Assembly: GCF_011170125.1 (NCBI RefSeq)
Contig: NZ_BLLN01000005.1
Location: 1,922,001-1,986,000, forward strand
Direction of reading: 5' to 3'
DNA from: Streptomyces diastaticus subsp. diastaticus
Lineage (GTDB): Bacteria > Actinomycetota > Actinomycetes > Streptomycetales > Streptomycetaceae
Length of the DNA: 64,000 nucleotides
The number at the start of each line of letters is the position of its first letter. Positions within the stretch are counted from its first letter, which is position 1. Below are positions 1-64,000 of this stretch, one piece after another. The notes beneath the pieces were generated by a model. The model was given only the letters and a program-made list of their open reading frames with translations, searched no databases and had not been told where the DNA came from. Made by a program: the position numbers and the translations under genes.

Positions 1-321
1 GCCGCCCAGCTCTGGCCGACCCTGCTGGCCCTGCGCCGCCTGCTCGCCTGGAACCTGCTGGCCCCGCCCGGCCTCCTCGGGCCCGGGGAGGCCGACCGCA
101 CCGGCGCCTACCTGGACGCCCTGTCCACCGCGGCCGGCGCCGGGCTGCCCGGTTCCCCCGAGATCCGCGCCGCCCTCCCCTCTCCCTCGCTCCCCGGCCA
201 TCCGGACCTGGCCCGGCGGCTCGCGGACCTGCACCGCGCCCTCGCCTCCTCGCCGCCCGCCATCACCGGCCGGCGCCGGCGTGGCGGACACCTCTGGCGC
301 CGCGTGCTCAGGCGCCGGTGA
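1..321 (+). CDS. C-terminal fragment of an unidentified protein
   Basis: Frame 1 is open from the window edge to a TGA at 319-321 (106 codons visible), with G or C at nearly every third position, so it is the 3' end of a real gene whose start lies outside the window. The fragment begins AAQLWPTLLALRR and ends in a basic tail (GRRRRGGHLWRRVLRRR). The leucine-rich helical character faintly resembles the cytoplasmic C-terminus of FUSC-type membrane proteins, but this is a guess. Its end overlaps the convergent end of the MeaB gene by 14 bases, leaving no room for a terminator. Confidence 0.6.
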   Translation, partial: AAQLWPTLLALRRLLAWNLLAPPGLLGPGEADRTGAYLDALSTAAGAGLPGSPEIRAALPSPSLPGHPDLARRLADLHRALASSPPAITGRRRRGGHLWRRVLRRR

Positions 322-1279
322 CCGTGCCCGGCGCGACCGCCGCCAGCAGGGCGTCCGCCGCGGCGTAAGGCGACAGCTCCCCGGCGGCCACCCGCCCGGC
401 CAGCACCCCGGTCCGCGCGTCCCCGGCGAGATCCGCGATCCGCGACCGGAGCGCGGTCACCGCGATCGTCTCGATCTCGCGCGCGGCCCGCGCGGCCCGC
501 CGCTCGCCGAGCACCCCGCGCTCCTCCATCCACCCCCGGTGCTTCTCCAGCGCCCCGACCAGCTCGTCGACGCCCACCCCCTTGGCCGCCACGGTCTTCA
601 CGATCGGCGGCCGCCAGTCCCCCGCGGCGCGGGCCTCGCCGAGGCCGAGCATGTGGTTGAGTTCGCGCGCCGTGGCGTCGGCCCCGTCGCGGTCGGCCTT
701 GTTGACCACGTAGAGGTCGCCGATCTCCAGGATCCCGGCCTTGGCGGCCTGGACGCCGTCGCCCATGCCGGGTGCGAGCAGCACCACGCTGGTGTCGGCC
801 TGGGCGGCGATCTCCACCTCGGACTGCCCGACGCCGACGGTCTCCACCAGGACCACGTCGAACCCGGCCGCGTCCAGCACCCGGATCGCCTGCGGGGCCG
901 CCCAGGCGAGACCTCCCAGATGGCCGCGGGTGGCCATGGAGCGGATGTAGACCCCGGGGTCGGAGGCGTGGTCGGACATCCGGATGCGGTCGCCGAGCAG
1001 GGCACCCCCGGAGAACGGCGAGGACGGGTCGACGGCGAGCACCGCCACCCGCTTCCCGGCCGCCCGGTAGGCGCTGACCAGCGCCGAGGTGGTGGTCGAC
1101 TTGCCGACGCCGGGCGAGCCGGTGAGCCCGACCACGTAGGCGTTGCCGGTGAACGGGGCGAGCGCGGCCATGACGTCCCGTAGTTGCGGCGAGGCCCCCT
1201 CGACCAGCGAGATCAGCCGGGCCACGGCCCGCGGCCTGCCCTGTCTGGCCTGGGCGACGAGGGCGGGGACGTCCTGCAT
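308..1279 (-). CDS. meaB: MeaB/ArgK-type GTPase, methylmalonyl-CoA mutase chaperone
   Basis: 323-residue G3E-family GTPase. It guards B12-dependent methylmalonyl-CoA mutase, coupling GTP hydrolysis to loading and protection of adenosylcobalamin. Visible motifs: Walker A GSPGVGKST (about residues 54-62), the switch region ETVGVGQSE (about 146-154) and the guanine-specificity motif NKAD (about 193-196). Length is usual for the family. I chose the ATG at 1279 because GGAG sits 5 bases upstream; an in-frame GTG at 1294 would add five residues. The mutase itself is not in the window, but the epimerase of the same pathway lies 1.4 kb away, divergently transcribed. Confidence 0.93.
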   Translation of the reverse strand: MQDVPALVAQARQGRPRAVARLISLVEGASPQLRDVMAALAPFTGNAYVVGLTGSPGVGKSTTTSALVSAYRAAGKRVAVLAVDPSSPFSGGALLGDRIRMSDHASDPGVYIRSMATRGHLGGLAWAAPQAIRVLDAAGFDVVLVETVGVGQSEVEIAAQADTSVVLLAPGMGDGVQAAKAGILEIGDLYVVNKADRDGADATARELNHMLGLGEARAAGDWRPPIVKTVAAKGVGVDELVGALEKHRGWMEERGVLGERRAARAAREIETIAVTALRSRIADLAGDARTGVLAGRVAAGELSPYAAADALLAAVAPGTVTGA

Positions 1280-1330
1280 GGCTGCTCCGTTCACCTGACG
1301 ACGTACGACGAGGATCAGATCCCATCAAAA

Positions 1331-1367
1331 GCGCGGCCCGGCCCCTCGCACGGGGGCCGGGCCGCGC
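1331..1367 (-). terminator. Intrinsic terminator of the thiolase gene
   Basis: Perfect 15-bp inverted repeat (arms 1331-1345 and 1353-1367, 7-base loop) seven bases after the thiolase stop. On the minus strand the stem is followed by TTTT, the classical intrinsic-terminator arrangement. Confidence 0.85.
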
Positions 1368-1373
1368 CGGTGC

Positions 1374-2576
1374 TCAGCTCCTGGGGACGCGGACGATCAG
1401 GGCGTCGCCCTGGCCGCCGCCGCCGCACAGGGCGGCCGCGCCGGTACCGCCGCCGCGCCGCTTCAGCTCCAGCGCGAGGTGGAGGACGAGGCGGGCGCCG
1501 GACATGCCGATGGGGTGGCCGAGCGCGATGGCGCCGCCGTTGACGTTGACCTTGTCGGAGGTGACCCCGAGGTCCTTCATGGACTGGACGGCGACGGCGG
1601 CGAACGCCTCGTTGATCTCGATGACGTCGAGGTCCCCGACGGTCAGGCCGTCCTTCTTCAGCGCGTGCGCGATGGCGTTGGAGGGCTGCGACTGGAGGGA
1701 GTTGTCGGGGCCGGAGACATTACCGTGGGCGCCGATCTCGGCGATCCACTCCAGACCCAGCTCCTCGGCCTTGGCCTTGCTCATGACCACCACGGCGGCG
1801 GCGCCGTCGGAGATCTGCGAGGAGGAGCCCGCGGTGATGGTGCCGTCCTTGGCGAAGGCGGGGCGCAGCTTGCCGAGCGACTCGGCGGTGGTCTCCGCGC
1901 GGATGCCCTCGTCCTTGGCGAAGACGACCGCGTCGCCCTTGCGCTGCGGGATCTCCACCGGGGTGATCTCGGCCTCGAAGACGCCGTTCTTCTGCGCGGC
2001 GGCGGCGCGCTGGTGGGAGAGGGCGGCGATCTCGTCCTGTTCGGGGCGGGCGATGCCGAGGCGGGTGTTGTGCTTCTCGGTGGACTCGCCCATCGCGATG
2101 TTCTCGAAGGAGTCGGTGAGCCCGTCGTGGGCCATCGCGTCGAGCATCTCGACGGCGCCGTACTTGTAGCCCTCGCGGGACTTGGGCAGCAGGTGCGGGG
2201 CGTTGGTCATGGACTCCTGACCGCCCGCGACCACCACGTCGAACTCCCCGGCGCGGATCAGCTGGTCGGCCAGGGCGATGGCGTCCAGGCCCGAGAGGCA
2301 CACCTTGTTGATGGTGAGCGCGGGCACGTTCATGGGGATGCCGGCCTTGACGGCGGCCTGGCGGGCGGGGATCTGGCCGGCGCCGGCCGTCAGCACCTGG
2401 CCCATGATCACGTACTGGACCTGGTCGCCGCCGATCCCGGCCCGGTCCAGGGCGGCCTTGATCGCGAACGAGCCGAGGTCGGCGCCGGAGAAGGACTTGA
2501 GCGAGCCGAGGAGCCGCCCCATGGGCGTACGCGCGCCGGCGACGATCACGGAGGTGGTGCTCTGGGTTCCAGTCAT
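1374..2576 (-). CDS. Acetyl-CoA C-acetyltransferase (thiolase II)
   Basis: 400-residue thiolase that condenses two acetyl-CoA to acetoacetyl-CoA, or cleaves the latter. The catalytic residues are all present: nucleophile Cys93 in [10 protein letters not shown], His354 in [10 protein letters not shown] and Cys384 in the C-terminal CGGGGQGDA. The start at 2576 ([11 protein letters not shown]) fits the thiolase N-terminus; the reading frame stays open 27 codons further upstream, but that stretch does not look like thiolase. It is transcribed away from the methylmalonyl-CoA epimerase, with about 140 bp of shared promoter region between them, and ends in a strong terminator. In streptomycetes such enzymes feed acetoacetyl-CoA into butyryl-CoA and polyketide extender-unit supply. 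Confidence 0.93.
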
Positions 2577-2719
2577 GGCCGTGGGCCCCTTTGCATCAAT
2601 GGTGCGGAGTGAACGAGGGTTTACGTCAATGTACTGAGCGGTACGCCCCGGGGTCACCGGGCTTACGGTGTGATCGCGCGCACGTTGCGTAACCGGGCCG
2701 GGCGCGCTGCACTGGCTCC

Positions 2720-3160
2720 ATGCTGACGCGTATCGACCACATCGGAATCGCCTGCCACGACCTCGACGCCACCGTCGAGTTCTACCGCTCCACCTACGGC
2801 TTCGAGGTGTTCCACACCGAGGTCAACGAGGAACAGGGCGTGCGGGAGGCCATGCTGAAGATCAACGAGACCTCCGACGGGGGTGCCTCCTACCTCCAGC
2901 TCCTGGAGCCCACCCGCGAGGACTCGGCGGTCGGCAAGTGGCTGGCCAAGAACGGCGAGGGGGTGCACCACCTCGCCTTCGGCACCGCCGACGTCGACCA
3001 GGACGCCGCGGACATCCGCGAGAAGGGCGTCCGGGTGCTCTACGACGAGCCCCGCAAGGGCTCCATGGGCTCCCGGATCACCTTCCTGCACCCCAAGGAC
3101 TGCCACGGGGTACTGACCGAACTCGTCACCTCCGCACCCGAGGAGTCGGCGGAGCACTGA
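2720..3160 (+). CDS. mce: Methylmalonyl-CoA epimerase
   Basis: 146-residue protein of the VOC (glyoxalase-like) fold that interconverts (2R)- and (2S)-methylmalonyl-CoA, linking propionyl-CoA carboxylation to the B12 mutase. Candidate metal ligands by comparison with the Propionibacterium enzyme are His7 (DHIGIA), Gln60 (SYLQLL), His84 (GVHHLAF) and Glu134 (LTELV). No clear Shine-Dalgarno precedes the ATG, so it may be leaderless. Together with meaB and the thiolase it forms a small acyl-CoA cluster around a divergent promoter region. Confidence 0.94.
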
Positions 3161-3368
3161 TCGGACACCTGATTGGCCGGTAGGGTTGGGGGGCGGCCGT
3201 CGCTCTCACGCGGACGGCCGCCGGGCCGGGGTCCGGGTTTCAGAGCGGCAGCGCCGGGCGGCAGTCCGGGGCCGCGGGCGGTCTGACACCATTTCCCCCG
3301 GAGCCTCGTCCCTCAGCGGACGGGGTTGTTCGGAGTTTTCGCGACCAGGGGACGGATGGGACCGCGCA

Positions 3369-6300
3369 GTGCGGGGCTACGAAGGCCAGGAGCGCCACCG
3401 AGCTGACGACCACCTCTCTCGGTTCGAAGCCGAGATGGACCGGCTGAAGACCGACCGGGAGAAGGCCGTTCAGCACGCCGAGGACCTCGGCTACCAGGTC
3501 GAGGTTCTGCGTGCCAAGCTGCACGAGGCCCGACGGGCGCTGGCGACGCGTCCCCACTCCTACGACACCGCGGACCTCGGCTACCAGGCCGAGCAGATGC
3601 TGCGGAACGCCCAGGCCCAGGCCGACCAGATGCGCGGCGACGCCGAGCGCGAGCTGCGCGAGGTCCGCTCCCAGACCCAGCGCATCCTCCAGGAGCACGC
3701 CGAGCAGCAGGCCCGCCTCCAGGCGGAGCTGCACACCGAGGCGGTCAACCGGCGCCAGCAGCTCGACCAGGAGCTGGCCGAGCGCCGCGCCACCGTCGAG
3801 TCCCACGTCAACGAGAACGTCGCCTGGGCCGAGCAGTTGCGGGCCCGTTCCGAGTCACAGGCCCAGCGGCTGCTGGACGAGTCCCGCGCGCAGGCGGAGC
3901 AGTCCCTCGCGGCGGCCCGCGCCGAGGCCCAGCGGCTCACCGAGGAGGCCCGCCGGCGGCTCGGTGAGGAGGCGGAGAACGCCCGGGCGGAGGCGGAGGC
4001 ACTGCTGCGCCGGGCCCGCGCCGACGCGGAGCGGATGCTGAACGCCGCCTCCCAGCAGGCGCAGGAGGCCACCGACCACGCCGAGCAGCTGCGTACCTCG
4101 ACGGCCACCGAGACCGACCAGGCGCACCGCCGGTCGGCGGAGCTGACCCGGGCCGCCGAGCAGCGGATGTCGGAGGCGGACGCGGCGCTGCGCGAGGCGA
4201 CCTCGCGCTCCGAGAAGCTGGTGGCCGAGGCGGAGGCCGCCGCGGCCAAGCGGATGGCGGCCGCCGAGGCCGCCGGTGAGCAGCGGACGAAGACGGCGCG
4301 GGAGCAGGTGGCCCGGCTGGTCGAGGAGGCCACCAAGGAGGCCGAGGCGGTCCGCGCCGAGGCCGAGGAGCTGCGCCGGCGCGCGGTCGCCGAGGCCGAG
4401 AAGGCGCGTGCGGAGGCGACCGAGAAGGCCCGTGCCGCGGCGGCCGAGGACTCCGCGGCGGCGCTGGCGAAGGCGGCCAGGACCGCCGAGGAGGTGCTCC
4501 AGAAGGCGTCGAAGGACGCGGAGGAGACCCGGCGGTCGGCCTCCGAGGAGGCCGAGCGGCTGCGCTCGGAGGCGGAGTCGGAGGCGGACCGGCTGCGGGC
4601 CGAGGCGCACGACCTCGCCGAGGAGCTGAAGGGCGCCGCCAAGGACGACACCAAGGAGTACCGCGCCAAGACCGTCGAGCTCCAGGAGGAGGCCCGGCGG
4701 CTGCGCGGCGAGGCCGAGCAGTTGCGTGCCGAGGCGGTCGCCGAGGGCGAGCGCATCCGGTCCGAGGCGCGCCGCGAGGCCCTCCAGCAGATCGAGGAGT
4801 CGGCCGGCACCGCCGAGGAGCTGCTGACCAGGGCCCGCGAGGACGCCGCCGAGGCCCGGGAGGCCGGCGAGGCGGACGGCGAGCGGACCCGGACGGAGTC
4901 GGCGGAGCGGGCGGCCGCGCTGCGCAAGCAGGCCGACGAGGCGCTGGAGCGGGCCCGCACGGAGGCGGCCAGGCTGGGCGAGGAGGCCGAGGAGGCCGCC
5001 GCCCGGACCCGCGAGGAGGCCGATCAGGCCGCGCGGGAGCTGCGCGAGGAGACCGAGGAGGCGGTGCGGGCCCGTCGCGAGGAGGCCGACGCCGAACTGG
5101 TGCGGCTCCGCGAGGAGGCCGAGCAGCGGGTCGTCTCGGCCGAGGAGGCGCTGACCGGGGCACGCGCCGAGGCGGCCCGGCTCCGCAAGGAGGCCGCCGA
5201 GGAGGCGGAGCGCACCCGCACGGAGGCGGCCGAGCGTGCCCGGACCCTCAGCGACCAGGCGGTCGAGGAGGCCGAGGCGCTGACGGCGACCGCGGCCGAG
5301 GAGGCGGCGGCGTCCCGCGCCGAGGGCGAGGCGGCCGCGGTGCGCCTGCGCGCCGAGGCGTCCGAGGAGGCCGAGCGGCTGAAGGCCGAGGCCCAGGAGG
5401 CCGCCGACAAGCTGCGCGCGGAGGCCGCGAGCGCGGCGGAGCGCACGGAGACGGAGGCCACCGAGGCGCTGGAGCGGGCTCAGGAGGAGGCGGCCCGCAG
5501 GCGGCGTTCGGCCGAGGAGGCGCTGGAGTCGGCGCGTGCCGAGGCCGGGCAGGAGCGCGAGCGGGCCCGGGAGCAGTCCGAGGAGCTGCTGGCCTCGGCG
5601 CGCAAGCGGGTCGAGGAGGCGGAGGCCGAGGCGGCGCGGCTGGTCGAGGAGGCGGACCGGCGGGCCAGCGAACTGGTGTCGGCCGCCGAGGCGACCGCCC
5701 AGCAGGTCCGGGACGCCGTCTCGGGTCTCCAGGAGCAGGCGCAGGAGGAGATCGCCGGGCTGCGGTCGGCGGCGGAGCACGCCGCGGAGCGCACCCGTAC
5801 CGAGGCGCAGGAGGAGGCGGACCGGGTCCGTTCCGACGCGCACGCGGAGCGCGAGCGGGCCGCCCAGGACGCGGCACGGCTGCGCGCGGAGGCGGCCGAG
5901 GAGCTGGAGACGGCGCGTTCGCTGGCCGAGTCGGCGGTCGCCGAGGCGACGGCGGAGTCGGAGAAGCTGCGCGCGGACGCCGGGAGTTACGCCCAGCGGC
6001 TGCGGTCGGAGGCGTCGGAGGCGCTGGCCTCTGCCGAGTCGGACGCCGCGAAGACGCGGGCCGAGGCCCGTCAGGACGCCAACCGGATGCGTACCGAGGC
6101 GGCCGAGCAGGCCGACCGGCTGGTCTCCCAGGCGGCCGAGGAGGCCGAGTCGCTGGGGGCGCGTTCCACCGAGGAGGCGGAGCGGCTCGGGGCCGAGGCG
6201 CGGGCCGAGGCCGAGCGGACGGTGACCGAGGCCGCCGGCGAGGCGGAGCGGCTGCGGGCCGAGGCGGCGCGCGCGGTGGCGGCGGCCGAGGAGCGGGCCG

Positions 6301-7232
6301 CCTCGGCCCGCGAGGAGGCGGAGCGGGTCGAGTCGCAGGCGCTGGCGGCGGCCGAGGAGCTGACCTCACAGGCGCGCGCCGAGGCGGACCGGACGCTGGA
6401 CGAGGCGCGGGCCGACGCCAACAAGCGGCGCTCGGAGGCGGCCGAGCAGGTCGACCGGCTGCTGAGCGAGACCGCGGCCGAGGCGGAGAAGCTGACCACC
6501 GAGGCCCAGCAGGCGGCGCTGAAGGCGACGACGGAGGCCGAGGCGCGGGCCGACTCGATGGTGGGCGCGGCCCGCGCGGAGGCCGAGCGGCTCGTCGCCG
6601 AGGCCACCGTGGAGGGCAACGGCCTGGTGGAGCGGGCCCGTACCGACGCCGACGAACTGCTGGTGGGCGCCCGCCGGGACGCCACGGCGATCCGTGAGCG
6701 CGCCGAGGAGCTGCGCGAGCGGGTCACCACGGAGATCGAGGAACTGCACGACCGGGCCCGCCGCGAGTCCTCGGAGGCGATGCGCACCGCGGGCGAGCGG
6801 TGCGACGCGCTGGTCAAGGCGGCCGAGGAGCAGGAGGCGAAGGCCCGGGCCGATGCCAAGGAGCTGCTGGCGGAGGCCGGTTCGGAGGCCGGCAAGGTCC
6901 GGATCGCCGCGGTGCGCAAGGCCGAGGGGCTGCTCAAGGAGGCCGAGCAGAAGAAGGCCGAGCTGGTCCGCGAGGCGGAGCAGGTCAAGCGGGAGGCCGA
7001 GGAGGAGGCCGAGCGGGTCGTCGCCGAGGGCCAGCGCGAGCTGGAGGTGCTGATGCGCCGTCGGGCCGACATCAACCAGGAGATCTCCCGCGTCCAGGAC
7101 GTGCTGGAGGCCTTGGAGGGCTTCGAGTCCCAGCCGGCCGGCAAGGCCGCTCCGAACGGTTCCGGAGGGAGCGTCAAGGCCGGTGCCTCGGCGGGCGGTT
7201 CTCGTTCGGGTGGCAAACAGGGCGAGAACTGA
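3369..7232 (+). CDS. scy: Polarized growth protein Scy
   Basis: About 1287 residues, almost entirely a heptad/hendecad coiled coil made of Ala-, Glu- and Arg-rich repeats (EAERLRAEA-like). The N-terminus RGYEGQER...HLSRFEAEM, followed by AEDLGYQVEVL, matches what I recall of S. coelicolor Scy. Scy is the scaffold of the hyphal-tip polarisome that recruits DivIVA and FilP and decides where new tips form. I chose GTG 3369; the frame stays open to 3186, but the extra 61 residues look non-coding. The tail ends in a Gly/Ser/Lys-rich stretch. Directly followed by its partner filP. Long repeats make this gene prone to length variation. Confidence 0.93.
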   Translation: MRGYEGQERHRADDHLSRFEAEMDRLKTDREKAVQHAEDLGYQVEVLRAKLHEARRALATRPHSYDTADLGYQAEQMLRNAQAQADQMRGDAERELREVRSQTQRILQEHAEQQARLQAELHTEAVNRRQQLDQELAERRATVESHVNENVAWAEQLRARSESQAQRLLDESRAQAEQSLAAARAEAQRLTEEARRRLGEEAENARAEAEALLRRARADAERMLNAASQQAQEATDHAEQLRTSTATETDQAHRRSAELTRAAEQRMSEADAALREATSRSEKLVAEAEAAAAKRMAAAEAAGEQRTKTAREQVARLVEEATKEAEAVRAEAEELRRRAVAEAEKARAEATEKARAAAAEDSAAALAKAARTAEEVLQKASKDAEETRRSASEEAERLRSEAESEADRLRAEAHDLAEELKGAAKDDTKEYRAKTVELQEEARRLRGEAEQLRAEAVAEGERIRSEARREALQQIEESAGTAEELLTRAREDAAEAREAGEADGERTRTESAERAAALRKQADEALERARTEAARLGEEAEEAAARTREEADQAARELREETEEAVRARREEADAELVRLREEAEQRVVSAEEALTGARAEAARLRKEAAEEAERTRTEAAERARTLSDQAVEEAEALTATAAEEAAASRAEGEAAAVRLRAEASEEAERLKAEAQEAADKLRAEAASAAERTETEATEALERAQEEAARRRRSAEEALESARAEAGQERERAREQSEELLASARKRVEEAEAEAARLVEEADRRASELVSAAEATAQQVRDAVSGLQEQAQEEIAGLRSAAEHAAERTRTEAQEEADRVRSDAHAERERAAQDAARLRAEAAEELETARSLAESAVAEATAESEKLRADAGSYAQRLRSEASEALASAESDAAKTRAEARQDANRMRTEAAEQADRLVSQAAEEAESLGARSTEEAERLGAEARAEAERTVTEAAGEAERLRAEAARAVAAAEERAASAREEAERVESQALAAAEELTSQARAEADRTLDEARADANKRRSEAAEQVDRLLSETAAEAEKLTTEAQQAALKATTEAEARADSMVGAARAEAERLVAEATVEGNGLVERARTDADELLVGARRDATAIRERAEELRERVTTEIEELHDRARRESSEAMRTAGERCDALVKAAEEQEAKARADAKELLAEAGSEAGKVRIAAVRKAEGLLKEAEQKKAELVREAEQVKREAEEEAERVVAEGQRELEVLMRRRADINQEISRVQDVLEALEGFESQPAGKAAPNGSGGSVKAGASAGGSRSGGKQGEN

Positions 7233-7490
7233 CGGGCCGACGGGACCAAGGGCCCGGTCACAGCGTCACCAGGGGGCCGTCCCCGGCCACGGGGGCGGAA
7301 AACTCGTACACGACGGCGTGGGAGGTGCGGTAATGGGCCGGTTCTGGGCCGATCTGGCAAGGGCTCCTACCGTCAGCCACCCAAAAGGGGTGTCATTCTC
7401 CAGATCAAACGGGCATCCGCTCGATGACACGCCGCTTTGGCCCCTAGGATTCCCTCTATCACCTCACCGGTCCCATTCGACAGGAACCCC

Positions 7491-8429
7491 ATGAGCGACA
7501 CTTCCCCCTATGGCTTCGAGCTTGTGCGGCGTGGGTACGACCGCGCTCAGGTGGACGAACGCATCTCCAAGCTCGTCTCCGACCGTGACAGCGCCCTCAC
7601 CCGCATCACCGCTCTGGAAAAGCGCATCGAGGAGCTGCACCTCGAAACGCAGAACGCGCAGGCCCAGGTGGCCGACGCCGAGCCGTCGTACGCCGGTCTG
7701 GGCGCCCGGGTAGAGAAGATCCTCCGCCTCGCCGAGGAGGAGGCGAAGGACCTGCGCGAGGAGGCCCGTCGCGCCGCCGAGCAGCACCGCGAGCTGGCGG
7801 AGTCCGCCGCGCAGCAGGTGCGTAACGACGCGGAGGCGTTCGCCACCGAGCGGAAGGCGAAGGCGGACGACGAGGGCGTCCGGATCGTCGAGAAGGCCAA
7901 GGGCGAGGCCAACGCGCTGCGTGCCGAGGCCCAGAAGGACGCGCAGTCCAAGCGCGAGGAGGCGGACGCCCTCTTCGAGGAGACCCGCGCCAAGGCCGCG
8001 CAGGCCGCCGCCGACTTCGAGACCAACCTCGCCAAGCGCCGCGAGCAGTCGGAGCGGGACCTGGCCTCGCGTCAGGCGAAGGCGGAGAAGCGCCTCGCGG
8101 AGATCGAGCACCGGGCGGAGCAGCTGCGCCTGGAGGCCGAGAAGCTGCGCACCGACGCCGAGCGCCGTGCCCGCCAGACGGTGGAGACCGCGCAGCGCCA
8201 GGCGGAGGACATCGTGGCCGACGCCAACGCCAAGGCCGACCGCATCCGCAGCGAGTCCGAGCGCGAGCTGGCGGCGCTCACCAACCGCCGCGACTCGATC
8301 AACGCCCAGCTCACCAACGTCCGCGAGATGCTGGCCACGCTCACGGGCGCGGCCGTCGCCGCCGCGGGCGCCCCGGCGGCCGAGGACGACTCCGCCTCGC
8401 GCGGCGTCCCGGCCCAGCAGTCCCGCTGA
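7491..8429 (+). CDS. filP: FilP, intermediate-filament-like coiled-coil protein
   Basis: 312-residue coiled-coil protein beginning MSDTSPYGFELVRRGYDRAQ, the hallmark of Streptomyces FilP, which shares its start region with the DivIVA-like GYdraqVD motif. FilP polymerises into a network behind the hyphal tip, gives mechanical stiffness, and binds DivIVA and Scy. The N-terminal 45 residues form a DivIVA-like patch, followed by a long Ala/Glu/Lys/Arg coiled coil to about residue 275 and a short flexible tail ending GVPAQQSR. Start ATG 7491; the frame is open 18 codons upstream without similarity. It has its own 258-bp upstream region and a hairpin terminator downstream. Confidence 0.95.
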   Translation: MSDTSPYGFELVRRGYDRAQVDERISKLVSDRDSALTRITALEKRIEELHLETQNAQAQVADAEPSYAGLGARVEKILRLAEEEAKDLREEARRAAEQHRELAESAAQQVRNDAEAFATERKAKADDEGVRIVEKAKGEANALRAEAQKDAQSKREEADALFEETRAKAAQAAADFETNLAKRREQSERDLASRQAKAEKRLAEIEHRAEQLRLEAEKLRTDAERRARQTVETAQRQAEDIVADANAKADRIRSESERELAALTNRRDSINAQLTNVREMLATLTGAAVAAAGAPAAEDDSASRGVPAQQSR

Positions 8430-8471
8430 CCCCGGCGCCGTCGCCGGCTCTCCGGCGCGGCACGGGTCCTG

Positions 8472-8502
8472 GCCCCCGTCCCGGTCCGTCCGGGGCGGGG
8501 GC
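8472..8502 (+). terminator. Probable filP terminator
   Basis: Inverted repeat with 13-bp arms (8472-8484 and 8490-8502, one mismatch, 5-base loop), about 40 bases after the filP stop. No T-tract follows. Confidence 0.65.
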
Positions 8503-8575
8503 TTCGCGCTGCCGGGTTGCGGCAACCGGGCCAAGCCCACGGGCGCGGTGGGCGGGCCGCCCGTAGCCTCGACGC

Positions 8576-9592
8576 ATGATCGAGCTGTCGGGGCTGACGA
8601 AGCGGTACGGCGAGAGGGTGGCCGTCAACAATCTGACGTTCACGGTGCGCCCGGGCATCGTGACGGGGTTCCTCGGGCCGAACGGCGCGGGGAAGTCCAC
8701 CACGATGCGGATGATCCTCGGGCTGGACCGTCCCTCGGCGGGCGACGTACGCGTCGAAGGACGGCACTACGCCGAGTTGCACGACCCGCTGCGGCAGATC
8801 GGGGCGCTCCTCGACGCCAAGGCGATGCACGGTGGCCGCACCGCCCACCACCACCTGCTCTGCCTCGCCCAGTCCAACGGCATCCCCGCCTCGCGGGTCA
8901 CCGAGGTGCTGGACATCGTCGGGCTCACCCCGGTGGCGAGGAAGCGGGCCAAGGGGTTCTCGCTCGGCATGGGGCAGCGGCTGGGCATCGCGGGGGCGCT
9001 CCTCGGCGACCCGCGCATCCTGATGTTCGACGAGCCGGTCAACGGGCTCGACCCCGAGGGCATCCACTGGATCAGGAACCTGATGAAGTCCCTCGCCCAC
9101 CAGGGCCGCACGGTCTTCGTCTCCTCGCACCTGATGAGCGAGATGGCGCTGACCGCCGAACATCTGGTGGTCATCGGTCAGGGCCGGCTGATGGCCGACA
9201 CCTCGATGGCCGACTTCATCCGGGACAACTCGCGCGGTTACGTGCGGATGCGCTCCCCCGAGCGGGAACGGCTGCTGGACGTGCTGCACGCGGCGGGGTT
9301 CGCGGCGGGCGACGGGCCGGACGGCGTGGTGGAGGTCGACGGGGTGCCCGCGGCCGAGCTGGGGGAGCTGGCCGGCCGGGAGCGGCTGGTGCTGCACGAG
9401 CTGAGCCCGCAGCAGGCTTCGCTGGAGGAGGCGTTCATGCAGCTGACCGCCGGTTCGGTGGAGTACCACGCGCACGACGGGGACCCGGGTGCGACGGCCG
9501 GCGGGGCCCGGCCGCCGGGCGGCGCGACCGGAGCGGGCGGGGACCGGTGGGGCGCCGGCTGGGGCGGTCCTGAGCAGCGGAGGAGGAGCTGA
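8576..9592 (+). CDS. ABC transporter ATP-binding protein (module 1)
   Basis: 338-residue nucleotide-binding subunit of a DrrA/CcmA-like exporter. Walker A GPNGAGKST (residues 34-42); signature region FSLGMGQRLGIA in place of canonical LSGGQ; Walker B ILMFDEP followed by the D-loop NGLDPEG. After the ATPase core (to about residue 220) there is a regulatory C-terminal part of the daunorubicin-resistance type and a Gly/Ala-rich tail. The permease gene starts one base after the stop, preceded by GGAGGAGG, so the two are co-translated. Substrate unknown. Highly similar to module 2 at 10582. Confidence 0.9.
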   Translation: MIELSGLTKRYGERVAVNNLTFTVRPGIVTGFLGPNGAGKSTTMRMILGLDRPSAGDVRVEGRHYAELHDPLRQIGALLDAKAMHGGRTAHHHLLCLAQSNGIPASRVTEVLDIVGLTPVARKRAKGFSLGMGQRLGIAGALLGDPRILMFDEPVNGLDPEGIHWIRNLMKSLAHQGRTVFVSSHLMSEMALTAEHLVVIGQGRLMADTSMADFIRDNSRGYVRMRSPERERLLDVLHAAGFAAGDGPDGVVEVDGVPAAELGELAGRERLVLHELSPQQASLEEAFMQLTAGSVEYHAHDGDPGATAGGARPPGGATGAGGDRWGAGWGGPEQRRRS

Positions 9593-9593
9593 C

Positions 9594-10364
9594 ATGGCCG
9601 TGACCCAGGTGGTCCGTTCCGAGTGGACCAAGATCCGCTCGGTCCGGTCGACGGTGTGGACGCTCGGTCTCGCCGCCGTGGTGACGATCGGGCTGGGCGC
9701 CCTGATCAGCGCACTCTCCAGGAGCGAGTACGACAACCTCTCCCCGCGCGACCAGCTGACCTTCGACCCGACCTTCATCAGCTTCGCCGGGCTGAGCCTC
9801 GGGCAGTTGGCGATGGTCGTCTTCGGGGTGCTGGTGGTGTCGAACGAGTACAGCACCGGCATGATCCGGATGTCGCTGGCGGCGGTGCCGCAACGCGGCG
9901 CCTTCTTCTTCGGCAAGGTCGCGGTGGCGACGGCGCTGGCGCTGCTGGTGAGCCTGGCGACGACGTTCGCCACGTTCTTCCTCGGGCAGGCCCTGCTCGG
10001 CCCTCTCGCGGCCTCCGTCGGCGACCCCGGCGTGCTGAGGGCGGTCGTGGGGGCCGCCCTCTACATGACGCTCATGGCCGTCTTCTCGATGGGCGTCGCC
10101 GCGATGCTCCGCTCCCCCATGCTCTCCCTCGGCATCCTCGTCCCCTTCTTCTTCCTCGTCTCCTCGGTCCTCGGCGCCGTCTCGGCCACCGAGAAGGTCG
10201 CCCGCTTCCTCCCCGACCAGGCCGGCTCCAAGATCATGCAGGTGGTCACCCCCCTGAACGACGACACCCCCTACGGCCCCTGGGGCGGCCTCGGCATCAT
10301 GGCCCTCTGGGCCGCCGCCGCCCTCGCCATCGGCTACGCGCTACTACGCCACCGGGACGCCTGA
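9594..10364 (+). CDS. ABC transporter permease (module 1)
   Basis: 256-residue integral membrane protein with about six hydrophobic segments (for example LGLAAVVTIGLGALI, VVFGVLVVSNE and ILVPFFFLVSSVLGAV). The N-terminal motif SEWTKIRSVRSTVWTL and the EYSTGMIR signature are typical of ABC-2-type permeases paired with DrrA-like ATPases in Streptomyces. ATG 9594 follows a strong GGAGGAGG ribosome-binding site overlapping the end of the ATPase gene. It presumably dimerises with the 8576 ATPase; substrate unknown. Confidence 0.9.
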   Translation: MAVTQVVRSEWTKIRSVRSTVWTLGLAAVVTIGLGALISALSRSEYDNLSPRDQLTFDPTFISFAGLSLGQLAMVVFGVLVVSNEYSTGMIRMSLAAVPQRGAFFFGKVAVATALALLVSLATTFATFFLGQALLGPLAASVGDPGVLRAVVGAALYMTLMAVFSMGVAAMLRSPMLSLGILVPFFFLVSSVLGAVSATEKVARFLPDQAGSKIMQVVTPLNDDTPYGPWGGLGIMALWAAAALAIGYALLRHRDA

Positions 10365-10377
10365 GGCCGCCCCTTCC

Positions 10378-10461
10378 AGCCCGGCCGGCGCTTGAGGCCA
10401 CCATGCCCCGCGGGTCACAACGCTCCGGCCCCGCCCCGATCAGCCGGCCGGCGCCTCAGGC
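10378..10461 (+). repeat. Intergenic GCCGGCGCTTGAGG-type repeat, inverted pair
   Basis: The element AGCCCGGCCGGCGCTTGAGG (10378-10397) recurs as a variant, CCGGCCGGCGCCTCAGGCC, ending near 10461, and the same 20-base core is found again at 42629-42648. Similar short elements are scattered between Streptomyces genes as I recall. It lies between the two ABC modules. Confidence 0.5.
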
Positions 10462-10581
10462 CCCCGGCCCCACCCGGCAGGCAACTTTCACTTGGCCGGA
10501 ACCGAACGCCGGTGACTATCCTCCTTACGTTGACGGGGACGAACCCCGGCACGGAACGCTGTCGACGGGTGCGGGGAGCAC

Positions 10582-11715
10582 ATGATCGAGGCCATCGGCC
10601 TGACGAAGCGCTACGGCGCGAAGACCGCCGTCCAGGACCTTTCCTTCCAGGTGAGGCCCGGCACGGTGACCGGCTTCCTGGGCCCGAACGGCTCCGGCAA
10701 GTCCACGACGATGCGCATGATCGTCGGCCTGGACCAGCCCACCGGCGGCCACGTCACCATCGGCGGCCACCCCTACCGGCACGTCCCGAACGCCCCGCGC
10801 CAGGTCGGCGCCCTGCTCGACGCGAAGGCCGTGCACGGCGGCCGCTCGGCCCGCAACCACCTGCTCTGCCTGGCCCAGCTCTCCGGCATCCCCGCCCGCC
10901 GGGTCGACGAGGTCCTGGGAGTGGTGGGGCTCCAGGACGTGGCGCGGCGCCGGTCGAAGGGGTTCTCCCTCGGTATGGGCCAGCGGCTGGGCATCGCGGC
11001 GGCGCTCCTCGGCGACCCGCAGGTGCTCCTCTTCGACGAGCCGGTCAACGGCCTCGACCCGGAGGGCATCCTCTGGGTCCGTAACCTCATGCAGTCGCTG
11101 GCGGCCGAGGGCCGCACCGTCTTCGTCTCCTCGCACCTGATGAGCGAGATGGCGCTGACCGCCGAACACCTCATCGTGATCGGCCGGGGCCGGCTGATGG
11201 CCGACATGAGTGTGCGCGACTTCATCGCGGCGAACGCCGCGGGGTTCGCCCGGGTCCGCGTACCGGACCGTGAGCCCGGCGCCCGCGAGAAGCTGTCGGC
11301 GGCGCTGGCGCGGGAGGGCGGCCAGGTGCTGCCGGAGCCGGACGGCGCGCTGCGGGTGGCGGGACTGCCGCTGCCCCGGATCAGCGACGTGGCCCACGGG
11401 GCGGGGGTGCGGCTGTGGGAGCTCTCGCCGCACCAGGCCTCGCTGGAGGAGGCGTACATGCGGCTGACGCAGGGGGCTGTCGACTACCGCTCGACCGACG
11501 ACCAGCGGACCGGGCTGCGCGAGGTCGCGACGGAGGGCGGCGTTCCGGTCGCGGCGCCGCAGCCGGGGGCGGGCCAGCCCGGCTGGTACGCGCCCCCGCC
11601 GCCGCGCCAGGAGCCGGCCCGCACGGACCCGGACGCCCGGCCTGCCGGGGCACCGTTGCCGACGGTGCCCCCCGCCCCCGAACTGAGCAAGAGCGACACC
11701 GAGGATCCGCGATGA
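10582..11715 (+). CDS. ABC transporter ATP-binding protein (module 2)
   Basis: 377-residue paralogue of the module-1 ATPase. Same layout: Walker A GPNGSGKST (34-42), the stretch LLDAKAVHGGRSARNHLLC, signature FSLGMGQRLGIA, Walker B VLLFDEPVNGLDPEG and a DrrA-like C-terminal region with LSPHQASLEEA. It ends in a Pro/Ala-rich tail about 80 residues long that module 1 lacks in this form. Its stop overlaps the next permease start (ATGA at 11712), indicating translational coupling. Preceded by a 217-bp gap with intergenic repeats, so it probably has its own promoter. Confidence 0.9.
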   Translation: MIEAIGLTKRYGAKTAVQDLSFQVRPGTVTGFLGPNGSGKSTTMRMIVGLDQPTGGHVTIGGHPYRHVPNAPRQVGALLDAKAVHGGRSARNHLLCLAQLSGIPARRVDEVLGVVGLQDVARRRSKGFSLGMGQRLGIAAALLGDPQVLLFDEPVNGLDPEGILWVRNLMQSLAAEGRTVFVSSHLMSEMALTAEHLIVIGRGRLMADMSVRDFIAANAAGFARVRVPDREPGAREKLSAALAREGGQVLPEPDGALRVAGLPLPRISDVAHGAGVRLWELSPHQASLEEAYMRLTQGAVDYRSTDDQRTGLREVATEGGVPVAAPQPGAGQPGWYAPPPPRQEPARTDPDARPAGAPLPTVPPAPELSKSDTEDPR

Positions 11716-12560
11716 CGACGTCGACCCCCCAGCCGCAGCAGCAGCCGCCGCAGCCGGGCGCGCTGCCGGGCGCGATGTACACCTCGCCGATCCCGGTGCG
11801 CCCCGCCCATCTGGGGCACGCCCTGGCCTCGGAGTGGACCAAGATCCGCTCCGTCCGCTCCACGCTGTGGACGCTCGGTGTCTTCGTGGCGCTGGTGGTC
11901 GGGATCGGCCTGCTGGTGGCGTGGAAGTCCGCGGGGAGCGACTTCTCGGACGTGCCGTACACGGTCCCGGCCCTGATCGGGCTGTTGCTGGGGCAGGTCT
12001 GCCTGACCACGCTCGGCGTGCTGGTGGTCACCTCGGAGTACGGCACGGGGATGATCCGCACCACCTTCACGGCGGCGCCGCAGCGGCACCGGGTGCTGGC
12101 CGCCAAGTTCCTGGTCTTCTTCGCGCTGGCCTACGTGGTCTCGGTGGTGTCGATCACCGTGGTGGGGCTGGCCACCGCCGCGATGAACGTGGTGCCCGAG
12201 GGTTCCGGACAGGACTGGGGCACCACCGCGCTGACCGGCGCGCTGTACGTCTCGCTGCTCGGGGTGCTGGGGCTGGCCGTCGGTTCGATGCTGCGGCACT
12301 CGGCGGGGGCGATCACCGTCATGCTCGGCCTGGTGCTGGTCCCGGCGATCATGCCGGCCTTCCTGATGATGTCCGACTCCCTGCGCGGTGTCGGCGAGGT
12401 GATGCTGGCGTACAACGCCCCGAACGCGCTCTCCGCCCTTTTCGGCCTGCCCATGTACGACAGCGCCTCGCACGGCGTCCCGCAGCTTCTCGCCCTGCTG
12501 GGTCTGACGGTGGTGGCGATGGGCGGCGCCTTCGCCCTGCTGGAGAAGCGCGACGTGTGA
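11712..12560 (+). CDS. ABC transporter permease (module 2)
   Basis: 282-residue ABC-2-type permease with about six membrane segments after a proline/glutamine-rich cytoplasmic N-terminus (QPQQQPPQP). It shares SEWTKIRSVRSTLWTLG and EYGTGMIRTTF with the module-1 permease, showing common origin. Coupled to the upstream ATPase by a 4-base ATGA overlap. The pair likely exports a hydrophobic compound or antibiotic, but nothing in the sequence fixes the substrate. Confidence 0.9.
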   Translation: MTTSTPQPQQQPPQPGALPGAMYTSPIPVRPAHLGHALASEWTKIRSVRSTLWTLGVFVALVVGIGLLVAWKSAGSDFSDVPYTVPALIGLLLGQVCLTTLGVLVVTSEYGTGMIRTTFTAAPQRHRVLAAKFLVFFALAYVVSVVSITVVGLATAAMNVVPEGSGQDWGTTALTGALYVSLLGVLGLAVGSMLRHSAGAITVMLGLVLVPAIMPAFLMMSDSLRGVGEVMLAYNAPNALSALFGLPMYDSASHGVPQLLALLGLTVVAMGGAFALLEKRDV

Positions 12561-12579
12561 GCCGTGTGAGCCGCGCCGG

Positions 12580-12924
12580 TCAGTGGCGCGGGGCGTTCCG
12601 GGACCGCTGCACCCTCGTGGTGCGGCGGTCCTTCGCGTTCCAGCAGGCCTTGTGCCAGTGGCGGCGCTCGTCGACGCCGGAGTGCTCGGGCCAGGCCACG
12701 ACGTGCGGCAGCCCGGCGGGGAGCTCCTGGTCGCAGCCGGGGCAGCGGTAGCGCTTGCCCGCGGCGGAGGCGGGGCCGGAGCCGGAGACGTGCCGGACCG
12801 ACCACTGCTCGCCACGCCAGCTCTCGGCCGACTGGAAGCCGTACCGCTCGCCCGGTTCGTCGTCGCCGCCGGCCCGCCTGCCGGTGGCGCGGGCGGGCTT
12901 GGGGCGGTTCTTGCGCGGGGACAC
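12580..12924 (-). CDS. Small conserved zinc-ribbon-like protein
   Basis: 114-residue basic protein starting MSPRKNRPKP. It carries CPGC (Cys61, Cys64) and, 27 residues on, HKAC (His91, Cys94), a spacing that suggests a single zinc site. Between them lies PHVVAWPEHSG. Orthologues occur throughout Streptomyces, often labelled 'ATP/GTP-binding', for which I see no motif. GTG 12924 was chosen because GAGGTG lies 4 bases upstream; an earlier in-frame ATG (12957) has no such site. Convergent with the ABC permease, 19 bases apart. Function unknown; nucleic-acid binding is plausible from the basic ends. Confidence 0.75.
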   Translation of the reverse strand: MSPRKNRPKPARATGRRAGGDDEPGERYGFQSAESWRGEQWSVRHVSGSGPASAAGKRYRCPGCDQELPAGLPHVVAWPEHSGVDERRHWHKACWNAKDRRTTRVQRSRNAPRH

Positions 12925-13182
12925 GGGGCACCTCACGATCTGCTGTACGGCGGTCACGGCGTCCCCGCCAGAGTACGCGCCGCTCGTTCACGGCAGGCGC
13001 CCGTCGGAGCGCCGCACGCCCCCTTCAGGCCCTTTCCCGCCCCTTCCGTGCGCCGACCGCACCTCCGGGAAATCCCCATAATCCGCCAATCCTCTTGCCA
13101 GGCCGTGCCTTTGGCACGTGTCAGGCGTTGTTGCCAGGCAGGGGGGAGTGCCGTGTCGGGCACCAAGGAAGCAGGATGCGTC

Positions 13183-14217
13183 ATGCACGTGGGAAGTTTT
13201 GTACTCGGTGGTCAGTTCCCGGGCCAGGGCCAGGGCGAGGCGCTGCACCGTGCCGTGCGCTCGGCCGAGGCCGCCGAGGAGTCGGGCCTCGACACCGTCT
13301 GGCTGGGCGAGCACCACTTCGTGCCGTACGGCACCTGCCCCTCGGCCACCACCCTCGCCGCGCTGCTGCTGGGCCGGACCCGGCGCGTGCGGGTGGGCAC
13401 CGCCGTCAGCGTGCTGCCCACCACCCACCCCGTCTCGCTGGGCGAGCAGGCGGCCCTGCTCCACCTGGCCGCGGGCGGCCGGTTCACCCTGGGTGTCGGC
13501 CGTGGCGGCCCCTGGGTGGACCTGGAGGTCTTCGGCGCGGGTCTGGCGGCCTTCGAGGAAGGGTTCCCCGAGGCGCTGGACCTGCTGCTGCGCTGGTTGC
13601 GCGAGCCCCGGGTGGGTGCCTCGGCCGAGGGCGGGCGGTACGCCTTCCGGGAGGTGGCGGTGGTGCCGCGCCCGGCGGAGTCCCTGGACGGGCTGCCGGG
13701 CCCCGAGGTGGTGGTCGCCTGCACCTCGCCGTCGAGCGTGCGGCTCGCCGCCGAGCGGGGGCTGCCGATGCTGCTGGGCATGCACACCGGGGACGCCGAG
13801 AAGGCCGAGATGGTGGCCCTGTGGCGGCGGCACGCCCGCGAGGCGGGGCGCGGCGGCGACGAGATCGCCGGGGCGGCGCACGTCTCGGCGGGCGTCGCCC
13901 AGGTCGAGGACGGCGCCGGGCGGGCGGCCGAGACGCTGGTGAAGGCGATGCCGGGCTGGTTCGAGCTGGGGCTGGGCGCCCATGTCACCGTCGACGGGCG
14001 GGCGCGGGCGATGCGCGACCCGGTGGCGTACACCGAGTTCCTCTGCTCCATCCATCCGGTGGGTCCGCCCCGGATGTGCGCGGACCGGCTGGCGGCGACC
14101 GCCGAGGCGACCGGGATCGACCGGTTCGCGCTGCTGGTGGAGGGGTCGGGCGACCTGGCCGGGACCGAGGAGAACATCCACCGCCTCGGCCGGGACGTGC
14201 TGCCGCTGCTGCGCTGA
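13183..14217 (+). CDS. LLM-class flavin-dependent oxidoreductase
   Basis: 344-residue luciferase-like TIM-barrel enzyme (MHVGSFVLGGQFPGQ...). The family uses FMN or F420; SVLPTTHPVSLGEQAALL and GRFTLGVGRGG are typical of the bacterial luciferase-like group. Substrate unknown. The conserved family N-terminus begins at ATG 13183 (AGGA six bases upstream). A GTG at 13153 with a stronger GGGGGAG site would add ten residues and is a real alternative. It shares a bidirectional terminator with the convergent gene that follows. Confidence 0.87.
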   Translation: MHVGSFVLGGQFPGQGQGEALHRAVRSAEAAEESGLDTVWLGEHHFVPYGTCPSATTLAALLLGRTRRVRVGTAVSVLPTTHPVSLGEQAALLHLAAGGRFTLGVGRGGPWVDLEVFGAGLAAFEEGFPEALDLLLRWLREPRVGASAEGGRYAFREVAVVPRPAESLDGLPGPEVVVACTSPSSVRLAAERGLPMLLGMHTGDAEKAEMVALWRRHAREAGRGGDEIAGAAHVSAGVAQVEDGAGRAAETLVKAMPGWFELGLGAHVTVDGRARAMRDPVAYTEFLCSIHPVGPPRMCADRLAATAEATGIDRFALLVEGSGDLAGTEENIHRLGRDVLPLLR

Positions 14218-14262
14218 ACCCGCCGTGCGGCGGCCCCCGGTGGGGGCCGCCGCACGGCGGGT
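14218..14262. terminator. Bidirectional terminator, 21-bp perfect stem
   Basis: Arms 14218-14238 and 14242-14262 are perfectly complementary over 21 bp around a GGT loop. It begins at the base after the oxidoreductase stop and serves both convergent genes. Confidence 0.85.
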
Positions 14263-14308
14263 GCGCGTCACGCCCGTCGGCACGCCGAAGGCGCCGGCGG
14301 CCGGGAAC

Positions 14309-14701
14309 TCAGCAGTCCCTGAGCTCCGGCGACTGGTTGAGCAACTGGCCCCGGATCGAGGTGAAGCGGGTGTGCCGCTCGTCGGAGTCGGAGGAGAGCG
14401 GGAAGACCGCCACACGGTGGCAGTTCTGGAATGCCAGGCGGACCCCGAAGTGACGCTGGAGCGCCCCCCGGATGGCGTCGCTGGCCAGGGCGCGCAGCAA
14501 CTGGCCGCGGGCCTGCTCGTCGGGCGGCGGCGTCTGGTTGTCGGCGAAATCGCCGCCGTCGACCTTCAGCTGGGCGACGAGCTTGCTGATCATGTCCCAT
14601 GCGTAGGGCAGGGAGGTCCGGACGCAGTCGACGAAGGCGGCTTCGTCGACCTCGCCTCGCTCGGCCTGTTCCAAGAGGGCCGGTGAGACGTCGAGCGACA
14701 T
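14309..14701 (-). CDS. Conserved small protein of the SCO5389 family
   Basis: 130-residue soluble protein (MSLDVSPALLEQAERGEVDEAAFVDCVR...) widely conserved in Streptomyces; no enzymatic motif is visible. The C-terminal part contains an invariant-looking NCHRVAVFPLSSD stretch. ATG 14701 has AGAGGAG seven bases upstream, deciding the start. It is divergent from nucS with a shared 212-bp promoter region. Function unknown. Confidence 0.8.
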   Translation of the reverse strand: MSLDVSPALLEQAERGEVDEAAFVDCVRTSLPYAWDMISKLVAQLKVDGGDFADNQTPPPDEQARGQLLRALASDAIRGALQRHFGVRLAFQNCHRVAVFPLSSDSDERHTRFTSIRGQLLNQSPELRDC

Positions 14702-14913
14702 GGGTTCTCCTCTCGCACCCCCGTCTGACGGGGGCTGACGGACGGGGCTGGAGTTCGCGCACACGCAGCGTGCACGCATGGCAACCTCCCGCTGCCACGT
14801 TATGCAAGGAGACCGGCCCGCACCAGGAGAATGCACACACAACCGGCCAGCGATGAACGGGGCTTCCCGGGCGAATCGCGTCCGGTGCCGCCCGTCGAGT
14901 AGCGTTGCCGACC

Positions 14914-15576
14914 ATGCGTCTCGTCATCGCCCGCTGCTCCGTGGACTACGCGGGCAGGCTCACGGCCCACCTCCCCTCCGCCCCTCGCCTCATCCTCGTG
15001 AAGGCCGACGGCAGTGTCTCGATCCATGCGGACGACCGGGCGTACAAACCGCTCAACTGGATGTCGCCGCCGTGCACCCTCAAGGAGGGCGACGGGGACG
15101 TCTGGACGGTGGTGAACAAAGGCGGGGAGAAACTCGTCATCACCATGGAGGAGGTCCTGCACGACTCCTCACACGAACTCGGCGTGGACCCGGGCCTCAT
15201 CAAGGACGGGGTGGAGGCGCACCTCCAGGAGCTGCTGGCGGACCGGATCGAGACCCTCGGCGACGGGTACACGCTGATCCGGCGCGAGTACCCGACCGCG
15301 ATCGGGCCCGTCGACATCCTCTGCCGGGACGCCTCCGGCGCGACGGTCGCCGTCGAGATCAAGCGGCGCGGCGAGATCGACGGGGTGGAGCAGCTGACCC
15401 GCTACCTGGAACTCCTCAACCGCGACCCGCACCTCGCCCCCGTACGCGGCGTCTTCGCCGCCCAGGAGATCAAGCCGCAGGCCCGCGTCCTCGCCACCGA
15501 CCGCGGCATCGGCTGCACGGTCCTGGACTACGAGGCCCTGCGCGGCATCGAGGACGACAAGCTGCGCCTGTTCTGA
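14914..15576 (+). CDS. nucS: Mismatch-specific endonuclease NucS/EndoMS
   Basis: 220-residue endonuclease that cuts both strands at G-T, G-G and T-T mismatches and provides mismatch repair in Actinobacteria lacking MutS/MutL. The PD-(D/E)XK site is visible as GPVDILCRD (Asp134) and [10 protein letters not shown] (Glu148, Lys150). The extreme C-terminus DDKLRLF fits the clamp-binding peptide through which NucS is activated by the beta sliding clamp. ATG 14914 has no clear Shine-Dalgarno, suggesting a leaderless or weakly translated message. Loss of this gene is known to raise transition mutation rates in Mycobacterium and Streptomyces. Confidence 0.95.
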
Positions 15577-15584
15577 CCGCTTCA

Positions 15585-15600
15585 GGCGGCTTTCGCCGCC
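15585..15600 (+). terminator. Short hairpin after nucS
   Basis: Six-bp stem (GGCGGC/GCCGCC) with TTTC loop, nine bases after the nucS stop. The following 170 bp up to 15771 hold no gene I can recognise. Confidence 0.5.
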
Positions 15601-15771
15601 GCGGCGCCGGCGGTGGGTGGGCCCTCCGTCGCGCTCACCCGCTTCGCGCGCCACGCGCGAGGGACGGCTCGCCGGCGACGTGCCCCTTTGGCTCAAACCG
15701 CGGGCCTGCCGGCGGTGCGGGCCGGCGGAACAGGCACGGCCGCGCCATGACGTGCGGGCGGCAGGCCGCCA

Positions 15772-15803
15772 GAACGCCCCCGGCTCCCCGGCCGGGGGCG
15801 TTC
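15772..15803 (-). terminator. Terminator of the 15816 gene
   Basis: Perfect 13-bp arms (15772-15784, 15791-15803) with a 6-base loop, 12 bases beyond the stop of the minus-strand ATPase-like gene. Confidence 0.7.
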
Positions 15804-15815
15804 CGCGTGCGGGTG

Positions 15816-18221
15816 CTACGAGATCTGGCCAGGGGCCGGTTCGGGGGCCGGGCCGCTGGCCGAATGGTCCGTCCCGGGGTCCGGGGGCTCGGGGTCCGGG
15901 TCGTCGCTGGACGGGGGCGGGTCGCTGGGCTCCGGGTCCTCGGTGGACGGGGGCGGGCTGCTCGGCGGCCTGCTGGAAGACGGCGGCGGGGAGGGCGACT
16001 TGGTGGTCGGCTTCCCCGACGGGGAGGTGGTCGGGCGGTCGCTGGGCGAGCTGCTCGGCTCCTCCGAGCCGGTTCCGGAGGGCGAGGCGCTGTCGCTGGG
16101 CGTCGGGTCGTCGGGGGTGCCGGTGACGCCGTCCTCGCCCGGGTCGGTGCTGGGCGGGGCGTCGGCGGGCTGCTCGGCGTCCGTGTCGTCGACGGCCTCC
16201 TCCTCGGGCACGGTCTGCTCGGTGGTGACCCGGTCGACGGAGGCGGGCTCCTCGTCGTCGCCGTTGATGGCGCCGAGGGTGACGACGGTGCCGAGGACGG
16301 CGACGAGCAGGGCACCCGCTCCGGCGGCGACCAGGTTGCGCCGGGCGCCGGTGAGGGCGGCCCGGCCCGGCCTGCCGTCCGTGGCGGCCACGACGGTGTC
16401 CTCGGTGCCGCTCCGGCCGGCGGGCGGGCCCGGACGCTGCACCAGGGTCACCCCGGCGGGCGGCGTCGGCCTGGGCATTCCGGCCGGCAGGGTCGCCGGG
16501 GCGTCGCGGCGCGGGGGGACGGGCGGCCCGTCGGGGGCCGGGGTGGCGCGTGTCACCGGCACCGTCGCCCCGGAGCGGTCGGCGACCAGCGCGAGGGCGC
16601 GGCGGCCCGCGACGGTGCCGCGCTTGTCGGCGAGGGCGCCGCGCAGCGCCACGGCGGCCTCCAGCTCGGCGCGGGCCCGGTCGAGGCGGTTCCGGCAGAG
16701 CGCGAGGACGCCCAGCTCGTGGTGGAAGTACGCCTCCTCGGCGACCTCGCCGCAGAGACGGGCGGCCTCCTGGCCGGCGCGCAGCACCCGCTCCCAGGCA
16801 CCCCAGGCGAGTCCGGCGGCGAGGGCGGGGGCGACGGTGCGGGCGAGCAGCACGGCGGTGGCCTGCCGCGCCGGGTCCTGGCCGCCGACGAGGGCGGTGA
16901 GCGCGGCGAGGACCGCGCCGGACTCGGCGGCGGCCCGCTCGGGGGTGACCGAGGGGTGGCCGGTCCACCAGGTGTAGTGCTGGGCGGCGGTGTGGGCCCG
17001 CTCGCCCTCGTCGGCGTACCCCTCGGCGGCGAGCTGCTCGGTGACGCCCGCGGCGAGGCGGTAGCGGTTGCCGACCGGCGTGACCAGGCCGCAGTCGAGG
17101 AGTTCGGTGAGGGCGGCGTCGGCGTGGGTGTCGCCGATCAGGGCGGGCAGGTGGGCCTGGTGCGGGACCTCGCCGCCGAGCGCGTAGGCGAAACCGAGGG
17201 TCTCGCGGGCCGCCTCGCTGAGCCGGGAGGCGAGGAGGGCGGCGGGGGCGGCGCCCTCGGCGACGGTGGGCAGCGGCGCGTCGGCGGAGCCGGACTCCTC
17301 GCGGATCAGGTCGCGCTGGTGGAGCAGGGCGCCGGCCTGGACGAACCGCAGCGGCAGCCCCTCGGACTCGAACCAGAGGTCGCCCGCCCAGGACACCTCG
17401 TCCTCGCTGAGCGCCCGGCCCGCTCCCTGGGCGAGCAGGGACAGTCCGCCGGAGCGGCCGATGCCGTCGAGGGCGACCTCTTCGACGTGGGCCTCGCCGG
17501 GCGCGGGCGCGTCGGGGGTGCAGGCGAGCAGGACGGCGCACTCGGGGGTCGCGGCGAGGAAGGCGTCGAGGGCGGCGCCGCCGAGGTCCGCGTCGTCGAT
17601 GAGGACCACCGCGCCGATCTCACCGGCGAGTTCGGCGAGCAGGGCGGGGCCGGGGCGGTGCGCGGGCAGCAGGTGGACGGTGGCGCACAGGGCGTGCAGC
17701 AGTTCGTCGGCGCTGCGGTGGTGGCCGTCGAGGCGGACCACGCCGTCCGGGGCGAGCCCTTCGCAGCGGGCCGCCACGGCGTCCAGCAGCACGGTGCGGC
17801 CGGAGCCGCGGGTGCCGGTGAGGCGGACGGAACGGCCCTGGGCGAGGAGCGAGACGAGGGTGTCGCGTTCGCGGTCGCGTTCCAGCAGCCGGTGGTGGGT
17901 GCGGGGGACGCCGGGCGGGGCCGGCGGCCGGCCGGCGGCGGCGAGCGCGGCGCGGTCGTCGGGGGTCCGGCGGACCGGCGGGCTCGGGTGGCGGCCGGGC
18001 GGGCAGACCTCGATCTCGCTGCCGTCGACCGGGTTGACGGTGACGAGATGGCCGCCCGCGACGAGTTCGACGGTGCGGACCCGGGGCGGAACGGGCTGGC
18101 CGAGGTCGGGGCCGTGCGGCGGGCGGGGCCGCCGCTCGGCGGGGGCCGGCTGCGGGTCGCCGGGTATGCGGTGCGGGTCGCCGCCGTCCCGCTGGTGCGG
18201 GTCCCGGTGGTTCGGGTCCAT
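15816..18221 (-). CDS. Large ATPase-like protein with membrane anchor and Pro/Ser-rich tail
   Basis: About 801 residues. Order: Pro/Arg/His-rich N-terminus (1-110); STAND/AAA-like nucleotide-binding region with P-loop GTRGSGRT (136-143) and Walker B VVLIDDAD (205-212); a long helical region with repeat-like character; one transmembrane helix (LVAAGAGALLVAVLGTVVTLGAI); and about 150 residues rich in Pro, Ser, Asp and Thr, presumably outside the cell. The P-loop lysine is arginine, so ATP hydrolysis is uncertain. It resembles the ATPase half of LuxR-type regulators but lacks a helix-turn-helix. Start: ATG 18221, with ATG 18236 possible. Role unknown; a membrane sensor or adaptor is a guess. Confidence 0.75.
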   Translation of the reverse strand: MDPNHRDPHQRDGGDPHRIPGDPQPAPAERRPRPPHGPDLGQPVPPRVRTVELVAGGHLVTVNPVDGSEIEVCPPGRHPSPPVRRTPDDRAALAAAGRPPAPPGVPRTHHRLLERDRERDTLVSLLAQGRSVRLTGTRGSGRTVLLDAVAARCEGLAPDGVVRLDGHHRSADELLHALCATVHLLPAHRPGPALLAELAGEIGAVVLIDDADLGGAALDAFLAATPECAVLLACTPDAPAPGEAHVEEVALDGIGRSGGLSLLAQGAGRALSEDEVSWAGDLWFESEGLPLRFVQAGALLHQRDLIREESGSADAPLPTVAEGAAPAALLASRLSEAARETLGFAYALGGEVPHQAHLPALIGDTHADAALTELLDCGLVTPVGNRYRLAAGVTEQLAAEGYADEGERAHTAAQHYTWWTGHPSVTPERAAAESGAVLAALTALVGGQDPARQATAVLLARTVAPALAAGLAWGAWERVLRAGQEAARLCGEVAEEAYFHHELGVLALCRNRLDRARAELEAAVALRGALADKRGTVAGRRALALVADRSGATVPVTRATPAPDGPPVPPRRDAPATLPAGMPRPTPPAGVTLVQRPGPPAGRSGTEDTVVAATDGRPGRAALTGARRNLVAAGAGALLVAVLGTVVTLGAINGDDEEPASVDRVTTEQTVPEEEAVDDTDAEQPADAPPSTDPGEDGVTGTPDDPTPSDSASPSGTGSEEPSSSPSDRPTTSPSGKPTTKSPSPPPSSSRPPSSPPPSTEDPEPSDPPPSSDDPDPEPPDPGTDHSASGPAPEPAPGQIS

Positions 18222-18558
18222 GGCTGAAGCCCCCATAGCGTCGTGCCGTACCGCGTTCCCGGCCGCTCACCCTCCGGTCCGGGGAGCGGGTGCCGCGGCC
18301 CCAGGCCGGTGCGGCGCGCCGGGTTCTCCGCTGCCGCCCGGAGACGTGGGGCACCGGACGTGAGGACAGCGGACGGGACCGAACCATAAGCCTTCGGCCA
18401 GTATCCAGGAACAGGCGGGGTGGGCCGGGGCCCGGGAGGTCACGGTCTCATGAGGATTGTGCGCTGATCCCTCGGGAACGCCCGGATTGGCCACCTCCGG
18501 TTCGGCTCCCCCCTACGCGCGTGCCCCCTCGCCCCTGGTGCCGCTCCCCCGCCGTCGC
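18222..18558. other. Gene-free gap upstream of the ATPase-like gene
   Basis: 337 bp between the STAS gene and the ATPase-like gene, both on the minus strand. It probably holds the promoter of the latter. I see no convincing -10/-35 pair, repeat or small gene. Confidence 0.4.
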
Positions 18559-18882
18559 TCAGGCACGGGGCAGGGAGTCGAGGCCGATGCCGCCCTCGAT
18601 GGCGAGGATGCGGTGCAGGCGGGTGGCGACCAGGAGTCGTTGCATCTGCGGCGGTACGGAGCGCAGGACCAGGCGGCGTCCGCAGCGGCCTGCGCGGCGG
18701 TGGGCGCCCATGATGACGCCGAGCCCGGTCGCGTCCCAGGAGTCGAGGGCGGCGAGGTCGAGGACGAGGTCCCCCGCGCCGTCGTCCACGGCGCCGTGCA
18801 GGACCGTCCGGGCGTCCGCCGCGCTGCGGACGTCGAGGCGGCCCCCGACGACCAGCTCGGCGTGGTCGCCCCTGATGTACAT
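18559..18882 (-). CDS. STAS-domain protein (anti-anti-sigma factor-like)
   Basis: 107-residue single STAS domain: LVVGGRLDVRSAADAR, then LVLDLAALDSWDATGLGV, then a C-terminal helix. Such proteins bind anti-sigma kinases of the SpoIIAB/RsbW type and are switched off by phosphorylation of a Ser or Thr in the D-x-(S/T)-G-L loop. Here that position is Thr52 in DATGL, so phospho-control remains possible. ATG 18882 follows GGGGAG by five bases. No sigma or anti-sigma gene is adjacent, so the partner is unknown. Confidence 0.88.
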   Translation of the reverse strand: MYIRGDHAELVVGGRLDVRSAADARTVLHGAVDDGAGDLVLDLAALDSWDATGLGVIMGAHRRAGRCGRRLVLRSVPPQMQRLLVATRLHRILAIEGGIGLDSLPRA

Positions 18883-19247
18883 ATGCGCTCCCCGGGATCG
18901 CTGGCGTCGGCTGCGGAGACCGGCTCCGCGGGCGGCTCGGTCAGGGCCGCCGGTGCCCCGGGGTGGCGAAGGGTCCGGCGGACTCCGGGGAGCCGGGTGG
19001 GCCTCCGGAGCCGGGTGCCGCCCCGGGTGGGTGGTGTGGTGTCACTGCGTATGTCACTGCAACTGACTGGCTCATGCACACAGAAGTTGCCGCCTGTGAG
19101 CGAACCGATACCGAATTCACCCGTGGGGGTGAGGGCGGTGCGCCGCCGTGGCCGGTCCGGCGGAACCCAGGTGCGAGGGTGCCCCGTCCGTGCGGTGGCG
19201 GGCATCGCCCTGGGTGGGCGCGGGGGCGCTCCCGCGGCGGTGCGGGC
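18883..19247. other. Gene-free gap upstream of the STAS gene
   Basis: 365 bp, relatively A+T-rich around 19035-19125. On the minus strand the motif GCAGTGACA occurs twice within about 20 bases near 19040-19060, possibly part of the STAS promoter or an operator. No small gene with coding character seen. Confidence 0.4.
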
Positions 19248-19274
19248 GGGCCCGCGCCGCCGAGGCGCGGGCCC
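19248..19274 (-). terminator. Terminator of the hydroxyacyl-CoA dehydrogenase gene
   Basis: Perfect 11-bp stem (19248-19258 with 19264-19274), GCCGA loop, seven bases past the stop. Confidence 0.8.
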
Positions 19275-19281
19275 GGCGGAG

Positions 19282-20130
19282 TCAGTACGAGTAGAAGCCC
19301 TCGCCGCTCTTGCGGCCGAGGTCACCGGCGTCGACCATGCGGCGCATCAGCTCCGGCGGCGCGAACTTCTCGTCCTGGGACTCCGTGTAGATGTTCTGGG
19401 TGGCGTGCAGCAGGATGTCGACGCCGGTCAGGTCCGCGGTGGTGAGCGGTCCCATGGCGTGGCCGAAGCCCAGCTTGCAGGCGATGTCGATGTCCTCGGC
19501 GGTGGCGACGCCCGACTCGTAGAGCTTGGCGGCCTCGACGACCAGGGCGGAGATCAGCCGGGTGGTGACGAAGCCGGCCACGTCGCGGTTGACGACGATG
19601 CAGGTCTTGCCGGTGGACTCGGCGAACTCCCGGGCCCTGGCGAGGGTTTCGTCGCTGGTCTTGTAGCCGCGGACCAGTTCGCAGAGCTGCATCATCGGCA
19701 CCGGCGAGAAGAAGTGCGTACCGACGACGCGCTCCGGCCGCTCGGTGACGGCGGCGATCTTGGTGATCGGGATGGCGGAGGTGTTCGAGGCGAGCACCGC
19801 GTCCTCGCGGACCAGCTTGTCGAGGGCGCGGAAGATCTCGTGCTTGACGTCGAGTTGTTCGAAGACCGCCTCGACCACGATGTCGGCGTCGGCGGCGCCT
19901 TCGAGGTCGGTGGTGGTGGTGATCCGGCCGAGCGCGGCCTCGGCGTCCTCAGCGGAGAGCTTGCCCTTGGCGACGAACCGGTCGAAGGAGGACTTGATGC
20001 CGTCCGTCCCCCGGGTCAGGGCAGCGTCGGTGACGTCGCGCAGGACGACCTCCCAGCCCGCCTGGGCGGAGACCTGAGCGATTCCCGAACCCATGAGTCC
20101 GGCTCCGATGACGGCGAGCTTGCGTGCCAC
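19282..20130 (-). CDS. 3-hydroxybutyryl-CoA dehydrogenase
   Basis: 282-residue NAD(P)-dependent enzyme oxidising or reducing the 3-hydroxyl of short acyl-CoAs. The Rossmann motif GAGLMGSG lies at residues 9-16, SNTSAI near 115-120, and the catalytic His139 is in GTHFFSPVPMM. The C-terminal helical domain ends GRKSGEGFYSY, as usual for the family. GTG 20130 has AGGGG about six bases upstream. With the acetyl-CoA acetyltransferase elsewhere in the window it could run the butyryl-CoA route used for polyketide precursors. Confidence 0.93.
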   Translation of the reverse strand: MARKLAVIGAGLMGSGIAQVSAQAGWEVVLRDVTDAALTRGTDGIKSSFDRFVAKGKLSAEDAEAALGRITTTTDLEGAADADIVVEAVFEQLDVKHEIFRALDKLVREDAVLASNTSAIPITKIAAVTERPERVVGTHFFSPVPMMQLCELVRGYKTSDETLARAREFAESTGKTCIVVNRDVAGFVTTRLISALVVEAAKLYESGVATAEDIDIACKLGFGHAMGPLTTADLTGVDILLHATQNIYTESQDEKFAPPELMRRMVDAGDLGRKSGEGFYSY

Positions 20131-20308
20131 GACATCCCCTAACGCACTGTTTGCCTCTGTCTCTTCGGCGGAGAGTAGCGGTCCGGGGCCGCCCGTGGGG
20201 CGGTTGGTAACGCGCATCACGTCTCAAGGGGCGGACATCACACGGGCGGGGGACGGACCGGGCACGGCGTGCCGCCCGCCGGCGGGACGGCGTCATTACG
20301 CTGGCCGC

Positions 20309-20881
20309 ATGGTCAATCTGACACGCATCTACACGCGCACCGGGGACAAGGGCACCACCGCCCTCGGCGACATGAGCCGCACCGCCAAGACCGATCCGCG
20401 CATCGCCGCCTACGCCGACGCCAACGAGGCCAACGCCGCCATCGGCACGGCCCTGGCCCTCGGCGATCTGCCCGAGGACATCGCCAAGGTCCTGCTGCGG
20501 GTCCAGAACGACCTGTTCGACGTGGGCGCGGACCTCTCCACGCCGGTGGTCGAGGACCCGGAGTACCCGCCGCTGCGGGTGGAGCAGTCGTACATCGACA
20601 AGCTGGAGGCCGACTGCGACACCTACCTCGAACAGGTCGAGAAGCTGCGGTCGTTCATCCTGCCGGGCGGCACTCCGGGCGCGGCCCTGCTCCACCAGGC
20701 GTGCACCGTGGTGCGGCGCGCCGAGCGCTCGACGTGGGCGGCGGCCGAGGTCTTCGGCGACACGATGAACCCGCTCGCCGCCACCTACCTCAACCGCCTC
20801 TCCGACCTCCTCTTCATCCTGGCCCGGGTGGCCAACAAGGAGGTCGGCGACGTGCTGTGGGTGCCGGGCGGGGAGCGCTGA
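20309..20881 (+). CDS. PduO-type cob(I)alamin adenosyltransferase
   Basis: 190-residue trimeric corrinoid adenosyltransferase making adenosylcobalamin from cob(I)alamin and ATP. Visible are the N-terminal ATP loop RIYTRTGDKGTTALGD (residues 6-21), and VVRRAERSTWAA with the conserved Arg residues plus NRLSDLLFILAR in the C-terminal helix. It supplies the cofactor protected by MeaB at 308-1279. ATG 20309 lacks an obvious ribosome-binding site. It diverges from the dehydrogenase and converges on the membrane-protein gene. Confidence 0.93.
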   Translation: MVNLTRIYTRTGDKGTTALGDMSRTAKTDPRIAAYADANEANAAIGTALALGDLPEDIAKVLLRVQNDLFDVGADLSTPVVEDPEYPPLRVEQSYIDKLEADCDTYLEQVEKLRSFILPGGTPGAALLHQACTVVRRAERSTWAAAEVFGDTMNPLAATYLNRLSDLLFILARVANKEVGDVLWVPGGER

Positions 20882-20935
20882 GGGGGCGCCAGGTCCGAGC
20901 CGGGAGCGGGGCCTTTGGCCGGCTGGGGGCCGTCT

Positions 20936-21676
20936 TCACGTCCCGTGCGGTGTCCGCGGTGGCCGGCGACTGCTCCCGGCGTGCCGGAGGAAGGTCGTCG
21001 TGGCGGAGCTGCTCGGGCCTTCGGCCGGTGCGGCGAGAGTGCGTTCCGGGCGCCGTGCGGGACGTGCGGCCACCACCTGCCGGCCGGCGTCCTCGGCGTC
21101 CGCCGGGGCGGCGGGCCCCTGCACCCCGCCCCCGTCGGCCCCGCGCTTCGGCTTCTTCGGCCACAGCACGTACGACAGCGCGATCAGCCCGTGGATGAGG
21201 ACCACTCGCCCGGCCACCGCCTGCCAGGAGGTGAGGGAGGCGGTGCGTCCGGGGTCGCCGACGTACCAGACGCCGGCCTGGAGCAGGGCGGCGGCGACGG
21301 CGGCGCCGGCCACGGTGCGCAGCCAGAGCCTCACCTCGTGGCGGGCGCGGGCAGCGCCGAAGCGGGGCGGCTTGACGGGCGGCGGGCCGCCGCCGAGGCG
21401 GTGGCGGGCGTGGCCGTCGAGCCAGCGGACGGTGTAGTGGCCGAAGGCGAGGGTGTAGCCGATGTAGAGCGCCGCCAGGCCGTGCTTCCAGTCGGGGGCC
21501 GCGCCCGCGCGCAGGTCGAGCACGGTGACGACGAGGAGGACGACCTCCAGCAGCGGTTCGCAGAGCAGCACGGCGGCGCCGGTGCGGGGCATCTTCGCCA
21601 GGTAGCGCAGGCCGAGTCCGGCGGCGAGGAGGACCCAGAAGCCCACCTCGCACAGGACGATGAGCGTGACGATCAC
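20936..21676 (-). CDS. Multi-pass membrane protein
   Basis: 246 residues. GTG 21676 (VIVTLIVLCEVGFW) with GGGAG seven bases upstream. About five hydrophobic helices within the first 175 residues, with the motif GYTLAFGHYTVRWLDG in the middle. The last 70 residues (from WPKKPKRGADG) are low-complexity and cytoplasmic-looking. I do not recognise a characterised family. It is divergent from a histidine-kinase gene across 196 bp, so the two may be co-regulated. Confidence 0.75.
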   Translation of the reverse strand: MIVTLIVLCEVGFWVLLAAGLGLRYLAKMPRTGAAVLLCEPLLEVVLLVVTVLDLRAGAAPDWKHGLAALYIGYTLAFGHYTVRWLDGHARHRLGGGPPPVKPPRFGAARARHEVRLWLRTVAGAAVAAALLQAGVWYVGDPGRTASLTSWQAVAGRVVLIHGLIALSYVLWPKKPKRGADGGGVQGPAAPADAEDAGRQVVAARPARRPERTLAAPAEGPSSSATTTFLRHAGSSRRPPRTPHGT

Positions 21677-21872
21677 GGTGGGCTCCCTGGGGCTTCGGCG
21701 GGCGGGCCGGACGGCGGAGCGGCCCGTTCTGCCCTTCCATCCTCGGGCGCGGGCGGAGGCGGGGCGTCGTCGCGGCAGACGATCCGGGCCTGCGCCTTTC
21801 GATGTAGCGGCGGGCGCCGGAAGGGCCCGGCGGGTCCGCGCGGACGGCCCGGGCGCCGTGTTGGATGGGTAC

Positions 21873-23126
21873 ATGGTCCCGCTGCCGCCCCGCCCGCACC
21901 GCGACGACGTGCTGATCGCGCTCGCCGGTCTGCTCGGCGGGCTGCTCCTGTGGGCGCTCGGCCTGCACACCCGGATCGCGGCGCCCACCCTCCCGGCCGG
22001 CAACGACGCCGCCTGGTCGCTGCTGCCGCTGGCGGCGACGGCCGGCGCGGAGCTGCTGCGCCGGACGTGGACGGGGTGGGCGCTGGCGGTGGGCACGGTC
22101 GCGCTGGTCGCCGACCAGTTCACGGTGGGCTCGCTGGCGACCGTGATCATGTACACGGACCTGGTCTACGCGGCGGTGCTCTACGGCCCGCCCGCCCGCG
22201 CCCGGCGGCTGCCCGCCGCGACCGGCCTGGTCACGGTGGCGGTGACGCTGGCCGTGCTGGCCTGGTTCCGGCAGCCGCAGGCACTGCTGGTCGGCGTGGT
22301 GGTCGGCGTGGTGTCCTTCGGCCCGGCGACCACCGGGGCGATGCTGCGCAACCACCGGGAGGCGGCGGCCGCGGCCCGGCTCCGCGCCGAGCAGACGGCG
22401 CTGCTGGCCGAGATGGACCGGGTGCAGGCGGTCACCGACGAACGGGCCCGGATGGCGAGGGAGTTGCACGACCTGGTGGCGGGCCACCTCTCGGCCATCG
22501 CGATCCACTCCACGGCGGCGCTCTCCCTGGACGACGAGGCCACCACCCGGCGGGCGCTCGGGGTGATCCGCGAGAACAGCGTCGACGGCCTGGCCGAGAT
22601 GCGGCGGCTGATCGAGGTGCTGCGCGCCGAGGGCGATCCGGACGCCCCCTCGGTGCCGCCCACCCTGGACGGGCTGGGCACCCTGGTGGAACAGGCCCGC
22701 GCCAACGGCCTGGACGTACGGCGCTTCACCCCTCCCCCGGCCGGCCCGCCGCTGCCGGCGCCGGTCGGGCTCGCCGCGTACCGGATCGTGCAGGAGTCGC
22801 TGACCAACGCGCTCAAGCACGGCGCCCCCGGACCGGTCGACGCCGTGCTGGACCGGTCGGAGGGGACGTTGACGGTACGGGTCCGCTCGCCGCTCGGAAG
22901 GGACGCCGGGCCGCGGGCACCGGGGTCGGGGGCGGGGCTGGTGGGGATGCGGGAGCGGGCGGAGTTGCTGGGCGGCGGCTTCTCGGCGGGGCCGGTGGGC
23001 GAGGCGGGGCCGGGTGGCGGGCGCCGGTGGGAGGTCAGGGCGGTGCTGCCGCTGGGCGAGGGGCACGGCCGCTTCCCGGGGGCGGGCTCCGGCCCGGGGG
23101 ACATCGACGACGAGCGGGAGGGGTGA
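21873..23126 (+). CDS. Membrane sensor histidine kinase (NarL-system type)
   Basis: 417-residue kinase: about five membrane helices to residue 150, coiled segment, HisKA_3 dimerisation domain with phospho-acceptor His199 in RELHDLVAGHL, then a HATPase domain with VQESLTNALKHG and GAGLVGMRERAELLGG. The extracellular part is minimal, suggesting an intramembrane-sensing kinase. ATG 21873 follows GGATGGG; GTG 21858 is an alternative. The response regulator gene starts six bases after the stop, so the pair is one operon. Signal unknown. Confidence 0.9.
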   Translation: MVPLPPRPHRDDVLIALAGLLGGLLLWALGLHTRIAAPTLPAGNDAAWSLLPLAATAGAELLRRTWTGWALAVGTVALVADQFTVGSLATVIMYTDLVYAAVLYGPPARARRLPAATGLVTVAVTLAVLAWFRQPQALLVGVVVGVVSFGPATTGAMLRNHREAAAAARLRAEQTALLAEMDRVQAVTDERARMARELHDLVAGHLSAIAIHSTAALSLDDEATTRRALGVIRENSVDGLAEMRRLIEVLRAEGDPDAPSVPPTLDGLGTLVEQARANGLDVRRFTPPPAGPPLPAPVGLAAYRIVQESLTNALKHGAPGPVDAVLDRSEGTLTVRVRSPLGRDAGPRAPGSGAGLVGMRERAELLGGGFSAGPVGEAGPGGGRRWEVRAVLPLGEGHGRFPGAGSGPGDIDDEREG

Positions 23127-23132
23127 GGCGCG

Positions 23133-23780
23133 GTGGTGATCCGCGTGGTGGTGGCGGAGGACCAGTCGGCGGTGCGGGCCGGGCTGGTGCTGATCCTGGG
23201 CAGCGCGCCGGACATCGAGGTGGCCGGTGAGGCGGCCGACGGCGAGGAGGCGGTGCGGCTCGCCGAGGAGCTGCGCCCGGACGTGGTCCTGATGGACGTG
23301 CAGATGCCGCGGCTGGACGGGGTGTCGGCGACGCGGCGGGTGGTGGCGGGCGGCTGGGCCGACGTGCTGGTGCTGACCACCTTCGACCTGGACGAGTACG
23401 TCTTCGGCGCGCTGCGGGCGGGTGCTTCCGGTTTCCTGCTGAAGGACACCGACGCCCCGGCGCTGCTGGCGGGGGTGCGCACGGTCGCCGCGGGCGAGGG
23501 CATGATCGCTCCGGCGGTGACGCGGCGGCTGATCGCCGCCTTCGCCGCCGGCCGCGCACCGCGCCCCGCGGGGGCCGAGCCGCCGGAGCTGGCCGCCCTC
23601 ACCCGGCGCGAGCGCGAGGTGCTCGGCTGCCTGGGCGAGGGGCTGTCCAACGCGCAGATCGCCGCGCGGCTCAAGATGGCGGAGGCGACGGCCAAGACCC
23701 ACGTGAGCCGGGTCCTGGGCAAGCTGGAACTGCGCAGCCGCGCCCAGGCGGCCCTGCTGGCCAAGGAGTTGGGCCTGTGA
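23133..23780 (+). CDS. NarL/FixJ-family response regulator
   Basis: 215 residues. The receiver domain has acidic residues E9 and D10, phospho-acceptor Asp55 in VVLMDVQMP and the conserved Lys in GFLLKD. The C-terminal LuxR-type helix-turn-helix begins LTRREREVLGCLGEGLSNAQIA. GTG 23133 is six bases past the kinase stop. It is the output of the preceding kinase; targets may include the divergent membrane-protein gene. Confidence 0.92.
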   Translation: MVIRVVVAEDQSAVRAGLVLILGSAPDIEVAGEAADGEEAVRLAEELRPDVVLMDVQMPRLDGVSATRRVVAGGWADVLVLTTFDLDEYVFGALRAGASGFLLKDTDAPALLAGVRTVAAGEGMIAPAVTRRLIAAFAAGRAPRPAGAEPPELAALTRREREVLGCLGEGLSNAQIAARLKMAEATAKTHVSRVLGKLELRSRAQAALLAKELGL

Positions 23781-23842
23781 CCAGAGGCGGGTCCGGCACG
23801 CGACCGACACCCCGCCCCCTCGGCGGAGACACAACCCCCGCT

Positions 23843-23884
23843 TGATCCACACCTCTTGACCACTGGTCCAGACCTTTCTACTCT
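23843..23884 (+). promoter_or_regulatory. Chitinase 1 promoter with DasR-type repeats
   Basis: A -35 TTGACC (23856-23861) and a -10 TACTCT (23879-23884) are 17 bases apart. TGGTCCAGACCT (23864-23875) lies between them; a degenerate copy, TGATCCACACCT, lies at 23843-23854, exactly 21 bases earlier. Known: 12-bp direct repeats of this sequence overlap Streptomyces chitinase promoters and match the DasR-responsive element (about ACTGGTCTAGACCACT). Inference: repression by DasR, relieved by chitin-derived amino sugars. The transcript would have a leader of about 90 bases containing a GCCC...GGGC hairpin. Confidence 0.8.
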
Positions 23885-23978
23885 CGCCCCACTGCGGGTG
23901 GGCACATCAGGCCATCGGTGCTCACGGATGTCGCAGCTCCCCACCTCCGTATGCCCGGACCTCCTTGAGGAGTACGCC

Positions 23979-25847
23979 TTGAGATCGGCCCACCCCGCGA
24001 ACGACGGCTCCAGCAGCCGCCGCAGACCCCTCCGGCGGCTGAGCAGACGCGGCCTCGCCGCCCTCACCGGCCTGGCGATCCCCTTCGCCGGCCTGGTCGG
24101 CCTCGCCGCCCCCAGCCAGGCGGCCGACGCGCCGAGCGCCTCGTACACCAGGACGCAGGACTGGGGCACGGGCTTCCAGGCCCGGTGGACGGTGCAGAAC
24201 ACCGGTGACGCCCCGATCAGCGACTGGACGCTGGAGTGGGAGTTCCCCTCCGGCACCGAGGTGACCCTGCCCTGGGAGGCGGAGGTCAGCAACGACGGGA
24301 ACCACTGGACCGCCAGGAGCCGCCCGTGGAACGGCGCCCTCGCCCCGGGCGCCTCCACCACCTTCGGATTCAACGGCACCGGCGACGGCGCCCCGACCGG
24401 CTGCAAGCTCAACGGCGTCCCCTGCGAGGCTGCCGAGCAGCCGGAGGACACCCCGCCCACCGCGCCGGGCACCCCGGCCGTCGGCAAGGTCACCAGGAAC
24501 GCGGCCACGATCTCCTGGGAGGCGGCCACCGACGACCGGGGGATAAGGAACTACGAGGTGCTGCGCAACGGCAGCAAGGTCGCCACCGTGACCGGCCGCA
24601 CCTTCACCGACCACGGCCTGGCGCCCGGCACCGACTACTCGTACACCGTCCGGGCCCGCGACACCGCGAAGCAGACCGGCCCCTTCGGCGGCGCCGCCAA
24701 GGTGCGCACCAAGGGGAAGGCGGCCCCCGCTCCGAAGTCGCCGATCACCCTCGGCTACTTCACCGAGTGGGGCATCTACGACAAGGACTACCAGGTCAGG
24801 GACTTGGTGACGTCCGGCTCCGCCGAGAAGATCACCCACATCAACTACGCCTTCGGGGACGTCCAGGACGGCAAGTGCGTCGCCGGCGACACCGAGGCGG
24901 CCTACGGCAAGGTGTTCACCGCCGAGGAGGCCGTGGACGGCGTCGCCGACCGCGCGGACCAGCCGCTGCACGGCAACTTCAACCAGCTCCGCAAGCTCAA
25001 GGCCGAGTTCCCGCACATCAAGGTGTTGTGGTCGTTCGGCGGCTGGAGCTGGTCCGGCGGCTTCGGCGAGGCCGTCAAGGACCCCGCGGCCTTCGCCGCG
25101 TCCTGCCACGACCTGGTGGAGGACCCGCGCTGGGCCGACGTCTTCGACGGCATCGACCTCGACTGGGAGTACCCGGGCGCCTGCGGACTGACCTGCGACG
25201 ACTCCCCGCACGAGGCGCTGGCCGACATGATGCGGGCGATGCGTGCCGCGTTCGGCACCGACCTGCTGGCGGCGGCCATCGCGGCCGACGCCTCCGAGGG
25301 CGGCAAGCTCGACCGGGCCGACTACGCGGGCGCCGCCCAGTACGTCGACTGGTACAACGTGATGACCTACGACTACTTCGGCGCCTGGGCGGCCGAGGGG
25401 CCGACCGCGCCCCACTCGGCGCTCACCCCCTACCCCGGCATCCCGGGCGAGCGGAACACCTCCTCCGCCACCATCGCCAAGCTGCGGGCCGACGGCGTCC
25501 CGGCCGAGAAGCTGCTGCTCGGCATCGGCGCGTACGGCCGCGGCTGGACCGGCGTCACCCAGGACGCCCCGGGCGGCACCGCCACCGGCCCCGCCGCCGG
25601 CACCTACGAGGCGGGCAACGAGGACTACCGGGTGCTGGCCGAGAAGTGCCCGGCCACCGGCACCGTCGGCGGCACGGCGTACGCCAGGTGCGGCGAGGAC
25701 TGGTGGAGTTACGACACCCCCGAGACGGTGGCCGGCAAGATGGCCTGGGCGCGGGAGCAGCGGCTGGGCGGCGCCTTCCTCTGGGAGTTCAGCGGCGACG
25801 GCGCCAAGGGCGACCTGTTCGCCGCCATGTACGAGGGACTGCGCTGA
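23979..25847 (+). CDS. Secreted GH18 chitinase with CBM2 and FnIII (copy 1)
   Basis: 622 residues. Signal peptide (1-49) with SRRGLAALTGL, a possible twin-arginine motif, and likely cleavage after PSQA. CBM2-like cellulose/chitin-binding module about 54-150 (Trp-rich, paired Cys), fibronectin type III about 160-245, GH18 catalytic domain about 255-622 with DGIDLDWE (390-397; acid Glu397). It degrades chitin outside the cell. The only start with a good ribosome-binding site is TTG 23979 (GAGGAG, six bases). Closest in layout to the Chi63/ChiC enzymes. Tandem with a second copy 270 bp downstream. Confidence 0.94.
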   Translation: MRSAHPANDGSSSRRRPLRRLSRRGLAALTGLAIPFAGLVGLAAPSQAADAPSASYTRTQDWGTGFQARWTVQNTGDAPISDWTLEWEFPSGTEVTLPWEAEVSNDGNHWTARSRPWNGALAPGASTTFGFNGTGDGAPTGCKLNGVPCEAAEQPEDTPPTAPGTPAVGKVTRNAATISWEAATDDRGIRNYEVLRNGSKVATVTGRTFTDHGLAPGTDYSYTVRARDTAKQTGPFGGAAKVRTKGKAAPAPKSPITLGYFTEWGIYDKDYQVRDLVTSGSAEKITHINYAFGDVQDGKCVAGDTEAAYGKVFTAEEAVDGVADRADQPLHGNFNQLRKLKAEFPHIKVLWSFGGWSWSGGFGEAVKDPAAFAASCHDLVEDPRWADVFDGIDLDWEYPGACGLTCDDSPHEALADMMRAMRAAFGTDLLAAAIAADASEGGKLDRADYAGAAQYVDWYNVMTYDYFGAWAAEGPTAPHSALTPYPGIPGERNTSSATIAKLRADGVPAEKLLLGIGAYGRGWTGVTQDAPGGTATGPAAGTYEAGNEDYRVLAEKCPATGTVGGTAYARCGEDWWSYDTPETVAGKMAWAREQRLGGAFLWEFSGDGAKGDLFAAMYEGLR

Positions 25848-25882
25848 CCACACGGGCGTACGCCCGGGACTGACCCTCTTTC

Positions 25883-25933
25883 ACGGCCGTCCGCCGCGGC
25901 ACCGGACCTCCGGTCGCCGCGGCGGGCGGCCGT
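25883..25933 (+). terminator. Terminator of chitinase 1
   Basis: Long hairpin: outer arms 25883-25900 and 25916-25933 with one G-T pair, continued by an inner ACCGGA/TCCGGT stem, starting 35 bases after the stop. Confidence 0.75.
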
Positions 25934-25986
25934 GGCCGCGCGCGCCCCGTTCCGCGCGCCAGGCCGCTTCCGGCCGAACTTTCCTC

Positions 25987-26028
25987 TGGTCCAGACCTCT
26001 TGACCTCTGGTCCAGACCTTTCTACTCT
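25987..26028 (+). promoter_or_regulatory. Chitinase 2 promoter with two perfect DasR-type repeats
   Basis: TGGTCCAGACCT occurs perfectly at 25987-25998 and 26008-26019, 21 bases apart (two helical turns). A -35 TTGACC (26000-26005) and -10 TACTCT (26023-26028) are again 17 bases apart. Promoter, leader and ribosome-binding site are nearly identical to those of copy 1, so the duplication included the control region. The upstream repeat is intact here but degenerate in copy 1. Confidence 0.82.
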
Positions 26029-26120
26029 CGCCCCACTGCGGTGGGCACACCAGGTCGTCGGTGCTCACGGGCGTCGCAGGGTTCCACCCCCATACGTCCG
26101 AACCTCTTGAGGAGTACGCC

Positions 26121-28007
26121 TTGAGTACGGTTTCCCCCAGCACCGACGGCTCCCGCAGCCGTCCCAGAGCCCTCCACCGCTTCCTCAGACGCGCGCTCGC
26201 CGTGCTCGTCGGCCTCGCGGTGCCGTTCACCGGCATGGTCGGCCTCGCTGCCCCCACCCAGGCCGCCGAGGCCGCCGCCGACCCCAGCGCCTCCTACACC
26301 AGGACGCAGGACTGGGGCAGCGGCTTCGAGGGGAAGTGGACGGTGAAGAACACCGGCACGGCCCCGCTGAACGGATGGACCCTGGAGTGGGACTTCCCCG
26401 CCGGCACCAAGGTGACCTCGGCCTGGGACGCCGACGTCACCAACAACGGTGACCACTGGACCGCCAAGAACAAGAGCTGGGCGGGGAGCCTCGCCCCCGG
26501 CGCCTCGGTCAGCTTCGGCTTCAACGGCACCGGCCCCGGCACCCCCTCGGGCTGCAAGCTCAACGGCGCCTCCTGCGACGGCGGCAGCGTCCCCGGCGAC
26601 ACCCCGCCCACCGCGCCCGGCACCCCCACCGCCTCCGACGTCACCGAGAGCTCGGTGAAGCTCTCCTGGAAGGCGGCCACCGACGACAAGGGCGTGAAGA
26701 ACTACGACGTCCTGCGCGACGGCGCCAAGGTCGCCACCGTCACCGCCACCACCTGGACCGACCAGGGCCTGACCGCCGGCACCGACTACTCCTACTCGGT
26801 CCAGGCCCGCGACACCGCCGACCAGACCGGACCGGTCAGCGCCCCCGTCAAGGTCACCACCCGCGGCGAGGGCCCCGGACCGGGCCCCGGCCCCGGTGAG
26901 AAGATCAACCTCGGCTACTTCACCGAGTGGGGCGTCTACGGACGCAACTACCACGTCAAGAACCTGGTCACCTCCGGCTCCGCCGAGAAGATCACCCACA
27001 TCAACTACTCCTTCGGCAACGTCCAGGGGGGCAAGTGCACCATCGGTGACAGCTTCGCCGCCTACGACAAGGCCTACACCGCCGCCGAGTCGGTGGACGG
27101 CGTCGCCGACACCTGGGACCAGCCGCTGCGCGGCAACTTCAACCAGCTCCGCAAGCTCAAGGCCAAGTACCCGCACATCAAGGTCCTCTGGTCCTTCGGC
27201 GGCTGGACCTGGTCCGGCGGCTTCACCGACGCGGTGAAGAACCCGGCGGCCTTCGCCAAGTCCTGCCACGACCTGGTCGAGGACCCGCGCTGGGCCGACG
27301 TCTTCGACGGCATCGACCTCGACTGGGAGTACCCCAACGCCTGCGGGCTGAGCTGCGACAGCTCCGGCCCGGCCGCGCTGACGGACATGGTCCGCGCGAT
27401 GCGCGCCCAGTTCGGCTCCGACCTGGTCACCGCCGCCATCACCGCCGACGCCAGTTCCGGCGGCAAGCTCGACGCCGCCGACTACGCGGGCGCCGCCCAG
27501 TACTTCGACTGGTACAACGTGATGACGTACGACTTCTTCGGTGCCTGGGACAAGACCGGGCCGACCGCGCCGCACTCGGCCCTGACCTCCTACACCGGCA
27601 TACCCAAGGCCGACTTCACCTCGGCGGCCGCCATCGCCAAGCTCAAGGCGAAGGGCGTCCCGGCGAGCAAACTGCTCCTCGGCATCGGCTTCTACGGCCG
27701 CGGCTGGACCGGCGTCACCCAGGACGCCCCGGGCGGCACCGCCACCGGCCCGGCCACCGGCACCTACGAGGCGGGCATCGAGGACTACAAGGTCCTCAAG
27801 AACACCTGCCCCGCCACCGGCACCGTCGGGGGCACCTCCTACGCCAAGTGCGGCAGCGACTGGTGGAGCTACGACACCCCCGCCACCGTGAAGACCAAGA
27901 TGACCTGGGCCAAGGACCAGGGCCTCGGCGGTGCCTTCTTCTGGGAGTTCAGCGGCGACACCGCCAACGGCGAACTGGTCTCCGCGATCGACTCCGGCCT
28001 GCGCTGA
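26121..28007 (+). CDS. Secreted GH18 chitinase with CBM2 and FnIII (copy 2)
   Basis: 628 residues, same architecture as copy 1: signal peptide ending PTQA (about 49), CBM2 (about 58-152), FnIII (about 163-248), a Gly-Pro linker (GPGPGPGPG) and GH18 with DGIDLDWE ending at catalytic Glu403. TTG 26121 with GAGGAG is used as in copy 1; an in-frame GTG at 26061 is not conserved in the other copy. The proteins are clearly homologous throughout but diverged in the CBM and in surface loops, so they may differ in substrate form. The leader peptide has LRRALAV rather than the Tat-like SRRGLAA. Confidence 0.94.
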   Translation: MSTVSPSTDGSRSRPRALHRFLRRALAVLVGLAVPFTGMVGLAAPTQAAEAAADPSASYTRTQDWGSGFEGKWTVKNTGTAPLNGWTLEWDFPAGTKVTSAWDADVTNNGDHWTAKNKSWAGSLAPGASVSFGFNGTGPGTPSGCKLNGASCDGGSVPGDTPPTAPGTPTASDVTESSVKLSWKAATDDKGVKNYDVLRDGAKVATVTATTWTDQGLTAGTDYSYSVQARDTADQTGPVSAPVKVTTRGEGPGPGPGPGEKINLGYFTEWGVYGRNYHVKNLVTSGSAEKITHINYSFGNVQGGKCTIGDSFAAYDKAYTAAESVDGVADTWDQPLRGNFNQLRKLKAKYPHIKVLWSFGGWTWSGGFTDAVKNPAAFAKSCHDLVEDPRWADVFDGIDLDWEYPNACGLSCDSSGPAALTDMVRAMRAQFGSDLVTAAITADASSGGKLDAADYAGAAQYFDWYNVMTYDFFGAWDKTGPTAPHSALTSYTGIPKADFTSAAAIAKLKAKGVPASKLLLGIGFYGRGWTGVTQDAPGGTATGPATGTYEAGIEDYKVLKNTCPATGTVGGTSYAKCGSDWWSYDTPATVKTKMTWAKDQGLGGAFFWEFSGDTANGELVSAIDSGLR

Positions 28008-28064
28008 CCGGGAGCCCCGCGGGCCGGCGCCCCGCCTGCTCCCCCGCACCACCTCCCCCGGACG

Positions 28065-28081
28065 CCGGGGGGACGGGAACG
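28065..28081 (+). terminator. Possible chitinase 2 terminator
   Basis: Seven-bp stem CCCCCGG/CCGGGGG with a 3-base loop, 57 bases after the stop; weak compared with others in the window. Confidence 0.45.
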
Positions 28082-28131
28082 CCCCCCGTCCCCCCGGCTC
28101 TTCTCGTACCCGGCGCCTGTCCCCGGGCATG

Positions 28132-28160
28132 AAAAAAGCCCCTCCCCGCGAGGGAAGGGC
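28132..28160 (-). terminator. Intrinsic terminator of the DUF2550 gene
   Basis: On the minus strand a 9-bp stem (28152-28160 with 28138-28146, one G-T pair) is followed by TTTTTT (complement of 28132-28137), about 40 bases after the stop. Confidence 0.85.
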
Positions 28161-28202
28161 CGCCGTGTCGCACCCACCAGGGCCGTCCGGTCAGGGTCCC
28201 GC

Positions 28203-28649
28203 TCAGGCCACGTTGACCCGCTGCCCCGGAGGCGCCGCCTCCAGCCAGGCCAGGAACCCGGTCAGGGCGTCCTCGCTCATCGCCAGCTCCAGGCGTACGC
28301 CGCGATGGCGGCAGCCGAGCACGAGCGCGTCGGAGAGGAGCGCCAGCTCCTCCTCGCCCTCGGGAGCACGCCGGTCGACCACCTCGATCGCCGAACGCTC
28401 CAGCATCCGTTTGGGACGCGGAGAGTACGAGAAGACCCGGTACCACTCGACGCGGTCCCCGTTGTAGCGGGCCACCCCGTACTGCCAGCCCTTGCCGCTC
28501 GAGTCGCCCTTGTCGGGGGCGTCCCAGCGCAGCGAGCAGTCGAACGTGCCGCCCGACCGCTGGATCAGGCGGCGCCGCAGTCCGAAGACCAACAGCCCCA
28601 GGGTGACGAGCACGATCACCAGTCCGCAGACAAGCAGAGCGAGGAGCAT
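28203..28649 (-). CDS. DUF2550 membrane-anchored protein
   Basis: 148-residue protein with one N-terminal transmembrane helix (LLALLVCGLVIVLVTLGLLVFGL) and a soluble domain containing CSLRWD, GWQYGVARYNGD and EWYRVFSYSPRP, characteristic of DUF2550. In Actinobacteria, including Mycobacterium, it regularly follows atpC, but no function is established. ATG 28649 is nine bases from AGGAGG; GTG 28655 is too close to it. It is separated from atpC by a 25-bp terminator, so it has its own transcript despite the conserved neighbourhood. Confidence 0.85.
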   Translation of the reverse strand: MLLALLVCGLVIVLVTLGLLVFGLRRRLIQRSGGTFDCSLRWDAPDKGDSSGKGWQYGVARYNGDRVEWYRVFSYSPRPKRMLERSAIEVVDRRAPEGEEELALLSDALVLGCRHRGVRLELAMSEDALTGFLAWLEAAPPGQRVNVA

Positions 28650-28699
28650 CGGCACCGACCTCCTCGTCTTCCGTAGCGGAACTCGTTTCTCACCTGCAT

Positions 28700-28753
28700 C
28701 GCCTCAGCCGCGGCACGGTCCGGAGACTTCCGGACCGTGCCGCGGCTGAGGCG
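28700..28753 (-). terminator. ATP synthase operon terminator, 25-bp perfect stem
   Basis: Arms 28700-28724 and 28729-28753 are perfectly complementary with a 4-base loop, 22 bases after the atpC stop. No T-tract follows. Confidence 0.85.
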
Positions 28754-28775
28754 CGTCGTCGACTTCAGCGCCCGG

Positions 28776-29150
28776 TCAGCGCGAGGCCACCGCCCGCAGG
28801 CGGACGTCGGCACGGCGATGGGCGGCCTCGTCGGCCTCCGCCTTCGCACGCTCCAGCGCCCGCTCCGCACGCTCGACGTCGATCTCGCCGGACAGCTCGG
28901 CAATCTCCGCCAGCACCGACAGCTTGTCGTCGGCGAAGGACAGGAAACCACCGTGCACCGCGGCCGCGACGGTCTTGCCGTCGGCGGTGCGGATGGTCAC
29001 GGGGCCCGATTCCAGCACACCCAGCAGCGGCTGGTGACCGGGCATGATGCCGACGTCGCCGGTGGTCAGACGTGCCACGACCAGGGTGGCCTCGCCGGAC
29101 CAGACGCTGCGGTCCGCGGCGACCAGCTCGACATGCAGCTCAGCAGCCAA
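28776..29150 (-). CDS. atpC: F1Fo ATP synthase subunit epsilon
   Basis: 124 residues: N-terminal beta sandwich (AELHVELVAADRSVWSGEA, TGDVGIMPGHQPLLGVL) and C-terminal helical pair rich in Glu, Arg and Ala that can brake rotation. Last gene of the operon; 150 bp from atpD, a gap that holds a strong hairpin. Confidence 0.96.
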   Translation of the reverse strand: MAAELHVELVAADRSVWSGEATLVVARLTTGDVGIMPGHQPLLGVLESGPVTIRTADGKTVAAAVHGGFLSFADDKLSVLAEIAELSGEIDVERAERALERAKAEADEAAHRRADVRLRAVASR

Positions 29151-29213
29151 GAGGGGCTCCTCGGGTCACCACCCGGCGGGTCGGCCGGGTGTTGGGACGA
29201 ATTCTAGTGGGCT

Positions 29214-29268
29214 CCGGACGGAGGCCGGCGGCCGCCCCGCGAGGGGCGGGCCGCGGCCCTCCGTCCGG
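29214..29268 (-). terminator. Hairpin between atpD and atpC
   Basis: Near-complete inverted repeat of about 25 bp per arm with a GCGA apex, centred in the atpD-atpC gap. It could attenuate or process the message so that less epsilon is made per beta subunit. Confidence 0.6.
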
Positions 29269-29303
29269 TCGGGTCGAGGGGCCGGTCACCCGGCCCGCCG
29301 ACT

Positions 29304-31663
<2,360 letters not shown>

Positions 31664-31683
31664 GAGTCAGGTCCCTTCCGTCG

Positions 31684-33276
31684 TCACTTGGCCGCGGTCG
31701 TCGGAGCGTCCTCGCCAAGAAGCGTGCCGTCCGAGGTCTCGAACTGCTTCTTGAACGCGGCGATGGCGTCGCCGACCGCCACGAGGGTGTCGTCCGACAT
31801 CTTGCCGCCCTCCTTGATGGAGGTCATGAGGCCCTGCTCCTGGCGGTGCAGGTAGTCGAGGAGCTCGCGCTCGAAGCGGCGCACGTCCTCGACCGGCACG
31901 TCGTCCATCTTGCCGGTGGTACCGGCCCAGACGGAGACGACCTGGTCCTCGGTGGGCATCGGCTGGTACTGGTCCTGCTTGAGCAGTTCCACCAGACGCT
32001 GACCGCGGGCGAGCTGCTGCTTGGACGCGGCGTCCAGGTCCGAGCCGAAGGTCGCGAAGGCCTCCATCTCACGGAACTGGGCGAGGTCCAGACGCAGTCG
32101 GCCGGAGACCTGCTTCATCGCCTTGTGCTGGGCGGAACCACCCACGCGGGAGACGGAGATACCGACGTTCAGGGCCGGACGCTGGCCGGCGTTGAACAGG
32201 TCGGACTCCAGGAAGCACTGGCCGTCGGTGATGGAGATGACGTTGGTCGGGATGAACGCCGAGACGTCGTTCGCCTTGGTCTCGACGATCGGCAGACCGG
32301 TCATCGAGCCCGCGCCCATGTCGTCGGAGAGCTTGGCGCAGCGCTCCAGCAGACGGGAGTGGACGTAGAAGACGTCACCGGGGTACGCCTCGCGGCCCGG
32401 CGGGCGGCGCAGCAGCAGGGAGACGGCGCGGTAGGCGTCGGCCTGCTTCGAGAGGTCGTCGAAGATGATGAGGACGTGCTTGCCCTCGTACATCCACTGC
32501 TGGCCGATGGCCGAACCGGTGTAGGGCGCCAGGTACTTGAAGCCGGCCGGGTCGGACGCCGGGGCGGCGACGATGGTCGTGTACTCCAGCGCGCCGGCCT
32601 CTTCCAGGGCGCCGCGCACGGAGGCGACGGTCGAGCCCTTCTGGCCGATGGCGACGTAGATGCAGCGGACCTGCTTGTTCACGTCGCCCGAGCGCCAGTT
32701 GTCGCGCTGGTTGATGATCGTGTCGACGGCCAGCGCGGTCTTGCCGGTCTGCCGGTCACCGATGATCAGCTGGCGCTGACCGCGGCCGATCGGCGTCATG
32801 GCGTCGACGGCCTTGTAGCCGGTCTCCATCGGCTCGTGCACCGACTTGCGCTGCATGACCGTCGGGGCCTGCAGCTCGAGGGCGCGGCGACCGGTGGACT
32901 CGATCTCGCCGAGGCCGTCGATCGGCTGCCCGAGCGGGTCGACCACGCGGCCGAGGTAACCCTCGCCCACGGGCACGGAGAGGACCTCACCGGTACGGGT
33001 GACCGGCTGCCCCTCCTCGACACCGCTGAACTCGCCGAGGACGATGGCACCGATCTCGCGCTCCTCGAGGTTGAGGGCGAGACCGAGGGTGCCGTCCTCG
33101 AACTTGAGCAGCTCGTTGGCCATGGCCGAGGGAAGACCCTCGACCTTGGCGATACCGTCGCCGGCGACGGTGACCGTACCGACCTCCTCGCGCGAGGCCG
33201 CGTCCGGCTTGTACGCCTGGACAAAGTTCTCCAGCGCGTCCCGGATCTCCTCCGGCCGGATCGTGAGCTCCGCCAT
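31684..33276 (-). CDS. atpA: F1Fo ATP synthase subunit alpha
   Basis: 530 residues, non-catalytic nucleotide-binding subunit. P-loop GDRQTGKT (173-180), [13 protein letters not shown] motif, and arginine finger within the latter. The C-terminal tail (about 25 residues after the last conserved helix) is longer than in E. coli, as is usual in Actinobacteria. 136 bp separate it from atpH, the widest gap among the core genes. Confidence 0.98.
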
Positions 33277-33412
33277 CTGGGTTCCCTGCTCTCCTTGTTG
33301 GGCCCGAAGTTCTTAGGGGGATCTGGGGGCTCCCCCAGAAACTCTGCATCTCTGCACGGCCCAACTCGGGCCGTTGATCTTGCTTCTGTTCTCTGACCGG
33401 GTACGTCCGGCG

Positions 33413-34228
33413 TCAGCCGGCCATCCGCCGACTCGCCTCGTCGAGACGGTCCGCGATGGAGCCGTTGATGACCTCGTCACCGACGTGGACCTTGATGCCG
33501 CCGACGACGGCGGGGTCCACCTCCAGGTTGAGGTGCATCGGGCGGCCGTAGAGCTTGGCCAGGGACGCGCCCAGGCGCTGCTTCTGCGGCTCGCTCAGCG
33601 GCACCGCCGAGGTCACCGTGGCGACCATCCGCCCGCGGCGCGCGGCGGCCAGCCGGGACAGGGACTCGAGTCCCTCTTCCAGGCTACGGCCACGCGGCCG
33701 GGTGACGAGCCGGGTGATCAGCCGGACCGTGACCTTGTCGGCACGGGTGCCGAGAAGGGAGTCCAGCAGCCCGGCCTTGGCGGCGTCCGAGGCGGCGGTG
33801 TCCGTGAGGGCGGCCCGCAGCGCGCTGTTGGAAGAGACGATCCGGGAGAACCGGAACACCTCGTCCTCCACGCTGTCGAGGGCGCCACGGCGCTGGGCCT
33901 CGGTGAGGTCGGCGTCGGCGGCCAGCTCCTCCAGGGCGTCCACCAGGTCGCGCGAACGCGACCAGCGGGTGCGCACCATGCCGGCCACCAGGTCGGCGGT
34001 GGTACCGCTGACCTGGCCGCCGAGGAGGCGCTCGACGAGCTGGGCCTTGGCCGCGCCCTCCTGCGCCGGGTCGGTGAGAACCCGGCGCAGCGAGACCTCG
34101 CGGTGGAGCAGCGCGGTGACGTCGGCCAGCTCGGCGGCGAGCGAGCCGGCGTCGACGGACGGGGTGTCCGTCAGCGCGTCGAGACGCTCACGTGCGGCAG
34201 CCAGTGCCTCTCGGCTCGCTCCGTTCAT
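33413..34228 (-). CDS. atpH: F1Fo ATP synthase subunit delta, with duplicated segment
   Basis: 271 residues, about 95 more than E. coli delta. Residues 47-104 (SLRRVLTDPAQ..., DLVDALEELA) align by eye with 137-194 (ALRAALTDTAA..., EEGLESLSRLA), a period of 90 residues, so the length comes from an internal duplication of the N-terminal helical domain. The C-terminal part (LNLEVDPAVVGGIKVHVGD) is standard. Joins F1 to the b-subunit stalk. Its start overlaps the atpF stop by four bases. Confidence 0.95.
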   Translation of the reverse strand: MNGASREALAAARERLDALTDTPSVDAGSLAAELADVTALLHREVSLRRVLTDPAQEGAAKAQLVERLLGGQVSGTTADLVAGMVRTRWSRSRDLVDALEELAADADLTEAQRRGALDSVEDEVFRFSRIVSSNSALRAALTDTAASDAAKAGLLDSLLGTRADKVTVRLITRLVTRPRGRSLEEGLESLSRLAAARRGRMVATVTSAVPLSEPQKQRLGASLAKLYGRPMHLNLEVDPAVVGGIKVHVGDEVINGSIADRLDEASRRMAG

Positions 34229-34770
34229 CGCGTGGCCTCGGCCTTCGTCGCGGCGTCGTCCAGTCCGTCGAGGAACCGGTCGATGGTGCGGCTCTGGCGG
34301 GCGTGCTCCTCCAGCGACTCACCGACGATCTTGCCGGCGAGCTCGGTGGCGAGCTGGCCCACGTCCTGCCGCAGCGACTGCGCGGCAGCCTTGCGGTCGG
34401 CCTCGATCTGCGTGTGACCGGCGGCGATGATCTCCTCGCGCTGGCGCTGGCCTTCCGCGCGCATCTCGGCGATGAGCGTGGCGCCCTGCTCCTGTGCCTC
34501 GGAGCGCAGCCGCGCCGCCTCGTGGCGGGCCTCGGCGAGCTGTGCCTTGTACTGCTCCAGCACGCTCTGGGCCTCGACCTGAGCCGCCTCGGCCTCCTCG
34601 ATGCCACCGACGATCTTGTCGTGGCGCTCGTCCAGGACCTTGTTGATGCTCGGAAGCAGCTTCTTGGCGAAGACGAAGAAGATGATGGCGAAGCAGAGCA
34701 GGCCGATGACGACCTCGGGCCAGACCGGGAGCAGAGGGTTCTGCGGTTCCTCGGCAGCCAGGTACATCAT
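34225..34770 (-). CDS. atpF: F1Fo ATP synthase subunit b
   Basis: 181 residues: one N-terminal membrane helix (WPEVVIGLLCFAIIFFVFA, about 17-35) and a long charged helix forming the peripheral stalk. Unlike Mycobacterium, b and delta are separate genes. ATG 34770 (or the adjacent ATG 34767) follows AAAGG. Confidence 0.96.
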   Translation of the reverse strand: MMYLAAEEPQNPLLPVWPEVVIGLLCFAIIFFVFAKKLLPSINKVLDERHDKIVGGIEEAEAAQVEAQSVLEQYKAQLAEARHEAARLRSEAQEQGATLIAEMRAEGQRQREEIIAAGHTQIEADRKAAAQSLRQDVGQLATELAGKIVGESLEEHARQSRTIDRFLDGLDDAATKAEATR

Positions 34771-34815
34771 GGTGGACCTTTCTGTCTTGATCGGGCTTTA
34801 GGACCGAACCGCCAC

Positions 34816-35106
<291 letters not shown>

Positions 35107-35135
35107 TTAGGGGTGGTGGAGGTGGCTTCGGTCGC

Positions 35136-35945
35136 TCAGTGCGCTTCTTCGAGCGCCTGGGACAGGTAGGTCGCGGTCAGCACGGTGAACACGTAGGCCT
35201 GGAGCGCCTGGATGAACATCTCGAAGACGGTCAGGACCAGGGTCAGCGCGAACGACGCGGTGGCGTAGACCGTGCCGAGCAGGGTACCGAGCATGTACCA
35301 CGTGGCGATCGTGAAGATCAGGATCAGGATGTGACCCGCGAACATGTTCGCGAAGAGCCGGACCGCCAGGGTGAAGGGACGAACGAAGATGTTCGACACG
35401 AACTCGATCGGCGTCAGGATGACGTAGATCGGCTTGGGCAGGCCGCTGGGCACGCAGAGGTTGCGGATGCCACCGACGAAACCGTTCGTCTTGAAGGTCA
35501 CCGTCATGTAGACGATCCACACCATGAGGGCGAGACCGACCGGGAAGGCGATGACCGAGTTGACCGGGAACTGCGCCAGCGGGATCAGCGCCCACAGGTT
35601 CAGGATCCAGACGAAGAAGAAGAGGGAGACCAGGAAGGGGACGAAGGGCTCGCCCTTCTTGCCGATCGTCTCCCGGGCGATGCCGCTCCGGACGAAGTCG
35701 TACAGGATCTCCGCGACCATCTGGAACTTGCCCGGCACCAGCTTCGGCTTCGCGAACGCCGCCCAGAAGAAGGCGAGGATGACCACCGTGCCGATCAGGG
35801 CCAGCAGCATCGGCTTGTTGAAGTCGACCGGCCCGACGCTGAAGATCGGGTCGAACAAGAACGACCACACGCTCGGAGCCGGGAAACCGCAATCCTTGAA
35901 GAGGTGGCAGTCGGTCTCGAAGGCGAGCAACTGGTCACTACTCAC
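35136..35945 (-). CDS. atpB: F1Fo ATP synthase subunit a
   Basis: 269 residues, five to six membrane helices; the essential proton-channel arginine is in LAVRLFANMFAGH. GTG 35945 (SSDQLLAFETDCH) was chosen because AAGGAG lies six bases upstream; the frame continues 22 codons further without conservation. Separated from atpI by 270 bp with a hairpin. Confidence 0.95.
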   Translation of the reverse strand: MSSDQLLAFETDCHLFKDCGFPAPSVWSFLFDPIFSVGPVDFNKPMLLALIGTVVILAFFWAAFAKPKLVPGKFQMVAEILYDFVRSGIARETIGKKGEPFVPFLVSLFFFVWILNLWALIPLAQFPVNSVIAFPVGLALMVWIVYMTVTFKTNGFVGGIRNLCVPSGLPKPIYVILTPIEFVSNIFVRPFTLAVRLFANMFAGHILILIFTIATWYMLGTLLGTVYATASFALTLVLTVFEMFIQALQAYVFTVLTATYLSQALEEAH

Positions 35946-36178
35946 CGCGAGCTCCTTCGATATGACGCATAGGTACGGCTTCCTCGATGTGTCGGCGTGG
36001 GACAGGACCACATGGCGGCACTGGACTGGGTGTCGCGGGAGGACGGAGCGTCCGGCGTGACGGCACTGGGCCCCGAAAAGACGTGGGCTGGATCAGGTGT
36101 CGTCCCGCACAACACCCGCTGCTCCGCACGAATCGCTCTCGGCGACGGACGATAGCAGCCTTCGGGTGCGGACTTTAT

Positions 36179-36202
36179 CCGGCCCCTACTTACGGGGGCC
36201 GG
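36179..36202 (-). terminator. Hairpin between atpI and atpB
   Basis: Perfect 8-bp stem CCGGCCCC/GGGGCCGG with 8-base loop, starting 14 bases after the atpI stop. No T-tract. It may partly uncouple atpI from the structural genes. Confidence 0.6.
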
Positions 36203-36216
36203 CTCCATCGCGCCCA

Positions 36217-36645
36217 TCAGCGACGCTCCGGCCCGGCCGGGGCGTCCTCTGATTCGGTCTCGACGTACAGGGTCTTGACGCGGGTGTGCGCCCACGCCTG
36301 TCCGGCGATCCACACGAGCACGCAGGCGAGCATCGTGAGGCCGAACACCCGTCCGTCCATGAACGTCGCGTCACGGAAGACCGCGAGCAGGATCGCCATC
36401 ACCAGGATCTGGGTCGTGTAGACCAGCAGTCCGGCAGCCATGAACAGCTCCGACCACCGTCGTCCGATCACACTCATCGCCTTCAGCCCCACACCGAAGA
36501 AGGCGAGGGTGAGGACGGTGCCGACGGCGCCCCCGATGGCACCCTGCGCCCCCACCGTGATGCCGCCGATGAGGGTGCCCAGCAGTCCGGCACCGAATGA
36601 CGGGATCGCGGCGCCGCGCAGAATTCGGGCGTCGTTCGACAGCAT
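36217..36645 (-). CDS. atpI: AtpI-like ATP synthase assembly protein
   Basis: 142 residues with four hydrophobic helices, the usual AtpI arrangement; first gene of the atp operon. AtpI helps c-ring assembly or magnesium supply in other bacteria. The acidic tail (ETESEDAPAGPERR) is variable. Upstream region carries the operon promoter and candidate Rex and Crp sites. Confidence 0.9.
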   Translation of the reverse strand: MLSNDARILRGAAIPSFGAGLLGTLIGGITVGAQGAIGGAVGTVLTLAFFGVGLKAMSVIGRRWSELFMAAGLLVYTTQILVMAILLAVFRDATFMDGRVFGLTMLACVLVWIAGQAWAHTRVKTLYVETESEDAPAGPERR

Positions 36646-36769
36646 GAGTGGATCTCCAGCAGGTGACAGAGAGAGACGGACCTGAGGGCGTACCGAGCGT
36701 AGACGGAGCGCTGAGCGCTCCGGACCCGACCCGTCACTTGCGGGCCGCTCACCCTCAAGGTCGAGCTCT

Positions 36770-36785
36770 CGTGAACGGTATCACA
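36770..36785. promoter_or_regulatory. Candidate Rex operator upstream of atpI
   Basis: CGTGAACGGTATCACA matches 12 of 16 positions of the Rex operator TGTGAACGCGTTCACA, with both outer half-sites (GTGA/TCAC) intact. Rex senses NADH/NAD+ and is reported to control respiratory genes, including, as I recall, the atp cluster in S. avermitilis. Confidence 0.6.
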
Positions 36786-36816
36786 AGCTTTTTGATGAGT
36801 CTTTTACTCGGCAGGT

Positions 36817-36830
36817 GTGCCACCTGTCAC
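36817..36830. promoter_or_regulatory. Candidate Crp site upstream of atpI
   Basis: GTGCCACCTGTCAC fits the Streptomyces Crp motif GTG-N6-GNCAC on both strands, within a longer palindrome-like stretch at 36815-36832 (GTGTG...CACAC). It lies about 30 bp from the Rex-like site. Confidence 0.5.
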
Positions 36831-36954
36831 ACGTGAGGGGTAACCCGCGCGTATGTGCGCGACGCGTGGCACATTGCCTGGTAATGCGCATTTTGCCTGT
36901 TCGGGTGTGCGAGAACGGACCCGCCCCGGCGGCGCCGGGACCACGGCGCGGGCG

Positions 36955-38307
36955 TCACGTACGCGAGCTGTCGGCCTTCTCGCGGCCGCCGTCACCCCGT
37001 GGACCGAAGCGCGAGCGCTCACCGACGGCCGTCGCACCGTTCGCACCTGCGACGCCCACGGTCACCCGCGCCGGCGGCTCGGTCCCCTCGGCGCCGGGAT
37101 CGCCCTCCGTGACGCCCCCCTCCTGCCGGGGACCGGCCGAGATCCGGCGCCGGTAGCGCGGCGGCACGAAGGCCTCCGCCCAGCGCGGGGCACGCGGCGT
37201 GAAGCGCGGCAGCAGGAGCAGGACCAGGCCCACCGCGCTCAGCGCGGCCACACCCAACGCCACCCACATCGACGCCTCGTTGACCGAGTAGGCGAGCGCC
37301 CCGAAGGCGATCAGCGCCGACCAGAAGTACATGATCAGCACGGCCCGGCTGTGCGAGTGGCCGATCTCCAGCAGCCGGTGGTGCAGATGCCCCCGGTCGG
37401 CGGCGAACGGCGACTGGCCCCGCCAGGTCCGCCGGACGACGGCCAGGACCAGGTCGGCCGCGGGCACCGCGATGATGGTCAGCGGCAGCAGCAGCGGCAT
37501 GTAGACCGGCACCGTCTGGTGCACCGCCGCCTTCTCCGAACCGGCGAACAGGCCCATGGCGTCGGGGTCGACCTGGCCGGTGATGGAGATGGCCCCGGCC
37601 GCCAGGACCAGGCCGATCAGCATGGAGCCGGAGTCGCCCATGAAGATCCGCGCGGGGTGCATGTTGTGCGGCAGGAAGCCCACGCACATGCCCATCAGCA
37701 GGGCCGCGAAGAGCGCGGCGGGCGCCGCCGCCTCCAGGCCGTAGCCGTACCAGATGCGGTAGGCGTGCATGAAGAAGGCGGTGGCCGCGATGCAGACCAT
37801 GCCGGCGGCGAGGCCGTCGAGGCCGTCCACGAAGTTCACCGCGTTGATGGTGATGAGGACCAGGGCGATGGTCAGCAGATTGCCCTGCCAGCTCGTCAGC
37901 AGCACCTGCCCGACGCCCGGCACGGGCAGCCACAGCATGGTCAGCCCCTGCATCACCATCACCCCGGCGGCGATGAGCTGACCACCGAGCTTGACCAGGG
38001 CGTCGATCTCGAACTTGTCGTCCAGGACCCCGATCAGCCAGATCAGGGCGGCGCCGGAGAGCAGCGCGCGCGGCTCGTTGGAGTCGAACGCCTCGCTCAG
38101 ATTGGTCAGGTGGTCCGCGACCAGCAGCCCGGCGCACAGTCCGAAGAACATCGCGATCCCACCGAGCCGCGGCGTGGGCTCCCGGTGGACGTCACGGGCC
38201 CTGATCTCCGGCATGGCACCGGCCACGATCGCGAATTTCCGCACCGGCCCCGTCAACAGATACGTCACCGCAGCCGTGATGCAGAGCGTCAGCAGGTATT
38301 CACGCAC
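36955..38307 (-). CDS. WecA/MraY-family glycosyl-1-phosphate transferase
   Basis: 450-residue membrane enzyme with about 11 helices, transferring a sugar-1-phosphate (probably GlcNAc-1-P) from a UDP-sugar to a polyprenyl phosphate. Motifs: REPTPRLGGIAMF, the Mg-binding GVLDDKFE, NFVDGLDGLAAG, MGDSGSMLIG and the C-terminal GHLHHRLLE. It probably starts teichoic-acid-type or arabinogalactan-like polymer synthesis. GTG 38307 has GGGGAAG upstream. The C-terminal 90 residues are Gly/Arg-rich and disordered. Neighbouring LCP ligase gene fits a wall-polymer role. Confidence 0.92.
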   Translation of the reverse strand: MREYLLTLCITAAVTYLLTGPVRKFAIVAGAMPEIRARDVHREPTPRLGGIAMFFGLCAGLLVADHLTNLSEAFDSNEPRALLSGAALIWLIGVLDDKFEIDALVKLGGQLIAAGVMVMQGLTMLWLPVPGVGQVLLTSWQGNLLTIALVLITINAVNFVDGLDGLAAGMVCIAATAFFMHAYRIWYGYGLEAAAPAALFAALLMGMCVGFLPHNMHPARIFMGDSGSMLIGLVLAAGAISITGQVDPDAMGLFAGSEKAAVHQTVPVYMPLLLPLTIIAVPAADLVLAVVRRTWRGQSPFAADRGHLHHRLLEIGHSHSRAVLIMYFWSALIAFGALAYSVNEASMWVALGVAALSAVGLVLLLLPRFTPRAPRWAEAFVPPRYRRRISAGPRQEGGVTEGDPGAEGTEPPARVTVGVAGANGATAVGERSRFGPRGDGGREKADSSRT

Positions 38308-38580
38308 GGGCTTCCCCACAAAAATCGCTGGCCATCCAGGCCCACACCCTAGCTTCGGGTGCATGCCCGCCGGGACTTTCGGGTAGCGACGTAGTTTGCC
38401 CGCTGCCGGTTCCCGGCCGTTCCGTCACGCGCGTCCGCGCCCCTTCTCCCCCGGTACGCCCTTCGGCTGCGGGACCGGGCTCCCCCGGCCGCCTACCCCG
38501 GATCCCCGGAGAGGCGACCCGCGGGTCCGTCCGGCCCTGGCGGCGCCGGGCGGCGCCTGGCGGGCCGCTCTCGCGCCCTC

Positions 38581-39255
38581 TCAGCCGCTGGGCCGGCCGA
38601 CGCCTGTCAGCGCCGTCAGCACCGGCTCCAGGGCCACCTGGATCTCCTCGCCGACCGCCTGGAAGAACGGCATGGGCGCCCCGTACGGATCGAGCACCTC
38701 GTCGGCCTCCACCGAGGGCGCCAGCAGCCAGCCCCGCAGCGCCGCGGCCGCCTGGACCAGGGCCCGCGCGCGGCCCACCACGCCGCCGTCCCGCGGATCG
38801 GGCAGGGTCGCCGGGTCTATCGCCCGCACCAGTCGCGTGAACTCTTTCAGCGTGAAGGTGCGCAACCCCGCCGAGTGACCCATGGAGATGACCTGCGCCC
38901 GGTGGTCCCGGGTCGCGGTCAGCACCAGATCGGCCCTGATGACGTGCTCGTCCAGCAGCTCGCGGCCCCGGAACCCCGCCGCGTCGGCGCCCAGCGAGGC
39001 GAGCACCGCCTCGGCGTTGGCCTCCATCGGAGCGCCCTCGTGGCCCCACGTGCCGGCGCTCTCCACGATGACCCCGCCGACGCCGCTCTCGGGGCCCTCG
39101 TCGAGCCCCACGAGCCCCAGCCGGTCCGCCAGGGCATGACGCGTCAGCCGCTCGGTGATGGGCGAGCGGCACACGTTGCCGGTGCTGACGTGGAGGATGC
39201 GGAAGGTCCCGCCGAGCGGCTGTCCCGCTATGCCACGCCCCTCAGGGACGATCAA
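38581..39255 (-). CDS. LMW protein-tyrosine-phosphatase homologue lacking the catalytic Cys
   Basis: 224 residues with the low-molecular-weight phosphatase fold. The P-loop reads HVSTGNVCRSP (22-32): Arg30 is present, but the nucleophilic Cys of the CX5R motif is Ser24. The DPYGAP segment near the C-terminus corresponds to the acid loop. A Cys-to-Ser change normally abolishes catalysis while keeping phosphate binding, so this may be a pseudophosphatase. TTG 39255 overlaps the TGA of the sua5 gene (TTGA), giving translational coupling; no better start is seen. A large insert (about 130-165) is unusual for the family. Confidence 0.83.
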   Translation of the reverse strand: MIVPEGRGIAGQPLGGTFRILHVSTGNVCRSPITERLTRHALADRLGLVGLDEGPESGVGGVIVESAGTWGHEGAPMEANAEAVLASLGADAAGFRGRELLDEHVIRADLVLTATRDHRAQVISMGHSAGLRTFTLKEFTRLVRAIDPATLPDPRDGGVVGRARALVQAAAALRGWLLAPSVEADEVLDPYGAPMPFFQAVGEEIQVALEPVLTALTGVGRPSG

Positions 39256-39899
39256 GAGGCCACCTCTAGCTTGGGGACCACCTTGCGCAGTTCGTCGGCC
39301 TCGACGGCACCGGCCCGCAGCAGCACCGGCACCGCGCCGGTCACGTCCACGATGGAGGACGGGACGATGCCCGGCGTCGGCCCGCCGTCCAGGTAGACGG
39401 AGATCGCGTCACCGAGCATGTTCCGGGCCGCCTCGCAGGTCTCCGGCGAGGGGTGCCCGGTCAGGTTGGCGCTGGAGACGGCCATCGGGCCGACCTCGGT
39501 CAGCAGCTCGATGGCGACCGGGTGCAGCGGCATCCGCACCGCCACCGTGCCCCGGGTGTCGCCCAGGTTCCACTGGAGGGAGGGCTGGTGGCGCGCCACC
39601 AGCGTCAGGGCGCCCGGCCAGAAGGCGTCGACCAGGTCCCACGCCGTCTCCGAGAAGTCCGTCACCAGGCCGTGCAGCGTGTTCGGCGAACCGATCAGCA
39701 CCGGCGAGGGCATGTTCCGCCCGCGCCCCTTGGCCGTCAGCAGATCACCGACGGCCTCCGCGCTGAACGCGTCGGCCCCGACGCCGTACACCGTGTCCGT
39801 GGGCAGGACGACGAGCTCCCCGCGACGCACCGCCGAAGCGGCCTCCCGCAGCCCGGTGACCCGGTCGGTCGCGTCGTTGGTGTCGTATCGGCGTGCCAT
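39252..39899 (-). CDS. L-threonylcarbamoyladenylate synthase (TsaC/Sua5 family)
   Basis: 215-residue YrdC-fold enzyme making threonylcarbamoyl-AMP for t6A37 of tRNAs. Motifs: VVLPTDTVYGVGADAF near the N-terminus, GRGRNMPSPVLIG, and PMAVSSANLTGHPSP. It is the short type, lacking most of the Sua5 C-terminal domain. ATG 39899 has GAGGGAG upstream. It overlaps the phosphatase-like gene that follows. Confidence 0.93.
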   Translation of the reverse strand: MARRYDTNDATDRVTGLREAASAVRRGELVVLPTDTVYGVGADAFSAEAVGDLLTAKGRGRNMPSPVLIGSPNTLHGLVTDFSETAWDLVDAFWPGALTLVARHQPSLQWNLGDTRGTVAVRMPLHPVAIELLTEVGPMAVSSANLTGHPSPETCEAARNMLGDAISVYLDGGPTPGIVPSSIVDVTGAVPVLLRAGAVEADELRKVVPKLEVAS

Positions 39900-40038
39900 C
39901 GCTAGCGCTCCCTCGTGATTGTCGTTCGTACGCCCCCGGGGCGCCTGAACCGTTGTCGAGCCACCCGACGTGCTCGACCGCCGCGCTCCGCGCGCGCGAC
40001 GGGGGTCTTGGCGACGACGCGCCTCCTCGGCCCACTCC

Positions 40039-40063
40039 CGCCCGGGGCTTCGCCCCGGGCGGT
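40039..40063 (-). terminator. Terminator downstream of prmC
   Basis: Perfect 11-bp GC stem (40039-40049 with 40053-40063), TTC loop, about 70 bases past the prmC stop. The remaining 230-bp prmC-sua5 gap is Arg/Pro-codon-like low-complexity DNA without a gene. Confidence 0.7.
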
Positions 40064-40131
40064 CGCGGTGGGCGCCGGTCGTGGGGTGCGGGCGTCCGCG
40101 GGCGTCCGTGCCGGTGTGGTGGTGCCGCCGG

Positions 40132-40977
40132 TCACGGCAGCGCCTTGCGGGCCGTGGCGAAGCGGGGGCGGTTGTTGAGGTCGGGGTGGTCGGCGGCGTC
40201 GGCCCAGCCCTTCTCCTCGGTGAAGATCCACGGGACCTGGCCGCCCTGGGTGTCGGCGTGCTCGACGACGACGATGCCACCGGGGCGCAGCAGCCGGTGG
40301 GCGGTGCGTTCGATGCCGCGGATGGTGTCCAGGCCGTCCTCGCCCGAGAACAGGGCCATCTGCGGGTCGTGGTCGCGGGCCTCGGGGGCGACGTACTCCC
40401 ACTCGGTGAGCGGGATGTACGGCGGGTTGGAGATCACCAGGTCGACCTGGCCGTCCAGTTCGGGCAGGGCGCTGAAGGCGTCGCCCTGGTGGAGGCGGAC
40501 CCGTGAGCCCTCGACGTTCCTCCGGGTCCACACCAGGGCGTCCTCGGACAGCTCCACGGCGTGCACGGTGGAGCGTGGGACCTCCTGGGCCAGGGCGAGC
40601 GCGATGGCGCCGGAGCCACTGCACAGATCCACCACGAGCGGCTCGACCACGTCCATCGCGCGGACCGCGTCTATGGCCCAGCCGACCACCGACTCGGTCT
40701 CCGGCCGCGGCACGAACACCCCGGGGCCGACCTGGAGTTCCAGGTACCGGAAGTAGGCGAGCCCGGTGATGTGCTGGAGCGGTTCGCGGGCCTCGCGGCG
40801 GGCGATCGCCTCCCAGTAGCGGGCGTCGAAGTCGGAGTCCTTCACGGTGTGCAGGGCACCCCGCTTGACCTGGTGGACATAGGCGGCCAGTTCCTCGGCG
40901 TCGTTGCGCGGGGACGGCACGCCGGCGTCGGCCAGCCGCTGGGTGGCCTGGGCCACCTCGGCGAGCAGCAGGTTCAC
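40132..40977 (-). CDS. prmC: Release-factor glutamine methyltransferase
   Basis: 281-residue SAM-dependent enzyme that N5-methylates the GGQ glutamine of release factors. N-terminal helical domain, then the SAM site VVDLCSGSGAIALALA and catalytic SNPPYIPL. GTG 40977 has GGAGGA five bases upstream. It follows its substrate gene prfA by 40 bases, an operon kept in most bacteria. Confidence 0.95.
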   Translation of the reverse strand: MNLLLAEVAQATQRLADAGVPSPRNDAEELAAYVHQVKRGALHTVKDSDFDARYWEAIARREAREPLQHITGLAYFRYLELQVGPGVFVPRPETESVVGWAIDAVRAMDVVEPLVVDLCSGSGAIALALAQEVPRSTVHAVELSEDALVWTRRNVEGSRVRLHQGDAFSALPELDGQVDLVISNPPYIPLTEWEYVAPEARDHDPQMALFSGEDGLDTIRGIERTAHRLLRPGGIVVVEHADTQGGQVPWIFTEEKGWADAADHPDLNNRPRFATARKALP

Positions 40978-41017
40978 GGGGTCCTCCAGCCGGTCCGTAC
41001 GGGGTGAAGAGGGAAGG

Positions 41018-42094
41018 TCAGGCGGCGGCGAGCTTGGCCGCGGAGTCCGCGTCGACGCAGGCCTGGATGACGGAGTCGAGGTCGCCGTCGAGGACCTGGT
41101 CGAGGTTGTACGCCTTGAAGCCGACACGGTGGTCCGAGATGCGGTTCTCCGGGTAGTTGTACGTCCGGATCTTCTCGGAGCGGTCGACGGTGCGGACCTG
41201 GCTGCGACGGGCGTCGGCGGCCTCGCGCTCGGCCTCCTCCTGGGCGGCGGCCAGCAGCCTCGAACGCAGGATGCGCATGGCCTGCTCCTTGTTCTGGAGC
41301 TGGCTCTTCTCGTTCTGGCAGGAGGCCACGACCCCCGTGGGCAGGTGCGTGATGCGCACCGCGGAGTCGGTGGTGTTGACGGACTGGCCGCCGGGCCCGG
41401 AGGAGCGGTAGACGTCGATCCGCAGGTCGTTGGCGTTGATCTCGACGTCGATCTCCTCGGCCTCGGGCGTCACCAGGACACCGGCGGCGGAGGTGTGGAT
41501 ACGGCCCTGCGACTCGGTCGCGGGCACCCGCTGGACGCGGTGGACGCCGCCCTCGTACTTCAGCCGGGCCCAGACGCCCTGGCCGGGCTCGGTGGCGCCC
41601 TGGCCGCCCTTGGTCTTCACGGCGACCTGGACGTCCTTGTAGCCGCCCAGCTCCGACTCGGTGGAGTCGATCAGCTCGGTCTTCCAGCCGACGCGCTCGG
41701 CGTACCGCAGGTACATCCGCAGCAGGTCCCCGGCGAAGAGGGCCGACTCGTCGCCTCCGGCACCGGCCTTGATCTCCAGGATGACGTCCTTGTCGTCGCT
41801 GGGGTCGCGGGGGACCAGCAGCAGCCGCAGCTTCTCGGTCAGCTCCTCGCGGGCGGCTTCCAGCTCCTTGACCTCGGCGGCGAAGTCCGGGTCGTCGGCG
41901 GCCAGCTCGCGGGCGGTCTCGATGTCGTCCCCGGTCTGCTTCCAGGAGCGGTACGCGGTGACGATCGGCGTCAGCTCGGCGTAGCGCTTGTTGAGCTTGC
42001 GGGCGCCCGCCTGGTCGGCGTGGACCGTCGGGTCGGCGAGCCGCTTCTCGATGTCGGCGTGCTCGCCGATCAGTTCCTCGACCGCCTCGAACAT
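41018..42094 (-). CDS. prfA: Peptide chain release factor 1
   Basis: 358 residues. GGQ motif at 235-237 ([14 protein letters not shown]), codon-recognition PAT at 191-193 (RVPATESQG), so it reads UAA and UAG. Normal length. Transcribed with prmC; a hairpin separates it from rpmE upstream. Confidence 0.97.
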
Positions 42095-42175
42095 CTTCGG
42101 GCTCCTGGTTCCTGCTGGTGACTGCGGGGCTGGATGGCGGCGGGGCCGGGGGCCGGGCCGCTCAGAACGGACAAA

Positions 42176-42220
42176 GCGCCGGTCCCGGCCGCCCGTGGAG
42201 GGCGGCCCGAGGACCGGCGC
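42176..42220 (-). terminator. Terminator of rpmE
   Basis: Imperfect long hairpin (about 19 bp per arm, with GTGGAG loop region) ten bases after the rpmE stop; on the minus strand it is followed by TTTG. Confidence 0.7.
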
Positions 42221-42229
42221 AGTGGCTCG

Positions 42230-42451
42230 CTACTTCTTGGTGCCGGCAGCCTTGCCGAAGCGGGCCTCGAAGCGGGCCACACGGCCACCGGTGTCGAGGA
42301 TCTTCTGCTTGCCCGTGTAGAACGGGTGGCACTCGGAGCAGACATCGGCGCGGACGGTGCCGCTGGCGATGGTGCTGCGGGTGGTGAACGCCGCCCCGCA
42401 GGTGCAGCTCACCTGGGTCTCGACGTACTCGGGGTGGATGTCGCGCTTCAA
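42230..42451 (-). CDS. rpmE: Ribosomal protein L31, zinc-binding form
   Basis: 73 residues. Zinc ligands Cys16, Cys18, Cys38 and Cys41 identify the C+ form, which is replaced by a Cys-less paralogue under zinc shortage in streptomycetes (Zur regulon). Start is TTG 42451 (KRDIHPEY follows) with GGAG five bases upstream; no ATG fits. A possible promoter (TTGGGA, 17 bases, CAGACT) lies near 42520-42550. Confidence 0.95.
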
Positions 42452-42551
42452 GGTGTCTCCTAGTTCCGGGAGGGCGCCGGGTCGTGGGTGCGGTTTGCTC
42501 TCACGTGAACCGGGGCCGACGGTCCAGTCTGCCAGGGACCGCCGCATCTCC

Positions 42552-42574
42552 CAAAACCGGGGTACCGCCCCCGG
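42552..42574 (-). terminator. Intrinsic terminator upstream of rpmE (end of LCP unit)
   Basis: Minus strand: ACCGGGG, 6-base loop, CCCCGGT (42574-42555) running into TTTT. It lies 140 bases after the LCP stop and before the rpmE promoter candidate. Confidence 0.75.
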
Positions 42575-42628
42575 TATTCCCCGGCCCCCGTCCACCCGGC
42601 CGAGGCCCGCCCGCCCGGCCGGCTCCGG

Positions 42629-42648
42629 CCCGGCCGGCGCTTGAGGCC
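42629..42648 (+). repeat. Second copy of the GCCGGCGCTTGAGG intergenic repeat
   Basis: CCCGGCCGGCGCTTGAGGCC is identical over 20 bases to 10380-10399, more than 32 kb away, and lies in the LCP-rpmE gap. Confidence 0.55.
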
Positions 42649-42713
42649 GTTCGGTGGGCGCGGGGACCGCTCGGCCGCCCCAGGGCCGGCCCCGCCCCGC
42701 CCCACGTGTCCGG

Positions 42714-43859
42714 CTAGCCGGCACTGACCACGTCGTCGATGCCGGCCTTGTCCCCCGCGGACCCCTCGGTCGCGGAGGCGGGCACCCGCTGGTCGGCGCG
42801 CAGCGCCTGCCAGACCTGCGCCCCCGCCTCCTCCTGCGGCAGCACCCGGTTGGCGTCGGCGGGGTCGTACTCGACGGGCAGCGTCAGCATCTCCGTCCCC
42901 GCGGGCTTCAGCCCCTTGAGCCCTCGGGCGAAGTCGAGCAGGGCGGGCACGGAGTCGAGTTCCGCGTCGGTGGTCAGCGACTTGGTGGACGCGTCGGCCA
43001 CCCCGTACAGCTTCTTCGGGCTGGTGAGCAGCCCCATGTCCTGCACGCGGTTCATCAGGGCGGTGAGGAAGGTCTGCTGGAGCTGGATGCGGCCGAGGTC
43101 GCTGCCGTCGCCGACGCCGTGCCGGGTGCGGACCAGGCCGAGGGACTGCTCGCCGTCGAGGGTGTGGGTGCCCCGGTCGAGGTGGAGGCCGCTCTTGTCG
43201 TCGTCTATCGCCTTGCCCGTGGTGATCTCGACCCCGCCGAGCCGGTCGATGATCTCCTGGAAGCCGCTGAAGTCGACCTCCAGGTAGTGGTCCATGCGGA
43301 TGCCGGACATCTGCTCGACCGTCTTCACCGCACAGGCCGGACCGCCCGTCTCGTAGGCGGTGTTGAACATCTGCCGCTGTCCGCCCGCGACCGTGGCGCC
43401 GTCCTCGGTGTCGCAGTCGGGGCGGGTGACGAGGGTGTCGCGCGGTATGGAGACCACGGTGGCCTTCTTCCGGCCCTCGTGGAGGTGGACGACCATCGCC
43501 GTGTCGGAACGCGCGCCGCCCTCGTCGCGGCCGTACTTGCCGTTGTCGCCGGAGCGCGAGTCGGAGCCGAGCACCAGCAGGTCGAGGGAACCGTCGTCGA
43601 CCTCTTCGGGGCGTTCGCTGCCGAGCGCGGCGTTGATGTCGACGCCGTGGAGGTTCCCGTTGAGCTTCACGTACGCGAAGCCGAGCCCGGCGCCGCCGAC
43701 CAGGATGCCGCCCGCGGCGGTCCAGGCGGCGGCGAGGACCACCTTGCGACGACGGCTGCGCGGGCGGCGGCGCTGCCCGGTGGGGCGCATCCGCCGGGCC
43801 CGCGGGACGCCCGCGCCGTGCACGGGCGTATCGCCGTCCTGACTGGTCTGCTCGGCCAT
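42714..43859 (-). CDS. LytR-CpsA-Psr (LCP) family cell-wall polymer ligase
   Basis: 381 residues: Arg-rich cytoplasmic N-terminus (20-39), one transmembrane helix (about 40-63), extracellular LCP domain with LGSDSR (97-102), RSDT (117-120) and SIPRDT (137-142), which bind polyprenyl pyrophosphate. Such enzymes attach teichoic acid-like polymers to peptidoglycan, consistent with the nearby WecA-like transferase. ATG 43859 is close to GGAG. Single-gene unit ended by the 42552 terminator. Confidence 0.92.
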
Positions 43860-44286
43860 TGCTCCTCAGTCCCTCGTGTCCGTCGTCGGCGGGCGCTCCC
43901 CTGCTTGTCCGGGGGTGGGGGTCCGTCGGTCGTTCCCTGCTGGGCGGGCGGAGTCCGTGGCACGGGACGGCCTGGGCCCACCGGCCGCCCGTGAACCCAC
44001 CGGGAGGCACGGTGGCGGCCACGCACCACGGGTGTTCGCTTGTCCGACGGCGAAACCTGAAGAAGGGTTGCACAGGGGCCTGTGAGCACTGTGTGAGCGG
44101 ACCGGCCGGCGAAGAGGCCGAGGGCGCCCGCGCGTACCGCCTCGACCTGGGGTTTCCTCGCCCCCGAAGATCACCTTTGCGGGTCTTTGCGGCCGGGGGG
44201 CGTGTGGTCAAGGTCTCGCCGGGCACCGGTCCGCGGCGGCTGGGGGCGGCGCCGCCGTCCGCGCCGGTCACGGGAGCACGGCGCTA
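43860..44286. other. Gene-free gap between rho and the LCP gene
   Basis: About 430 bp before the rho terminator, holding the LCP promoter region. A 14-base palindrome CACAGGGGCCTGTG is at 44071-44084 in a slightly A+T-richer stretch and could be an operator. No coding potential recognised. Confidence 0.4.
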
Positions 44287-44328
44287 CGCGAAGCGCCCCC
44301 GCCACCGAGGTGGAGGGGGCGCTTCGCG
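44287..44328 (-). terminator. rho terminator, 14-bp perfect stem with inner stem
   Basis: Outer arms 44287-44300 and 44315-44328 are perfect; inside, CCACC/GGTGG pairs as well, so the hairpin is nearly continuous. It lies 33 bases after the rho stop and lacks a T-tract. Confidence 0.85.
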
Positions 44329-44361
44329 GTCCGCCGGGCGTACCCGGCGCGAGCCGGTCCG

Positions 44362-46476
44362 TCAGTCGTTGCCGCCGGCGGTCGGCGTCGTCTTCTGGAT
44401 CTGGAGCAGGAACTCGGCGTTCGACTGCGTCTTGCGCATCTTGTCGAGCAGCAGCTCGATCGCCTGCTGCTGATCGAGCGCGTGCAGCACCCGGCGCAGC
44501 TTCCAGACGATGCCCAACTCCTCGCCGCTGAGGAGGATCTCCTCCTTGCGGGTGCCCGAGGCGTCGACGTCGACGGCCGGGAAGATGCGCTTGTCGGCGA
44601 GCTTCCGGTCGAGCTTGAGCTCCATGTTGCCGGTGCCCTTGAACTCCTCGAAGATCACCTCGTCCATCCGCGAGCCGGTGTCGACCAGCGCGGTGGCCAG
44701 GATGGTCAGCGAGCCGCCGTCCTCGATGTTGCGCGCCGCGCCGAAGAAGCGCTTCGGCGGGTAGAGCGCGGTCGAGTCGACACCACCGGAGAGGATGCGG
44801 CCGGAGGCGGGCGCGGCCAGGTTGTAGGCGCGGCCCAGGCGGGTGATCGAGTCCAGCAGGACGACCACGTCGTGGCCCAGCTCCACGAGGCGCTTGGCGC
44901 GCTCGATGGCCAGCTCGGCGACGGTGGTGTGGTCCTCGGCGGGCCGGTCGAAGGTCGAGGAGATGACCTCGCCCTTGACCGAGCGCTGCATGTCGGTGAC
45001 CTCTTCGGGCCGCTCGTCGACGAGGACGACCATGAGGTGGCACTCGGGGTTGTTGTGCGTGATGGCGTTGGCCACGGCCTGCATGATCATGGTCTTGCCG
45101 GTCTTCGGCGGGGCCACGATCAGACCGCGCTGGCCCTTGCCGATCGGCGACACGAGGTCGATGATCCGCGTGGTCAGCACGCCCGGGTCGGTCTCCAGGC
45201 GGAGCCGGTCCTGCGGGTACAGCGGCGTCAGCTTGTTGAACTCCGGGCGGCCGCGGCCCGATTCGGGGGCCATGCCGTTGACGGAGTCGAGGCGGACCAG
45301 CGCGTTGAACTTCTCGCGGCGCTCGCCGTCCTTGGGCTGGCGGACCGCGCCGGTGACGTGGTCGCCCTTGCGCAGGCCGTTCTTGCGGACCTGGGCGAGT
45401 GAGACGTACACGTCGTTCGGGCCCGGCAGGTAGCCGGAGGTCCGGATGAAGGCGTAGTTGTCGAGGATGTCGAGGATGCCCGCGACGGGGATCAGCACGT
45501 CGTCCTCGTGCACCTGCGGCTCGCCGACCTCGTCGCGGCCCCGGCGGCCCCGGCGGTCGCGGTAGCGGCCGCGGCGCCCGCGGCGGCCGCCGCCGTCGTC
45601 GTCGTAGCCGTCGTCGTGGCGGTCGCGGTTCTGGCCGCCGCCCTGCTGCTGGCGGTTGCCGCCGCCCTGACCGCCCTGACCGCCTTGGCCGCCCTGACCG
45701 CCCTGGCCGCCGTCGTCGCCCTTGCGGCGGTCGCGGTCCCGGCCGCCGCGCTCGGAGCGGTCGCCCCGCTCGCGGTCGCCGCGGTCGCGGTCCCGGCGGT
45801 TCTGGCGGTCGCGGCGGCCCTCGCCGCCGTCCTGCTGCTGGCCGGAGCCGTCGTCGCCGCGGCCCTCGCCCTTCTGGTCCTGCTGCTTGGCGGAGCGCTC
45901 CTGCTTGGCCTCGGCCTGCTCGGGACTGCCCGCCTCGGCGGTGGCGCGGCGGCGACGGCGCTCACCGGCCGGCTGCTCGTCCCCGGCACCCTGGCCGGGG
46001 ATGTCGATCTGCTGCTGGTCCTGCTGGTGGGAGTCCTGCTGGGGCTCGGAATCGGCCTGCTCGGCCGCCTTGGCCGGCTTCTTCTCCGCGGCCTTGGCGG
46101 GCTTCTGGGCCGGTTCGGCGGCGGTCTCGGCCTCGGCCTCGGCCTCGGCCTCGCCGGTACGGGCCTTGGAGGTGGCCCGGCGCTTCGGCTTGGCGGCGGC
46201 CTCGGTGTCGCTCTTGGCCGGCGCGGCCGCGCCGCCACCCGCCTGCGCTTCCTTGATGACCTCGATCAGCTGGCTCTTGCGCATCCGCGCGGTGCCCCTG
46301 ATCCCGAGGCCCGAGGCGACCTGCTGAAGCTCGGCCAGCACCATGCCCTCGAGGCCGGTGCCGCGGCGCCGCCGGGAACCGGCCGCAGGCGCCGCTGAGG
46401 CGTCCGTGGCGGGCGCGGCAGCGGAATCGACCGTGCTGTCGGCAGTCACGCCCATCAGATCGGTGGTGTCGCTCAC
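44362..46476 (-). CDS. rho: Transcription termination factor Rho
   Basis: 704-residue hexameric RNA helicase. The actinobacterial build is evident: N-terminal Rho_N domain ([18 protein letters not shown]...), a long insertion of about 250 residues rich in Arg, Gly, Gln and Asp, then the cold-shock-like RNA-binding domain and RecA-like ATPase with [12 protein letters not shown] and [10 protein letters not shown]. The insertion raises RNA affinity and bicyclomycin tolerance in related organisms. GTG 46476 (SDTTDLMG) has a weak AAGGA site; the frame is open 60 codons upstream without conservation. Confidence 0.96.
45662..45706 (-). repeat. Tandem 9-bp repeats within rho
   Basis: Five consecutive units of CCGCCCTGA (two variants) encode GlyGlyGln repeats in the disordered insertion of Rho, a likely site of repeat-number change. 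Confidence 0.75.
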
Positions 46477-46859
46477 GAAGGGTCCTTCCCTGGAGCGGAC
46501 GTCGGCCTGTCTGGCTCGGCGACCGGTTGTGCTGTCCGGCAGGTCCTCGGTGTGCGGATGTGCCGGGGCGATGGTCCGCCTGAGGCGGCGGAGGGATTCA
46601 CTGGGTTCGCTGGCGATCGGCTGTGCCCGAGCCGTGGCGCCGATGTGCTGTGGCACGCGGCGGCTCTCTCACGCCAGCTCCGGAGCATGCTCGGCGCTGC
46701 TCAGTGCGGGGCACAGGGCAGTTTGGGAGGCTCCCGGAAGAATGTCTGTCCCGAACGGGGACAAGAAGCACCTCGCCGTGCTGAGGTCGGGTGCAGTCTT
46801 GAGATTAACACTACCGGCTCCCACACATATTCCCCCTCTCTACGGTGCGGCGCCGCACA
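46477..46859 (-). other. rho leader region with overlapping upstream ORF
   Basis: 383 bp between thrB and rho. A 71-codon frame (46688-46473) starts ATG and ends with a TGA that overlaps the rho GTG start (GTGA). Its third positions contain many A residues, unlike real genes here, so I do not call it a gene. An A+T-rich patch at 46795-46835 (TTAATCT on the minus strand) is a promoter candidate, giving a leader of about 300 bases, in keeping with Rho autoregulation. Confidence 0.4.
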
Positions 46860-47777
46860 TCACGGCGCCAGCGGCAGCACACCGGCACCCGACAGGTCGA
46901 GTGCCAGCCGATTCGCGGCCCAGCCGTCCCCGGCCAGGCGGGCGACCTTCTCCGCCGCGCCGTCCGTGGCGAAGGCCAGTACGGTCGGTCCCGCGCCGGA
47001 GATGACCGCCGGGACGCCGTCCGCCCGCAGCCGCTCCACGAGAGCGGTGCTGTCGGGCATGGCGGGCGCCCGGTACTCCTGGTGCAGCCGGTCCTCGGTG
47101 GCGGCCAGCAGCAGCTCGGGGCGCCTGGTCAGGGCCTCGACGAGCAGCGCGGCGCGGCCCGCGTTGGCGGCGGCGTCGACGTGCGGGACGGTGCGCGGCA
47201 GCAGGCCGCGGGCGGTCTCGGTGAGGACGGGCCTGCCGGGGACGAAGACGACCGGCACCACCGAGGGGTCGGGCTCCATCCGGATGGCGCGGGCGGCTCC
47301 GGAGTCCGTCCACGCCAGGGTGAATCCGCCGAGCAGGCAGGCCGCGACGTTGTCGGGGTGGCCCTCGATCTCGGTGGCGAGTTCCAGCAGCGCCGCGTCG
47401 TCGAGCTTGGCCTCGGCGCCTATCGTCACGGCGCGGGCGGCGACGATGCCGGCGCAGATGGCGGCGGAGGAGGAGCCGAGGCCCCGGCCGTGCGGGATGC
47501 GGTTGGCGCAGACGATCTCCAGTCCGCGCGGCTGTCCGCCGAGGAGGTCGAAGGCGGTGCGCATCGACCGTACGAGCAGGTGGTCCTCGTCACGGGGCAG
47601 CGTCTCGCTGCCTTCGCCCGCGATGTCGACGTGCAGCCCGGAGTCGGCCACGCGGACGACCACGTCGTCGTAGAGCCCCAGCGACAGGCCGAAGGCGTCG
47701 TAGCCCGGTCCGAGGTTGGCGCTGGTGGCGGGGACGCGCACCCGGACGGCGGCGGCTCGGAAGGCGGGACCGGCCAT
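46860..47777 (-). CDS. thrB: Homoserine kinase
   Basis: 305-residue GHMP kinase phosphorylating homoserine for threonine synthesis. ATP loop PHGRGLGSSSAA (95-106), N-terminal VPATSANLGPGYDAFG, and C-terminal ISGAGPTVLAF. ATG 47777 is 13 bases from AAGGAG, rather far. A 20-bp terminator lies between thrC and thrB, so thrB probably has its own promoter. Confidence 0.94.
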   Translation of the reverse strand: MAGPAFRAAAVRVRVPATSANLGPGYDAFGLSLGLYDDVVVRVADSGLHVDIAGEGSETLPRDEDHLLVRSMRTAFDLLGGQPRGLEIVCANRIPHGRGLGSSSAAICAGIVAARAVTIGAEAKLDDAALLELATEIEGHPDNVAACLLGGFTLAWTDSGAARAIRMEPDPSVVPVVFVPGRPVLTETARGLLPRTVPHVDAAANAGRAALLVEALTRRPELLLAATEDRLHQEYRAPAMPDSTALVERLRADGVPAVISGAGPTVLAFATDGAAEKVARLAGDGWAANRLALDLSGAGVLPLAP

Positions 47778-48120
47778 CGCTTTGATGACTCTCCTTGTGA
47801 CAGCGATACGTGCGGGACGTACGGGTTGTTCGGCGGGCTGGGGCGCGGCGCGCGGCGTTGGTGTCTGGCGGGACTCTGGCGGGATCTCGGCGGTGTCTTC
47901 CCGTCGGCGGGGGCGGACGCGCACCCGGCTGCGGAATCACCCGTGGCCAACACGGCGGCAGCACTCCGACTCGGGCGGCGACGCGGGTTGGTACAGCCTA
48001 TCGAAGGAAGGTTGCCTGGCGACACAGGGCGCACGGGAGGCGCACGATGCGTGTCGTGGGGACCGTTGTGCACCCGTTCCGCACGCTTTCACGGCGTACG
48101 CCCGGCCCGGCCACCCTCTT
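47778..48120. other. Gap upstream of thrB
   Basis: 343 bp between the thrC terminator and thrB; presumably the thrB promoter region. No repeat, operator or small gene stands out. Confidence 0.35.
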
Positions 48121-48173
48121 CGCCACGTCCGCGGCCGGTCGCGCCCGGGGGCGGACCGGCCGCGGACGTGGCG
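48121..48173 (-). terminator. thrC terminator, 20-bp perfect stem
   Basis: Arms 48121-48140 and 48154-48173 are perfectly complementary; the 13-base loop can pair further. Nine bases after the thrC stop. Confidence 0.85.
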
Positions 48174-48182
48174 GTACGGGGA

Positions 48183-49241
48183 TTACGCGAGCCCGAGACG
48201 CTCGGCGGCGGCCGCGGCGTCGACCGGGACGGTGAGCGGCTGCGGGGCCCCGGCGACGGCCCAGTCGGGGTCCTTCAGGCCGTTGCCGGTCACCGTGCAG
48301 ACGATGCGCTGGCCCGGGTCGACCTTGCCCTGCTCGGCGGCCTTGAGCAGCCCGGCCACCGAGGCGGCCGACGCCGGCTCCACGAAGACGCCTTCCTGCG
48401 AGGCCAACAGGCGGTAGGCCGAAAGGATCTGACGGTCGGTCACCTCGTCGATGAACCCGCCCGACTCGTCGCGCGCCTGGACGGCGTACTCCCAGGAGGC
48501 CGGGTTGCCGATCCGGATGGCGGTGGCGATGGTCGCCGGGTCCTTGACGACCTCGCCGCGGACCAGCGGCGCCGAGCCGGAGGCCTGGAAGCCCCACATG
48601 CGCGGCGTACGGGTCGAGACGGCGTCGGCGGCGTACTCGCGGTACCCGCGCCAGTAGGCGGTGATGTTGCCCGCGTTGCCGACGGGCAGGACGTGGATGT
48701 CGGGGGCGTCCCCGAGGAAGTCGACGATCTCGAAGGCGGCGGTCTTCTGGCCCTCGATGCGCACCGGGTTGACCGAGTTGACCAGCGCCACCGGGTACTG
48801 CTCGGAGAGCGCGCGGGCCAGCGTCAGGCAGTCGTCGAAGTTGCCGTCGACCTGGAGGATCTTGGCGCCGTGCACGAGGGCCTGGCCCATCTTGCCGAGG
48901 GCGATCTTGCCCTGCGGGACGAGGACGGCGCTGACCATCCCGGCCCGTACCGCGTAGGCGGCGGCCGAGGCGGAGGTGTTGCCCGTGGAGGCGCAGATGA
49001 CCGCCTTCGCACCTTCCTCCTTGGCCTTGCTGATGGCCATGGTCATGCCCCGGTCCTTGAAGGAGCCGGTGGGGTTGGCCCCCTCGACCTTCAGGTGGAC
49101 CTCGCACCCGGTGCGCTCGGAGAGCACCTGCGCGGGGACGAGCGGCGTCCCGCCCTCACGGAGCGTGACCACCGGCGTCGTGTCGGAGACGGGCAGCCGG
49201 TCCCGGTATTCCTCGATGATTCCGCGCCACTGGTGGGTCAT
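48183..49241 (-). CDS. thrC: Threonine synthase
   Basis: 352-residue PLP enzyme converting O-phosphohomoserine to threonine. PLP lysine Lys62 in [25 protein letters not shown] phosphate-binding loop; [12 protein letters not shown]. Short bacterial type. It starts six bases after the hom stop, so hom-thrC form an operon. Confidence 0.96.
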
Positions 49242-49247
49242 TGCTGG

Positions 49248-50540
49248 TTACTCTCCTTCAACCCGCATGATGCTCGCGACACCGCGGACGGTGTCGAGGT
49301 TCCGCAGCGCCTCGACGGTTCCGCTCAGGGCGGCGTCGTGAGCGCGGTGAGTGACGACGACGAGGCTGGCCTCGCCGTCCTTGCCCGACTGGCGCACCGT
49401 GTCGATGGAGACGCCGTGCTCGGCGAAGACCGTCGCCACCTGGGCGAGGACACCCGGCTTGTCGGCCACGTCGAGGCTGATGTGGTACCGCGTGACCACC
49501 TTGCCCATGGGGCTGACGGGCAGCCGGGTGTACGCGGACTCGCCGGGGCCGCGCGAGGCGGCGAGCCGGTTGCGGCAGACGGCGACCAGGTCGCCGAGGA
49601 CGGCGGAGGCGGTCGGCGCGCCGCCCGCGCCGGGGCCGTAGAACATGAGCTGCCCGGCGGCCTCGGACTCCACGAAGACGGCGTTGTACGCCTCGCGGAC
49701 GGAGGCCAGCGGGTGGGAGAGCGGGATCATCGCGGGGTGCACCCGGGCGGTGACCGACTCTCCGTCGGCGGCCCGCTCGCAGATGGCGAGGAGCTTGATG
49801 GTGCAGCCCATCCGCCGGGCCGAGGCGATGTCGGCGGCGGTGACCTCGGTCATGCCCTCGCGGTAGACGTCGTCGAGGCGGACCCGGGTGTGGAAGGCGA
49901 TCCCGGCGAGGATGGCCGCCTTGGCGGCGGCGTCGAAGCCCTCGACGTCGGCGGTGGGGTCGGCCTCGGCGTACCCGAGCGCGGTGGCCTCGTCCAGCGC
50001 CTCCTGGTACCCGGCGCCGGTGGAGTCCATCTTGTCGAGGATGAAGTTGGTGGTGCCGTTGACGATGCCGAGGACACGGTTGACCTTGTCGCCGGCGAGG
50101 GACTCGCGCAGCGGGCGGATCAGCGGGATGGCTCCGGCGACGGCGGCCTCGTAGTAGAGGTCCCGGCCGTTCACCTCGGCGGCGGCGTGCAGGGCGGCGC
50201 CGTCCTGGGCGAGCAGCGCCTTGTTGGCCGAGACGACCGAGGCGCCGTGCTCGAAGGCGGTGGTGATGAGGGTGCGGGCGGGCTCGATACCACCGATCAC
50301 CTCGACCACCACGTCGATGTCGCCGCGTTTGACCAGCGCCGTCGCGTCGGTCGTGACCAGGGAGGGGTCGATGCCCTCCCGGACCCGGTCCGGGCGGCGG
50401 ACGGCGACTCCGGCCAGTTCGACCGGGGCGCCGATCCGCGCGGCGAGGTCGGCGGCATGCGTCGTCATGATGCGCGCCACCTCGGAGCCGACCACCCCGC
50501 ACCCAAGGAGCGCCACCTTCAGCGGACGCGCACGCATCAT
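49248..50540 (-). CDS. hom: Homoserine dehydrogenase
   Basis: 430 residues: NAD(P)-binding GCGVVGSEVARIM at the N-terminus, catalytic domain with GIVNGTTNFIL and GYAEADPTADVEG, and a C-terminal ACT domain (ISLDVADKPGVLAQVATVF) that mediates threonine feedback inhibition. Start ATG 50540 or 50537; no strong ribosome-binding site separates them from ATG 50558. Monofunctional, no aspartokinase part. Confidence 0.95.
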   Translation of the reverse strand: MMRARPLKVALLGCGVVGSEVARIMTTHAADLAARIGAPVELAGVAVRRPDRVREGIDPSLVTTDATALVKRGDIDVVVEVIGGIEPARTLITTAFEHGASVVSANKALLAQDGAALHAAAEVNGRDLYYEAAVAGAIPLIRPLRESLAGDKVNRVLGIVNGTTNFILDKMDSTGAGYQEALDEATALGYAEADPTADVEGFDAAAKAAILAGIAFHTRVRLDDVYREGMTEVTAADIASARRMGCTIKLLAICERAADGESVTARVHPAMIPLSHPLASVREAYNAVFVESEAAGQLMFYGPGAGGAPTASAVLGDLVAVCRNRLAASRGPGESAYTRLPVSPMGKVVTRYHISLDVADKPGVLAQVATVFAEHGVSIDTVRQSGKDGEASLVVVTHRAHDAALSGTVEALRNLDTVRGVASIMRVEGE

Positions 50541-50607
50541 CCGACCCACGCCTTTCATCGGAGCCGCAGCTCTCGGGAATCCATCAGTCGCTCCAGTCTC
50601 GCCCACC

Positions 50608-50637
50608 CATCCGGACTTTCCGCAGAAAGTCCGGATG
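50608..50637 (-). terminator. lysA terminator
   Basis: Perfect 13-bp stem (50608-50620 with 50625-50637), CGCA-type loop, 17 bases after the lysA stop and upstream of hom; arms are less G+C-rich than other hairpins here. Confidence 0.8.
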
Positions 50638-50654
50638 ATGAGACGAGTATTTCA

Positions 50655-52046
50655 TCAGCCGACATCGAGCCGCAGGAGATCCTCCTCCGTCTCCCGGCGC
50701 ACGACAACCCGTGCCGAGCCCTCGTCCACCGCGACCACGGGCGGTCGCAACGCGTGGTTGTAGTTGCTGGCCATGGAGCGGCAGTAGGCGCCGGTGGCCG
50801 GCACGGCGAGCAGGTCACCCGGCGCGACGTCCGCCGGGAGGAACGCGTCGCGCACCACGATGTCGCCACTCTCACAGTGCTTGCCGACCACCCGTACCAG
50901 CATCGGCCCGGCGTCGGAGGTGCGCGAGGCGAGCGAGACGGTGTACTCGGCGTCGTAGAGCGCCGTGCGGATGTTGTCCGACATCCCGCCGTCGACCGAG
51001 ACGTACGTCCGCAGGCCCTCCAACGGCTTGACGGTCCCCACCTCGTACAGCGTGAAGGCGGTCGGCCCGACGATCGCGCGGCCCGGCTCCACCGAGATGC
51101 GCGGGGTGGCGAGCCCGGCGGCCTCGCACTCACGGGTGACGATCTCGCCGAGCGCCTTGGCGATCTCGTGCGGCTCGCGCGGATCGTCGTCGGAGGTGTA
51201 CGCGATACCGAGGCCGCCGCCGAGGTCGATCTCGGGGAGTTCGACGCCGTGCTCGTCGCGGACCTCGGCGAGCAGTCGCACGACGCGGCGCGCGGAGACC
51301 TCGAAACCGGCCATGTCGAAGATCTGCGAGCCGATGTGCGAGTGGATGCCGATGAGTTCCAGCCCGTCGAGCTTCAGCGCCCGGCGGACCGCCTCGGCGG
51401 CCTGGCCGCCGGCCAGCGCGATGCCGAACTTCTGGTCCTCGTGGGCGGTGGCGATGAACTCGTGGGTGTGCGCCTCGACGCCGACCGTGACCCGGATCTG
51501 CACCGGCTGGCGCACGCCCAGTTCGTCGGCGATGTGCGCGACGCGGACGATCTCCTCGAAGGAGTCCAGCACGATCCGGCCGACGCCCGCCTCGACGGCC
51601 CGGCGGATCTCGGCGGGCGTCTTGTTGTTGCCGTGGAAGGCGATCCGGGCGGCCGGCATCCCGGCGTCCAGCGCGGTGGCCAGTTCACCGCCGGAGCAGA
51701 CGTCGAGGTTGAGCCCCTCCTCGTGCAGCCAGCGCACGACGGCGCGGGAGAGGAAGGCCTTGCCGGCGTAGAAGACGTCGGCCTCGCTGCCGAAGGCCTC
51801 GCGCCAGGCGCGGCAGCGGGCCCGGAAGTCGCTCTCGTCGAGGAAGAAGGCGGGGGTGCCGAACTCCTCGGCGAGCCGGGTCACCGGCAGCCCGCCGACG
51901 CTCAGTGCGCCGTCCTCGTCGCGGCGGACGGTACGCGCCCACACCTTGGGGTCGAGGGCGTTGAGGTCCTCGGCGGGGGCGCTGTAGTGGCCCTCGGGCA
52001 GGACGTCGCCGTGGCGGGGCCCGGCGGGGTGGGCGGAACGGCTCAT
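50655..52046 (-). CDS. lysA: Diaminopimelate decarboxylase
   Basis: 463-residue PLP enzyme making L-lysine from meso- or LL-derived diaminopimelate. PLP lysine Lys96 in [27 protein letters not shown], and active-site CESGD near the C-terminus. ATG 52046 with GAGAGAG upstream. Follows nrtL by 19 bases, so they share a transcript. Confidence 0.95.
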
Positions 52047-52065
52047 GATGCGGTCTCTCTCACGG

Positions 52066-53037
52066 TCACAGGTGGTCGGGTGCGCTGATGCCGAGCAGGG
52101 ACAGGCCGCCGGCCAGCACCGTCCCGGCGGCTTCGGCGAGCGCGAGCCGGGCGCGGTGGGCGGCCCCGGGTTTCTCCCCGCCACGGGGCAGCACGTCGCA
52201 GGCGTCGTGGAAGTCGAAGAAGGCGTCGGCGAGCGTCACCAGCCGCCGCGCGAGCCGGTCGGGCGCCCCCTTGCGCGCGGCCGCCGCGAGCACCGCCGGC
52301 TGCTCCCCGAGCAGCCCCGCGAGCACCCGCGCGCCGGCCTCCGGCACGGGCCCGGCCTCGGGCACGAGGCCGAGCGCGGCCCCGTTGCCCACCAGCGCCC
52401 GGGCACGTGCGTGCGCGTACCGCACCCGGAACAGCGGATTACGCGCCCGCTGCTCCAGCACCTCGACGCCGTGCGGCAGGTCGTGCGGCGCGGGGTGCAG
52501 CAGCGCCCAGCGCGACCCGTCGGCCCCCAGCACAGCCTCGTCCCGCCCCGCACCGGCGGGCACCGGCGCGGCTCCCCCGCCCCGCACACTCCCACCCTGC
52601 GCCCGCACCAGCCGCCCGGCCGCCTCGGCGACGACCCGCGCCCGCAGCTCACTCCCGTCCGGTACGGCGACGGGCCCGGCCTCGCGCAGCGCGTCCCCCC
52701 AGCCGTACGCCTCGCCCTCATCACCGATCCGCGCGACCAGAGCACCGACGGAATCCCCCGCCAGCGTCACGTTCAGGAACCCGGGCCCGGTCACCTCGAC
52801 CCCGGCGACGCCCGGCTCGGCGGCCAGCCTGCTGCGCAGCACCTCGGCGACCTCGCGCGGCGGCCGCCCGGCCTCCCTGGCCAGCCGCAACGCCACATTG
52901 CTCGCCCACTCCCCCACCCCACCGGGCCCAGGCCGCTCGACCACCACCCGCTCGGGCACGGCGACCGCCAGCTCTCCCCCGTCCACGGCGGAACGCACCG
53001 CGCTGAGCACGGCACGGGAGAGGTCGGCGGGAGTCAC
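52066..53037 (-). CDS. nrtL: ArgS-related anticodon-binding protein (NrtL)
   Basis: 323 residues resembling arginyl-tRNA synthetase with its catalytic core removed. Residues 1-115 match the ArgS N-terminal tRNA-binding domain ([33 protein letters not shown]). The C-terminal half is a DALR anticodon-binding domain ([16 protein letters not shown]). HIGH and KMSKS motifs are absent, so it cannot charge tRNA by itself. GTG 53037 has no ribosome-binding site and may be leaderless. Co-transcribed with lysA; a tRNA-Arg gene lies 1.2 kb away. Role unknown. Confidence 0.85.
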
Positions 53038-53087
53038 AGGGCAAGGGTAGGGAGACGGGGGGCGAAGAGGCGAATTGGTTCCGGATG

Positions 53088-53530
53088 GTGGGCTCGGCTG
53101 CGGCGCCGGCCCATGCCTCGGGGGCGTCTCCTGGAGGTGGGCTCGGCTGCGGCGAGGTCCGTGCCGACGGCGTCCAGGGGTGGGCTCGTCTCCGGCGGGC
53201 ACGGCGCCGGAGGCGTTCGAGGGGCTCGGCGCCGACGGGCTCGGCGCCGACGGCATTCCAGGGGCTCGTCTCCGGCGGATGAGAGCCGGAGGCGCCCCGA
53301 AGAGAGGGCGGGCGCGTCCGGCGCGGTCGATCGCGGCGGCGTTCGGAGGGTGGCTCGACTCCGGCGGGGCAGGTCTCCGCGGCACCCGAGGGGGCGGCTC
53401 TCCCCCGACGGCCTGGTCCGGGCGGCGCCCGAAGGGGCCGGCCCGTCTCCGGCGGGCTCAGTCCCGGTGGGGTCCCCAGGAGAGCCTGTCCGTCTGCGAC
53501 GGGCTCAGTCCCCAGCTCGGTCCAAGGGGT
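53088..53530. repeat. Array of degenerate GC-rich repeats
   Basis: 593-bp gene-free interval (53038-53630) dominated by variants of GTGGGCTCGGCTGCGGCG (53088-53105, 53137-53154), with GTGGGCTCGTCTCCGGCG at 53180 and a related copy at 53261. GGGCTCGGCGCCGAC is repeated in direct tandem at 53222-53236 and 53237-53251. Weaker copies continue to about 53530. Neither strand shows coding character. It is the upstream region of nrtL-lysA. Confidence 0.65.
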
Positions 53531-53630
53531 GCGTGCTCTCCCGAGGGGGAACTCCCGCATGGGCGCTTCGGAGGGCGGTGGGGCTCCGCCACGGGCGGGC
53601 CCGCAACGGCAGAGGAACCTCCGGCACACC

Positions 53631-54089
53631 TCAGCCCTGCGTACTACGCCCGGCCCCTTCGGGGAACTCGCCTTCGTCCTCGTCGTCCCTGTCGCCGGGG
53701 TCCACGGGCCCGGGCGCCTGGCGCCGCTCCCGCAACTGTCCGACGACCCGCACCAGTTCCTGGGGGTCGAACGGCTTGGCCAGGAACGCGTCCACCTCGG
53801 CATCGGCCGCCCCCTGCGCGCCGCCGCCCCCGTCGCACCCGCTGACCATCAGGATCGGCAGGTCCCGCGTCCGCTCGTCGGCCCGCAGGCGGGCGGCGGT
53901 CCGTATCCCGTCCAGCCTCGGCATGACCACGTCCAGCGTCACGACGTCCGGCCGCACCCGGTGCACCATGTCCAGGCAGTCGGCACCGTCGACCGCGGTC
54001 ACCACCTCGAAGCCCTCCAGCTCCAGGTTGACCCTGATCAGTTGCCGAATCACCTTGTTGTCGTCGACGACAAGCACTCGGCCGCACAT
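53631..54089 (-). CDS. Orphan single-domain response regulator
   Basis: 152 residues: a CheY-like receiver (VLVVDDNKVIRQLI; phospho-acceptor Asp53 in VVTLDVVMP; Lys in FLAKPFDPQEL) and a 30-residue acidic tail (DPGDRDDEDEGE) without DNA-binding domain. ATG 54089 with GAGG ten bases upstream; GTG 54098 possible. No kinase nearby, so its partner is unknown; such proteins often act by protein contact. Confidence 0.85.
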   Translation of the reverse strand: MCGRVLVVDDNKVIRQLIRVNLELEGFEVVTAVDGADCLDMVHRVRPDVVTLDVVMPRLDGIRTAARLRADERTRDLPILMVSGCDGGGGAQGAADAEVDAFLAKPFDPQELVRVVGQLRERRQAPGPVDPGDRDDEDEGEFPEGAGRSTQG

Positions 54090-54253
54090 GCCCGGCACAC
54101 CTCAGAGAGTAGGACGCCCCCTCCCCCGCCGCCCCCGTTTTCCCCACTTCCGCCCGCGAGGGTGACCTTCCTCCACCCCACCCTGAAACCCGTTCCGACC
54201 CACCCCCGACAAGCTGGTAGTGTTCAACCCGTCGCCGAGCAACACCGGCGGAC

Positions 54254-54325
54254 GCCCCCGTAGCTCAGGGGATAGAGCAACGGCCTCCGGAGCCGTGTGC
54301 GCAGGTTCGAATCCTGCCGGGGGCA
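54254..54325 (+). tRNA. tRNA-Arg, anticodon CCG
   Basis: 72-base cloverleaf: acceptor GCCCCCG/CGGGGGC, D-arm GCTC/GAGC, anticodon stem ACGGC/GCCGT with loop CTCCGGA (anticodon CCG, reads CGG), T-arm GCAGG-TTCGAAT-CCTGC, discriminator A. CCA is not encoded. Promoter-like TAGTGT lies about 35 bases upstream. It marks the boundary of the accessory island. Confidence 0.96.
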
Positions 54326-54343
54326 CCTTGCATGAGGTGCCCA

Positions 54344-54383
54344 AAGACCCCGTCACCAGCGGAAACGCTGAGGCCGGGGTCTT
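54344..54383 (+). terminator. Terminator after tRNA-Arg
   Basis: Outer 9-bp stem AAGACCCCG/CGGGGTCTT (54344-54352, 54375-54383) enclosing CAGCG-GAAA-CGCTG, a GNRA-capped inner stem. Confidence 0.8.
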
Positions 54384-54710
54384 CGCGTATGCAGGGCAGG
54401 AGCAGCCACGTCCAACTCCCCACCCGGATTCGGGCACGGCAACCCGCCGTTCTCCGCCGACACCCCGACCTAGTCTCCCAGTCACGTGCTCCTCGCCCGC
54501 CCAGAAGTCGCCGACGGCAATGCCCCGACCTCCCGGCAGGCGACCATCACGACGGCGCCCGGGCCCGGCTCGGCCCCCAGCGCCCGGCCGGCCGGGGCCG
54601 AAGCCCCCGCAGCCGGCGAGCTTGGCGGGGCAGCTCCTGCCCCGCCCCGCAGCTGGAGCCCGCCGCTCGGGTGGCTGACTGCATGGGGGCTGCGGAGCCT
54701 GAGCGACCGG
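54384..54710. other. Junction between tRNA-Arg and the defence island
   Basis: 327 bp without a convincing gene; includes a GGGGC/GCCCC hairpin at 54594-54607, a possible helicase-gene terminator. No integrase or obvious repeat of the tRNA 3' end is visible here. Confidence 0.45.
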
Positions 54711-56885
54711 TCATCGCTCTGTCGGCGCGACCACTCCCGCTTCCAGGAGAAACGGGCTCGGCTCTCCGGTCCATGAGACGTACAGACCGTCCCGGGCACG
54801 AGTGCAGGCGACGAAGAGCAGACAGCGTTCGGCCAGCAGGTCCGTCTCGTGCTGGAGGCTGTCGACCTCAGGAGGCGTGATCGCCCTGGGGTAGGGAAGT
54901 GCGCCTTCGCGCACCCCGATGACCGCGACATACCGGTACTCGAGACCCTTGAACGCGTGCATGGTGCCGACGTTGACAGCGTCGGCGGGTGAGGTGTCCC
55001 CCCGCAGGCGGGCTGCGGGAATGCCGGCGGCGCGGAGGGCCTCGACGGCTTGGTCACCGTTCTTCTTGAAGCGTGCGGTGATACCGATGTCGGACGGCTG
55101 GACGCCGTTGGCGAGCCAGGTGCGGACGCGGGCGGTCAGAGCCGCCATCTCGGCCTCGGACGTGTCCGCGCGATGGACCTCGGGACCATTGCCTCGCAGC
55201 GAGGAGCGGTAGCCGAGAAGTGTGTCGTGACGGGAGTCGTCGGCGAGGTCGTCGAAGGGGCGCCCGTGGAGAAGGGCCGTCGACCAACTGAGGATCTCGT
55301 GGGTGGATCGGTAGTTCTTGCGCATCCGCGTGGAGCGGCCTGCCACCTTGACCCCGACGCTCTTCAAGGAGACCTTGCAGTCGTAGATGCGCTGGTGCGG
55401 GTCACCGGCGATGAACAGGTCGTCGGGGCGCTCGGGAGCCGCGGCCCGGAGCAGGCGCCACTGGGCGGGGTGGAGGTCCTGGGCCTCGTCGACGACGACA
55501 TGGCGATACCGGGGGCCTGTCTCGCGCAGTCGGTCGGCCGCCTCGGAGCAGGTACCGAGGTAGGTGCGCAGATGATCGGCGGCCAGCTTCTCGGTGAACT
55601 CATGGACAGTGCGCCAGACGGCCGCCCGGGACGAGGCCGGCAGGGCGCTCCCGCGGCCCTTGCGGTCGGCGGCCGTGTATGCCTCGACGGTACGGAGGTC
55701 CTGTGCGAGCAGTACGTGCTTGTACTCCTGAGCCAGGAACTGAGGCGTTCCGTTGCACCCGGTCGCCGCTGCCGCGGCTTCCCATCGGGCGGTCTCCTCC
55801 TGCGAGTGGATCGGCCTGCGGGAGGTGGAGAGGACACGCGCGGCGAATGAGTCGACCGTCATGATGTCGACCCGGGCCCGCAGCGCCTCGTCCTCGACCA
55901 GCCCGGCAAGGCCGTTGCGCAAGGCGGCGACGAGAGCGGTGGTGTAGGTGGTGAGCAGAACGCGTTCCCCCTCGCGGAGGTGGCGCAGGAGGTGGCGTAC
56001 CCGGTGCAGGGCGACGACGGTCTTGCCGGTGCCAGGTCCGCCGGTCACCTGGGCGGGGCCGGAGTACGAGGGCCGGTAGGCCACCTTGTGCTGGGAAGGG
56101 TGGAGGAAGACGCGCCACGCCTCGAACGGTTTGTCGAGGATGTCGCGGAGCTCGTCGGAGGCCGTGACGACGGCGATACGGGTGCGGGTGTGGCGGATCG
56201 CGGTGTCGTAGTCCGCGGGATCCACCGGCTGGACGGCGGCCTGGTCTGCGAGGTGGAGGGAGACGACGTCGCGCCAGACCTCTTCCACGGTGAAGCCGGC
56301 CGCCAGATACTCGAGGACTTCGCGCTGGTCCTGCGGGAAGTGCGGGGCGAACACTTCCAGTTGCTCCACGTCGGTCAGAACGCGGGCCTGGCGCAGCGTG
56401 GTCGCGTCGACGCCCAGGGCAGCGAGGTCGCCGTCGGAGAACTTCGCGAACAGCCGTCTCTCGGGCGAGGGAGCGATGCGCTCGTAAGCCGGGGCGAGCT
56501 GCTCCAGGGTGGCCATGTCCCGGATCTCCACCGCTCGGGTCACCGTGTTGATGCTGGCCTTCTGCTTCAGAGCCCAGGCGATGGCCTTGTCGTGTGGCAT
56601 GACTCGCAGCAGGACGTAGGTGTCGCCGCCCTCCGGTGCCAGGACGACACCGCGAACGCCCTGGGAGATGCGGATGGTACGGATGGGGCTGTACCTGTCC
56701 TTGCTCCCCGTAAGCGCTTCGAGGCGCAGCCCCTTGTCCTTGCGAAGCTGGTCGTGGGTGAGCTGCTCGAACTTCTCCCAGGTGTCGAAAACGCCCTGCC
56801 TGACCGTGGGCTGGAGCTTGTTGAGCTGGGCGCAGAAGGCGATGTCGAAGGCCAGGTGGGGCACGGGTGGGGCTCTCCTCGTCAT
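54711..56885 (-). CDS. UvrD-like helicase with N-terminal RelE/ParE-like domain
   Basis: 724 residues. Residues about 10-108 resemble RelE/YoeB-type mRNA interferases (FDIAFCAQLNKL, GLRLEALTG, YSPIRTIRIS, RVMPHDKAIAWA). The remainder is a superfamily-1 helicase: Q-motif-like region, Walker A GGPGTGKT (282-289), VVVDEAQDLHPAQW, GDPHQRIYD, NYRSTHEIL and a C-terminal GTMHAFKGLEYRYV with VACTRARDGLYV. A nuclease domain is not seen. ATG 56885 has GAGAG upstream; GTG 56909 possible. It follows the AIPR gene by 58 bp, same direction. Probably part of an anti-phage module. Confidence 0.87.
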   Translation of the reverse strand: MTRRAPPVPHLAFDIAFCAQLNKLQPTVRQGVFDTWEKFEQLTHDQLRKDKGLRLEALTGSKDRYSPIRTIRISQGVRGVVLAPEGGDTYVLLRVMPHDKAIAWALKQKASINTVTRAVEIRDMATLEQLAPAYERIAPSPERRLFAKFSDGDLAALGVDATTLRQARVLTDVEQLEVFAPHFPQDQREVLEYLAAGFTVEEVWRDVVSLHLADQAAVQPVDPADYDTAIRHTRTRIAVVTASDELRDILDKPFEAWRVFLHPSQHKVAYRPSYSGPAQVTGGPGTGKTVVALHRVRHLLRHLREGERVLLTTYTTALVAALRNGLAGLVEDEALRARVDIMTVDSFAARVLSTSRRPIHSQEETARWEAAAAATGCNGTPQFLAQEYKHVLLAQDLRTVEAYTAADRKGRGSALPASSRAAVWRTVHEFTEKLAADHLRTYLGTCSEAADRLRETGPRYRHVVVDEAQDLHPAQWRLLRAAAPERPDDLFIAGDPHQRIYDCKVSLKSVGVKVAGRSTRMRKNYRSTHEILSWSTALLHGRPFDDLADDSRHDTLLGYRSSLRGNGPEVHRADTSEAEMAALTARVRTWLANGVQPSDIGITARFKKNGDQAVEALRAAGIPAARLRGDTSPADAVNVGTMHAFKGLEYRYVAVIGVREGALPYPRAITPPEVDSLQHETDLLAERCLLFVACTRARDGLYVSWTGEPSPFLLEAGVVAPTER

Positions 56886-56943
56886 GGCGTGCTCTCGGAG
56901 GTGTGGCACCTCGGTGGCGCCACACCTCTCCGCGTGGCCGCGG

Positions 56944-59106
56944 TCAGTCTGCCGCGGACTCCTCGTCGGGGGCGTTCTCCAGCTCGTCCAGGGCTCGCCG
57001 GGCGAGATCGACCAGGGTGTCTCCGCCCTTGACCGCCCAGCGGGCAGGGCCCTGGTTGGCGACCGGCCGGTTCTTCCAGTCGGCCAGCTCCCACATGTGG
57101 GTGATGAGCCCGGACGGCGAGTACTGCTTGCCGTCGGCCGCCCACAGGAGCGGCTTGGTCCGGTGGTTCAGCCACGTGGCGCGCGAGCGGCGGGGGTCCT
57201 TCTCCAGCCACTCCCTCAGAGCGGCCTGTTCCACAGGGAAGGCCGTGTGCAGGGTCAGCGGCGTCTCCTCCGGGAGGAGACCGTGGTCGATGATGACCTT
57301 GACGGCGTTGGGCCGCCTACGCTTCCGCTGGGCACTGGTGCGGCGGTAGGTGTCCGGGACGGGCCCGCTCTGCGGTCCCCGCAGAGCGTTGACGACATCG
57401 TCGGCGAGCTCACGGCAGCGGTCGGCGTCGGCGCACACGGCACGAATCTGGGAGCGCGAGGTGTAGCGGGCATCGATGGCGGCGGCCAGGGCAGGCAAGA
57501 GCTGCTCGACGAGCTCAGGAGCACGGCTCGTCGCGGACTCGGCCCAGCTGAGGCCGGGATCGGGCTCGTCCATGGCTTCGGCGCCCAACAGGCGGAACAC
57601 CAGGTGCGTGAGGAGGTACACGCCGTGTTCCGTCAGGGCTGCTCCCCGGCGTTCGTAGCGGGGGCGCAGCCGGTGCAGGGTCTTGCGTACCGTACGCAGC
57701 ACCTGTACGGCGTTCCACACGAGGTAGGGGCTGGGCTGCGGACGGAACAGCACGTCGTAGATGCCCTGGGAACCTCTCTCCCACAGCACGTCCAGGGTGA
57801 CCGCCATGCGGGCCGCGTACTGGCTGTCCGAGTGGACGCAGCCGAGGGCACAGGCAGCCTCGACGACCGAGCACCCCGTCTCCTCCGGAGGTTCGAGTTC
57901 ACTGCGGCGGACGCTGTAGTCCAGACCGAGTTCGGCGCGCATCTCCTCCATGAGCGAGGCCTGCACCGGATCCAGAGCGATGAAGTCGCGTGGCTCCACC
58001 TTGTTCTGCCGGTTGGTGGCCTGAGTGATCTCCTTGGCGAACTTCTCGGACTTTCCGGTGACGATGATGCGGACGCCGACCTGGGCGACGGCCGCGTCGT
58101 CACCATCCGCCAGTGCCTCCGCGACCGACCGGACGGTCTGGGCTCCGTTCACGACGCTGGCGTTGCGGAGAGTGAGTCCGAGCGGGTACCTCTCCGGGGC
58201 CCGCATGGACTGGTGGGTCTTCTCCGCCTCCTCACAGAGCACGGTCACGCCGTTGTTGAAGTACCAGAAGTTGCCCGGCTCCTCGGTGAGCGTCTGGATC
58301 AACGCGCTGTTGATGGGGGTGCGGCCCAGCGGATTGCGGATGTTGAGGTTGAAGAGGCTGTCACCGTGCTCGAGCCACTGAGCCACACACTCCGCCGGTA
58401 CCTGCCCCTGATAGGAGACGTGCGGCGAGCTGACCGAGTACCAGGGGAAGAGTTCCGCCTGGAGATCGACCTTCTTGGGAGCGATGTCCTCGCGCACCGA
58501 GGCCCACACTTCGCGGGAGAGGATGATGCGGTGGTCGAGGACCTCGCCGTTTCGGTTGAACTCGTTTTCTCCCACCTTGATGGCCTGGCGGAAGCCCTCG
58601 GTGACGTCGTCGGCCCGCATCAGCACGATGACCTGGGTGACGGTGACGGGTCCGCTCGCCATCACGGCCTTGGCGCGCTCCGCGAGCACCCGGCCACGGG
58701 GGTTGAACTCCGCGAAGTCCTCGTCATCGATGAGCCGGAGTCCGGTGAGGAGTTCCTGGACCGCGGAACGGTCGCTCGACGCCCTGCCGTGGGCACTCCA
58801 TTTGGCCTGCACGAGGTAGACGTGCTTCTCGGGCTTCTCGACCACGGCGATGGCGTCGATGCCCTGGTCCGCCATTCCGTCGATGACGGTGTAGGCCGCC
58901 TCCTGCGGAGTCCAGCCGGTGACCATGCGTACCGCCTGCGCGGTGAGGGCGCGCGAGAGGAGCCGGGGGGTGCGTTCCTGCTCGGGTTTCCCTTCCAGGT
59001 CGCCGACGTCCAGCAGGTCCTCATAGGTGGTGCGCAGCGCCTTCTCCACCTGACGCACCTGAAGTGCCACATCTGCGTGGGAAGCCGAGGTCTTCTTCGC
59101 GCTCAC
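56944..59106 (-). CDS. AIPR (abortive phage infection) protein with N-terminal nuclease-like motif
   Basis: 720 residues. The AIPR domain (about 235-560) shows NIRNPLGRTPINSALIQTL, FWYFNNGVTVLCEE and ASVVNGAQTVRS, the family signature. Before it, GMADQGIDAIAV...VYLVQAKW (Asp84, Gln100, Lys102) fits a PD-(D/E)XK nuclease of the Mrr-like QxK type. AIPR proteins are linked to abortive infection and found in defence islands, but the mechanism is not established. GTG 59106 has GGGAGGG nine bases upstream, favouring it over TTG 59124. In line with the kinase gene upstream and the helicase downstream. Confidence 0.88.
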   Translation of the reverse strand: MSAKKTSASHADVALQVRQVEKALRTTYEDLLDVGDLEGKPEQERTPRLLSRALTAQAVRMVTGWTPQEAAYTVIDGMADQGIDAIAVVEKPEKHVYLVQAKWSAHGRASSDRSAVQELLTGLRLIDDEDFAEFNPRGRVLAERAKAVMASGPVTVTQVIVLMRADDVTEGFRQAIKVGENEFNRNGEVLDHRIILSREVWASVREDIAPKKVDLQAELFPWYSVSSPHVSYQGQVPAECVAQWLEHGDSLFNLNIRNPLGRTPINSALIQTLTEEPGNFWYFNNGVTVLCEEAEKTHQSMRAPERYPLGLTLRNASVVNGAQTVRSVAEALADGDDAAVAQVGVRIIVTGKSEKFAKEITQATNRQNKVEPRDFIALDPVQASLMEEMRAELGLDYSVRRSELEPPEETGCSVVEAACALGCVHSDSQYAARMAVTLDVLWERGSQGIYDVLFRPQPSPYLVWNAVQVLRTVRKTLHRLRPRYERRGAALTEHGVYLLTHLVFRLLGAEAMDEPDPGLSWAESATSRAPELVEQLLPALAAAIDARYTSRSQIRAVCADADRCRELADDVVNALRGPQSGPVPDTYRRTSAQRKRRRPNAVKVIIDHGLLPEETPLTLHTAFPVEQAALREWLEKDPRRSRATWLNHRTKPLLWAADGKQYSPSGLITHMWELADWKNRPVANQGPARWAVKGGDTLVDLARRALDELENAPDEESAAD

Positions 59107-59211
59107 GTGTTGTTCCCTCCCCAAGGGCCGCGCGCCCGCGCCGCTGTCACCCTTTGTCGATCGGATGATCGCACATCGTCACCCCGGGCTGTCGAGTGTC
59201 GTCCTCGCGCG

Positions 59212-60813
59212 TCAGCCCTGGGGAAGATCCGGCCCGAAGCGGATCACCGCGAGGATGTCGGCGATCTCGACGGTGAGTTCGTCGTCCGGGCCCTGGACGA
59301 CGAGCAGGTCCGCGTGGAGGGGCTCCAACAGGGCGAGGGCTTCCGCGGTTTTGCCTTGGGCGAGGAGGAGCATGGCGATGTCCCGGCGGAGCACGACGGC
59401 CCCTTCGCTGACGTCGCTCTCCGTCGTGCGGATCAGGTCGAGAACCGCGCGGAGGTCGGCCAGTGCCTCTGTCGCCTGGCCGAGTTCGGCGCGGCAGCGG
59501 GCGGCCTGGGCGCGGCAGTCGAGGGCCTGTCGACCGGTGGGCCCGACCGTCCGGGCGTAGGCGCCCGCGAGGGTCTCGAACTCCGGGAGGGCGGCGCGGA
59601 AGTCGCCACCGAGGAGCAGGCTGACAGCGCGCCGGGTGCGCAGGGCCAGTACGGCTCTGTGGTCCGCGCCCAGGGCCCGGGCGGCGCGGTCGGCCATCTC
59701 GCCGGCGACCTCGGCGGCCTGCGCGAAGCGCTCCTCGTCCATGAGGGCGTCGTAATGGGTGTGGACTTCCCTGATCTCCTCGCGCAGTTCTTCGGAGAGG
59801 AGGCCGGGCACCGGGTGCGCCGGCGCCGGGGCCCCCGGAGCGGGCTGTGGCGCCGGTGCGGCAGCACGCGACCGTGGGGCGTAGGGCTGCCGGAAGAGGC
59901 GGGTGGGGTCGGGCATCTGCCGCGGAACGCCGCCCCGGGGTTCGGGCCGCTCCCCGGGTGCTGGAAGGAAGGGACGCAGCCGCTCGTACACTTCCTGGCT
60001 GTCGGCGGGGCGTTCCCCGGGGTCCTTGCGCAACAGGTGCAGGACGAGGTCTTCGAGGCCGGCGGGCACCTCGGAGCGGAGTTCCCGGAGCGGGGTGGGG
60101 GCCTGGGTGACGTGCTGGGTCATCAGCGCGTACTCGCCCTCACCGGGGAACAGGAGCTGGCCGCTGAGGAGTTCGTGAAGGACGCAGCCCAGGGCGTACA
60201 GGTCCGCGCGGGGAGTGATCTGGCCCTTGCGGATCTGCTCGGGCGACATGTACTGGTAGGTGCCGAGCAGGCTGCCGGTCGCGGTCAGCTTGGTGACGTC
60301 GGTACGCAGCATGGCGGCGATGCCGAAGTCGAGGACCTTAACGGTGCCGTCGCGAGCGACGATGATGTTGGACGGCTTCAGGTCGCGGTGGACGACCGGT
60401 ACGTCATGGGCCCAGGAGAGCACGGTGGCGACCTGGGCGGCGACGGCTGCCGCCCAGCCGATGGGAAGCGACGGCGCCACCTCCCCGGGGATGGGGCGCA
60501 GGTACTTCGTGAGGGTGACGCCGTCCACCAGCTCCATCACCAGGTAGAGGTGGTGGAAGCTCTGGTCGAGGACGGCGTCGAAGACCTGCGGGACGCCGGG
60601 GTGCTGGATGCGGGCGGTGACCCGGGCCTCACGCTGGAAGCGCTTCTCGAACTCCACGGCCAGCGCGGGAGAGGTGACGGACTCCCGCCGGATGAGCTTC
60701 ACCGCGACGGGGCGGTCCAGGACTGCGTCGTACCCTCGCCACACGTGGCCCATGCCACCGCTGCTGATCGGCTCCAGGAGTTCGTAGCGTCCCGCGATCT
60801 GCTGTTCCGGCAC
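59212..60813 (-). CDS. Hanks-type Ser/Thr kinase with TPR-like C-terminus
   Basis: 533 residues. Kinase domain 10-280: glycine loop ISSGGMGHVW, Lys39 (VAVKLI), catalytic HRDLKPSN (Asp144), DFG (162-164) and the activation segment GTYQYMSPEQI. After a Pro/Ala-rich linker (about 300-340) the C-terminal 190 residues are helical repeats with TPR character (ALAALRTRRAVSLLLGGDF, ALADLRAVLDLI). No transmembrane helix, so it is cytosolic, unlike most PknB-type kinases. GTG 60813 with a weak ribosome-binding site. Located between HsdR and AIPR genes. Confidence 0.9.
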   Translation of the reverse strand: MPEQQIAGRYELLEPISSGGMGHVWRGYDAVLDRPVAVKLIRRESVTSPALAVEFEKRFQREARVTARIQHPGVPQVFDAVLDQSFHHLYLVMELVDGVTLTKYLRPIPGEVAPSLPIGWAAAVAAQVATVLSWAHDVPVVHRDLKPSNIIVARDGTVKVLDFGIAAMLRTDVTKLTATGSLLGTYQYMSPEQIRKGQITPRADLYALGCVLHELLSGQLLFPGEGEYALMTQHVTQAPTPLRELRSEVPAGLEDLVLHLLRKDPGERPADSQEVYERLRPFLPAPGERPEPRGGVPRQMPDPTRLFRQPYAPRSRAAAPAPQPAPGAPAPAHPVPGLLSEELREEIREVHTHYDALMDEERFAQAAEVAGEMADRAARALGADHRAVLALRTRRAVSLLLGGDFRAALPEFETLAGAYARTVGPTGRQALDCRAQAARCRAELGQATEALADLRAVLDLIRTTESDVSEGAVVLRRDIAMLLLAQGKTAEALALLEPLHADLLVVQGPDDELTVEIADILAVIRFGPDLPQG

Positions 60814-61115
60814 TGCGTCCCACGTCCCCGTTCCTCACCCGGCGTCCGTACTGTCCCGTGCCGGTACGTGTTTGGTGCGTTCCAGTTTCGGCGGTGGGGT
60901 GATCTTCCGTCCAGCCCTTGCGAGTCGGCCGGTGGGGCGGAGGGGCGGAGGGTCCGCTGCGGTCGCGCCGCCCGTCCGCTTCGCAGGGGGCGGGCGACGC
61001 GAGCACCGAGGAGTGGTACGACCGGCCCCCTCACCCCTGCTGGCAAAGGCGCCCCGGAGCCCGGAGTGGGGCCAGGCGCGCCCCCGTCCAACGCGCCGGG
61101 CCCGTGCCCCGTCGA
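60814..61115. other. Gap between HsdR and kinase genes
   Basis: 302 bp, GC-rich, no gene and no strong hairpin; likely contains a promoter for the kinase-AIPR-helicase unit. Confidence 0.4.
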
Positions 61116-64000
61116 CTAGTCCAAGCCCTCCTCATCACGGATCATCCGCCAGGCCGCGCGGCGGGCGCTGCGGTCCAGGTTGGACTTGAAGCTGGAGTCG
61201 GCGGCGAAGTATCGGCGGCCCAGATCCGCGGTGTGCGAGATGTGATCCATCATGTTCTCGTTGAACTTCTTGTCCCAGACGACGGCGAAGTTCTCCTCGT
61301 CGTTGACGAGGGCGGCCGCCTTGACCTTCGGGTCCTCCTTGGTGGCGAGGAAGGCCGGCAGGACGTCCGCCTCGGTGAAGTCGGTGCCGAACTTCTCGTT
61401 GAACCGGTCGATCAGTTCGGACAGCAGCGACTTCTCGGCCTCCTGGGCGCCGCCGGCGCCGTCGCCGAAGCCCTTCAGCTCCGCGGGTCCTTCGGGGCTC
61501 AGGGACACGTCCACTTCGCCGGTCCTCACGACCCGCAGGTGGCTGAGGTCGATCTCCCCCACGTCCACGCCGCCGTCCGCGCGGCGGGGCAGGCGGTTGA
61601 GGAGGTGGCGGCCGTACAGGTGGAGGCGTTCCAGCTCGGGGTCCTGGTAGGGCACGATCTGGGCGAGGAAGCCGTACTTGCGCACGTAGTCGTGGAGGTC
61701 CGCGCGGAAGTCCTCGGCCGCCTCCACACTGTCGTCGTCGTCCGGGTCGTCCAGGAGAGCGGTGAAGCGGGCCACGGCCGGGCCGAGCAGCCGGTACAGC
61801 TCGGCGTGCCGCTTCTCCCACTTCGCCTGCGAGCCGGCGGCCTTCTCCTTCGCCGCGAAGTAGGCCGCGGCGAACGCGTCCATCTCCTGCTCGGTGATGA
61901 CCGGGGCCCCCATGACGCGGCCCTGGGCGGTGTAGAGGAGGTTGGGGTCCGAGGGGAGGGTGTGCGCCTCCTCGAAGTACGGGCGGAAGGCGTCCTGGAT
62001 GTCCTCGGCGTCGTTGACGAAGTCCAGGACGGCCAGGTCGGCCTGGGACTTGCGGTCCGCGGTGCGGTTGAGCCGGGAGAGGGTCTGGACGGCGGAGATG
62101 CCGGTCAGCTTCTTGTTGACGTACATCGTCGTCAACAGCGGCTGGTCGAAACCCGTCTGGTACTTCTCCGCCACCACCAGGATCTTGTACTCGGGGTCGC
62201 CCTTGCCGCCGGCCTTGACGGCCTTGTCGTCAGCCCGGGTGTAGCCGAACGCCTTCGGCAGGGCGCTCTCGGCGATGCCGCCGTTCTCCTTCGTCTCCGT
62301 GGTCTCCTCGCCGTCGAGGGTGAGGGAGCCGGAGAAGGCGACGAGGACACCCAGGTCCGGGTACTTCGTGTCGTACTCGCGATCCTTGATGTAGCTCTTG
62401 ATCGCGCGCGCCATCTGCACGGCCGACTGCCGGGAGGCAGTCACCACCATGGACTTGGCCCGGCCGCCGAGCCTTCCCCGCGTGTGGGTGACGAAGTGCT
62501 CCACGATGACCTGTGCGTGCTGGGAGACCGTGTGGTCGTGGGTGAGGGCGAAGCGGGCGAGGAGGCTGTTGGCCTTCGAGGGGTCGACCTCCATCTCGTC
62601 CGGGTTCTGGTTCACCAGCTTCCAGTACGTGTTGTAGGTGACGTAGTTGCGGAGTGGGTCGAGGATGAACCCCTCCTCGATCGCCTGCCGCATGGAGTAC
62701 GTGTGGAAGGGCCGGTAGACCTCCTTGCCGTTCTCTGGAACCGGGGCGCCGAAGAGTTCCAGCGTCTTCGCCTTCGGGGTCGCGGTGAAAGCGAAGTAGG
62801 AGAGGTTGGCGGCGCGGCTGCGCTCCACGGCCTTCTTCTTGAGCTGGTCGTCGACGGTCGCGGTGGTGGCGCCCTCGTCGTCGGAGTCGGAGTCGAGTCC
62901 CAGGTCACGGAGGGCGGAGCGGACGGCCGTGGAGGCGTCGCCGGACTGGGAGGAGTGCGCCTCGTCGATGACGATGGCGAACCGGCCGCCCTTCAGCTCG
63001 GTCGGGTTGCGCTTGAGGTAGTCCAGCAGGGCCGGGAACGAGTGCAGGGTGACCGTGACGATCTTGCCCGTGTCGCGGGCGAGGGCGCGGGCCAGCTGCT
63101 CGCTCTTGGCACCGTGCCTTTCGTCGATCTTCACCACCAGGCCCTCAGTCTGGGAGAACCCGCCGACGGTCTCCCGGAGCTGGGCGTCGAGGTTGCGGCG
63201 GTCGGTGATGACGATGATCTTGTCGAAGACCGGTTCGCCGGGTGCGATCCGCCCGGCCGCCAGCGCCTCGGTGTCGAGGGTGCGCGGGTCGTTGTCCGCG
63301 TGGAGGTCGGAGAGGCGGTGGACCAGCCACCCGATCGTGTTCGACTTGCCGGAACCCGCGGAGGCCATCACCAGGTAGTTCTGCCCGGCGCCGTGGGTCG
63401 CGGCGTGGGCGGCCAGCTTACGCACCGCGTCCCACTGGTGGAAGCGCGGGAAGATGGTGGACCGGGTGGAACCTCCGCCGGGCGTCCGGTGCTTCTGCTG
63501 GTGGACGTAGCGGTGGAGCAGGTCCAGCCAGTTGTCCCGTTCCCAGAGCTGCTCCCAGAGGTACGAGGTGGCGTACGTACCGAACGCGGTCGGCGCGGGG
63601 TTGCCGGCGCCGCCGGGCTGACCGGGTCCGTTCGAACCGGTGTTGAGCGGGAGGAAACGCGTGGCCTTGCCGCGGAGCTGGGTCGCGACGAAGACGAGGT
63701 CGGGGTCGACGGCGAAGTTGGCGACGACCCGGCGGGTGAAGATCAGCTCGGTCGGGTCGCGGTCGGCGCGGTACTGCTCCTTGGCGCGTTCGACGCCCTG
63801 GCCGGTGAGCGGGTTCTTCAGCTCGGCGGTGGCCACGGGGATGCCGTTGAGGAAGAGGGCGAGGTCAAGCTTGTGCCCCCAGTCCGTCTGCTTGGTCGCG
63901 TAGGGGAGCTCTCGCACGACCGTGAGACGGTTGGCCCGGTAGCCGTCCAGGATGGAGTCGTCGGCGACGAGGTTCGGCTTGAAGTAGGCGACGCGGATGA
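61116..64000 (-). CDS. hsdR: Type I restriction enzyme subunit R (5' part outside window)
   Basis: The frame stays open to the window edge, giving 960 codons; the N-terminal 50-100 residues are missing (HsdR is usually 1000-1050). Nuclease motif LDLALFLNGIPVATAELKNPLTGQ (Glu-x-Lys, near 63820), translocase Walker A ASAGSGKS (near 63365), DEAH as VIDEAHSSQSG, then VAEKYQTGFDQPLL and LSRLNRTADRK of the second RecA domain, and a C-terminal helical HsdM-contact domain. It translocates DNA and cuts unmodified sites. HsdM and HsdS are not in the window and should lie upstream on the minus strand. Confidence 0.94.
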   Translation of the reverse strand, partial: IRVAYFKPNLVADDSILDGYRANRLTVVRELPYATKQTDWGHKLDLALFLNGIPVATAELKNPLTGQGVERAKEQYRADRDPTELIFTRRVVANFAVDPDLVFVATQLRGKATRFLPLNTGSNGPGQPGGAGNPAPTAFGTYATSYLWEQLWERDNWLDLLHRYVHQQKHRTPGGGSTRSTIFPRFHQWDAVRKLAAHAATHGAGQNYLVMASAGSGKSNTIGWLVHRLSDLHADNDPRTLDTEALAAGRIAPGEPVFDKIIVITDRRNLDAQLRETVGGFSQTEGLVVKIDERHGAKSEQLARALARDTGKIVTVTLHSFPALLDYLKRNPTELKGGRFAIVIDEAHSSQSGDASTAVRSALRDLGLDSDSDDEGATTATVDDQLKKKAVERSRAANLSYFAFTATPKAKTLELFGAPVPENGKEVYRPFHTYSMRQAIEEGFILDPLRNYVTYNTYWKLVNQNPDEMEVDPSKANSLLARFALTHDHTVSQHAQVIVEHFVTHTRGRLGGRAKSMVVTASRQSAVQMARAIKSYIKDREYDTKYPDLGVLVAFSGSLTLDGEETTETKENGGIAESALPKAFGYTRADDKAVKAGGKGDPEYKILVVAEKYQTGFDQPLLTTMYVNKKLTGISAVQTLSRLNRTADRKSQADLAVLDFVNDAEDIQDAFRPYFEEAHTLPSDPNLLYTAQGRVMGAPVITEQEMDAFAAAYFAAKEKAAGSQAKWEKRHAELYRLLGPAVARFTALLDDPDDDDSVEAAEDFRADLHDYVRKYGFLAQIVPYQDPELERLHLYGRHLLNRLPRRADGGVDVGEIDLSHLRVVRTGEVDVSLSPEGPAELKGFGDGAGGAQEAEKSLLSELIDRFNEKFGTDFTEADVLPAFLATKEDPKVKAAALVNDEENFAVVWDKKFNENMMDHISHTADLGRRYFAADSSFKSNLDRSARRAAWRMIRDEEGLD

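Follow-up and report, generated by a model that had tools for sequence, protein, structure and literature searches.

We asked whether four neighboring genes at the end of the window, which is the whole 64,000-nucleotide stretch of DNA that was analyzed (G000:C5:1922001-1986000 of a 7.08-Mb genome whose closest protein matches point to the genus Streptomyces), belonged to one defense system or to several. The earlier note had described four consecutive minus-strand genes beside a tRNA gene, and it had treated HsdR alone as restriction and a kinase-AIPR-helicase trio as a possible separate unit. All of these genes were present. Specifically, the minus strand carried genes for a UvrD/Rep-type SF1 helicase of 724 aa (54711-56885, from the ATG at 56885; Pfam UvrD-helicase, 3e-23), an AIPR-family protein of 720 aa (56944-59106, GTG start at 59106; Pfam AIPR, 9.5e-32; PADLOC AbiU, 1.2e-31), a Ser/Thr (Hanks-type) kinase of 533 aa with a TPR-like C-terminus (59212-60813; Pfam Pkinase, 9e-45), and a 1058-aa HsdR (61116-64292, the window ending at 64000; Pfam SWI2_SNF2, 2e-17, and HSDR_N, 4e-6). 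The neighboring tRNA gene was tRNA-Arg(CCG) on the plus strand (54254-54327; ARAGORN). Within the trio, the starts given here do yield the spacings of 105 and 58 bp that had been stated; an alternative helicase start at about 56864, which is suggested by the closest database form (P0001, 717 aa), leaves about 79 bp to the AIPR gene. Pfam agreed with the proposed domain labels, namely, UvrD-helicase, AIPR, Pkinase, and SWI2_SNF2/HSDR_N, and the exception was the RelE label of the helicase, which is discussed below.

These four genes make up the 3' portion of a longer locus, which extends beyond the end of the window. The ATG of hsdR was found at window coordinate 64292, 292 bases beyond the end of the window (read in stretch L002), and hsdR was followed by hsdS, hsdM, and then a gene that we refer to as MTHTH (read in L002 and L003). 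MTHTH encodes a 737-aa N6-methyltransferase with N-terminal HTH-like and C-terminal specificity-like parts, both of which were weak matches. Because hsdS and hsdM lie beside hsdR outside the window, the type I restriction-modification (RM) set is complete. As in known HsdRMS systems, the expected domains (HsdM_N and N6_Mtase, Methylase_S, and HSDR_N and SWI2_SNF2) were present in one cluster, all above the Pfam cut-offs; the match of HsdR to the NCBI model TIGR00348 had an E-value of 1e-40, yet its 140 of 285 bits fell under the cut-off. Unlike those systems, the locus adds a near-constant kinase, a second, HTH-containing methyltransferase, and changeable effectors. Past MTHTH, where the locus has its 5' end, the opposite strand carried a DndB-like gene and an adjoining GmrSD gene. 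The GmrSD-type protein had an extra C-terminal RAMA domain (PF18755, 1.7e-18; L003 3463-5625, window coordinates 71462-73624).

We searched 121 Streptomyces genomes for AIPR, the helicase, HsdR, and MTHTH, and we also searched 296 genomes of the class and 396 genomes of the phylum for HsdR. The survey rests on sampled genomes because a scan of close-relative contigs gave two loci only. Stretches of up to 20 kb were taken around the loci, and genes were marked by tblastn with the proteins of our own genome. Loci with an HsdR at least 45% identical by tblastn were assigned to the kinase clade, and loci with an HsdR of 34 to 44% identity were treated as outside it. The counts leave out six HsdR places at 38 to 40% identity in the genus sample, two partial matches in the class sample (G265 and G285), and 3 of the 23 new places in the phylum sample (G705, G737, and G780); L063 duplicated L059, and the two were counted once.

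The loci of the kinase clade had the order MTHTH-hsdM-hsdS-hsdR-kinase with few exceptions. The kinase lay on the same strand as hsdR and no more than 9 kb 3' of it in 39 of 44 loci and in both of two later loci, one on a linear Streptomyces mirabilis plasmid (L138) and one in a genome outside the class (L156), giving 41 of 46. In G052 and G072, the kinase was 12 to 15 kb from hsdR with inserted genes between them, in G070 it was on another contig, and G006 retained just a 42-aa kinase stub; L075, with an HsdR of 46% identity, was without a kinase within 9 kb. MTHTH was located in front in 37 of the 44 loci, and of the other seven, by our own reading, six were cut by the stretch edge and L050 was without MTHTH. 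Next to the more distant HsdR proteins, the kinase was found in none of 36 loci (0 of 17 and 0 of 19), although its absence is weaker in seven of these (L089, L090, L140, L145, L153, L154, and L157) because their 3' flanks were shorter than 6 kb. Two loci of the kinase-free set had weak kinase-like matches: in L098, a match of 27% identity was part of a 705-aa protein with an ATPase-looking start, and in L085, a fragment was located more than 3 kb in front of hsdM. The MTHTH matches in the kinase-free loci were merely cross-hits of hsdM. A tree was built from 60 HsdR proteins, which were labeled by locus with G006 and G070 included and L075 left out; in it, one branch with an SH-aLRT value of 100 split the 43 kinase-clade rows from the 17 others.

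The kinase also diverged in step with HsdR. Pairwise identities correlated with those of HsdR at 0.96 for HsdM (n=41), 0.96 for the kinase (n=38), 0.93 for MTHTH (n=30), and 0.95 for the helicase (n=13); the values were 0.49 for AIPR (n=13) and 0.12 for HsdS, for which the comparison was restricted to 19 loci with a well-called S ORF. AIPR and HsdS show that residence in the locus does not give a high correlation by itself, although HsdS also varies for reasons of its own. The locus is a genuine and widespread variant of type I RM in which the kinase is nearly constant.

The survey bears directly on the proposal that the kinase, AIPR, and helicase genes form an independent defense unit that merely lies next to an ordinary hsdR. 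In favor of this proposal, 302 bp separate hsdR from the kinase, which is more than either gap within the trio and could reflect separate transcription; other genes intervene between hsdR and the kinase in several relatives, and several loci have the kinase and helicase without AIPR. An independent trio is nonetheless improbable, given that the kinase tracked HsdR and kept within reach of it in the clade but not outside, and that AIPR, the middle gene of the trio, was in line after the kinase in only 5 of the 44 loci (L002, L023, L025, L060, and L061). AIPR was found elsewhere within 9 kb in eight more loci, and it behaved as a loosely linked member. The division of hsdR from a trio went wrong because the window cuts the locus. 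The intact order hsdR-kinase-AIPR-helicase did extend beyond this strain, as it was present in 3 of the 44 loci (L002, which is our own, L023, and L061), and two more loci (L025 and L060) had the order with a broken helicase gene. Regarding the company that AIPR and the helicase keep, which the earlier note had wished to see examined, the kinase and hsdR were beside both in some loci, but AIPR and the helicase each also occurred without the other and elsewhere.

Several observations were made on the kinase and its surroundings. Pfam placed the Pkinase domain at residues 10 to 270 and a TPR_12 domain at residues 437 to 497, and PADLOC matched the kinase to PD-T4-6 (4e-91) and mad6 (2e-66). In a tree of kinase domains (40 system rows and 22 other rows), the system kinases needed four changes, and a single clade was neither rejected (p-AU 0.113) nor shown. 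In many relatives, two ORFs separated hsdR from the kinase, a divergent one of about 300 aa and a small one; the locus of the window had neither. Two such ORFs that were scanned encoded an XRE/DUF5753 regulator and a HATPase_c_2 protein (L061 7532-8476 and L039 12023-12463), and ORFs of similar size were present at the same place in L023, L025, L038, and others. In G052, an RHS-repeat protein of 1618 aa that has a T7SS signal domain was encoded between hsdR and the kinase (L043 3187-8043). Our own genome also contained two kinase-like matches with identical scores on separate contigs (G000:C1:401818-403185 and G000:C2:1565241-1566608); they point to a duplication, perhaps in the form of a terminal repeat.

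The tRNA-Arg(CCG) site bounds the locus and is an insertion hotspot in Streptomyces. The stretches of 10 relatives were compared, with the Ku-like and response-regulator labels read from sequence. In L100 and L104, a response regulator gene, tRNA-Arg, and a Ku-like gene followed one another, the Ku-like gene being about 0.2 to 0.3 kb from the tRNA; the corresponding distance was about 7 kb in L102 and 26 kb in our own genome. A search of our own genome for a target-site duplication found no second tRNA-Arg 3' end (at least 22 of 30 matches) within 35 kb, so the insertion is argued from the empty site and not from att repeats. By our own reading, short fragments of the tRNA-Arg 3' end were present about 2 to 39 kb away in seven relatives. 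A presumed aldehyde dehydrogenase gene was considered as the right border and was rejected, as it reached an E-value of 1e-200 or lower only in our own genome of the 41 compared.

Such a hotspot raises the possibility of a defense island, in which unrelated systems piled up by the tRNA with no functional coupling and the kinase is a long-standing passenger. The contrast between the empty site of L100 and L104 and the occupied one here, the adjoining GmrSD-RAMA and DndB-like genes, and the presence of AIPR and the helicase in other contexts are all in keeping with an island. Chance neighbors, however, would not be expected to retain the MTHTH-hsdM-hsdS-hsdR-kinase order with matched divergence across several families, and in one genome from a different class as well. 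An island suits AIPR and GmrSD better than it suits the kinase, and we consider it an unlikely account of the locus.

The proposal of a multi-gene defense locus was supported, and among the matches listed in the single-protein scans, no family set covered all four genes together. The locus resembled MADS, the methylation-associated defense system (Maestri et al. 2024, as cited in PMC12904381 and PMC11842806), which shares an HTH, an N6-methyltransferase, an S subunit, and a Ser/Thr kinase with the locus. If the locus were a divergent MADS, the matches of MTHTH to mad2 (1e-24) and mad1 (8e-6), of the kinase to mad6, and of HsdS to MADS5 (5e-8) would be accounted for, as would the AAA gene of some relatives, which resembled MADS3 (3e-20 in L030). 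Against NCBIfam models, however, each protein fell far under the cut-off: the kinase scored 138 of 460 bits for MAD6, MTHTH and HsdM scored 31 and 58 of 720 bits for MADS2, and HsdS scored 32 of 400 bits for MADS5. Moreover, no MADS4, 7, or 8 was among the matches listed at E-values of 0.01 or lower, and the locus has canonical HsdM and HsdR. Thus, the locus resembles MADS in sequence at a level below the family cut-offs, and its identity with MADS seems distinctly unlikely. A BREX type 2/Pgl-like system, with the kinase PglW and a methylase, was already disfavored and is very improbable. A kinase, a methylase, and a helicase do occur together in this Streptomyces locus and the kinase matched PglW, but the match had 62 of the 990 bits needed, and no PglZ, PglX, or BrxC was among the matches listed for the locus proteins that were scanned.

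In the case of the helicase, the best PADLOC match was GajB of Gabija (1.6e-33), but the helicase has an extra N-terminal domain, and when nine proteins of our own locus were scanned, GajA, the partner of GajB in Gabija, was not among the matches listed. The helicase gene came next after the kinase gene in 14 of the 44 loci (12 in the main count, plus G052 and G072), and in G070, it followed the kinase on the other contig. Where present, the helicase tracked HsdR closely, so it may be an old part that many lineages have since lost, and not one that is exchanged. Its catalytic motifs were intact. The N-terminal domain (56562-56861, minus strand; model residues 9 to 108) had 25 invariant columns in 11 sequences. 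The earlier note had labeled it RelE, and this label was not confirmed: nine N-terminal pieces had no RelE/ParE match in Pfam at E-values up to 10, the N-terminal profile had no RelE/ParE match among PDB sequences, and a structural second look, which barely covered the residues before 258, found no RelE/ParE there. By our own reading, the domain resembles RelE/ParE in the order of its helices and strands only, as assigned by DSSP in a model of moderate quality (pLDDT 67). A helicase homologue of about 50% identity was also found within 1 kb of an MTHTH relative at 15 places in 13 of the 121 Streptomyces genomes, the adjacency being checked in L054, L055, and L056. The helicase therefore also lives outside the kinase-bearing system, and it is possible that the helicase and the HTH-N6-methyltransferase relative form a separate defense pair.

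The AIPR protein scored 111 bits against a Pfam cut-off of 25, and by our own reading of the match table, 19 of the 37 Streptomyces genomes with matches (of 121) had full-length ones. It models as three domains, namely, a PD-(D/E)XK nuclease (58480-59070), a ParB/Srx-like fold (57994-58440), and a RAMA-like DNA-reader domain (56980-57318), all on the minus strand, in a model of moderate quality (pLDDT 73) for which Foldseek alone gave no significant match. The nuclease motif D86..D90..Q106-x-K108 (numbering of the 726-aa reading) was intact. The RAMA label of the C-terminus comes solely from structural comparison, in which the fold match was positive; by sequence, the hhalign probability was 1.4 when the C-terminus was compared with a few RAMA sequences from GmrSD proteins, and Pfam RAMA was unmatched. 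RAMA sequences are described as poorly conserved in the available part of PMC9963953, which also states that 6mA did not alter the binding of MPND to DNA, so a RAMA-like fold is no proof of methylation reading. AIPR/AbiU proteins have been linked to RM and DndB in the available parts of PMC3506569 and PMC2292703, and here AIPR lies beside RM genes with a DndB-like gene in the same locus. The AIPR proteins in that part of PMC3506569 have an N-terminal HEPN domain, unlike the predicted N-terminal nuclease and RAMA-like C-terminus of ours. The modification-sensing nucleases SspE and GmrSD differ, by our own reading, in domain order and nuclease type.

The relatives had different genes in the place between hsdS and hsdR. 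In L030, this place was occupied by an AAA and DUF4276 pair that matched HEC-01A/B (7e-120 and 6e-76), and on the basis of similarity, such a pair was also assigned to L029 and L065. L073 had a Septu pair (PtuA, 8e-171, and PtuB, 2e-93; 5751-7906), L066 had AIPR, and L072 and L074 had GmrSD-like genes. These different inserted units point to a modular back-up layer. According to the available part of PMC12707154, PrrC in EcoprrI and PARIS act as guardians of RM. As in the present locus, these effectors are encoded within or next to type I RM genes and could come into play once restriction is blocked, whereas the parts here are a nuclease, a helicase, and a kinase. By analogy and short of proof, the changeable effectors would fit this guardian pattern. 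Back-up nucleases are also reported for BREX and DUF499-centered relatives in the available part of PMC12839542, in which the words HsdR, HsdM, AIPR, and MADS are absent.

The explanation that we prefer, with a likelihood that we place a little short of even, is an actinobacterial branch of type I RM that has a near-constant HTH-N6-methyltransferase and Ser/Thr kinase, changeable back-up effectors, and regulation by the kinase. The case for the architecture is strong, as gene set, order, clade, co-inheritance, and domain make-up were all observed; the mechanism is one that we infer. In this type I RM branch, host DNA would be marked by HsdM/HsdS and, separately, by MTHTH, and unmarked phage DNA would be pulled in and cut by HsdR/HsdM/HsdS. 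The kinase might watch the state of the RM complex or infection via its TPR-like tail and phosphorylate a partner in the system, which would most likely toggle restriction or modification or release the back-up layer. In our own strain, the back-up would be the AIPR protein, a PD-(D/E)XK nuclease that a ParB/Srx-like nucleotide switch would keep in check and the RAMA-like reader would direct to DNA. The UvrD-type helicase, a putative second back-up part, would unwind or strip DNA, and both proteins would act on the DNA of the phage or of the infected cell. Because HEC-01, Septu, and GmrSD-like units lie inside the systems of relatives, the chassis appears to take different second lines.

A more specific version, that a type I RM is directly controlled by its own Ser/Thr kinase, is possible but doubtful. 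The kinase would either switch modification and restriction or release second-line effectors when a phage blocks restriction, and in this strain these effectors would be a methylation-reading, nucleotide-gated AIPR nuclease and the helicase. If this were true, it would be, to our knowledge, the first phospho-switched type I RM, and the second line of a single chassis could be made up of Septu, HEC-01, GmrSD-like, or AIPR/helicase genes. Phage defense based on methylation repeatedly involves kinases (Pgl and MADS), and we know of no settled role for them in either system. Here, the kinase is tied to a well-understood enzyme, and the kinase-free sister clades are natural controls, so its role in restriction is directly testable. 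In the open-access literature, no description was found of a type I RM clade in which a kinase is a fixed member; most subscription papers, the MADS paper among them, were outside this search. Specifically, such a clade was absent from the available parts of PMC12839542, PMC10853773, PMC9963953, PMC12904381, PMC11842806, PMC3506569, PMC2292703, PMC12707154, and PMC13373217.

The predicted domain make-up of AIPR would also give a concrete mechanism to a family that is large and so far poorly explained. AIPR homologues of 33 to 36% identity were found beside other methyltransferases or kinases in L034, L035, L036, and L037, and some of the proteins there were about 1400 aa long and had a kinase-like match. 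In view of these varied neighbors, AIPR seems to serve several modification-based systems.
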